From the NCBI GenBank assembly GCA_025060505.1, contig JANXBU010000018.1:1-34880 (forward strand): a stretch of DNA of 34,880 bases, in the 5' to 3' direction. Of this stretch, positions 1-34,880 are shown one piece after another (within the stretch, counting starts at the first letter, position 1; each line of letters starts with the position of its first letter). Under the pieces are notes generated by a model. It had not been told where the DNA came from, searched no databases, and was given only the letters and a program-made list of their open reading frames with translations. Both the position numbers and the translations under genes were made by a program. The stretch is from Candidatus Calescibacterium sp. Its GTDB lineage: Bacteria > Calescibacteriota > Calescibacteriia > Calescibacteriales > Calescibacteriaceae.

Positions 1-152
1 GCAGTTTGAACCAGAGCTCCAACATCCTCAGATGCCGAGTTGACCCTTTTACCTGTTTGGAGGCGCTTCATCACACCTCCAAGTTCTATTGTTGCCCTTC
101 TTAAGTCTTCTGCTGCTACTAATCCGAAGTGGTTTGTTTTTACTGGTATCAT
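1..152 (-). CDS. fliC: flagellin, N-terminal part only (cut by window edge)
   Basis: Fifty codons are visible, starting at the ATG at 152-150 and running off the left edge. The translation begins MIPVKTNHFGLVAAEDLRRA and carries KRLQTGKRVNSASEDVGAL at about residues 29-47. This matches the conserved D0/D1 signature of flagellins (family pattern RLSSGxRINSAxDDAAGL). These proteins polymerise into the flagellar filament outside the cell after export by the flagellar type III apparatus. An AAGGAGG ribosome site at 160-166 lies 7 bases before the ATG. A sigma-28-like promoter at 263-289 faces this gene, which supports flagellin over another family member. The hook-filament junction protein FlgL shares part of the motif and is the main alternative. 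The rest of the gene is outside the window. Confidence 0.8.
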   Translation of the reverse strand, partial: MIPVKTNHFGLVAAEDLRRATIELGGVMKRLQTGKRVNSASEDVGALVQT

Positions 153-187
153 GTTTTTACCTCCTTGCTTTTATTTTTTACCTCCAT
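149..187 (-). promoter_or_regulatory. possible 12-residue leader peptide overlapping the flagellin start
   Basis: An ATG at 187-185 opens a short frame reading MEVKNKSKEVKT. Its TGA stop (151-149) overlaps the flagellin ATG (152-150) as ATGA. The sequence AAGGGAAGGGAG just upstream could serve as a ribosome site. The frame contains the element GGAGGTAAAAA twice, and the second copy is the flagellin ribosome site. The arrangement would allow translational coupling. Being so short, it could be chance, because the GGAGGTAAAA duplication alone would create it. Confidence 0.25.
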
Positions 188-262
188 GCTCCCTTCCCTT
201 TTCCACGAAGGAAGAGAGAAAGGTTTAAGTATAATAAATACTATAGTAAATACTAATCATTT

Positions 263-289
263 ATATCGGAATTTTCCTGAATTTGTTTA
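263..289 (-). promoter_or_regulatory. sigma-28 (FliA) type promoter for flagellin
   Basis: On the minus strand TAAA (289-286) is followed by exactly 15 bases and then TCCGATAT (270-263). The flagellar sigma-28 consensus is TAAA-N15-GCCGATAA, so the -35 core and spacing are exact and six of eight -10 positions match. Transcription would start near 256 and give a leader of about 100 bases before the flagellin ATG at 152. Sigma-28 promoters drive late flagellar genes such as flagellin, which fits. Confidence 0.75.
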
Positions 290-371
290 ACTCCATGTCT
301 ACAGAAATATCTCAGAAAGAATATTGAAAGAGATATAACGTTTCAAAAATGAAATCTACACATACAAAATT

Positions 372-3053
372 TCAAGGACCGAGTACGAGTACAGATAAGT
401 TGTTTCTCCCGAAATACTCCTTGAAAATAGCTATTGCTTCTTCTTTACTCATTGATTTTATTTCTTGTTGAACTTTCAGATAGTAGTCAAAACCTCTTCC
501 TAAAAATTCATCTTGCGCAAGAACCCAAGCCCAACTTGAATTTGATTGAAGCTCTCTTCTTATTGATCCTAAAATCAGATTCTTCCCTCTTTCAAACTCA
601 TCATCCTGAATTTGTGATATATTCTTTATTTCTTCCTTTAATGATACAAGAGATTCTTCGAGTTTCTGCGGAGCAGATGCTATGTATCCACCAAAAAATC
701 CCGATGATATAAAACTTCTTCTCACAGGAGCAGCAACATACGCAAGACCCTTTTTCTCCCTCAGATTCATAAAAATTCTCCCACCCATACCAGAAACCGC
801 TGAAGAGATAATTTGAAATGCTAAATTTTCTTTCTTTTCTAAAATAGAAGGACCACAGAAACCCACAAGTATATGAACCTGATTCCCTTCTCTTTTTACT
901 CTTTTCTCAGAACCCTGAAAATTGCATTTTACCTTTTGAGGGAAATTTATACTTGATTCCTTCTTTTTTGTGAAGATTTTATCTCCATAAAAATAAAAAG
1001 CTCTCAATATCTCATTCTCGTCTTTGAAATCACCAACAACAGCCAACACTATCTTTTCCGGATCTGAATTGACATAGTTCCAAAACTCAACAAGGTCTGA
1101 TCTGCTCGCCGATTTTACAAACTCCTCTGATATGCCATCCGGCAAAGAATACGGAGTTCCATCAAAGAGAATCTTCAAAAATTCATCAACAGCTTGAACC
1201 TGAGGATTATCATAACGAGTTCTAAGATTTTCCATTATATCTTCTCTCACCTTTTCTATCTCTTTCTCATCAAAGGAAGGATTAAGAATTACATCAAAAA
1301 ATATTTGGAGTCCTCTTTCGTATTGGTTCGCGAGAAAAGACGAAGAAACAGAAAAAGCATCAAAAGAAGCTGAAGCCGAGATGTTCCCACCTATTGCTTT
1401 TATCTCATCTAAGATCATATCAGCAGACTTTGACTTAGTTCCTCGAACTATGGTTCCAGCTGTAAGATTAGGAATTCCCGGCTTACTACTATAAAATATA
1501 TTGCCTCCCGGAAAAACGGAAACAACAGATATTGTTCCGGTACCCTCTATTTTCTTAAAAAGAATTCTGACACCGTTTTGTGAAACATACTTTCTTATAC
1601 CAACTTTTTCATCCACAAGAGAGAAAGGAAGTTTTTGTCTCTCTTTGAAAGAAAATTTTTGAGAAACAATTTCTTCTGCAAAACCCTTTTCATCTTCATT
1701 TACATAAATTCCGGCAAGAAACCTTGACTCATCAATTATATCTTCAAGAACTTGCTGAATTCTTTTGCCATCCACAGTTCGGAGGATCTCAAGATATTCA
1801 TATATAGCATACGGGTCATCCGAAAGCTGAACAGAATACCCTACCAAAGACGCTGTTGACCTTACAGACTGAAGATTTTTGTAAAAATCAGAAAGAATAG
1901 AATTCTTCGTAGCTTCAAGCTCTTTATCAGAAATACCAAAAGATTTTATCTTCAAAAGCTCCTCCTGAATTATATCAAAAGCTTTCTTAATATTCTCACC
2001 TTTTACAGAATAGAATATCTCAAACATTCCAACTCCGGGCGGAGACCAGTAATCTACATCAACGGAATTCACAATAACATCATCTATTCTCAACCTCTTG
2101 ACAAGTCTTTTTTCTAAAATATCGCTTATTATGTCAAAATATACTGAATATGTTATCGAGTATGGATATCCAAGAAAGCCGAGCATAACCTGTGCTTCCT
2201 TTTCCTTACCAGTTATGAAAAACGCTTTCGGACCAATGAAATCCGGTTTAGATCTGACATCAAGTTTTCTGGGCTTGCTACCTGCTTTGACTTTTCCAAA
2301 GATCTTCTGTATCTTTTTTGAGATTTCTTTTGGATCAAAATCTCCAACAACAACAAGGAAAGCGTTTTCGGTTGAGTAAAAAGAAGAATGAAACTTGAGA
2401 ACCATATCTTTTGTTATACTTTTTATTGTGTTCTCATAGCCTATAACTGGGTGCCCATAAGGATGTGATTTGTAAATTTGCTCAAAGAACCTATGATAAA
2501 GACGGTAAGATGGTATATCCTGACCTCTTCTCCACTCCTCCAGAACGACCTCTTTTTCTCTTTCAAACTCTTCATCTGAAAAAGCCGGATTCCATACAAT
2601 ATCAGCAAGGACTTCAAAAGGAACTGTTATGTGCTCTGAGGGTATAAGAACCCAGTACACAGTGTTATCGTAAGATGTCCAGGCGTTTATGTAACCTCCT
2701 AACTTTTCTATTGCATCTGAAACCTCGCTCACTCCCCTTTCCGGACTTCCTTTAAAGACTATGTGCTCCAGAATATGAGCTCCACCGAAAAAATCTTCTG
2801 GTTCGTCCGAGGCTCCCGATTTGATCCACAGAAAAACCGCAGAATTACCACTTCCATCTCTCTTTGGCACAATATATACCCTCAGACCATTTTTAAGCTT
2901 GTAGGATATAACATCAAAACGAATATCCCCTTGCTTTTTGACCCTCTTTACCTCTTTACTTTTTCTTCTGATTTCACCCATATCTATGGTTATTGCATAA
3001 GCCTGAGAAAAAATCAAAGAAAACAGGATAAAATTCAAAAGTAATCCTCGCAT
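372..3053 (-). CDS. secreted M16 family zinc metallopeptidase, two-lobed
   Basis: This 893-residue protein has a signal peptide (residues 1-20, ending QAYA) and the inverted zinc motif HILEH at 93-97. The third zinc ligand probably lies in EREKE at about 164-168. The first half therefore looks catalytically complete. The second half (from about 480) is a second M16 repeat without HxxEH and carries the RIFMNLREKKGLAY segment typical of the partner lobe. Both lobes sit on one chain, as in pitrilysin/PqqL-type enzymes. It is expected to degrade peptides in the periplasm. It is the last gene of a four-gene run (yidC, lipoprotein, rfbC, this gene), 12 bases after rfbC. An AAAGGAG lies 16 bases before the ATG, an unusually long distance. 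The substrate is unknown. Confidence 0.88.
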   Translation of the reverse strand: MRGLLLNFILFSLIFSQAYAITIDMGEIRRKSKEVKRVKKQGDIRFDVISYKLKNGLRVYIVPKRDGSGNSAVFLWIKSGASDEPEDFFGGAHILEHIVFKGSPERGVSEVSDAIEKLGGYINAWTSYDNTVYWVLIPSEHITVPFEVLADIVWNPAFSDEEFEREKEVVLEEWRRGQDIPSYRLYHRFFEQIYKSHPYGHPVIGYENTIKSITKDMVLKFHSSFYSTENAFLVVVGDFDPKEISKKIQKIFGKVKAGSKPRKLDVRSKPDFIGPKAFFITGKEKEAQVMLGFLGYPYSITYSVYFDIISDILEKRLVKRLRIDDVIVNSVDVDYWSPPGVGMFEIFYSVKGENIKKAFDIIQEELLKIKSFGISDKELEATKNSILSDFYKNLQSVRSTASLVGYSVQLSDDPYAIYEYLEILRTVDGKRIQQVLEDIIDESRFLAGIYVNEDEKGFAEEIVSQKFSFKERQKLPFSLVDEKVGIRKYVSQNGVRILFKKIEGTGTISVVSVFPGGNIFYSSKPGIPNLTAGTIVRGTKSKSADMILDEIKAIGGNISASASFDAFSVSSSFLANQYERGLQIFFDVILNPSFDEKEIEKVREDIMENLRTRYDNPQVQAVDEFLKILFDGTPYSLPDGISEEFVKSASRSDLVEFWNYVNSDPEKIVLAVVGDFKDENEILRAFYFYGDKIFTKKKESSINFPQKVKCNFQGSEKRVKREGNQVHILVGFCGPSILEKKENLAFQIISSAVSGMGGRIFMNLREKKGLAYVAAPVRRSFISSGFFGGYIASAPQKLEESLVSLKEEIKNISQIQDDEFERGKNLILGSIRRELQSNSSWAWVLAQDEFLGRGFDYYLKVQQEIKSMSKEEAIAIFKEYFGRNNLSVLVLGP

Positions 3054-3065
3054 ATTTCAAAGCTA

Positions 3066-3635
3066 TTAACTCCTTTCGTAAAAGAAATTGTTTTCAGCAT
3101 CTTTCAACCTTGGAAGATTTCTGTCTTTTTCAGATAGCATAGGATTTTCAATAATCCAGCCTAAACCTATGTCAGGATCATTCCATATTATACCTCTTTC
3201 GTGTTCCGCAGAGTACTCTTTTGTCACTTTATATATAACCTCATTTTGCTCTTCAAGCCCCAAAAAAGCATGAGCAAAACCCGGTGGAATCCACAACATA
3301 AGATTATTATATTCAGAGAGCTCGACTACAACATACTTACCATACCAAGGAGAACCTTTTCTTATATCCAGAGCAACGTCTATTATTCTACCTCTAATAC
3401 ATCTTACGAGCTTGCCTTGTTCGTATGGTCTGAGCTGATAGTGAAAACCCCTCAGAACGAACCTACCTGAGCGGGAGTGATTATCCTGAACGAAATCATA
3501 ATCTATTCCGTTCCTCCTGAAATCCGACGCCCTAAAAAATTCCATGAAGAAACCCCTGCTATCTTTAAAAACCCTCGGTTCCACAAGAATTACATCTGGA
3601 ATATCCAGTCTTCTGAAATCAAACCTTGAAATCAT
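3066..3635 (-). CDS. rfbC: dTDP-4-dehydrorhamnose 3,5-epimerase
   Basis: The 189-residue length is normal for RfbC/RmlC. Family motifs are clear: HSRSGRFVLRGFHYQ (with the catalytic His in GFHYQ), KLVRCIRGRIIDVALDIRKG, and WIPPGFAHAFLGL, followed by the EVIYKVTKEYSAEHERGIIW stretch. The enzyme epimerises C3 and C5 of dTDP-4-keto-6-deoxyglucose on the way to dTDP-L-rhamnose, a precursor of O-antigen and other surface glycans. The ATG overlaps the stop of the upstream lipoprotein gene as ATGA, which implies translational coupling. The usual partners rfbA, rfbB and rfbD are absent here, so the rest of the rhamnose pathway must be encoded elsewhere. Confidence 0.93.
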   Translation of the reverse strand: MISRFDFRRLDIPDVILVEPRVFKDSRGFFMEFFRASDFRRNGIDYDFVQDNHSRSGRFVLRGFHYQLRPYEQGKLVRCIRGRIIDVALDIRKGSPWYGKYVVVELSEYNNLMLWIPPGFAHAFLGLEEQNEVIYKVTKEYSAEHERGIIWNDPDIGLGWIIENPMLSEKDRNLPRLKDAENNFFYERS

Positions 3636-4996
3636 GGAAATTCTCTTGACTCTATAAATATATTTTTATTGGAAAAGATAAATGATAACAATATTTTTTC
3701 ATTAACCAAAGATATATCAAGAATATGGTAAAATGGAGAGCTCTCGACATATTTTCTACCTAAAAACATAAAAGTTCCTGCATTCTCAAGCCAAAGGTCT
3801 ATATATGCTTGCTCCAAATTATCTTTCTTCTCTTTGAACATAAATACATAAAATATAGCATCCTGAAAATTTTTCTCCTCTTTCTTTGCTCTAACCTCTC
3901 CCTCCTCCAATTTTATGCCATCATCAATTCTAACTTCAACACTATCTGTGGTTTTGTAAGAATAACGATATTCAAAAACATCAAAATAAACAATGTTTTG
4001 CGAATCTGTTCCTGTTGATGATTCAAGAAAGAAAGAACAAGCAGAAACATTTTTCCTGAAATCGTCTTTACCTTCCGAATGACCAAATATACAATCGGTA
4101 TATAAAATCAGAATCCCCGAAACAAAAGAATTATCATCTTTATGAAGCTTAGAAGGTACAAAAAGTTTCTTGTTAGCGAATTTTATTGGATAAAATAGTG
4201 ATATATCTTTCCATTGATCATCATTATCATTAGAAGCTTTCGAAAAATGAACAACATTGGATAAATTTGATGAGAATTCTGAAACTCTATAATTGAAAAC
4301 AGCAACATTTGCATCAACGGAAAAATCTTTATCTGGCAAAAATACAACTTTGTTCTCCCCTTCGCTTATACCAGCGACATAATTTTGCTGGTTTATCTCA
4401 ACAATAACTGGTCTCTCCAAGAAATAATTGAACGAAATAAAACCACTCTTACCACCAGAATTTATGAATTGCTCAACGTCTTGCGCAAGGATTATCTTTC
4501 TGCTTATTATAGAGGAAAACAGGAAAACGTCAGCATAAGAATAAATATAAGATATATCCTCAACCTCAAGGAAAATTTGTTCCGAACTCGTTCTGTTATT
4601 TTTGATACTTTCTATTGAAGCAAAGTAAATAGAATTTTTATCTTGAAGTGGAATCATTATCTTATCTTTAACTAAAACTATTTGGTTAGCTATCTTTCCA
4701 TCTATTAAGTAATTTCCGTATGGAGAAACAGATTTGCTCTGTTTATCTATTTTGAAGACCGTGAAATATGCTGAGCACCATCCGAGAACATCTTGCGGAG
4801 AAGAAAGAACAAAGAGCATATCATCGTAAACAATACCATCTTTTACATCAACAAGCTCTCCAAGATTAGGCTGCTTGCAAGCAACATCAACTTTGCAGCT
4901 TACAAAAAGAGAAGAAAATAAAAGCGGTACGGAAAGATAAAGCAAACGAGAAAAAAAACTTCCTGGACCATAAAAACTTTTTACACCACAGCACAT
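3632..4996 (-). CDS. putative lipoprotein of unknown function
   Basis: I do not recognise this 454-residue protein. A hydrophobic segment at about 17-33 ends in LFVSC, a passable lipobox that would put the lipidated cysteine at residue 34. The N-terminus MCCGVK is odd, and the true start could be slightly downstream. The rest is rich in short hydrophobic strands alternating with polar turns, such as VDVKDGIVYDDMLFVLS and KIMIPLQDKNSIYFA, suggesting an all-beta and perhaps propeller-like fold. That is inference only. It lies 5 bases after yidC and overlaps rfbC by 4 bases, so it is co-transcribed with both. An envelope role is plausible. Confidence 0.7.
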   Translation of the reverse strand: MCCGVKSFYGPGSFFSRLLYLSVPLLFSSLFVSCKVDVACKQPNLGELVDVKDGIVYDDMLFVLSSPQDVLGWCSAYFTVFKIDKQSKSVSPYGNYLIDGKIANQIVLVKDKIMIPLQDKNSIYFASIESIKNNRTSSEQIFLEVEDISYIYSYADVFLFSSIISRKIILAQDVEQFINSGGKSGFISFNYFLERPVIVEINQQNYVAGISEGENKVVFLPDKDFSVDANVAVFNYRVSEFSSNLSNVVHFSKASNDNDDQWKDISLFYPIKFANKKLFVPSKLHKDDNSFVSGILILYTDCIFGHSEGKDDFRKNVSACSFFLESSTGTDSQNIVYFDVFEYRYSYKTTDSVEVRIDDGIKLEEGEVRAKKEEKNFQDAIFYVFMFKEKKDNLEQAYIDLWLENAGTFMFLGRKYVESSPFYHILDISLVNEKILLSFIFSNKNIFIESREFP

Positions 4997-5001
4997 TTTG
5001 T

Positions 5002-6510
5002 TTATTTATAGAACTTCATTACAAAAAACTGCTGAATTAATCCAACGATATTTGTTGTTATCCAGTAAATCTGAAGTCCCGATGGAACATTCCAGAGAAT
5101 AAATATAAACATAATAGGCATAAGATAGTTAAATATTTTCATAGTTTTATCCTGATAAGTTTGAGGTGTCATAATCTGCTGAACTAGAAAAGACAAACCC
5201 ATAATGAGTGGGAGAAGCCTGATGCTTATGTTCATACCCGCAATTTGAAGAGCGTATAAACTATCAGGTTCCGAGAGATCTTTTATCCAAAGAACAAATG
5301 GAGCATGCCTCAGATCAACCGAATGCATAAGAGCGTTGTACAAAGCTATAAATATAGGAATCTGTATGAGAAGTGGAAGGCATCCAGAAAAAGGATTGAC
5401 TTTTTCCCTCCTATATAGCTCAAAAATTTCCCTACTCATTCTTTCTTTATCATCTTTATATTTTTCTTTTATTTTCTCTATCTCTGGCTGTATATCCTTT
5501 ATCTTCTTAAAAGATTTGAAAGAAACAGCAGAAAGTGGGAAGAATAGAACCCTTATTATAACAGATAGTATTATTATAGAAAACCCCATATTCTGAACGA
5601 TTTTATTTATTTTCTCAAGAGAAAACACAAGGAATTCAGAAATCGGTCCAAGAAAACCATATCCAGCAACAACTCTCGTATTTTCCGAAAATTTTGATAG
5701 CTCCTCTGGAATTTTTGGACCAGCAAAAAATTTCACATAAAAATCAACATATCTTTCTCCAATCAGTTTTGTTCCATAAAAAACATTAGATTCTTCAGAA
5801 CCAAAATGATTCACTCCACCTGGTACATAAAAGATAAATGAAAAATATCTTGAATCTTCTCCTATGAAGTTGAGATTCTGTTTATTATCCAGGTCCTTGA
5901 GATCTTCTACTTTAGATGAAACAACCACAAGTCTTGAGTCATCAACTACAGATTTCCTCAGGATAAAAACAGGCGTTATGTTTATAATCTGAAAGGTTGA
6001 AGAGTTAAAGAATTCATATTTTAGAGAAAAAGAATAATTGGAGATTTTTTCGAATTTTATAACTCCGGTTATGCTGTCGTATGAAAGATTTATACTATCC
6101 CCAGATAAGACTGCTGAGAAATCTATTATTTTTCCGTTAGATATAAAGATTATGTCTAAGGGCGAGTCAAACTTATAATTTTGTTCAGAGTTTGGAGTAA
6201 GAGCAAATTTTGGAAGTTCTATTTTACCTATACCCTTATCTGAAATCTGAACATACTGAAAATCATCTTTGAAAATGACTGATACAGATGATTTGGCTTT
6301 TGCTATATCTATAAATTCTCTTAATGCATCGTCTTTTTTGTTTTGTTCCTTATCTTTTTGTTCAAGGGAAATTTTTTCTTCGGTTTTCTGACTTTGATTT
6401 TGGATGGCTTTTTGCTTTTCAACCCTTGGTCTTATAACCAGTTTATCATATATGAGTAGAAGAACCAAGGAAAGAGCTGTAGCAATTAGAAGGCGCCCCG
6501 ATGTGCCCAT
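5002..6510 (-). CDS. yidC: membrane protein insertase YidC
   Basis: The 502 residues show the layout of a Gram-negative YidC. There is one N-terminal membrane segment (about 7-21), a charged Gln/Lys-rich linker, a periplasmic beta domain (about 75-285) and a C-terminal 60-kDa insertase domain from about 290. The last has TM segments near 308-328, 376-396, 430-446, 462-474 and 481-497. The conserved hydrophilic-groove arginine is R320 in SVIIRVLFFPLS, followed by the cytoplasmic helical hairpin (about 333-370). It inserts and folds inner-membrane proteins with or without SecYEG. It heads the operon yidC - lipoprotein - rfbC - M16 peptidase. The classic rpmH-rnpA neighbours are missing. Confidence 0.95.
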   Translation of the reverse strand: MGTSGRLLIATALSLVLLLIYDKLVIRPRVEKQKAIQNQSQKTEEKISLEQKDKEQNKKDDALREFIDIAKAKSSVSVIFKDDFQYVQISDKGIGKIELPKFALTPNSEQNYKFDSPLDIIFISNGKIIDFSAVLSGDSINLSYDSITGVIKFEKISNYSFSLKYEFFNSSTFQIINITPVFILRKSVVDDSRLVVVSSKVEDLKDLDNKQNLNFIGEDSRYFSFIFYVPGGVNHFGSEESNVFYGTKLIGERYVDFYVKFFAGPKIPEELSKFSENTRVVAGYGFLGPISEFLVFSLEKINKIVQNMGFSIIILSVIIRVLFFPLSAVSFKSFKKIKDIQPEIEKIKEKYKDDKERMSREIFELYRREKVNPFSGCLPLLIQIPIFIALYNALMHSVDLRHAPFVLWIKDLSEPDSLYALQIAGMNISIRLLPLIMGLSFLVQQIMTPQTYQDKTMKIFNYLMPIMFIFILWNVPSGLQIYWITTNIVGLIQQFFVMKFYK

Positions 6511-6920
6511 TTGTTCTCAATTTAAAAAAATAAAAGGTAAAATCGTGAAAATCAGAATAAATAAAAAACCGCAAAAGAGATACCCAACACACAAAAATGA
6601 AAAATAAGTTCCAAAGTTGCAAAATTTTTGAACCAAAAGATAGATTTTTAAGCTCTATCTCAAAAATTTAATTGGCTTTGACAAAGAAAATATTTTATTG
6701 TATCTGAAGAACATGGAACACTCCCCGAGATAAAATATGAAGTCTGAAATAAATGCCAAACAAAGTTTTATATTTTAGCAAAGCAATAATTTTTCCTACT
6801 GAGATGTTAGTGTATTGTGGAAAAACCAGATAGAATTTTCCGAAAGCATAAATAAAACGAATCAAAAAATAACAAAAGGCAAAATCAAGGAATAAATATT
6901 GAATATCGGAGGAACAAGAC
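6511..6920. other. divergent intergenic region between yidC and recA
   Basis: These 410 bases hold no convincing gene and must carry promoters for both directions. A 7-bp inverted repeat, AGATAGA (6638-6644) and TCTATCT (6654-6660) with a 9-base loop, could be an operator or weak hairpin. I see no E. coli or Bacillus type LexA box. The region is very A+T-rich. Confidence 0.6.
6678..6706 (+). promoter_or_regulatory. recA: possible sigma-70 type promoter toward recA
   Basis: A perfect TTGACA (6678-6683) is followed by a 17-base spacer and TATCTG (6701-6706). The -35 and spacing are ideal, but the -10 matches TATAAT only in its first three bases. It would give a leader of about 200 bases before recA. 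In such A+T-rich DNA this may be chance. Confidence 0.3.
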
Positions 6921-8042
6921 ATGGACCCAAAAAAGGAAATACTTGAAGCTACACTAAAAGAACTTGAGAAATCTTTTGGAAAAGGTGTTATAATGAGATT
7001 AGGCGAGAAGGGAGAGCTTAAAATTCCGGTATTTTCATCTGGTAGCCTTTCCATAGACATAGCTGTAGGATGCGGAGGGTTTCCGAAAGGAAGATTTATT
7101 GAGATATACGGTCCTGAATCATCCGGAAAAACGACTATTGCTTTGCATGCAATATCATCTGCGCAGGCAAAAGGTGGAACTGTTGCCTTTATAGATGCGG
7201 AACACGCTCTTGATCCAATATATGCCAAAAACCTTGGTGTAGATGTAGATTCATTACTCATATCTCAACCAGATTATGGAGAACAAGCTCTTGAAATAGC
7301 TGAGCAATTAGCATCAACGGGAGCTGTTGATCTGATAGTTATAGATTCAGTCGCAGCACTTGTTCCAAAAGCAGAAATCGAAGGTGATATGGGTGATATG
7401 CAAATAGGTCTGCAAGCAAGACTTATGTCTCAAGCCTTAAGGAAGCTCGTTTCCACAATCAGCAGAACTGGAACCACAATAATATTTACAAACCAACTGA
7501 GACAAAAAGTTGGTGTTATGTTCGGATCACCTGAAACCACAACAGGAGGAATAGCTCTGAAATTCTATGCTTCCGTAAGACTTGATGTAAGAAAAATAGA
7601 AGTTATAAAAGAAGGAGAAAATCCAGTAGGTTCAAGAGTCAAAGTGAAAATTGCGAAAAACAAGGTCGCTCCACCTTTCAAGGAAGTAGAGCTTGATATA
7701 ATATATGGCAAAGGAATAAACTATGAAGGCGAACTCATAGATCTGGGAGTCGAGTACGGAGTGATCAAAAAATCAGGTGCTTGGCTTTCCTACAACGATG
7801 AAAAACTCGGACAGGGAAGAGAACAAGCCAAATCATTTCTTCTTGAAAACAAAGATCTTGAAAGAGAAATAGAAGTTGGCATAAGAAAAGCAGCGGGAAT
7901 AGATACAAATATTCTGACACACGAGGTAGTATGGCTCAAAAGACAAAAAATAAAAGAAACAACCAAAGACGAATCAAAAGAAACATCAACAGAAGTCACC
8001 GAAACCGAAGAGAAGATATCAAAAAGAGGAAAGAAAAACTAG
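6921..8042 (+). CDS. recA: recombinase RecA
   Basis: This full-length RecA (373 residues) has Walker A GPESSGKT at 64-71, the conserved [13 protein letters not shown] segment followed by [16 protein letters not shown], and the loop region [21 protein letters not shown]. It forms ATP-dependent filaments on single-stranded DNA for recombination and repair, and in many bacteria drives LexA self-cleavage. The C-terminal tail is Lys/Glu/Thr-rich and ends basic (SKRGKKN) rather than acidic as in E. coli. A good ribosome site GGAGG lies at 6908-6912, 8 bases before the ATG. It is first in a plus-strand run with a Memo protein, SAM hydroxide adenosyltransferase and an ExbD-like protein. Confidence 0.98.
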
Positions 8043-8068
8043 ATTAGAAGGAAACATTCCAATACAAA

Positions 8069-8869
8069 ATGATAGAACGAAAACCAGCGGTAGCGGGAAT
8101 ATTTTATCCAGAATCCGATGAAAAACTTAGATCATCAATAAAAAGTTTAATCAGCACTGAACCAGAAAGAAATGTTATAGGAGTAATATTACCGCACGCA
8201 GGATATATTTACTCAGGTAAAATAGCCGGAAAAACTGTTTCCAAAATTCGCATCCCAGAAAGAGCAATAATACTGTGTCCTAATCATACCGGATATGGAG
8301 AAACTATCTCTTTGTTTCCACCCGGAGAATGGAAATTCCCTGGATTCAGTGTAAAAATAGATAAAGAGATAACAGAAAAACTTGCTTCAAAAGATGTATT
8401 CCAACTTGATACCGGCGCCCACCTGAAGGAGCATTCAGCAGAAGTTATAATCCCATTCCTATATTTCAAAAATCCGAACATAAAAATATCTGTTGTATGT
8501 ATGAGAACTCTGCACAAAGACACACTTAAAAAAGTCTCTTCAGCTCTCGCGGAAATCTACAAAGAATATAAAGATGTCTTATTTGTAGCCTCATCTGATA
8601 TGAACCACTACGAAGAAGACGACATATCAAGAAAGAAAGATGAAAAAGCAATAGAAAAAATAACACAAATAGATCCAGATGGATTCATTAACGTCTGTTA
8701 TAATATGAGTATAAGTGTATGCGGAATAGCACCTATTTACACTTTACTTAATCTACTTAAAGATATCGGCGTTAGAAATTCGGAAGTAGTAGCTTATAGT
8801 AATTCTGGTGAAGTCAATGGAGACCTTGTTTCTGTTGTAGGATATGTAGGAATAATATTCTTCTTCTAA
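8069..8869 (+). CDS. Memo family protein (AmmeMemoRadiSam system protein B)
   Basis: The 266 residues begin MIERKPAVAGIFYP, the standard N-terminus of the family. The metal-site residues of Memo are present: H43 in LPHAGYIYSG, H73 in CPNHTGYG, and C218 in SVCGI. The conserved segments HLKEHSAEVIIPFL and SSDMNHYEE are also there. Memo resembles extradiol dioxygenases in fold. In bacteria it is often encoded with AMMECR1 and a radical SAM protein, but neither is in this window. It starts 26 bases after recA, with an AAGGA about 16 bases before the ATG. The biochemical role in bacteria is not established. Family assignment is secure, function is not. Confidence 0.9.
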   Translation: MIERKPAVAGIFYPESDEKLRSSIKSLISTEPERNVIGVILPHAGYIYSGKIAGKTVSKIRIPERAIILCPNHTGYGETISLFPPGEWKFPGFSVKIDKEITEKLASKDVFQLDTGAHLKEHSAEVIIPFLYFKNPNIKISVVCMRTLHKDTLKKVSSALAEIYKEYKDVLFVASSDMNHYEEDDISRKKDEKAIEKITQIDPDGFINVCYNMSISVCGIAPIYTLLNLLKDIGVRNSEVVAYSNSGEVNGDLVSVVGYVGIIFFF

Positions 8870-9715
8870 ATGCCTAAGAAAAAAAACATACCTATATTTT
8901 TTCTCACAGATTACGGAAATCAGGATGAGTATGTTGGAGTAGTAAAATCAGTTATACAGTGTATAAATCCAAACTCAAAAGTCATAGACATAACTCACGA
9001 GATAAAATCTCATGACGTACATGCTGGGATTTACATTCTAAGTAAAATTATAGACTATCTGCCTCGTTTTTGTATCGTTCTTGGAGTAGTAGACCCGGGA
9101 GTTGGGAGTACGAGGGAAGGAATCGTTGGAATATCTCAAACAAAAGACAGAAAAATCTTTTTTGTTGGACCGAACAACGGTCTTTTTACACCTATATTTT
9201 CAGAAAAAACACGGATCTTTGAAATAGATCACAAAAAGGTTATAAGAGAATCAAAGAAATTCGGATTAAATCTTTTTATCTCGAACACATTTCATGGAAG
9301 AGATATATTCGGCCCAGTTTCTGCATTTTTATCTCTTGGAAGAAATTACAAGTCATTTGTAAAAAGAGAAATAACCAGCCCCGTTCGTATTGATATACCA
9401 AATGCGAGCGTAACTCTTACAGATGGCAGAAAAACAATAAAAGGTCATGTAATCTACATAGACAAATTTGGCAACATAGTGACAAACATAAAAGATGAGC
9501 TTATAGAAAAGAATCAACTTCATATTGAGATTTCCGGTAGGAGCATAGGAGATATAAGAATAGTCAGTTCATACGCAGAAGGTAAAGAAGGAGAGATATT
9601 TGGTATCATAGGTTCTTACAGAACACTTGAGATTTCTTTGAAACAAGCAAGTGCATCAGAAAAATTAGGAGCAAAAATATTTGACACAGTTTCGATCTCC
9701 TTTGAACATTCATAA
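8870..9715 (+). CDS. SAM hydroxide adenosyltransferase (DUF62, SAM hydrolase)
   Basis: This 281-residue protein has the family hallmarks FLTDYGNQDEYVG near the N-terminus, VDPGVGSTR at 74-82, GPNNGLFTP at 100-108 and TFHGRDIFGP at 140-149. The catalytic triad Asp-Arg-His is visible as D75, R82 and H142. The enzyme cleaves S-adenosylmethionine to adenosine and methionine using hydroxide, the same fold as the fluorinases. The ATG at 8870 follows the stop of the Memo gene with no spacer, so the two are very likely co-transcribed. Its cellular purpose is not settled. SAM homeostasis is the usual suggestion. Confidence 0.92.
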   Translation: MPKKKNIPIFFLTDYGNQDEYVGVVKSVIQCINPNSKVIDITHEIKSHDVHAGIYILSKIIDYLPRFCIVLGVVDPGVGSTREGIVGISQTKDRKIFFVGPNNGLFTPIFSEKTRIFEIDHKKVIRESKKFGLNLFISNTFHGRDIFGPVSAFLSLGRNYKSFVKREITSPVRIDIPNASVTLTDGRKTIKGHVIYIDKFGNIVTNIKDELIEKNQLHIEISGRSIGDIRIVSSYAEGKEGEIFGIIGSYRTLEISLKQASASEKLGAKIFDTVSISFEHS

Positions 9716-9725
9716 AATTTTTACA

Positions 9726-10136
9726 ATGGATATAAAAAAGAGTGATGAATTTGAATCACAGATAAATATAATTCCATTGGTTGATATAATGCTCGTTTTA
9801 CTGATAATATTTATGCTAACTGCTCCTGTTCTGAAAACCGCATTTGATGTTGAATTGCCTGAAAGTTCATCTGCACAAGCGATTGAACAAACAGATGAAA
9901 CTCCAACAATATCCATATCAGAAAAGGGAACAATAAAGATAAACGGCATGGTTATATCTTCACTTGATGAACTTGAGAAGATACTCTCTAATATGAAAAG
10001 AAAAGATGTTATAATAGAAGCAGATAAGAGAGTTGACTACGGTAGAATCATAGAAGTAATGGATATTATAAGAAAATCTGGAATAGAAAAAATAGGTCTT
10101 GCAACAGAACATATTGAAAAAAATAATACAAGGTAA
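9726..10136 (+). CDS. ExbD/TolR family protein
   Basis: The 136 residues consist of a short cytoplasmic start, one membrane helix (about 16-37) with the conserved proton-path aspartate D20 in IIPLVDIMLVLLIIF, and a periplasmic domain (about 60-130) with IIEADKRVDYGRIIEVMD typical of ExbD/TolR. Such proteins couple proton or sodium flow to outer-membrane work together with an ExbB/TolQ partner, which is missing here. I start at the ATG at 9726, 10 bases after the upstream stop, because it gives the usual N-terminal length. A TTG at 9681 in the same frame has an AGGAG 9 bases upstream and would add 15 residues, overlapping the SAM hydrolase gene. It remains possible. Confidence 0.88.
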   Translation: MDIKKSDEFESQINIIPLVDIMLVLLIIFMLTAPVLKTAFDVELPESSSAQAIEQTDETPTISISEKGTIKINGMVISSLDELEKILSNMKRKDVIIEADKRVDYGRIIEVMDIIRKSGIEKIGLATEHIEKNNTR

Positions 10137-10161
10137 AAGATTCTAAAAATACACAGGTCAA

Positions 10162-10195
10162 AATATTCAAGAATTGATAATATTCAAGAATCGAT
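10162..10195. repeat. 17-bp tandem duplication, two copies
   Basis: AATATTCAAGAATTGAT (10162-10178) is followed directly by AATATTCAAGAATCGAT (10179-10195), with one mismatch. It sits in the space between the convergent exbD-like and Nudix genes. Similar two-copy units lie in three other intergenic spots of this window. Confidence 0.8.
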
Positions 10196-10328
10196 AACTA
10201 TTGTTCTTAATTCCATTTTCACGTATACAAAACCAAATTGGAATCTCTGATATGAAATTAGCACACAATAAAAAAATCCAAAGATAACCATTGATCAGGT
10301 AAATAATTCAGCTCTGAGCCGATGTAAA

Positions 10329-10919
10329 CTAAATAAGGCCAGAAATATCAAGCAAATTCTTCAAAATACGAGCAGTTGCTCCCCATATTGTAATTCCGTT
10401 GACATGAAACTCCCAACTCAGTCTATCTGGATCCTCTCTTATTTCGGATGAAAGTATATCTTTTATAGGTACGATGAATATTTGATCAACTTCATCTGGA
10501 TTTGGAAAAATTTCCGGATTACCTCTTACAAGACCAACAACAGGATGTATAAGATAACCGGCTATTGTTATTGTATCATCAATAAAATTTATAGGTTCAA
10601 TGTTTTCGGGTTTTACACCAACCTCTTCCTCAGTCTCGCGAAGAGCAGTTTCAATAGGAGACGAATCAGACTCACTTATAACTCCTCCGGGAAAAGCAAT
10701 CTGCCCTTTATGATCTTTTACATTTGAGCTTCTTTTTATAAACAAAATAGACTCCTTATCCTCAATCAAAGGAATCAGAACAGCAGACTCTATAAATCCC
10801 TCTATTTTCAGGGGTTTGTATTCATATTGAGCGATTTTTTCTACTATTTTCTTTATGATTTTTGAATTTACTTGCTTGTAATGAGAAGGAAACACTGGTA
10901 AAAAAATTAGCGAGAGCAC
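10329..10919 (-). CDS. Nudix hydrolase, CoA pyrophosphatase (NudL) type
   Basis: The sequence ILFIKRSSNVKDHKGQIAFPGG at about 58-79, followed by ALRETEEEVGV at 92-102, matches the Nudix subfamily that hydrolyses coenzyme A to phosphopantetheine and 3',5'-ADP. The G(Q/I)AFPGG part is the subfamily signature, and R94/E95/E98/E99 form the metal-binding Nudix helix. At 196 residues the length is typical of NudL. The start is uncertain: the first possible codon is a GTG at 10919 giving a slightly hydrophobic N-terminus, and another GTG lies at 10895. No clear ribosome site is seen for either. Substrate preference cannot be proved from sequence. Confidence 0.85.
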   Translation of the reverse strand: MLSLIFLPVFPSHYKQVNSKIIKKIVEKIAQYEYKPLKIEGFIESAVLIPLIEDKESILFIKRSSNVKDHKGQIAFPGGVISESDSSPIETALRETEEEVGVKPENIEPINFIDDTITIAGYLIHPVVGLVRGNPEIFPNPDEVDQIFIVPIKDILSSEIREDPDRLSWEFHVNGITIWGATARILKNLLDISGLI

Positions 10920-11079
10920 ATAATAAAATGTGAATTTCAGAAAATAGGTATAATATCTAAGTTTAATAAGTATTTCGTCTTTGACTTTGTAAGGGTTTTA
11001 TAAAATCTAAATAGGACCCAAACTCTGAAGTGTTTGAATATCAGGTATCAGATTTTCGGACACAGCATAGCTGATTTTC

Positions 11080-11883
11080 TCAGAACAAAATGTATGAAAG
11101 GAGCCCAACGCCATATCCTTTTCGCACACCTCCGAGAGCCCAAAATCCATAAAGGTTTGATCTAACTGAAAAGTAATCAGTAGGTATGCTGAGAACTAAT
11201 CCTAACATAGGTTGAAACACAAACTTGTTCATATCTTCGAGAAAAAAATTTGGTCTTATATCTACTGCAAGAACTTCAAGAATACCAAACATAACTCCAA
11301 TATGAGACATTATTTCTTTTTCAGAATGCGGGAAGAGATAATTTGCTTTATGCGTGCTTAAAGAAGGAGCCGCATGAGAGTGATCGGAGTGATCAGAGTG
11401 ATCGCCTTCTGTTTCAGAATGATGATTTCCGCCCAATGCAAGTTTGTACCCAATAACTCCATGCAGATGTATGTGTGTAAAAGCTCCAACATGCATTTCA
11501 AAAGCGAGAGCTGGAAACAGTGATACATGATCTGATGTTGCCAAATCTCCGCCGGTTGGGAATTCAGTTGAAATCAGAGGTGTTATGGAAAATGAACGTC
11601 CAATCCCAAAAGTTGCTCTAACAGTTCCGGCTAAATCTGAAAAATAGAATCTTTCTAGAACAAAACCAAACGGAACATCTGCTCTGATTGATGCTGTAAA
11701 AGCTTTGAGTTCCAAAAACGAATATTCAGCAAAAGGTACAATCACAAAAGTATTTTTGTTCTCAGATGGTATTATTTCCCTGCGAGCAAAAACAGAATTA
11801 AACCCAAAAGCTGTTTTAGCTATGTGATCTACAGTCGCCTCTTCGTGATGAAGCATTAGAGCGAAAACAAATGGAATAATCAT
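11080..11883 (-). CDS. predicted outer-membrane barrel with His-rich loop
   Basis: The 267 residues alternate short amphipathic strands with turns and end in YGVGLLSYILF, an aromatic C-terminus typical of outer-membrane barrels. The segment ISTEFPTGGD followed by a PALAFEMHVG-like strand recalls the broad MetA-pathway/transporter-type barrel family. A loop at about 153-186 is packed with His and Asp (NHHSETEGDHSDHSDHSH), and more histidines occur near the N-terminus (LHHEEATVDH) and at 131-141. This suggests binding of Zn, Ni, Cu or a similar metal. The N-terminal hydrophobic stretch is short and lacks the usual basic residues, so the start may be misplaced. It stands alone between the Nudix gene and speB. 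The function is not recognised. Confidence 0.65.
   Translation of the reverse strand: MIIPFVFALMLHHEEATVDHIAKTAFGFNSVFARREIIPSENKNTFVIVPFAEYSFLELKAFTASIRADVPFGFVLERFYFSDLAGTVRATFGIGRSFSITPLISTEFPTGGDLATSDHVSLFPALAFEMHVGAFTHIHLHGVIGYKLALGGNHHSETEGDHSDHSDHSHAAPSLSTHKANYLFPHSEKEIMSHIGVMFGILEVLAVDIRPNFFLEDMNKFVFQPMLGLVLSIPTDYFSVRSNLYGFWALGGVRKGYGVGLLSYILF
11378..11404. repeat. 9-bp triplet repeat encoding DHS units
   Basis: GAGTGATCG, GAGTGATCA and GAGTGATCG follow each other on the plus strand. On the coding (minus) strand they encode Asp-His-Ser three times inside the His-rich loop. A small slippage-prone repeat could let the length of the metal-binding loop vary. Confidence 0.85.
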
Positions 11884-11969
11884 ACATCTATAAATAAATG
11901 ATATGTTTTGTATGAAAGAAAAGTCAAGAATTTTTGAGTTTTTATTGAAAAAATCTTTTTATTTAGTTA

Positions 11970-12851
11970 TTATTTTTCGTCTTTAATATATGTATAAGCA
12001 AGATAAGATAGAGATTTTGCTATGATCTTTGCAGCAGAAACATCGGAAGCGAAAATTCCCTGTGGACAGAATTCAACAAAGTCAAAACCTCTTATCTTTT
12101 GTCCAAAGTGTTCTATTATTCTTCTGATAATAAAAAGAGTTTGAACGAATGAAAAACCCGGAGGTTCTGGAGTAGACAAAGAAGGAAGATAGCCCGGATC
12201 GATAAAATCGTAGTCAAAGCTAAGATATATAAAAGCTCCTTTTAGAGATTCAATTTTTTGATCAAGCAGATCTAAGTTCATTTTCACACATCCTTCTTTC
12301 CGGTCAACATAAACAAAATCTTCAAAGAATAAAAATTTATCTTTCAACCCAAGATTATTTATTATATCTACTTCTCTCTTGGCCACATTTCTCACTCCAA
12401 TTGATACAAAATCTTTAATGTATGGCAGAGATAGAAAAAGTGCACAGGCGTGAGAAAATTTATTTCCGTTGAATTCATCAAACATATCAGCGTGGGCATC
12501 AAAAAATATTACAGAAACTTCTCCGAGAACTTCTTTCATAGCCCTCAGAACCACATGCGATATAAAATGCTCACCACCTATTACAACTGGTATTTTGTTA
12601 TGTTTCAGTACAAAAAGTGAAGCTTCATATAGTTCTTCAAGATTTCTGACTGGTTTGAATGTATGAAATTTTGATTCAGTAAAATCGAATTTGAGCTCGG
12701 TATCCCAATCTTCAATTTGCCATGAAGCTTTTATTATATGATCTGGTGCTTCCTCAGCGCCCTTTGATCCAACAGAAGTTCCTCCGATTTTCGATGGAAT
12801 AATTATAAACTTTGCCTCGCCAAAAGAATGATCAAAATCAAGAAAGTTCAT
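11970..12851 (-). CDS. speB: agmatinase (ureohydrolase family)
   Basis: This protein has the arginase/agmatinase fold with all six manganese ligands in view: H95 in GGEHF, D118/H120/D122 in FFDAHADMFDE, and D213/D215 in SFDYDFIDP. It is expected to split agmatine into putrescine and urea. The upstream neighbour is an arginine decarboxylase that makes agmatine, which favours agmatinase over arginase. I start at the ATG at 12851, one base after the pdaD stop (TAAGATG). The in-frame ATG at 12881 would overlap pdaD and add ten residues not expected in the family. Length is 293 residues, normal for agmatinases. Confidence 0.9.
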   Translation of the reverse strand: MNFLDFDHSFGEAKFIIIPSKIGGTSVGSKGAEEAPDHIIKASWQIEDWDTELKFDFTESKFHTFKPVRNLEELYEASLFVLKHNKIPVVIGGEHFISHVVLRAMKEVLGEVSVIFFDAHADMFDEFNGNKFSHACALFLSLPYIKDFVSIGVRNVAKREVDIINNLGLKDKFLFFEDFVYVDRKEGCVKMNLDLLDQKIESLKGAFIYLSFDYDFIDPGYLPSLSTPEPPGFSFVQTLFIIRRIIEHFGQKIRGFDFVEFCPQGIFASDVSAAKIIAKSLSYLAYTYIKDEK

Positions 12852-12852
12852 C

Positions 12853-13395
12853 TTATGGCACAAAAACAGCAGCTGAAACAACAGTCACCCACTCAGAATT
12901 TTTCAAACATTCCGCAGAAATAGCTATGTGAGATGTGAATATTTTTTTACCGTTTATTCTCAGAAAATCTTTCGCCTTGTCCAATTCCTGATCAACGTCA
13001 TATTCATATCCAAGAGTCGTAGCAAGCATATACGCAGCAATGCGCTCTGCTCTATCTCCGGCTTCGGCTTCTGTCATACCGTAAGCATGGAACTCAGAAA
13101 GGTATCCGTGTAAAGATTTATCTTCTGGAAGAGCAAGACCAACAGATGCAGCAACTAGCCTTCCTTTTTCATCAGCGTGGTTTTGTGATAAAACACAAAA
13201 AACTATTTCACCGGGTTTCAGGTATTTCAGTCCCTCTTCAATAGAAACTTGTTCGCAATATGGCGGAACAATAGATGAAACGTTAACAAGGTTGAAAACT
13301 CCAATTTTAGCATTTCTCAAAGCAAGTTCAAACGAAGCAAGCTTTTCTTTGTGATATCCCACTCCTTTTGTCAGAAAAAATTTTCTTGGAACCAT
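12853..13395 (-). CDS. pdaD: pyruvoyl-dependent arginine decarboxylase
   Basis: About 180 residues beginning MVPRKFFLTKGVG. The self-cleavage site LVNVSSIVPP is present, with the Ser-Ser pair at 40-41. Cleavage there turns the second serine into the pyruvoyl cofactor, and GEIVFCVLSQNHADEKGRLVAA follows as in the Methanocaldococcus enzyme. It converts arginine to agmatine, and the next gene (speB) carries agmatine on to putrescine. An upstream TTG at 13425 is in frame, but the ATG at 13395 fits the family N-terminus better. This type is best known from archaea and occurs in scattered bacteria. Confidence 0.92.
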   Translation of the reverse strand: MVPRKFFLTKGVGYHKEKLASFELALRNAKIGVFNLVNVSSIVPPYCEQVSIEEGLKYLKPGEIVFCVLSQNHADEKGRLVAASVGLALPEDKSLHGYLSEFHAYGMTEAEAGDRAERIAAYMLATTLGYEYDVDQELDKAKDFLRINGKKIFTSHIAISAECLKNSEWVTVVSAAVFVP

Positions 13396-13480
13396 TTTTG
13401 TTTGTTGTAATAACTTTGAAAACAAAACAAAATTTTACAAAATTATTTTTCAAAAATCCTCCTCCGAGAGTAAAAATAAA

Positions 13481-14230
13481 CTACTGTCTGGTCAAGATTC
13501 TAAGTAATCGATATTTAATCATAGTTTCTTTCATCTCTGAAACAGCTCTTTCAAATCCAACAAACACTGCTCTTGAAACAATTGAGTGACCAATTGAAAG
13601 CTCTGATATTTCTAAAATCTGAGCTATCCTACCGACGTTATTGAGGTTCAGAGCGTGTCCAGCCATAACATATAATCCAAGATCGGAAGCAAGCTTTGCT
13701 GAGCTTTCAACAGCTTCAAGAATTCGTTTATCATCTGGGAACATGGCATATCTTGTTGTATTTATCTCAACAAAGTCAAGACCCTTTGCGAGCTTTACAA
13801 TATCTTGTACGGGATCTACAAATGCTCCTACCTTTACTCCAACATCTTTCAGTTTTTCATAGAAAATTTTGACATTTCTTAGATTCTCATCCTTGGTAAG
13901 ATCTATTCCTCCTTCTGTTGTTACTTCTTCAGGTCTTTCTGGAACCAGAGTTACTTTATCTGGTTTGAGCTCCAAAACAAAATTAAGAATGTCCTCAAAG
14001 AACCCCATTTCAACCGTAAGCGGTACCGGAACGAGCTCCCTTATGAGAACTGCGTCTTTTTCTTTTATGTGTCTTCGGTCTTTTCTTATATGGACAGTTA
14101 TTCCGTCTGCCCCGGCTGTTCTTGCAACAAAAGCAGCCTGAAGCGGAGATGGTTCGTAGGTTTTTCTTGCCTCCCGCAAAGTAGCAATGTGATCAACGTT
14201 TACAGAAAGCCTGATTTCAGATAGAGTCAT
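13481..14230 (-). CDS. pdxJ: pyridoxine 5'-phosphate synthase
   Basis: PdxJ condenses 1-deoxyxylulose 5-phosphate with 3-amino-2-oxopropyl phosphate to form pyridoxine 5'-phosphate. The 249 residues show the signature RLSVNVDHIATLREAR at the N-terminus, DGITVHIRKDRRHI, VTLVPERPEEVTTEGG and IGHSIVSRAVFVGFERAV. Two motif variants stand out: EINTTRYA where E. coli has EIHTG/ELHTG-YA, and AGHALN where AGHGL is common. PdxH at 25146-25778 would complete the route to PLP. The gene lies 85 bases upstream of pdaD on the same strand and may share its transcript. Confidence 0.95.
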   Translation of the reverse strand: MTLSEIRLSVNVDHIATLREARKTYEPSPLQAAFVARTAGADGITVHIRKDRRHIKEKDAVLIRELVPVPLTVEMGFFEDILNFVLELKPDKVTLVPERPEEVTTEGGIDLTKDENLRNVKIFYEKLKDVGVKVGAFVDPVQDIVKLAKGLDFVEINTTRYAMFPDDKRILEAVESSAKLASDLGLYVMAGHALNLNNVGRIAQILEISELSIGHSIVSRAVFVGFERAVSEMKETMIKYRLLRILTRQ

Positions 14231-14296
14231 AATATTTATTTGTTCTTTTTAAGTTTTGTTCTAAATATACAATTTTCAATTTTCAATGTAATTTCT

Positions 14297-15412
14297 TCAA
14301 GATTGAGTTCTCTCAAATACGAACCACTTTTTGGTAAAATTTCTGACCTCCCCAATTCTATTCATTCCTTTGATGCTTTTATCTGATATTACGATTATGT
14401 TTCTACAATTCACTCTATTCATATTATCTCCATATTCATCAGAGTGTATTATAATAGTGTCAAATTTGAACTTATGAAGAGCTTCGTCTTTGTGCATAAC
14501 TTTCAGCCTTGATGTTTCCCTGTATTTTCTTTTCAGGTATCGGACTTCCCTTGCATCTTTTCCAGAAAGAACAAGCAACTCTCTTCCAATAAGAAACCTC
14601 GGTATGTATGAATCTTTGGCTCCAACATAAAGAACCCTTTTACCAATCCTATTCTCTATTATGTCATTTATCCTTCTTGAGATCGCAAGGTTCAGCCTTG
14701 GTTCAACCATATATTTGTTCTCATCAAGTTTGCATTTGAGCATCCAGAGAAGGTACTTTATTCCATCTTTCCATGTGATTTTCTTGCCCTCATCGTATGT
14801 TCTACCATAATAAGATATTGGAACTTCATAAACTCTGAAACCGAACTGTATAACTCTTGCAGTAAACTCAACTTCAAACTCAAACCCCTTTGCTCTCATA
14901 ACAGGAAGATACTCATCTAAAACCAACCTTGAAAAAGCTTTGTATCCAGTTGATATATCTGTTATTATATTGTCAAAAAGTATGTTTGCCATAAGTGAAA
15001 GAAACCTGTTTCCAAGATAATGAGAGAACATAAAAACTCTTCTACTATCTCCTATAAACCTTGAACCATAGACCACATCAGCAACACCACTTTCTATTGG
15101 TTTTATGAGAACCGGATAGTTTTCCGGATCATACTCCAAATCTGCATCCTGAATTACCACAATATCGCCTTCAACCGCTTTAAATCCTGTATTTAAAGCT
15201 GCACCCTTTCCTTTCTGTTTATCTTGTCGAAAAATCTTGACTCTGTTAAGATCATCTGATCTGAAAGAATTTATTATCTCCCATGTTCCATCTGTTGAAC
15301 CGTTATCAACTATTATTATCTCTTTTCTATAAGGAGAGTTCTTGACTTTGTAAAACATATCTTCTATTGTGTTTGCCTCGTTGTATGCTGGTATAACCAC
15401 TGAAAGAAGCAT
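14297..15412 (-). CDS. family 2 glycosyltransferase with extra C-terminal domain
   Basis: Residues 1 to about 240 are a GT-A glycosyltransferase of the dolichol-phosphate-mannose/glucose synthase type: LSVVIPAYNEANTIE at the start, VDNGSTDGT at 35-43, the metal-binding D89-A-D91 in VIQDADLEYDP, and STGYKAFSR further on. Such enzymes move a sugar from a nucleotide donor to a lipid or glycan at the membrane. The last 125 residues look like a reduced class I methyltransferase fold (RINDIIENRIGKRVLYVGAK, later FDTIIIHSDEYGD). Fused GT2-methyltransferase proteins are known. Here the glycine-rich SAM loop reads VGAKDSYIP instead of the usual GxGxG form, so activity is doubtful. Its ATG is followed upstream by a 128-base gap to leuA. 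Confidence 0.85.
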   Translation of the reverse strand: MLLSVVIPAYNEANTIEDMFYKVKNSPYRKEIIIVDNGSTDGTWEIINSFRSDDLNRVKIFRQDKQKGKGAALNTGFKAVEGDIVVIQDADLEYDPENYPVLIKPIESGVADVVYGSRFIGDSRRVFMFSHYLGNRFLSLMANILFDNIITDISTGYKAFSRLVLDEYLPVMRAKGFEFEVEFTARVIQFGFRVYEVPISYYGRTYDEGKKITWKDGIKYLLWMLKCKLDENKYMVEPRLNLAISRRINDIIENRIGKRVLYVGAKDSYIPRFLIGRELLVLSGKDAREVRYLKRKYRETSRLKVMHKDEALHKFKFDTIIIHSDEYGDNMNRVNCRNIIVISDKSIKGMNRIGEVRNFTKKWFVFERTQS

Positions 15413-15465
15413 AGATTGAATTTATGTTTGATAAAAACTTATTAACTATTACCAATCAATTTGGT

Positions 15466-15509
15466 ACAGTGGCATGATACAATTCAACTTGACAGTAGTA
15501 TGATACAAT
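15466..15509. repeat. 18-bp near-direct repeat, two copies, 26-bp period
   Basis: ACAGTGGCATGATACAAT (15466-15483) recurs as ACAGTAGTATGATACAAT (15492-15509), two mismatches in 18, with 8 bases between. It fills part of the gap between leuA and the glycosyltransferase gene. The shared core ATGATACAAT also resembles a -10 region, so a promoter for the glycosyltransferase gene could lie here. Confidence 0.75.
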
Positions 15510-15540
15510 AATGTCAAAGGGTTTGCAATTTTTCTTCAAA

Positions 15541-17100
15541 TTAGAGAGCTCTTTTTTCTTTTATGTCTGGATTCCTTTTGAGCTTTGATATTTTATCAAT
15601 TCTGTTTATAGCAGATATAAAAGCTTTGGCAGAAGCCACTACTATATCTGTACTCATACCTGTTCCATTTGCAGAAATATCCCCAGATTTCAGTATAACC
15701 GAAACATCTCCCTGAGCATCTGTTCCACCAGAGATAGATTTCACTGAGTAGTCAACAAGCTCAAAATTTGCGGAGATAGCATTCTGAATAGCCTTGTACA
15801 CGGCATCAACTGGGCCGTCACCTATTGCAGATGCTTTTTTTATCTCCTGATTATTTTCTCTTATGACCACAGTTGCAGTTGGTTCCATCTCCGTTCCTCC
15901 GGAGAAATTGACAGAAACGAGTTCATATCTATCTTCTTTTTTGGTTTTGAGTATCTCATCAAACAAAATGGCTTCTATATCTTCATCAAACACTCTTTTT
16001 TTCTTGTCTGCAAGTTCCTTTACTCTTACATAGACTTTTTTGAGTTCTTCTGGAGAAAGTTCATACCCAAACTCAGCAATCTTTTTCATAAGAGCGTGTC
16101 TGCCCGAGTGCTTACCTATAACTATTTGAGATGAAGGGAAGCCGACATCTTCCGGTCTCATTATCTCATAGGTCAGTGGATTTTTCAGGACACCATCTTG
16201 ATGAATTCCGGCTTCATGAGCAAACGCATTCTGCCCAACTATGGCTTTGTTCGGTGGAACCTGCACAGATGTTATTTTTGAAAGCAAACGAGATGTTGGA
16301 TAGATCTCTTTTGTGTTTATGTTGGTATATACATCTTTGAAGAAATCTTTTCTTGTTTTTATTGACATAACAACTTCCTCAAGTGCTGTGTTTCCTGCTC
16401 TTTCTCCAATTCCGTTCAGAGCGACTTCACACTGTCTCGCTCCGGCAAGGATTCCCGCCAGAGTGTTAGCTGTTGCAAGCCCAAGATCATTGTGGCAGTG
16501 AACCGAGATTATAGGTTTCCCGACACTATATACCTCCTCCTTTATGTATTTTACAAGATCGTAAAACTCAAATGGAAGAGTGTACCCGACAGTATCTGGA
16601 ATGTTTATAACATCTGCACCTTTTTTGACAACCTCCTTGAACACTGTTGCAAGAAACTGCGGGTCAGACCTTGTAGCATCCTCCGCCGAAAACTCGACTT
16701 CATCTGCGTACTTTTTGGCAAGCTCAACAGCAAACACAGCTTTTCTGAGAACTTCTTCCTCTGAAAGTCTCAACTTGTATTTCATATGTATCTCACTTGT
16801 TGCTATAAAAACGTGTATTCTTTTTCTTTTAGCTCCCTCAAGAGCTTCCGCTGCGCGTTCTATATCTTGTTTTTCACACCGTGAAAGAGCACATATTGTT
16901 GCTTTTTGAACATACTTTGATATTTCTTTTACCGACTCAAAATCTCCCTCTGATGTAATCGGGAAACCCGCCTCAATTATGTCTACTCCGAGCTTCTCCA
17001 GAGCTAACGCCATCTTTACTTTTTCCTCTACCGTCATCGAGAAGCCCGGTGCTTGCTCGCCGTCCCTTAAGGTAGTGTCGAATATGTAGACCCTTTCCAT
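15541..17100 (-). CDS. leuA: 2-isopropylmalate synthase
   Basis: This is a full-length LeuA of 519 residues. It has the catalytic FDTTLRDGEQAPG at 7-19, the metal-binding HCHNDLG at 201-207 (H201, H203), GIGERAGNTALEEV, and IGKHSGRHAL before the C-terminal regulatory (LeuA dimer) domain from about 380. It condenses acetyl-CoA with 2-ketoisovalerate in the first step of leucine synthesis and is normally leucine-inhibited through that domain. The ATG at 17100 matches the family start (MERVYIFDTT). A TTG three codons upstream is less likely. Its first 128 bases lie inside the end of pssA in another frame. Related citramalate or homocitrate synthases are an alternative, but the sequence is most like LeuA. 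Confidence 0.93.
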   Translation of the reverse strand: MERVYIFDTTLRDGEQAPGFSMTVEEKVKMALALEKLGVDIIEAGFPITSEGDFESVKEISKYVQKATICALSRCEKQDIERAAEALEGAKRKRIHVFIATSEIHMKYKLRLSEEEVLRKAVFAVELAKKYADEVEFSAEDATRSDPQFLATVFKEVVKKGADVINIPDTVGYTLPFEFYDLVKYIKEEVYSVGKPIISVHCHNDLGLATANTLAGILAGARQCEVALNGIGERAGNTALEEVVMSIKTRKDFFKDVYTNINTKEIYPTSRLLSKITSVQVPPNKAIVGQNAFAHEAGIHQDGVLKNPLTYEIMRPEDVGFPSSQIVIGKHSGRHALMKKIAEFGYELSPEELKKVYVRVKELADKKKRVFDEDIEAILFDEILKTKKEDRYELVSVNFSGGTEMEPTATVVIRENNQEIKKASAIGDGPVDAVYKAIQNAISANFELVDYSVKSISGGTDAQGDVSVILKSGDISANGTGMSTDIVVASAKAFISAINRIDKISKLKRNPDIKEKRAL

Positions 17101-17767
17101 AATTTTCAAACACTACATTATAAATAATGTAAGCAGAGACGGCAATAAAAACTAATATCAAAAATAATTTCTGCTTGAAAATAAGTAGCCAGAGTAGAAC
17201 AGGCGGAATGAAGAGAAAATAAGGGGAAAATTTAACTTCTTTGAATGATCTGAACTTAATGTTACTAACTTCAAGAAAACCAACAGCGAAAACAAATACA
17301 GTAAAGATAATCTCAAAATAAGGAAAGCTGAATTTGTAAAGGTCAACGATCAGAACCGCCGATGAAAGAAAGAAAGCACCCATCGGAGAGCTCATTCCTT
17401 CAAAGTATTCTTTCGGTTTCTCCGAAGAACCAACATTGAACCTTGATAACCTTATAGCAACTGCAAGAGTCTGAACAAAAGCAATTATTTTACCAAATTC
17501 CACATGTTTCAAAAACGCATTATACAAAATCATAGAAGGGGCAACTCCGAATGTAATAAGGTCTGCCATAGAATCAAACTCTATACCAAACTTTGAAGAG
17601 ATTTTCAAAGCCCGAGCTACTCTTCCATCTAAAAGATCAAATATCAGACCAAGAACAACGAAATAAAAAGCATACAGAATCTTGCCCTCAAAAGCCAGAA
17701 AAATAGCAGAAAACCCACACAAAAGATTTAAAGATGTCAAGACATTTGAAATATTTTTCAAAGCCAC
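16973..17767 (-). CDS. pssA: CDP-diacylglycerol-serine O-phosphatidyltransferase
   Basis: This membrane enzyme of 264 residues has the complete CDP-alcohol phosphatidyltransferase motif DG-x2-AR-x8-G-x3-D-x3-D at D47, G48, A51, R52, G61, D65 and D69. It has several membrane helices, and NVLTSLNLLCGF at the N-terminus is typical of PssA rather than PgsA. It makes phosphatidylserine, the precursor of phosphatidylethanolamine. The reading frame runs 128 bases past the leuA start codon. The last 42 codons (from about YGKGLHIRHY) therefore encode a basic, Gly/Ser-rich tail that merely reflects conserved leuA DNA. A partner Psd decarboxylase is not in the window. Confidence 0.9.
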   Translation of the reverse strand: MALKNISNVLTSLNLLCGFSAIFLAFEGKILYAFYFVVLGLIFDLLDGRVARALKISSKFGIEFDSMADLITFGVAPSMILYNAFLKHVEFGKIIAFVQTLAVAIRLSRFNVGSSEKPKEYFEGMSSPMGAFFLSSAVLIVDLYKFSFPYFEIIFTVFVFAVGFLEVSNIKFRSFKEVKFSPYFLFIPPVLLWLLIFKQKLFLILVFIAVSAYIIYNVVFENYGKGLHIRHYLKGRRASTGLLDDGRGKSKDGVSSGEARSRHN

Positions 17768-18027
17768 ACAAGTAAATTAATACTCAATGTTATACTTTTG
17801 TTGTTTTTTCAATCTAGCATATTTGGTAAATTTTTCAAAATCTATGTCAGAAACGGTCAATCAAAAGAGATATCAGATTCATATTTCCCATTATTTTATA
17901 AGTTCCTTCTCATCATATTTTTCGATTCCTATAAAGACGATTCTTAAAGATAGAATGAAGATCCCGAATGATTAAAACAAGGTGTTTTTCATAGATTTTT
18001 TAAAATAAATCTCCTTGAAATTAGCTA

Positions 18028-18822
18028 CTACCTTACGCTCATTTCATCTTTAAGATGCTTTTTGAGAAATCCCCTTTTTGATTTGCTAACAAGAAATTCA
18101 TAGAACTCACAGATGTACTGAGACGAAGGATCTATTTGCTTTATAATTTCTGCAACTTGTTCGATTTTTTCGTCAGATGCAACGTAAATTCTGAAAGCCT
18201 CTTTCAATTTTTCTATTTCTGAAGACGGAACTCCGGCTCGTCTCAATCCTACCAAATTTAGTCCTGCTATCCTCGCCTCTACTCCTGCGACAAGAACAAA
18301 AGGTGGGACATCCTTTGCCGGAAAAGAAGCAGCACCAATCATAACAAATTTTCCAACACGAACAAACTGATGAGTTCCTGAAAAGCCTCCAAAAACTGTT
18401 CTATCTCCAACTTCAGAGTGTCCAGCCAGAGCACAAAAACTTGTCAGAACACATCCGTTTCCAACCTTGCTATCATGTCCAACATGCGCGTAAGCCATAA
18501 TGTAGTTCTTGTTGCCAATTCGTGTCACCCCTCCTCCTACAACAGTCCCAGAATGAATAGTTGCAAACTCCCGTATTATGTTCTCATCTCCTATTTCAAC
18601 ATAAGTCGTATCACTTTCCTTGTGATCAAGATGCTGAGGTGGAGTCCCCACAACAGCATAAGGATAAATCTTATTTTTCATCCCGATCTTCACATTCGGA
18701 CCTATATAAGCTCCATAACCAATGTATGTTTCTTCACCTATTTCAGAATTCTCTCCAATATACACATTATCCTCTATAAAAGCTGAATCAGATATCCTTG
18801 CAGTTGGATGAATCTTTTTCAT
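18028..18822 (-). CDS. lpxA: acyl-ACP-UDP-N-acetylglucosamine O-acyltransferase
   Basis: LpxA catalyses the first step of lipid A synthesis, 3-O-acylation of UDP-GlcNAc. The 264 residues form left-handed beta-helix hexapeptide repeats (IGENSEIGEETYIGYGAYIG and onward) with the family landmarks VVGTPPQHLDHK at 58-68, FATIHSGTVVGGG and the catalytic His, H116, in AYAHVGHDSKVGN. A C-terminal helical part follows from about 190 (GLRRAGVPSSEIEKLKEAFR). The length is normal for LpxA. The usual neighbours lpxD, fabZ and lpxB are absent. It shows that the host has an LPS-type outer membrane. Confidence 0.95.
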   Translation of the reverse strand: MKKIHPTARISDSAFIEDNVYIGENSEIGEETYIGYGAYIGPNVKIGMKNKIYPYAVVGTPPQHLDHKESDTTYVEIGDENIIREFATIHSGTVVGGGVTRIGNKNYIMAYAHVGHDSKVGNGCVLTSFCALAGHSEVGDRTVFGGFSGTHQFVRVGKFVMIGAASFPAKDVPPFVLVAGVEARIAGLNLVGLRRAGVPSSEIEKLKEAFRIYVASDEKIEQVAEIIKQIDPSSQYICEFYEFLVSKSKRGFLKKHLKDEMSVR

Positions 18823-19271
18823 AGATTCATAAATTGCTCTGGTGGAAAACTTTATATAAAAAATTGCTAAATTTTCTTATTCCGAAATATAGCTTTATCA
18901 TATATGAAAAAATTCATCAGATTCATTCAGAAATAATAAAGTTAACATTCTCTGTTTCGATCACAAGCGATCACAAAATCTGATGTCACTTTTCCTAATA
19001 AATTTCGTCAAAGATATACAGTATCTTTACAATAAATCAAAATTAACAAGAATTTTCTGAATTGGAAGGGAAAATAGGATATCTGAACAAAACATCTAAA
19101 AGGAAAATAAAGAAACGGAAAAGACAGAACAATTCGAAAGAAATAGATAGAGAAAAATATCTTTAAGCAACGTATCATCAAAAGTTCATCAGAGCCACAA
19201 TACAGTTATATTTGTTTTGACCGTTATTTTATTGAGGATTTATTTTATTGAGGATTATAGTTTTTTTCTGA
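18823..19271. other. gene-free stretch between lpxA and the zinc-ribbon gene
   Basis: About 450 bases with no supported gene on either strand and no tRNA-like fold. It contains two copies of CGATCACAA at 18958-18966 and 18968-18976, spaced 10 bases apart (one helix turn), which could be a regulator site. It also holds the 16-bp tandem duplication listed separately. The lpxA promoter should lie in its left part, for instance near TATATAAAG at about 18850. Confidence 0.5.
19224..19255. repeat. 16-bp perfect tandem duplication
   Basis: TTATTTTATTGAGGAT occurs twice without a gap (19224-19239 and 19240-19255), just downstream of the stop of the minus-strand zinc-ribbon gene. Confidence 0.88.
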
Positions 19272-19499
19272 TTAAAGCATCACTTTCTTTTTTATGAGAG
19301 GTTTTCTTTTTACCTCTCGCACAAGTAGATTAGGTTTTCGTCCTCGCTTTTCTGGCGGAGGCGGAGGATTTATTTTGTTTATCTCAACAAGTGTATCGCT
19401 TATGTGTCCGCATATGAAACATCTGTGAGTTTTGATTGTGCCGTCTGTTGTTGTTATTACATCAATAAACATAAAGCCATTACATCTTTTACATCTCAT
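19272..19499 (-). CDS. small zinc-ribbon protein with AT-hook-like tail
   Basis: The 75-residue protein has two Cys pairs, C3-C6 (MRCKRCNG) and C27-C30 (RCFICGH), making a likely four-cysteine zinc ribbon. A proline stretch (PPPPPEKRGRKPN) follows, whose RGRKP resembles an AT-hook DNA-contact motif, and then a basic tail ending KKKVML. Similar small CxxC proteins occur in many environmental bacteria without assigned function. DNA or RNA binding is a reasonable guess. A strong ribosome site GGGAGG lies 9 bases before the ATG but sits within a perfect hairpin (19502-19531). The gene is divergent from the SSS symporter. Confidence 0.82.
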   Translation of the reverse strand: MRCKRCNGFMFIDVITTTDGTIKTHRCFICGHISDTLVEINKINPPPPPEKRGRKPNLLVREVKRKPLIKKKVML

Positions 19500-19501
19500 C
19501 A

Positions 19502-19531
19502 GTTCTTTCCTCCCTTTTTAGAGGAAAGAAC
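19502..19531 (-). promoter_or_regulatory. perfect 11-bp hairpin covering the ribosome site of the zinc-ribbon gene
   Basis: GTTCTTTCCTC (19502-19512) and GAGGAAAGAAC (19521-19531) are exact inverted repeats with an 8-base loop. In the minus-strand transcript the 3' arm holds most of the GGGAGG ribosome site and ends 2 bases before the ATG at 19499. Folding would hide the ribosome site. As DNA, the same palindrome could be an operator for the divergent pair. Confidence 0.8.
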
Positions 19532-19601
19532 CTTCAACCACTCCCAATGAAAAATTATCGGAATCCAGAAAAAACACTTGAATGATTCATATTTTTTTAG
19601 A

Positions 19602-21266
19602 ATGATTGAACTAAAAATTTTTGATTGGATCATTATAATTTCATATTTTTTATTTATTTTAATCATAGGTTGGTATTTGAGAAAATGGAGTTATGGAAAT
19701 GAAGATTTTTTCTTAGCTGGTCGTAGAAACTCAGCACTGGTTTCGGCATTCGCTTTTCTTTCAGCTAATTTAGGATCCCTTGAAATTTTGGGGTGGACTG
19801 GTGCATCTTACAAGTATGGGATGCTAACTGCTCACTTCTACTGGATAGGAGCAATTCCCGCGATGCTCTTTTTAGGGATATTTATGATGAAATTCTACTA
19901 CAAGAAGAAAATTTTTTCTGTTCCTGGTTATGTAGGTGAGAGATTTGATAGAAAAACCAGAGTTCTGAGTGCAGTCTCATTTGGTATAATGACGCTCCTT
20001 ATGTCTGGAGTGAACATATACCTTATGGCTCTGATATTCAAGATGATTCTTGGTTGGAACTGGCATATAAGCATTTGGGTTTCGGGTCTGACGGTTGGAA
20101 TATATGTAGCACTTGGAGGGCTTATGTCTGCTATATTCACTGAGGTTGTTCAGTTTTTTCTTATATGGCTTGGGCTAGTTCCTATAACATTTTTCGCAAT
20201 AGCAGAATTCAAAGGTCTCTCTTTTTTACAAAATGTCCCAGCCGAGATGGCATCTTTGTGGGTGAATACACTTGATCCTTCAAAAAATCCTATGGGAGTT
20301 GACTTTCTAGGAATAATACTTGGACTTGGCTTTGTTCTTTCTTTTGGGTATTGGACAGCGGATTTTCTTGTAATCCAAAGAGCCTTTGCAGCAGAAAGTT
20401 TAAGGGCAGCAAAACTTGCACCAATTATAGCTTCGTTCTTCAAAATGTTTCTGCCATTCGTTGTCACATTCGGAGGAATAATTGTTTTCATCCTTATAAA
20501 TGAAGGAAAAATCTCACTGCTTGTTGACGAAAACGGAAACACCATAACAGACTCTGCTCTGCCAGCCCTTATTATGCGATATTTTCCACCGGGATTAGTT
20601 GGACTCGGTGTGACGGCTTTACTCGCTGGATTTATGGCTGGACAAGCTGGAAACATCACTGCTTTCAACACCGCTTTTACTCAAGATATCTACAAACCTA
20701 TATTCAGAGAAAATGCTTCCGAAAAAGAACTTGTAGCCGTTGGAAGAATATCCACAATAGTCGGAATACTTATATCAATCGGAGCTGCATACTGGGCTAT
20801 GGAATTTCCAACAATAATGGATTACATACAAGCGATATTCTCATGGGTAAATGCTCCGCTTTTTGCAGTCATACTTCTTGGAATGTTTTCAAAGAGAATA
20901 ACCTCAGCTGGTGCATTCTGGGGCTTACTTATTGGTATGGTTTTCTCCTTTCTTGTATTTATAGGAGTTAGGCAAGGTATAATTCCACCAGAATATATAA
21001 CATTCTACAGTAATCCAAGTGAGATGGCTTTGAATCTTTGGAGAGCCTTCTGGAGCTTTCTTGTCTCTTTCGCTATAACTATATTTGTTTCAATCTTTAC
21101 AAAGCCAGAGAATCCTGAGAGAATAAAAGGACTTGTAAAAGGTGTGGAGGACATCGATGACAAAACCGAAGAAGATGATGAGAAAATAAGTTTTTATTCA
21201 AAACCAGAATTCTGGGCACTTGTTTCACTTTCTGTACTCGTTCTACTAAACATAGTATTCTTCTGA
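19602..21266 (+). CDS. sodium:solute symporter (SSS family)
   Basis: A membrane protein of about 554 residues with some 13-14 helices. Family landmarks include the early FLAGRRNSALVSAFAFLSANLG, LGWTGASYKYGM, the segment FGYWTADFLVIQRAFAAES typical of SGLT-like members, and AFNTAFTQDIYKPIF in the central helix region. It should import a sugar, polyol or organic solute with Na+ across the inner membrane. The substrate cannot be read from sequence. A TTG at 19578 opens the frame earlier, but the ATG at 19602 gives the expected short N-terminus (MIELKIFDWIIIISYF). It is a single gene, divergent from the zinc-ribbon gene. An acidic linker precedes the last helix (DDKTEEDDEK). Confidence 0.93.
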   Translation: MIELKIFDWIIIISYFLFILIIGWYLRKWSYGNEDFFLAGRRNSALVSAFAFLSANLGSLEILGWTGASYKYGMLTAHFYWIGAIPAMLFLGIFMMKFYYKKKIFSVPGYVGERFDRKTRVLSAVSFGIMTLLMSGVNIYLMALIFKMILGWNWHISIWVSGLTVGIYVALGGLMSAIFTEVVQFFLIWLGLVPITFFAIAEFKGLSFLQNVPAEMASLWVNTLDPSKNPMGVDFLGIILGLGFVLSFGYWTADFLVIQRAFAAESLRAAKLAPIIASFFKMFLPFVVTFGGIIVFILINEGKISLLVDENGNTITDSALPALIMRYFPPGLVGLGVTALLAGFMAGQAGNITAFNTAFTQDIYKPIFRENASEKELVAVGRISTIVGILISIGAAYWAMEFPTIMDYIQAIFSWVNAPLFAVILLGMFSKRITSAGAFWGLLIGMVFSFLVFIGVRQGIIPPEYITFYSNPSEMALNLWRAFWSFLVSFAITIFVSIFTKPENPERIKGLVKGVEDIDDKTEEDDEKISFYSKPEFWALVSLSVLVLLNIVFF

Positions 21267-21297
21267 TTAAGGTTTATGAAAAGGGTCAATTCATTTA

Positions 21298-21346
21298 TGA
21301 AATAAGATCTATCTGTTTTACTGAAATAAGATCTATCTGTTTTTAC
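21298..21346. repeat. 24-bp tandem duplication, two copies
   Basis: A 24-base unit starting TGAAATAAGATCTATCTG (21298-21321) is repeated at once at 21322-21346 with one extra T in the T-run. It lies between the ends of the convergent symporter and small unknown genes and touches the stop codon of the latter. Confidence 0.85.
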
Positions 21347-21645
21347 TATTCAAAAATGTCTGATATATCTCTTTTTGATTCCTCTTCTTTTATGATCTGC
21401 ATTATTTCCTCCATAGTTCTTATTTTTATTCTGTCCTCCTGAGTTATCTGATCTTTTGATGAAATTTTTTCTATTTCGTTTGCAATTCTCAATTTCACAC
21501 GGGCAACAATAGTTCTTTCGTTTTGACTTACTGAAGCAATCAGATCTTTCACATAAGTGAATATATTTTCAAGGAACGGAAATCTATCTTTGAAGTTATA
21601 CAGTATATTTAATATCTTTTCAATATCTTCCTTAGATACTCGCAT
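21346..21645 (-). CDS. small helical protein of unknown function
   Basis: I do not recognise this protein. From the ATG at 21645 it has 99 residues (MRVSKEDIEKIL...), is highly charged and predicted helical throughout, and ends in an acidic stretch (KEEESKRDISDIFE). An earlier in-frame start at 21681 would add 12 hydrophobic residues (MYLFFRFNIINP) and seems less likely. It lies 123 bases downstream of atpE on the same strand. No ribosome site is evident. The frame is consistent with real coding sequence in codon use, but confidence is moderate. Confidence 0.6.
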   Translation of the reverse strand: MRVSKEDIEKILNILYNFKDRFPFLENIFTYVKDLIASVSQNERTIVARVKLRIANEIEKISSKDQITQEDRIKIRTMEEIMQIIKEEESKRDISDIFE

Positions 21646-21768
21646 CGGATTTATGATATTGAAACGAAAAAATAGATACAAAAAGGAAAGGTTTTAAAAT
21701 CAATAAGCAGTCTTCTGGAGGAATTTTCACAATAATGGGAATAGATAACTTCCAAATTTTAAATTTTA

Positions 21769-22104
21769 TTATATTTTTCCTTGCAGGAAGAAAGCAACAA
21801 CAAGCATGTATATAACGAGTGACTCCATAAAGACCAATCCCAAAATAAGAGGTAGGAACATTTTATCTGATGCGTTTGGATTTCTTGATATACCTTCCAT
21901 AGCAGCCGCGACTGCTTTGCCCTGTCCAAGTGCTCCTATAGCTGCTGCCAATCCGAGTCCGAGTCCAGCTCCAAGTGCCAGACCAAATTTTGCAAGTTCA
22001 GATGACCCAGCAGCAATAGCAACTGCTTCCTCAGCAGCAAAAGCCGAATCCGCAGCAAAAACCGCTGATACGAAAGCGAAAAAAACAAGTATTCTCTTTA
22101 TCAT
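21769..22104 (-). CDS. atpE: F-type ATP synthase subunit c, with Na+-type ion site
   Basis: The 111 residues comprise a cleavable signal-like segment (1-24, ending AFAAEE), as known for some other bacterial c subunits, then the two-helix hairpin. The loop is SRNPNA at 73-78. Aligned on that loop with Ilyobacter tartaricus subunit c, its Na+ ligands Q32, E65, S66 and Y70 correspond exactly to Q61, E94, S95 and Y99 here. This set is characteristic of Na+-binding rings, whereas H+ rings generally lack the Gln/Ser part. The ribosome site GGGAGG lies 8 bases before the ATG. The other ATP synthase genes are not adjacent. Confidence 0.93.
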   Translation of the reverse strand: MIKRILVFFAFVSAVFAADSAFAAEEAVAIAAGSSELAKFGLALGAGLGLGLAAAIGALGQGKAVAAAMEGISRNPNASDKMFLPLILGLVFMESLVIYMLVVAFFLQGKI

Positions 22105-22127
22105 AGCTATTTCCTCCCTATTTTAAA

Positions 22128-22156
22128 AATTGCTTGTGATTTTAAAGAAAGCAATT
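22128..22156 (-). terminator. possible hairpin terminator between tusA-like gene and atpE
   Basis: AATTGCTT (22128-22135) and AAGCAATT (22149-22156) are exact inverted repeats. Read on the minus strand the stem is followed by a short run of Ts. The stem is A+T-rich with only two G:C pairs, so it is a weak terminator at best. It could instead be a structure in the atpE leader. Confidence 0.25.
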
Positions 22157-22195
22157 ACAAGTTGTCAAAAAACAAAAAGTTTGAATAAAAATTTC

Positions 22196-22441
22196 TCATT
22201 CCTTTGATACATAGATCTCCAAACTATTTTCTCTCTCTTCCGTGCGCACGATTTTGTATCCATCATCTTTTATAGCGCGCGGAACATCATCCTTCGCAGC
22301 GGGGAAATCAACTATTATTTCGTATATCTCTCCCTTCTTTATGTTTTTGAGTTCCTTCTTAGCTATTATTACATTCATTGGACATACAACTCCTCGCAGA
22401 TCTAAAACCTTAGAAGGTCTTATCTGATTACTCTGAGCCAT
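22196..22441 (-). CDS. TusA/SirA-like sulfur-carrier protein
   Basis: The 81-residue protein starts MAQSNQIRPSKVLDLRGVVCP. The LDLRGxxCP signature of the TusA family is present with the active cysteine at C20, and the short beta-alpha fold continues to IYVSKE. TusA proteins relay persulfide sulfur, for example to tRNA thiolation or sulfur oxidation. The usual CPxP is CPMN here, so the second proline is replaced, a variant found in some family members. The ATG at 22441 is chosen over an in-frame TTG at 22471. It follows folE by 54 bases and precedes atpE. Its sulfur partner is not evident. Confidence 0.85.
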   Translation of the reverse strand: MAQSNQIRPSKVLDLRGVVCPMNVIIAKKELKNIKKGEIYEIIVDFPAAKDDVPRAIKDDGYKIVRTEERENSLEIYVSKE

Positions 22442-22495
22442 TACAATAAATTTAAATACAGTCTTAAACAATAATTCATTACTTTACAAACTTTC

Positions 22496-23194
22496 TTACT
22501 TGTCGATTTCACTTTTCTTTATTTTCTCCAGAAATATCTTTTTGAGTTCCCAGTCTGATTTGAATTTTCCTGAGAAGAATAAGGTTTCCATAACAACATC
22601 TTCTTTCCGAGCTCCACGCATAGCAAGACACAAGTGATACGCCGAAATATATACCGCAACCCCCTCCGAACCAACAACTTTCTCTACAAATTTTCCTATT
22701 TCTTCGGTTAATCTTTCTTGAACTTGCAATTTGCTTGCGAAAACCTTAGTAATTCTTGGGATTTTTGAAAGTCCTATTATCTTATTCTTTGGAAGATAAG
22801 CAATAGATGCTGTTCCAAAAAATGGTAGCATATGATGCTCACACAAACTGAAAAATTTTATGTTGCTGACAACAACAAGTCCCTTGTAATCCAAATTGAA
22901 AACTGCTCCGTTTATTTCTTTGTATGGATCAGAAGAATAACCAGAAAGTATCTCCAGTAAAGCCTTTGCATACCTTGTTGGAGTCTTTTTTAAACCTTCC
23001 CTGTTCGGATCATCACCTATTATTTTTATTATCTCTTTTATATGATAACTGAGTTTGCTTACCTTTGTATCATCTATATTTTCAGTTTCCTTCTGAATTA
23101 TCTCCTGATCAGATTCATCTGAAAGTCCGCTTTCTGTGATCTTGAATATTTCAAATGAATCTGGATTTTTTTCTTTCCTTCTTTCCTTTTCCAT
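22496..23194 (-). CDS. folE: GTP cyclohydrolase I
   Basis: This FolE converts GTP to dihydroneopterin triphosphate, the entry step to tetrahydrofolate and, in many bacteria, queuosine. The zinc ligands are present: C118 and H121 in SLCEHHMLPF, and C189 in HLCLAMRGAR (H187 nearby). DPNREGLKKTPTRYAKAL at about 62-79 is the family entry motif. At 232 residues it is longer than the core because of an acidic, probably disordered N-terminal extension of about 45 residues. No good ribosome site precedes the ATG. It is upstream of the TusA-like gene on the same strand. Confidence 0.95.
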   Translation of the reverse strand: MEKERRKEKNPDSFEIFKITESGLSDESDQEIIQKETENIDDTKVSKLSYHIKEIIKIIGDDPNREGLKKTPTRYAKALLEILSGYSSDPYKEINGAVFNLDYKGLVVVSNIKFFSLCEHHMLPFFGTASIAYLPKNKIIGLSKIPRITKVFASKLQVQERLTEEIGKFVEKVVGSEGVAVYISAYHLCLAMRGARKEDVVMETLFFSGKFKSDWELKKIFLEKIKKSEIDK

Positions 23195-23315
23195 GAAAAT
23201 CTTTTTATATTACATATTCAGTAGTGTATGGAGCAAAAATCAAAAATGTAGAAGATAAAAAGAGATATAGAAGATATGAAAAACAGAGCTTTAGTAATAT
23301 TCAGAAGTTTGATTT

Positions 23316-24299
23316 TCAGAAACTTATCTCAAACTCGACGCCCTCAAAAACATCTTTTGGAATCTCGAGTTTTTGTAATTTTCCGGCTTTTTTAGCAGAA
23401 AGGAGCTTTTTGAATTCAACTCTGATTGTTGCGGCGTCGACCATTTCTCCATCAATTGCAAGTGCCCAAGCACCTTTTTCTTTCTCGACTTTTCTGTATT
23501 CCTCAATTATCTTCAAGCTTCTCTTTATGTCTTCGTCGGAAGGAGTGAAGACTTCGTTGACTATATCAATTTGCGCTGGGTGTATTACCCATTTACCATC
23601 AAACCCAAACTTTGCTGCCCACTCCGCATCTCTTCTGGTTGCCTCGGTATCTTTGAAGTCAAGCGTAACACAATCAATTGCATCAAGTCCAAAAGCCTTT
23701 GCATGTATTACAACAGCTTGTTTCACATAAAGGAAGTTTATATGCTGATCTTTTTTCATCTCTCTGGCACCAATTGAAGCTGAGAAATCTGCTACACCAA
23801 AAATCAGTGCTTCAAGACGAGGGGAAGCAGAACATATTTCTTTCAACCTTACAACCGCCTGAGCAGTTTCTATAAGAACTTCCAAACCTATTTTCCCCAC
23901 TTCAAGTCCGAGTTTTCTCTCAAGCTGTGTCAGAAGCTGGTCAACCGCTACTATCTCTTCAGGACCGTATATCTTTGGTATCACAATTATATCTAGATTC
24001 TTACCAGCTTTTGAGACAACCTTAATTATATCCTCATACCAGTACTGAGAACGCAGATTGTTTGGCCTGAAAGCTCTTACCTTTCCTTTGAAGTCGAGTG
24101 TGTTGAGAGCCTCCGCAACAAGGTCTCTACTCTTTTCTTTCTCCGCTGGTGGAACAGTATCTTCAAGATCAAACATAACCCAGTCTGCATTTCCCTCGGC
24201 AGCCTTTGTCATCATCTTCATGCTATTACCTGGACAAGTTAGCTCCGATCTTCTTACTCTCACTGGTTTTCTTCTTTCATAAAAGTGCCAAGACCACAT
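23316..24299 (-). CDS. HpcH/HpaI-CitE family lyase, malyl-CoA-lyase-like
   Basis: A 327-residue TIM-barrel lyase. RRSELTCPGNSMKMMTKAAE at about 16-35 and DWVMFDLEDTVPPAEKEKSR match methylotroph L-malyl-CoA lyase. Likely Mg2+ ligands are E144 (VLIETAQAV) and D171 (GVADFSASIG), and FDGKWVIHPAQI is conserved near the C-terminus. Such enzymes cleave malyl-CoA, methylmalyl-CoA or citramalyl-CoA to acetyl- or propionyl-CoA plus glyoxylate or pyruvate. The exact substrate is open. The start MWSWHFYERRKPVR has a strong AAGGAGG 9-10 bases upstream. It is divergent from the flavin reductase gene. Confidence 0.87.
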   Translation of the reverse strand: MWSWHFYERRKPVRVRRSELTCPGNSMKMMTKAAEGNADWVMFDLEDTVPPAEKEKSRDLVAEALNTLDFKGKVRAFRPNNLRSQYWYEDIIKVVSKAGKNLDIIVIPKIYGPEEIVAVDQLLTQLERKLGLEVGKIGLEVLIETAQAVVRLKEICSASPRLEALIFGVADFSASIGAREMKKDQHINFLYVKQAVVIHAKAFGLDAIDCVTLDFKDTEATRRDAEWAAKFGFDGKWVIHPAQIDIVNEVFTPSDEDIKRSLKIIEEYRKVEKEKGAWALAIDGEMVDAATIRVEFKKLLSAKKAGKLQKLEIPKDVFEGVEFEISF

Positions 24300-24448
24300 A
24301 TCTGAAAAACCTCCTTTTTCTTAAAATAAAAAGAAAACAAAAGATAAAGGAATTAACAAGAATTCTGGAAAAGATTGAGCTTTCCAAAAAGAGCTAATAA
24401 CTTTCAGATAAATATATTTATGTTAAAGATGATCGATATTCCGATATT

Positions 24449-24928
24449 ATGGACGAAGCTTTGAAGAAAAAGGTTTTAAGGAAGATACATTATGGACTTT
24501 TTGTGGCCACATCATCTGACAACCAGAATACAGCTTCAGGAACCATAAACTGGGTAAGCCAAGTATCGTTCAAACCACCCGCTGTTGTTATAGGCGTAAA
24601 AAAAGATTCGTCTTTACACAAGGTAATTATGTCCTCAAAAAAATTTGCTCTGAACATCGTGGGAAAAGATCAAAAAGATATGGCACAAACATTCTTCAAA
24701 GGACATTCAGTTGAATCCGGAAAACTTGGAGGCTACGATGTGATCTTCGGAGAACTTGGATGCCCTATAATAAAAGATGCAGCAGGAGCTTTCGAATGCG
24801 AGGTGATAAATCATATAGACTTTGGCGGAGATCACGATATATTCGTTGGAAAAGTCGTACAGGTTTATCAGCTCCAAGACAAAGAACCACTCTCTATGAT
24901 TGAAACTGGATGGTACTACGGTGGCTGA
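24449..24928 (+). CDS. flavin reductase-like FMN-binding protein
   Basis: The 159 residues match the flavin reductase (DIM6/NTAB) domain: LRKIHYGLFVATSS near the N-terminus, SFKPPAVVIGVKKDSSLHKVI, FALNIVGKDQKDMAQTFF, and an acidic GGDHDIFVGKVVQV strand near the end. Such proteins reduce or bind FMN using NAD(P)H and often serve oxygenases or rubredoxin-type partners. No partner is adjacent. No ribosome site is clear before the ATG. Confidence 0.85.
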   Translation: MDEALKKKVLRKIHYGLFVATSSDNQNTASGTINWVSQVSFKPPAVVIGVKKDSSLHKVIMSSKKFALNIVGKDQKDMAQTFFKGHSVESGKLGGYDVIFGELGCPIIKDAAGAFECEVINHIDFGGDHDIFVGKVVQVYQLQDKEPLSMIETGWYYGG

Positions 24929-25145
24929 TTAAAATGCTCAATGTACTTATAAAAATACCTAATCATTGCGCTAAGAATCTTGAAGTTTTTACGAGACAGA
25001 AGATAGAATAATAATCAGCTGAAAGATTATTCCTGATTTATCTAATCTTTTCTTTTTAAAGTGTTCTTTTAAAAATACATAAATTCAAGAAGACGAATTT
25101 TGATTCTTCACAAATTAAAGGAACCATAATCTATGTTTAATAGAC

Positions 25146-25778
25146 ATGGTATCAGATTTAGAGAACGAAATAGAATTTCCAGAACCTGACATTGTTGACG
25201 AAGCTTCGGATCCTTTTGATGTGTTTTTCAGATGGTATAGCGAAGCCGAAATCAAAGATAATGTAGCAAACGCTGCAACACTTTCTACAGTAAGATATGA
25301 TCATAAACCAAGCTCAAGATATGTTCTCATAAAAGAAGTCAGTAGAGAAAAAGGGTTTGTTTTTTACACCAATCTCAAATCAAATAAGGCAAAGGAAATA
25401 TTCCAAAACCCATATGTATCGCTTTGTTTCTTCTGGACTATCTCAGGGAAGCAGGTAAGAACTATTGGAAGAGCTTATGAACTTTCAGATAAAGAAGCAG
25501 ATGAGTACTTTAAAACTCGTCCGAGATTATCTCAGCTATCTGCCTGGGCATCAGAACAAAGCTCCCCCGTATCATCATACGAAGAGCTCAAAAAGAGATT
25601 CTTTGAATTTGCAGAAAAATTTAATGGTCAGGATGTTCCAAGACCACCGTGGTGGAAGGGATTTTATGTTATCCCAGAAGAATTCGATTTTCTGATATAT
25701 ACTCCATTCAGATTACACAAAAGAGTCTTTTTTATTCTAAAAAACGGAATATGGCAAAAAAGCTATCTTTGTCCCTAA
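25146..25778 (+). CDS. pdxH: pyridoxamine 5'-phosphate oxidase
   Basis: PdxH oxidises pyridoxine or pyridoxamine phosphate to PLP with FMN and oxygen. The 210 residues contain SSRYVLIKEVSREKGFVFYTNLKSNKA-type sequence at about 55-82, KQVRTIGRAYELSDKEADEYF, WASEQSSPVSS, and the C-terminal substrate motif RLHKRVFFIL followed by WQKSYLCP. Together with PdxJ at 13481-14230 it closes the DXP-dependent B6 route. Use of oxygen hints at a host that meets O2, unless another acceptor is used. It is followed by a lipoprotein gene 10 bases on. Confidence 0.93.
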   Translation: MVSDLENEIEFPEPDIVDEASDPFDVFFRWYSEAEIKDNVANAATLSTVRYDHKPSSRYVLIKEVSREKGFVFYTNLKSNKAKEIFQNPYVSLCFFWTISGKQVRTIGRAYELSDKEADEYFKTRPRLSQLSAWASEQSSPVSSYEELKKRFFEFAEKFNGQDVPRPPWWKGFYVIPEEFDFLIYTPFRLHKRVFFILKNGIWQKSYLCP

Positions 25779-25788
25779 TTATTAAGAC

Positions 25789-26433
25789 ATGGAAAAAGAA
25801 AAATCAAGAAAAATAAATCTTCTGACAATTGTGCTTCTGATGCTTTTGACTTTTGCAAGCTCATGCATTGAAATTCATGTATCTCTTTTCGTAAACGGTG
25901 ACGGATCTGGGAAAGGTAAGATGACTTATGTAATTGCTAAGGGAATTTACCAAGCCCCAGATGAAGAAAGGTTAGCAATAAATGAAGATAAACTCGCGGA
26001 GCAATTATCAAAAAGAGAAGGAGTAAAAGTGATAAGAACAGGAAGCTCCTATAAAGATGAAAATATGATAAAAGTATGGGGAGAATTTGAATTCAAAGAT
26101 GTCTCAAAACTTTCAGATGGATACCTAAAATATATATTCACAAAACTACCCGATAACAAAAGAGAACTGAGAATAAATTACAGAATAACTGGAGAACTAC
26201 ACAGAAGGGAATTGTTCAAATCTATGTTCAAAGGTCTGGTATCTACCGCTGAAATAGAAGTAGATGGAAAGATAATAAGCACAAACGGTAAGAAAATATC
26301 GGATAGAAAAGTTAGATGGGAAATACCAGCAGAGGAAGTCGTAGGAAAAGAAATCACAGAAGATATGATAGTTATATTTGAGCCAAAAGGCAAAGGCCTA
26401 ATACAGAGAATAAGAGAAAGGTTAAAACTTTGA
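25789..26433 (+). CDS. predicted lipoprotein
   Basis: The 214 residues begin with a basic N-terminus (MEKEKSRKIN) and a hydrophobic stretch ending FASSC, a good lipobox with C26 as the lipidated residue. The next part, EIHVSLFVNGDGSGKGKMTYVI, recalls membrane lipoproteins that carry a VxxDGSG strand (DUF3153/LppM-like), though I cannot assign it firmly. The rest is beta-rich with charged helices. It lies 10 bases after pdxH and 3 bases before the porin gene, so it is likely co-transcribed with the porin. Function unknown. Confidence 0.75.
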   Translation: MEKEKSRKINLLTIVLLMLLTFASSCIEIHVSLFVNGDGSGKGKMTYVIAKGIYQAPDEERLAINEDKLAEQLSKREGVKVIRTGSSYKDENMIKVWGEFEFKDVSKLSDGYLKYIFTKLPDNKRELRINYRITGELHRRELFKSMFKGLVSTAEIEVDGKIISTNGKKISDRKVRWEIPAEEVVGKEITEDMIVIFEPKGKGLIQRIRERLKL

Positions 26434-26436
26434 AAA

Positions 26437-27831
26437 ATGAAAAGTTTGAGCTATCTGTTGGTCACAGCTTTTGCTGTTTTCTACCTGCCAACCCAAGCAT
26501 TCGGTCAAGACAATGCTCAAGAAAACAATCCAAAAATTGGTTTAGATTTAAGATCTAGAACAGAGTTTTGGAATACACCTGTTGAGTTTGCTGTATATGA
26601 TAATCCCTATGGCTTCACACTTATAAGAGGGAGAAGCTCTATAGATTATACTTTGAGCATTTTCAAACTTCATGGATCGCTTCAGGGGGCTTCTGCCATA
26701 AATCTTCCAGACAATGCATTTTTGGGTCCAGGCAAAAGCTACTTTGATTCGGCTGAAAAAAAGAATCCCCAAAATTTCTCAATTCAAGAGTTATATATCA
26801 AAGGAAAAACCGGCATATTAGATTTTTCTGTAGGCAGGATACCCATAAAAGATGGAGCAGAGGTTCTCTATGACAATGCAAAATTCAATCTTATAAAAGA
26901 AATATCAATATCAGAAAGGCTTGTTGGAAACTGGGATTGGACAAATCTTGGTAGAAGATTTGATGGTGGAACGCTCGGTTTAAACACAGAAGACATTTAC
27001 ATATTTCTCTTTGGTGCAAGATCACTATCTGGTGGATTTGATTTTTCATCAGCCTACAGCGCACTGAACATACTTGTTGGTGGAGGATCACTGACCTTGA
27101 AGAAAGATCTAATAGAAAATACAGAACTAAGAGTATTCAGCATAATATACAATGACGAAAGAGATATAATCAAAAACATCTACGGTAAAAATCTTTTCTT
27201 GATAACTCCTGGAATAAGTGGATTATCTGTTCAGAAACTAGGAGAAGGAGAAATCGACATTGTAATCTGGGGAGCATACCAGATTGGAGATTTCGGCGTT
27301 AAAAAACAACAAGCTTTTTCTCTGGTTGCAGAATTAGGATACGAGTTCAGAGAAGTTTTTCTTGAACCTTGGATAAGAGTTGGTATAGCATACGCAACCG
27401 GAGAGAACAATCCAGAAGATAATACAAACAGAAGATTCTTCAATATTTTACCAACAAATCACAAGTACTACGGCTACTTGGATCTTTTTGCTCTGAGCAA
27501 TCTTCAAAACACATATTTTCAGCTTTTTCTATCCTACGACATTCTAAAATTTGAGATATCTTTTCACATTTTCAGTTTGGCTTCCACATCAGATAAGTGG
27601 ATATATGGCTCCGGAGCCCCCAGTAAAAATAGAATAGGATACTCTGAAATAAATTACACCAACAAAAATGCCGGGAATGAATTAGACTTAGCTGTTTACT
27701 TGAATCCAACAAGATGGTTTTCTTCTTCGTTCGGTTTTTCTGTGTTCTTAGGATCAAACGAGTTAAAGAATATCTTCCAGAACAAATCAAATGCAACGTG
27801 GATATTCTCTCAGATAAATTTATCTTTCTGA
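26437..27831 (+). CDS. outer-membrane porin, alginate-export-like
   Basis: A 464-residue protein with a signal peptide (about 1-23, ending QAFGQ) and repeated amphipathic strands. It ends WIFSQINLSF with a C-terminal aromatic residue as in outer-membrane barrels. The layout resembles the alginate-export/porin group: RSRTEFWN, LIRGRSSIDYTL, LQGA..., SIQELYIKGKTGILDFSVGR, then RRFDGGTLGL. These form channels in the outer membrane. The solute is unknown. It is placed immediately after a lipoprotein gene with 3 bases between, so the two may act together. Confidence 0.8.
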   Translation: MKSLSYLLVTAFAVFYLPTQAFGQDNAQENNPKIGLDLRSRTEFWNTPVEFAVYDNPYGFTLIRGRSSIDYTLSIFKLHGSLQGASAINLPDNAFLGPGKSYFDSAEKKNPQNFSIQELYIKGKTGILDFSVGRIPIKDGAEVLYDNAKFNLIKEISISERLVGNWDWTNLGRRFDGGTLGLNTEDIYIFLFGARSLSGGFDFSSAYSALNILVGGGSLTLKKDLIENTELRVFSIIYNDERDIIKNIYGKNLFLITPGISGLSVQKLGEGEIDIVIWGAYQIGDFGVKKQQAFSLVAELGYEFREVFLEPWIRVGIAYATGENNPEDNTNRRFFNILPTNHKYYGYLDLFALSNLQNTYFQLFLSYDILKFEISFHIFSLASTSDKWIYGSGAPSKNRIGYSEINYTNKNAGNELDLAVYLNPTRWFSSSFGFSVFLGSNELKNIFQNKSNATWIFSQINLSF

Positions 27832-28079
27832 ACACTTAAACCAAAAGAAAAACGCGGAAAACTAGATAAAACGCAATCAACCAAAAAATTGAAACTCTTT
27901 ACCAGTGTTCCTCAAACGAAGTAGAGAAAATATTCAAGAAAGTTTTGAAATAATTATCAATTTTGTTTCTCAATTCCTTGGCGGATTAATAAAACAATTT
28001 TGAGAAATTGAAATTTGGATTAATTTGAGAAGTCCTTTGAGGTAACCTAAATCAGTAGAAAATTTTAAAATTCTTATAG

Positions 28080-28928
28080 ATGAGGATTTTTTTGAAGTTT
28101 ATTTCATATTCGTTTTTTATTTTTCTTTTGATTTTTAATTTTGCTGTTAGTAATGGATACGGTAAGAATGAAAACTCAAAGAATAAGAAAGCAGATAACA
28201 AGGAGCAGAAAATAGAAGGTCCGCAGCCAACCAACAAACCAACCCCGCCCTCACCCCCAATACCTCCAATAAATATCCAAGTTGGAGAAGGCAGAGAAGG
28301 TTTCCTGAACACAATCAGAATAGTCATATTACTGACGATAATAACACTAGTTCCATCACTTCTTATCATGATCACTTCTTTTACAAGAATAGTTATAGTT
28401 CTCTTTCTATTCAGGCAAGCATTAGGAGTAATACAAGTTCCACCAAACCAAGTTTTAATAGGGCTTGCTCTTTTTCTCACAATTTTCATAATGCGACCAG
28501 CACTTGATAAGTTCTACAATGAAGCATTCATTCCGTACTCAGAAGGGAAATTGGATGAGATAACTTTTCTAACCAAAGGATTTGATCCTTTCAGAACATT
28601 TATGCTGAACCAAGTTGGAGAAAAAGAACTTGATCTGTTTTTGAAAATCGCAGGAAAAGAAAGACCCGCCAATCCATCTGAAATAACAGCAGATGTGCTA
28701 ATACCAGCATTCATAATCACAGAAGTCAAAAAAGGATTTGAGATAGGTTTCATTATATATATACCATTTGTTATGATAGATTTTGTTATCGCGTCAATTC
28801 TTATGGCAATGGGAATGATAATGGTTCCACCGATACTGCTTTCTGTTCCATTCAAACTTATAATTTTCGTACTTTCAGATGGTTGGATACTTATGACACA
28901 ATCACTTGTTGGAAGCTTCTCCCCATAA
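28080..28928 (+). CDS. fliP: flagellar biosynthetic protein FliP
   Basis: FliP forms the core of the flagellar type III export gate with FliQ and FliR. The C-terminal two thirds carry the family motifs TSFTRIVIVLFLFRQALGV and QVPPNQVLIGLALFLTIFIM, then PAFIITEVKKGFEIGFIIYIPF, ILMAMGMIMVPPILLSVPFKL and SDGWILMTQSLVGSF. The N-terminus has a signal-like helix, then an unusual Lys/Asn/Pro-rich segment of about 45 residues (residues 25-62, containing PTPPSPPIPP). It totals 282 residues, longer than the usual ~245. fliO, fliQ and fliR are not next to it. T3SS SctR is related, but the flagellin at the left edge favours flagellar FliP. Confidence 0.93.
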   Translation: MRIFLKFISYSFFIFLLIFNFAVSNGYGKNENSKNKKADNKEQKIEGPQPTNKPTPPSPPIPPINIQVGEGREGFLNTIRIVILLTIITLVPSLLIMITSFTRIVIVLFLFRQALGVIQVPPNQVLIGLALFLTIFIMRPALDKFYNEAFIPYSEGKLDEITFLTKGFDPFRTFMLNQVGEKELDLFLKIAGKERPANPSEITADVLIPAFIITEVKKGFEIGFIIYIPFVMIDFVIASILMAMGMIMVPPILLSVPFKLIIFVLSDGWILMTQSLVGSFSP

Positions 28929-29102
28929 ACAAAATTTAGCTCTGTTGTAAACATAGAATCTCATACATTGGTTTTCTGTTCTTATCCAAAAAATCCCATA
29001 CCTACAAATGAGCTAAAAATTCTGTAAGATAGAGTACCTCCTTGTTAGCAAAATAATTGCTTAACCAAAAGTAATGATAAAGCAAATTAAATTTAGCATC
29101 AA

Positions 29103-29564
29103 ATGAGAATCACAATAAAGGATCTTCACAAAGAAATAAAAATTGCTATTTTCTTCTTTTGTCTATACTGTCTTTTTGGTCCGTTTGTTAATTTTGGATA
29201 TCACGTATCAAAGAAGGGAGTGGGTGTAGAAAATGTACAGAAGTATTATCTTGGCAGCGAAGAAGAAATGATACCACCTCAATCAGAAGTTTCAATATTT
29301 GAGGTCATGCACTTTCATACATGGTCTCAAGCTTCAGCAATTTTTATACTATCCGCCATATTTTCAATCTCTTCCTTCAAATACAAAACATTAGTTATCG
29401 CATCAATTTTTATTTTTTCTCTTGGACATATATTCCTTCCTTCATTCGTCAGATTTATAAATCCAAATTTCGCATATCTTCTATTTTTAGATACAGTTGC
29501 ACTTTCCGTCTGCACAATCTTTATGGCTTTGTGGATAATCAAAGATCTGTTCTCAAAAAGGTAA
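29103..29564 (+). CDS. small polytopic membrane protein with EVMHFHTW motif
   Basis: The 153-residue protein is hydrophobic with about four membrane helices (near 14-32, 77-95, 98-112 and 124-145). Between helix 1 and helix 2 lies a motif FEVMHFHTWSQAS with two histidines next to the membrane, which could bind a metal or heme. I recall uncharacterised membrane proteins with similar HFHxF/W motifs but no known function. It follows fliP by 174 bases, with no clear operon link. The right neighbour is on the opposite strand. Confidence 0.65.
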   Translation: MRITIKDLHKEIKIAIFFFCLYCLFGPFVNFGYHVSKKGVGVENVQKYYLGSEEEMIPPQSEVSIFEVMHFHTWSQASAIFILSAIFSISSFKYKTLVIASIFIFSLGHIFLPSFVRFINPNFAYLLFLDTVALSVCTIFMALWIIKDLFSKR

Positions 29565-29668
29565 AATTATTCAACAGAAATCGCTCCGTTGCAAACATTC
29601 AGTGCGCAATTTTAAAAGGCATTTTATCACTGCACCATAGCGAAGCTCAATTCCGAAATCAACATATA

Positions 29669-30325
29669 TCAGTTTACCTTATGATCTATTTTATCTTCCG
29701 GTATTTCTATTGGAAGAACTTTTGGCTTGCTCTCTATTTCTAATCTATCTGAATATCTTTTGAAATTTATAAACACCTTCAAAGTTCTCAAAAAACCATA
29801 CAGGAAAGCTAAAACAACAGATGACATAGCAGCTAATTTGTATAACCTATTTATTTTTTCTCCGAAAATCGCAAGGAATAAAGATGAAACAAACATAACA
29901 GATACAGTAATTAGTGTTGATTCCGGAATTACTTTGATAACATCATCAACACTTTTTTTCAAATCGTCAAGAAACATCTTTTTCTCTGGAAACTTTATTT
30001 TCACAAGAGATATTGCAGCATATATTTTTTTTACTTCATCGAACTTAAAAACGAGAATTGCGCTCAAAAGCATTAGTACAGAAGCTAAGGTAACCATAAA
30101 AACGACCGCCAACCTCAAAGTCTCTCCCATATCTTTTATAAAGAAAACATTCGCCGCTATTCCCAGAGATAGAACAAACGAAATAACAATCATAGCTATA
30201 GCTCTGCTCTGTGGATCTTTGCTCAACTTCTGATGACCTCCTCCAAAAGAATTTTCAAACTTTCTTGTTAGATTTATGAATTCATCCAAAAGTTTTTTAT
30301 GCTCTCTTTTGATTTTTGGAGACAT
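29669..30325 (-). CDS. membrane protein of unknown function
   Basis: The 218 residues have a basic start (MSPKIKREHKK), a soluble helical part with a GGG turn, then four predicted helices (about 42-62, 70-93, 137-155 and 163-182) and a charged tail. No family motif is recognised. It is encoded 48 bases downstream of the O-antigen ligase gene on the same strand, so it may be part of surface-polysaccharide work. That is inference from position only. Confidence 0.65.
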   Translation of the reverse strand: MSPKIKREHKKLLDEFINLTRKFENSFGGGHQKLSKDPQSRAIAMIVISFVLSLGIAANVFFIKDMGETLRLAVVFMVTLASVLMLLSAILVFKFDEVKKIYAAISLVKIKFPEKKMFLDDLKKSVDDVIKVIPESTLITVSVMFVSSLFLAIFGEKINRLYKLAAMSSVVLAFLYGFLRTLKVFINFKRYSDRLEIESKPKVLPIEIPEDKIDHKVN

Positions 30326-30373
30326 AGATGTAATTTAAACATCGATTGCGATTTTCTCAATATCTTTTATTTT

Positions 30374-31696
30374 CTATGTTTTATTTAGCAGATTTATATT
30401 GCCATTGAAATCCTGAGATTTCTTCTGTGATATTATTTTTTCAAGGGCGGCTATTGAACCACTGATAAGCCAGAACATCTCCGAGGTCTGAAGTATGACC
30501 AAAGTATTTGCTGGTATCATATGAGTAAGTATTCCTACAAACCAACATATCATTCCAACAGTAGCTGGTTTCAAAAATTCATCAGACTGTAGAGATCTAT
30601 AAACCTTAAAATAAAGCTTCCACAAAGCTCGCAAAATTAGCATAAAGGTAACAAAACCAAGAGTTCCGGCTTCCCCCCATATTCTCAAGTACTGATTATC
30701 CATAAGACCAACCCCGAGTATTCCAAAACCAAAAAGAATCGTTATGATGTTTGTTGGAAGCTGGTCAAACAGAAAATATTTCCAGCGTTCAATTCTAACA
30801 AATCCGGAACTTTCTATGTATAAGTTTCCAATAACTGTTCCTCCACCGCCACCGGTGAACGTATATTTTATTCTATCTATAACATAATCTGGAGCTATGA
30901 AAGGGAATATCGCGATTATGAAAAGAGTCATAATGAAAAGATCCCTTCTTCTGAGAAAGAACAACACGAATATTATCCAGACCAATCCAGCGAGATACGA
31001 AGCTCTTGAAAGAGTTCTTGAATACACAACAGCAGCAGCTGCAAAAAACACAAGAAAAAATACTTTTTTCAGACCACGAGAATTCAGAAAAAACGGCAGA
31101 GAAAAGGCCATGATACCAAATGAGAAAATACCAACATTCTCTCTTCCCGCAAACTTGTGATGAAACGGGAACCTGACCGCATTTCCAATTTTCCCCTGCG
31201 CAATATCAAACATCCAGTAGATCAGAACAATAGAGACGCCAAGAAAATAAGAAATAAGCAAAGCCTTGAAATCCTCCTCAGTCTTCAGGAGAGAATATGC
31301 GAGAACAAAGTATGACCAATACTGTATATATTTGAAAAGGAAAAATATCTGAGCCATCTTTCCTGTGAAAAATATGAAAGTTGATATAGCATGAAAAAGA
31401 GCAAAAACAATAAGTAAGCGAAATATTCTATATCCTGTGTGGAATTTTGGAACGTTCATACCCTTGAGCATCCATGCAATTGCTGTTAGCACAAAAACTA
31501 TATCCTCAAATCTCAAAGTTATTTCTCTTACCTCGGTCTCACCTATGACAATAGAAGGAGAAATTGGTATCAGAAAACATATCAGCCAAACACCAATTTT
31601 TGGACTATTCAAAACAACAGGAAAAAGCGCAAGAAACACGATTGAGATAGGTAAAGCGTATTCTTTTAAAGCAGATGTTACTGAGAATTCTCCCAC
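30374..31696 (-). CDS. O-antigen ligase-like (Wzy_C) membrane protein
   Basis: The 440 residues form about 10-12 membrane helices. The periplasmic part carries RIERWKYFLFDQLPTN and then MDNQYLRIWGEAGTLGFVTF, the pattern of O-antigen ligase/polymerase (Wzy_C) proteins. These proteins join or polymerise O-antigen or other lipid-linked glycans in the periplasm. Ligase and polymerase cannot be told apart here. The start is a GTG at 31696. No ribosome site is clear. It is divergent from the ABC permease gene. Confidence 0.82.
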   Translation of the reverse strand: MGEFSVTSALKEYALPISIVFLALFPVVLNSPKIGVWLICFLIPISPSIVIGETEVREITLRFEDIVFVLTAIAWMLKGMNVPKFHTGYRIFRLLIVFALFHAISTFIFFTGKMAQIFFLFKYIQYWSYFVLAYSLLKTEEDFKALLISYFLGVSIVLIYWMFDIAQGKIGNAVRFPFHHKFAGRENVGIFSFGIMAFSLPFFLNSRGLKKVFFLVFFAAAAVVYSRTLSRASYLAGLVWIIFVLFFLRRRDLFIMTLFIIAIFPFIAPDYVIDRIKYTFTGGGGGTVIGNLYIESSGFVRIERWKYFLFDQLPTNIITILFGFGILGVGLMDNQYLRIWGEAGTLGFVTFMLILRALWKLYFKVYRSLQSDEFLKPATVGMICWFVGILTHMIPANTLVILQTSEMFWLISGSIAALEKIISQKKSQDFNGNINLLNKT

Positions 31697-31808
31697 TGAA
31701 TAAAATTCTTATGAATATTGAATTGAAAAATGAATTTTTGACTTATGTAAAATTCAATGATTTTCAGCAAATTTCAAAATGTATCAGATATGTTTACATC
31801 ATAAACTT

Positions 31809-32576
31809 ATGTGGAATCTCGCAATAAGAGAACTCAAATCACTTTTCCTCTCGCCAGTAGCACACGTAGTAACAGCGATATTTATGCTTATACTTTCATG
31901 GTTTTTCATAAACATTATAGCTTTGTATGTTATTTTGAGCCTGCAAGCAATAAGAGCGCCATTCATAGCTGAAAGACTAAATATGCAAGATATAGTCGTT
32001 CAGCCATTCTTTGGTAACATAAGCGTGATCCTGCTTTTCATAATACCTATGATAACGATGAGAGCATTTGCAGAGGAAAAAAGGGTTGGAACATTCGAAC
32101 TTATTTACACCTCACCTATAAATACCTGGTCAATAGTTTTTGGTAAATTTCTTGGGATCTCACTTTTCGTCCTGTTTCTCATCTTAATATCGGCTGTTTT
32201 TATGATACCGCTTTTTTCTTACGGTGAGCCAGATAAAGGGGTTGTACTTTCTGCATATATAGGTTTGATACTCATGGCGCTCGCATTTGTAGCAGCAGGC
32301 GTTTTTGCATCCTCAATAACAGAAAACCAGATAATCTCAATAATAGTTGCATTTGGAATATTGCTTTTATTCTGGGTTCTGGGATGGGTAAGAGGAACTC
32401 TGGAAGGAACACTGCGAGATGTACTTGCTTACCTGTCTTTCATGGATCACTTCCAGAACTTCTCCAGAGGAGTAATTGATACAAGAGACTTTGTGTATTA
32501 TTTCTCTTTCACGGGAATACTTCTTTACCTTACTTACTCAGTTCTTGAATCAAGAAGGTGGAGAGGAGCTTACTGA
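31809..32576 (+). CDS. ABC-2 type transporter permease, GldF-like
   Basis: About 255 residues from the ATG at 31809 (MWNLAIRELKSLFLSPVAHV), the usual start of this family. An ATG ten codons upstream is in frame but not expected. Six membrane helices are likely. MRAFAEEKRVGTFELIYTSP followed by SIVFGKFLGIS is the ABC-2/GldF permease signature. It would export a lipid, glycan or protein component with an ATPase subunit, which is not in the window. The TGA is 4 bases before the CoA-transferase-family gene, so the pair is probably co-transcribed. Confidence 0.85.
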   Translation: MWNLAIRELKSLFLSPVAHVVTAIFMLILSWFFINIIALYVILSLQAIRAPFIAERLNMQDIVVQPFFGNISVILLFIIPMITMRAFAEEKRVGTFELIYTSPINTWSIVFGKFLGISLFVLFLILISAVFMIPLFSYGEPDKGVVLSAYIGLILMALAFVAAGVFASSITENQIISIIVAFGILLLFWVLGWVRGTLEGTLRDVLAYLSFMDHFQNFSRGVIDTRDFVYYFSFTGILLYLTYSVLESRRWRGAY

Positions 32577-32580
32577 TAAT

Positions 32581-33726
32581 ATGATAGTTCTTGATTTCAC
32601 TCGGCTTCTTCCGGGACCACTTGCTACATACATACTTGCCCACCTTGGTTTTGAAATAATAAAAGTAGAAGACACAAAAGGGTCTGATATAACAAGATAT
32701 ACTCCTCCTTTCACAGAATGGGGGGAAAGCTCTGTTTTTTCATTTCTTAACGCTGGAAAAAAATCAATAGCAGTTGACCTCAAAACAGATGAAGGCGTTG
32801 AAATAGCTAGAAAGCTCGCTCAAAAATCCGATGTGATCGTGGAAGGTTTCAGACCCGGTGTTATGAAAAAACTTGGACTTGATTTTGATAACATAAAGAA
32901 AATAAATCCAAAAATTGTATACTGCTCTATTTCTGGATATGGACAAGATGGACAATACAGCCAAAAATCCGGACATGACATAAACTATATTGCGCTCTCT
33001 GGAATATTGAAACTTTTTGTATCCGAAAATCTTGCTGTTGTTCCGGGAGTACAAATAGCAGATATATCAGGTGCGATATTTGCAGTTATAGGGATACTGA
33101 GCAAACTACTTGAAAGAGAAAGAGACAAAAACTTCTCAGGATACCACATAGATATAAGCATGACAGAAACATCCCTGTTCTTTGGTGTAGAGAGTCTGAG
33201 CAAGTTTCTTGTATCAAAAAGTGAACCTGAACCATTCGGAGAGGTTCTTACAGGAGGAGTTATATGCTACAACTTATACAAGACAAAGGATGGTAAGTGG
33301 GTAAGTATTGGGGCACTGGAGCCAAAATTCTGGGAGAACTTAACAAAAGCTCTTGGGCTTGATCTGCTTCCGTCTGACGCTATGTCAAAACCATCAGAGA
33401 AAAATGAAGCTTATATAAAACTCAGAGAAAAAATCCTATCTCTCACATCAGAAGAGCTTGATTCAATACTATCAAAATACGATATTCCATATGAATTTGT
33501 AAGAAGTTACAGCGAAGCAATCTCACACAATGTGATAAGAGAAAGAAAATTGTTCTACTCAATTGAAGAAAATGGTAAAAAATTGGAATTGCTCAAACTT
33601 CCATTCATGAAAGAAGTGAAAAACATATCGCCAACACTTGGACAACACACAACAGAAATTCTCAATAAAATAGGATATTCAGATCAAAAGATACATGAAT
33701 TAAGACAAAAAGGGGTAATACTATAA
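32581..33726 (+). CDS. CaiB/BaiF family enzyme, alpha-methylacyl-CoA racemase-like
   Basis: From the ATG at 32581 the protein has 381 residues. The start MIVLDFTRLLPGPLAT is the family entry motif. An earlier in-frame start at 32476 would overlap the permease and is rejected. The residues that mark alpha-methylacyl-CoA racemase are present with correct spacing: H132 in GHDINYIALSG, D161 in QIADISG and E247 in ALEPKFW (H126, D156, E241 in the mycobacterial enzyme). It would therefore interconvert R- and S-2-methylacyl-CoA rather than transfer CoA, though other members of the family cannot be excluded. A GAGGAG sits 12 bases before the ATG. Confidence 0.88.
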   Translation: MIVLDFTRLLPGPLATYILAHLGFEIIKVEDTKGSDITRYTPPFTEWGESSVFSFLNAGKKSIAVDLKTDEGVEIARKLAQKSDVIVEGFRPGVMKKLGLDFDNIKKINPKIVYCSISGYGQDGQYSQKSGHDINYIALSGILKLFVSENLAVVPGVQIADISGAIFAVIGILSKLLERERDKNFSGYHIDISMTETSLFFGVESLSKFLVSKSEPEPFGEVLTGGVICYNLYKTKDGKWVSIGALEPKFWENLTKALGLDLLPSDAMSKPSEKNEAYIKLREKILSLTSEELDSILSKYDIPYEFVRSYSEAISHNVIRERKLFYSIEENGKKLELLKLPFMKEVKNISPTLGQHTTEILNKIGYSDQKIHELRQKGVIL

Positions 33727-33795
33727 AATCGAAACCCAAACATATCAAAATCTGTTCCAAATTAAAATTGAAAAAAACATAAAATGTTTCCTGTT

Positions 33796-33801
33796 TATAA
33801 T
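33796..33801 (+). promoter_or_regulatory. possible -10 box for a nearly leaderless transcript
   Basis: A perfect TATAAT lies 11 bases before the ATG at 33813, and TG occurs a few bases upstream (TGTTTATAAT). Transcription would start within a few bases of the ATG. No ribosome site precedes this gene, which fits. No convincing -35 is seen at the right distance. Confidence 0.35.
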
Positions 33802-33812
33802 TTTTTGTAATT

Positions 33813-34667
33813 ATGGTAAAGAAAATAGGGATACTTGGCCCAGGTACAATGGGAGCGAGCATAGGTTATCTTGCAGCTTCCAGCGGTTTTTATTCTGTTA
33901 TATATGGAAGATCCGAAGATTCTATAAAAAGAGGTAAAGCTCGTGTGGAGAAAATAATAGAAGCAGGTCAGAAAAGAGGAAGAATAACAGAAGAAACAGC
34001 TGGAAAGATAAGAGAAAAGATAGAATATGTAACAGATCTAAATTATTTGGCTTCCTGCGACATTATAATAGAGTCCGTTGCAGAAGATATTGAAATCAAG
34101 AAAGACTTTTTCAGGAGACTTGACTCTATATGTGGTGCATCTGTTATACTTGCAACCAACACATCAACAAAGTCCGTAACAGAACTTGCATCTGTATGCT
34201 CAAAACCCCACAGATTCATAGGAATGCACTTTTTTAACCCAGCTCATATAATGAGATTAGTTGAAGTCATAAGAGCAGTTCAGACTTCAGATGAAACGGT
34301 TTCTGTGGTTTCAGAACTTGCTCAAAAACTCGGAAAAGTTCCAGTCATAATAAAAGACTATCCGGGTTTTATAGTTAATCATCTTCTCGTGCCATTACTG
34401 AATCACGCTATCGAGATGCTCGAAAGCGGTGTTTCTTCTGAAGATCTTAAAAAGGTCGCTACACTTGGACTCGGGCATCCGATGGGACCAATCGAACTTG
34501 CAGACTTCATCGGCCTTGATGTAGTCGAAGCAATGGGAGATACGCTATACGAATATTTCAGAAAACAAAAATTTGTTCCTCCAGTTACACTCAGGAATTT
34601 AGTAAAAGCCGGCCTACTCGGAGTTAAAACAAAAAAAGGTTTTCTGGACTACGACAGCAAAAAATAG
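33813..34667 (+). CDS. 3-hydroxyacyl-CoA (3-hydroxybutyryl-CoA) dehydrogenase
   Basis: The 284-residue length equals the bacterial short form of the enzyme. NAD binding is shown by GILGPGTMGASIG at 6-18. The catalytic set S118 (NTS), H139 (GMHFFNPA), E151 and N189 keeps exactly the spacing of the human enzyme (S137, H158, E170, N208). GLGHPMGPIELADFIGLD is the conserved C-terminal motif. It oxidises 3-hydroxyacyl-CoA to 3-ketoacyl-CoA with NAD+, or reduces acetoacetyl-CoA. The position after N189 is His where Arg is usual (FIVNHLL). It follows the racemase-like gene by 86 bases. Confidence 0.95.
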   Translation: MVKKIGILGPGTMGASIGYLAASSGFYSVIYGRSEDSIKRGKARVEKIIEAGQKRGRITEETAGKIREKIEYVTDLNYLASCDIIIESVAEDIEIKKDFFRRLDSICGASVILATNTSTKSVTELASVCSKPHRFIGMHFFNPAHIMRLVEVIRAVQTSDETVSVVSELAQKLGKVPVIIKDYPGFIVNHLLVPLLNHAIEMLESGVSSEDLKKVATLGLGHPMGPIELADFIGLDVVEAMGDTLYEYFRKQKFVPPVTLRNLVKAGLLGVKTKKGFLDYDSKK

Positions 34668-34712
34668 GGAAAAATTCAGCGAATAAACATAAAACAGAGT
34701 CATGCAACTTAT

Positions 34713-34880
34713 TTAAACACTACGTGGATTCAAGATTTGTTTATTATTTCTGTGATCATTCTTTGAATTACTAGCATAATAATATCTTTTTGTATTCTTG
34801 TCTGAAGCGTAGTAGTAATAATAATTCATTTCATATTCTCTTGGAACCTTATTCACAACACATCTCAAATTCTTCACACC
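34713..34880 (-). CDS. C-terminal end of a BY-kinase-type polysaccharide tyrosine kinase
   Basis: Only the last 55 residues are inside the window. They read GVKNLRCVVNKVPREYEMNY, then a run of five tyrosines, ASDKNTKR, three more tyrosines, and end NPRSV. A GVxLxxVVLNKV-type strand followed by a tyrosine cluster is the standard C-terminus of Wzc/BY-type tyrosine autokinases, which control chain length and export of capsule or exopolysaccharide. Autophosphorylation occurs on that cluster. The rest of the gene lies to the right of the window. Converges with the 3-hydroxyacyl-CoA dehydrogenase gene. Confidence 0.75.
   Translation of the reverse strand, partial: GVKNLRCVVNKVPREYEMNYYYYYASDKNTKRYYYASNSKNDHRNNKQILNPRSV

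Follow-up and report, generated by a model that had tools for sequence, protein, structure and literature searches.

A probable translation-control hairpin that hides the Shine-Dalgarno sequence of a zinc-ribbon gene in Calescibacterota

The window analysed here, a stretch of 34,880 bases from a Candidatus Calescibacterium sp., contains an exact inverted repeat that ends two bases before the ATG (19499) of a gene for a 75-residue zinc-ribbon protein, which raises the question of whether the repeat works in the mRNA of that gene, as an operator in the DNA, or not at all. On the minus strand the order from hairpin to start codon is GGTTCTTTCCTC-TAAAAAGG-GAGGAAAGAAC-TG-ATG, the letters preceding the open reading frame being GGTTGAAGGTTCTTTCCTCTAAAAAGGGAGGAAAGAACTGATG, and the two arms are 100% complementary. 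The first-pass annotation had described an exact 11-bp repeat with an 8-base loop that overlaps the Shine-Dalgarno (SD) sequence and stops two bases short of the ATG, and a check of the sequence bears this out; the hairpin is a real and unusual feature. We propose, with a probability of about 0.75, that it controls translation in cis from within the short 5' leader of the zinc-ribbon gene, and we infer an action at the level of the mRNA that reduces translation. The features of the locus are collected in Table 1.

Table 1. Coordinates of the hairpin, its parts and the adjoining features in the window.
Feature	Position	Strand	Basis or remarks
SD-sequestering hairpin	19502..19531	-	Exact inverted repeat and RNA fold; present in 5/5 genomes
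Left arm of hairpin	19531-19521	-	11 bp, exact
Hairpin loop	19520-19513	-	8 nt
Right arm of hairpin	19512-19502	-	11 bp, exact
SD sequence GGGAGG	19509..19514	-	Mostly within the right arm; 9 bases 5' of the ATG
Zinc-ribbon protein gene, 75 aa	19272..19499	-	Open reading frame, alignment of relatives, structure model
Sigma-28-like promoter TCAAGTGT-N11-TCCGATAA	19555..19581	-	13/16 consensus bases
Sodium:solute symporter gene, divergent neighbour, not counted in the system	19578..21266	+	Pfam SSF, E = 4.7e-56

Folding of the leader RNA gives a stem of 13 pairs (19532-19501) with a predicted energy of -19.0 kcal/mol, in which the exact 11 bp are extended by a G-U pair at the base and a U-G pair at the top; the fold has a z-score of -4.7 and none of 200 shuffled leaders was equally stable. 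The hairpin is the sole separated, non-overlapping inverted repeat of at least 10 bp within 30 nt in the window, while the background statistics, drawn from about 509 kb of the same genome, hold only one other exact hairpin of at least 11 bp with a loop of 3-12 bases, short contigs masked to N only being excluded from this count. In a sample of 288 starts that follow an SD-like motif in the genome, taken from crude predictions of open reading frames, the zinc-ribbon leader ranks as the most stable (mean -4.8, s.d. 2.9), and no other combines a paired SD with an energy of -15 kcal/mol or lower. That the SD would be paired in the mRNA, as had been claimed, agrees with the most stable predicted fold in all five Calescibacterota leaders. 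The window has no Rfam match at the gathering score and no known RNA family is assigned. Pairing of the G-rich leader with the left arm, as an anti-sequestor, is no better than in shuffled leaders, so that this competing structure gives no indication of a two-state switch.

A gene for the protein occurs in each of the five Calescibacterota genomes searched (G000, that of the window, and G001 to G004), which cover three genera, the relatives showing 47-59% identity to the window copy, and in each genome the hairpin lies one or two bases 5' of the zinc-ribbon ATG. The arms read GGTTCTTTCCTC..GAGGAAAGAACT in G000, GGTTCTTTCCTC..GAGGAAAGAGCC in G004, GGTTCTTTCCTCT..GGGGGAAAGAGCC in G002 and, in the closely related G003 and G001, GGCTCTTTCCCTCC..GGAGGGAAGAGCT and AGCTCTTTCCCTCC..GGAGGGAAGAGCT respectively, and an SD equivalent (AGGAGG or GGGGG) keeps the same distance from the ATG throughout. 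A covariance model scores 65.8-75.1 bits at the zinc-ribbon gene of each genome, compared with a best score of 22.9 bits elsewhere in the five, and standard pairs fill 95.4% of the pair cells of the alignment as against 55-72% when the arms are slid. Fold z-scores range from -4.2 to -6.5 in the five leaders and from -1.5 to +1.2 in those of five distant zinc-ribbon relatives. Two of the 13 pairs have changed on both sides (U-A to C-G and G-C to A-U) and other changes in the arms pass through G-U, a pattern of structural covariation that, with five sequences, is suggestive, 294 of 500 column shuffles scoring as high, which is not significant. A stronger argument than covariation is the constancy of the left arm, which holds no SD and codes for nothing yet is conserved as strongly as the right arm, amid promoter-to-hairpin DNA that drifts in sequence and length among the five genomes. 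The absence of conserved pairing in relatives had been named beforehand as the outcome that would speak against translational control; pairing is kept in 5/5 genomes, and this conservation together with the sequestered SD of the predicted fold lends support to the idea. With five sequences, conservation of sequence could still be mistaken for conservation of structure.

A scan of 193 relatives with the covariance model returned only weak matches outside the phylum (up to 31.6 bits), all unrelated to the zinc-ribbon gene except one before a distant zinc-ribbon gene in G046, which rests mostly on similarity of SD and codons. Distant zinc-ribbon relatives outside the phylum have the N-terminal ribbon in common with the protein and lack the hairpin, and among the genomes searched the element looks specific to the zinc-ribbon gene and to Calescibacterota. 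Neither exact patterns nor the covariance model turned up a convincing further copy within the five genomes; a regulon was rejected, none of the weak matches (22.9 bits or less) being a conserved hairpin at a gene start. Coupling to a leader peptide was likewise rejected, for a frame that runs through the hairpin, although open in some genomes, is shifted by one-base indels in the loop and is not conserved. Two distant zinc-ribbon genes of an uncharacterised family (MRCPKCSGIMV...CVNCG) in other phyla, L021 in G191 and L022 in G046, are preceded by hairpins of 7-8 bp that touch the SD directly 5' of the start codon and are not significant against shuffles. Another strong and apparently unrelated hairpin, CTTTCTCTCCCCTC-GAAA-GAGGGGAGAGAAAG, lies directly 5' of the start of a secreted-looking protein of 501-505 residues (L145; G007 contig 20, 110381-110432).

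The five proteins share invariant Cys3-x2-Cys6 and Cys27-x2-Cys30 pairs and end in a basic tail, NPPPPPExRGRKPN, of which RGRKPN is invariant across the window protein and its four relatives. The 75-residue frame with two cysteine pairs and RGRKP is as the first-pass annotation described it; its zinc-ribbon/AT-hook label fits as a description, while no curated protein family reaches its cut-off. The structure model (mean pLDDT 68.6) consists of a small beta ribbon and an unstructured, low-confidence tail. It matches no known fold convincingly, the top Foldseek matches being RPB9-type zinc ribbons of weak likeness (E of about 0.5). A search of the genome contigs with the single protein as query gave no matches, and an alignment-based search returned the same four relatives and one short proline-rich match; the relatives found by profile belong to Candidatus Calescibacterium nevadense, bacterium HR19 (HRbin19) and two other MAGs, and the genome of the window falls into one family with the named ones. 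From its cysteine pairs and basic tail the protein may bind nucleic acid.

Upstream of the hairpin a TTCCGAT block is invariant in all five genomes, about 58-84 bases 5' of the ATG, and, as expected if promoter and hairpin are two separate elements, its distance to the hairpin varies. The sigma-28 consensus is TAAAGTTT-n11-GCCGATAA (PMC2859248); against this consensus, picked after the sequence had been inspected, G000 matches 13/16 bases and G001, G002 and G003 each match 12/16, all with an 11-base spacer, G004 being weaker. Among 480 sampled genes the upstream region of the G000 zinc-ribbon gene is the best and no other reaches 12, while the reversed-pattern control on 480 genes reached 12 seven times and 13 never, and a sigma-28 pattern allowing two mismatches shows no genome-wide enrichment over the control. 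FliA scores above its family cut-off in four of the five genomes, flagellins are encoded in all of them, and one flagellin gene of G002 is preceded by TAAATTAA-n11-TCCGATAA. On balance the zinc-ribbon gene appears to have a sigma-28-like (FliA) promoter, and the conserved sequence suggests membership of the flagellar regulon.

In the mechanism that we propose, transcription would probably start from the sigma-28-like promoter, the -10 block of which lies 25-50 bases upstream of the hairpin, and the pyrimidine-rich left arm would then pair with the SD and keep 30S subunits off. With the stem closed, little zinc-ribbon protein would be made unless the stem were opened; alternatively, binding of a factor might lock the stem further. 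Our leading guess for the trigger, itself tentative, is that the basic zinc-ribbon protein represses its own mRNA autogenously, an attractive idea because the protein has invariant cysteine pairs and the conserved basic RGRKP tail. Ribosomal-protein operators are, as a class, autogenously repressed mRNA leaders of nucleic-acid-binding proteins, and the zinc-ribbon leader resembles them in that a hairpin covers the SD before the gene of a small basic protein presumed to bind nucleic acid. Unlike their products, however, the zinc-ribbon protein is not a known ribosomal protein, reaches no family cut-off and has only putative binding activity. Another RNA-binding protein, a small RNA or a helicase is a possible if somewhat doubtful trigger, and a constitutive brake that answers to no signal seems rather unlikely, as does control by temperature.

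The last of these would make the hairpin an RNA thermometer, the stem melting at the upper growth range to free the SD and raise the zinc-ribbon protein on heat stress. Calescibacterota, also called EM19 or Calescamantes, live in springs near 80 °C and have reported flagellar genes (PMC4791363), and by prediction the five stems are similarly stable at 80 °C (-3.7 to -6.2 kcal/mol), with their stability lost near 90-95 °C. In design, too, the leader is like the hairpin-type thermometers ROSE, fourU and cyanobacterial hsp17, with a single short hairpin that carries the SD in its 3' arm. At 75-80 °C, however, the stem is still predicted to be mostly closed (-3.7 to -8.1 kcal/mol) and would open only above the reported habitat temperature of about 80 °C, nearest-neighbour energies themselves being poorly tested at 80-95 °C. 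Zipper-type thermometers usually carry mismatches in the stem. The G000 stem has none, the stems of the family being exact or nearly so, and, unlike ROSE, fourU and hsp17, the element has no Rfam match and precedes a gene that is not a heat-shock gene. The same energies bear on translational control in general, as at 80 °C a stem of only -3.7 to -6.2 kcal/mol might yield to a ribosome when the SD is strong.

A reading of the palindrome as DNA is less probable again. It would be the site of a dimeric repressor, perhaps the zinc-ribbon/AT-hook protein, for its own or the divergent promoter, and is suggested by the exact 11-bp palindrome that the window holds between two divergent genes and by the RGRKP motif of the protein. 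The more specific proposal of the first-pass annotation, an operator for the symporter gene, finds no support: the symporter adjoins the zinc-ribbon gene in G000 and G002 only, whereas the neighbour is ispE in G001 and G003 and a codirectional kdsA in G004 (both named from reading their translations), and because the neighbours differ while the hairpin stays, the hairpin tracks the zinc-ribbon gene. Against an operator of any kind, the loop and with it the spacing of the arms varies by several bases among the five genomes, one arm has an extra base in G001 and G003, and G-U pairs on the sense strand keep the RNA pairing yet break the dyad symmetry of the DNA. Moreover, the site is always found immediately at the ATG, on the downstream side of the predicted promoter, and no second copy occurs in any of the five genomes. 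The comparison of sequences therefore speaks more for an RNA element that would act on the gene it precedes than for a DNA operator of the symporter. A separate, imperfect A/T-rich palindrome with 25-nt overlapping arms, 80% complementary, is found at the start of the symporter gene (window 19597-19638).

Control by CsrA, which would open or close the hairpin within the flagellar programme in the manner of the ymdA or psl leaders, is similarly improbable. In its favour, csrA and flagellins are present in all five genomes, FliA passes its cut-off in four and a sigma-28-like promoter precedes the gene, and the hidden SD is reminiscent of Escherichia coli ymdA, where CsrA opens an SD-sequestering hairpin, and of Pseudomonas aeruginosa psl (PMC7652899). 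The preferred site of CsrA, however, is an ANGGAN exposed as single strand in a short loop, and stems of high stability seem to be disfavoured (PMC7652899). In the five hairpins, by contrast, the loops are A-rich (for example AAAAAG, GAAAAAA or GAAAA), no unpaired GGA is present in a short loop, the GGA is paired within a stem much longer than those of typical CsrA sites, and no GGA is conserved upstream of the hairpin. Elsewhere, in a flagellin leader of G002 (L103, contig 23), a hairpin GGCTCC-TTTTATGGAG-GGAGCC with AUGGA in its loop resembles a CsrA site and lies downstream of a sigma-28-like promoter.

Least probable of all is a chance or non-regulatory origin, in which the conservation would come from shared descent or from a spacer that folds by coincidence; the genomes are few and some (G001, G003) are close, but conservation in 5/5 genomes across three genera, in proteins only 47-59% identical to that of the window and amid non-coding DNA that has drifted, together with the extreme position of the element within its own genome, largely refutes it, and the hairpin is very probably a real translation-control element rather than a chance palindrome.

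A leader hairpin that hides the SD is a known kind of element. The zinc-ribbon hairpin is a new example and, as far as our searches show, one not described before, kept throughout a candidate phylum of hot-spring bacteria; among the papers searched, none reports a zinc-ribbon protein that is autoregulated through such a hairpin. The most far-reaching version of the proposal, a phylum-specific autogenous switch tied to flagellar sigma-28 in which the zinc-ribbon/AT-hook protein would bind the SD hairpin of its own mRNA at about 80 °C, is speculative and on present estimates unlikely, but if true it would add a new family of post-transcriptional regulators in an uncultured, deep-branching phylum. 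If the hairpin works as proposed, it would represent SD-hairpin control near 80 °C, a temperature at which a stem of 13 bp has no more than marginal stability, and would offer a way to approach an uncharacterised zinc-ribbon protein whose gene probably has a promoter of the flagellar type.
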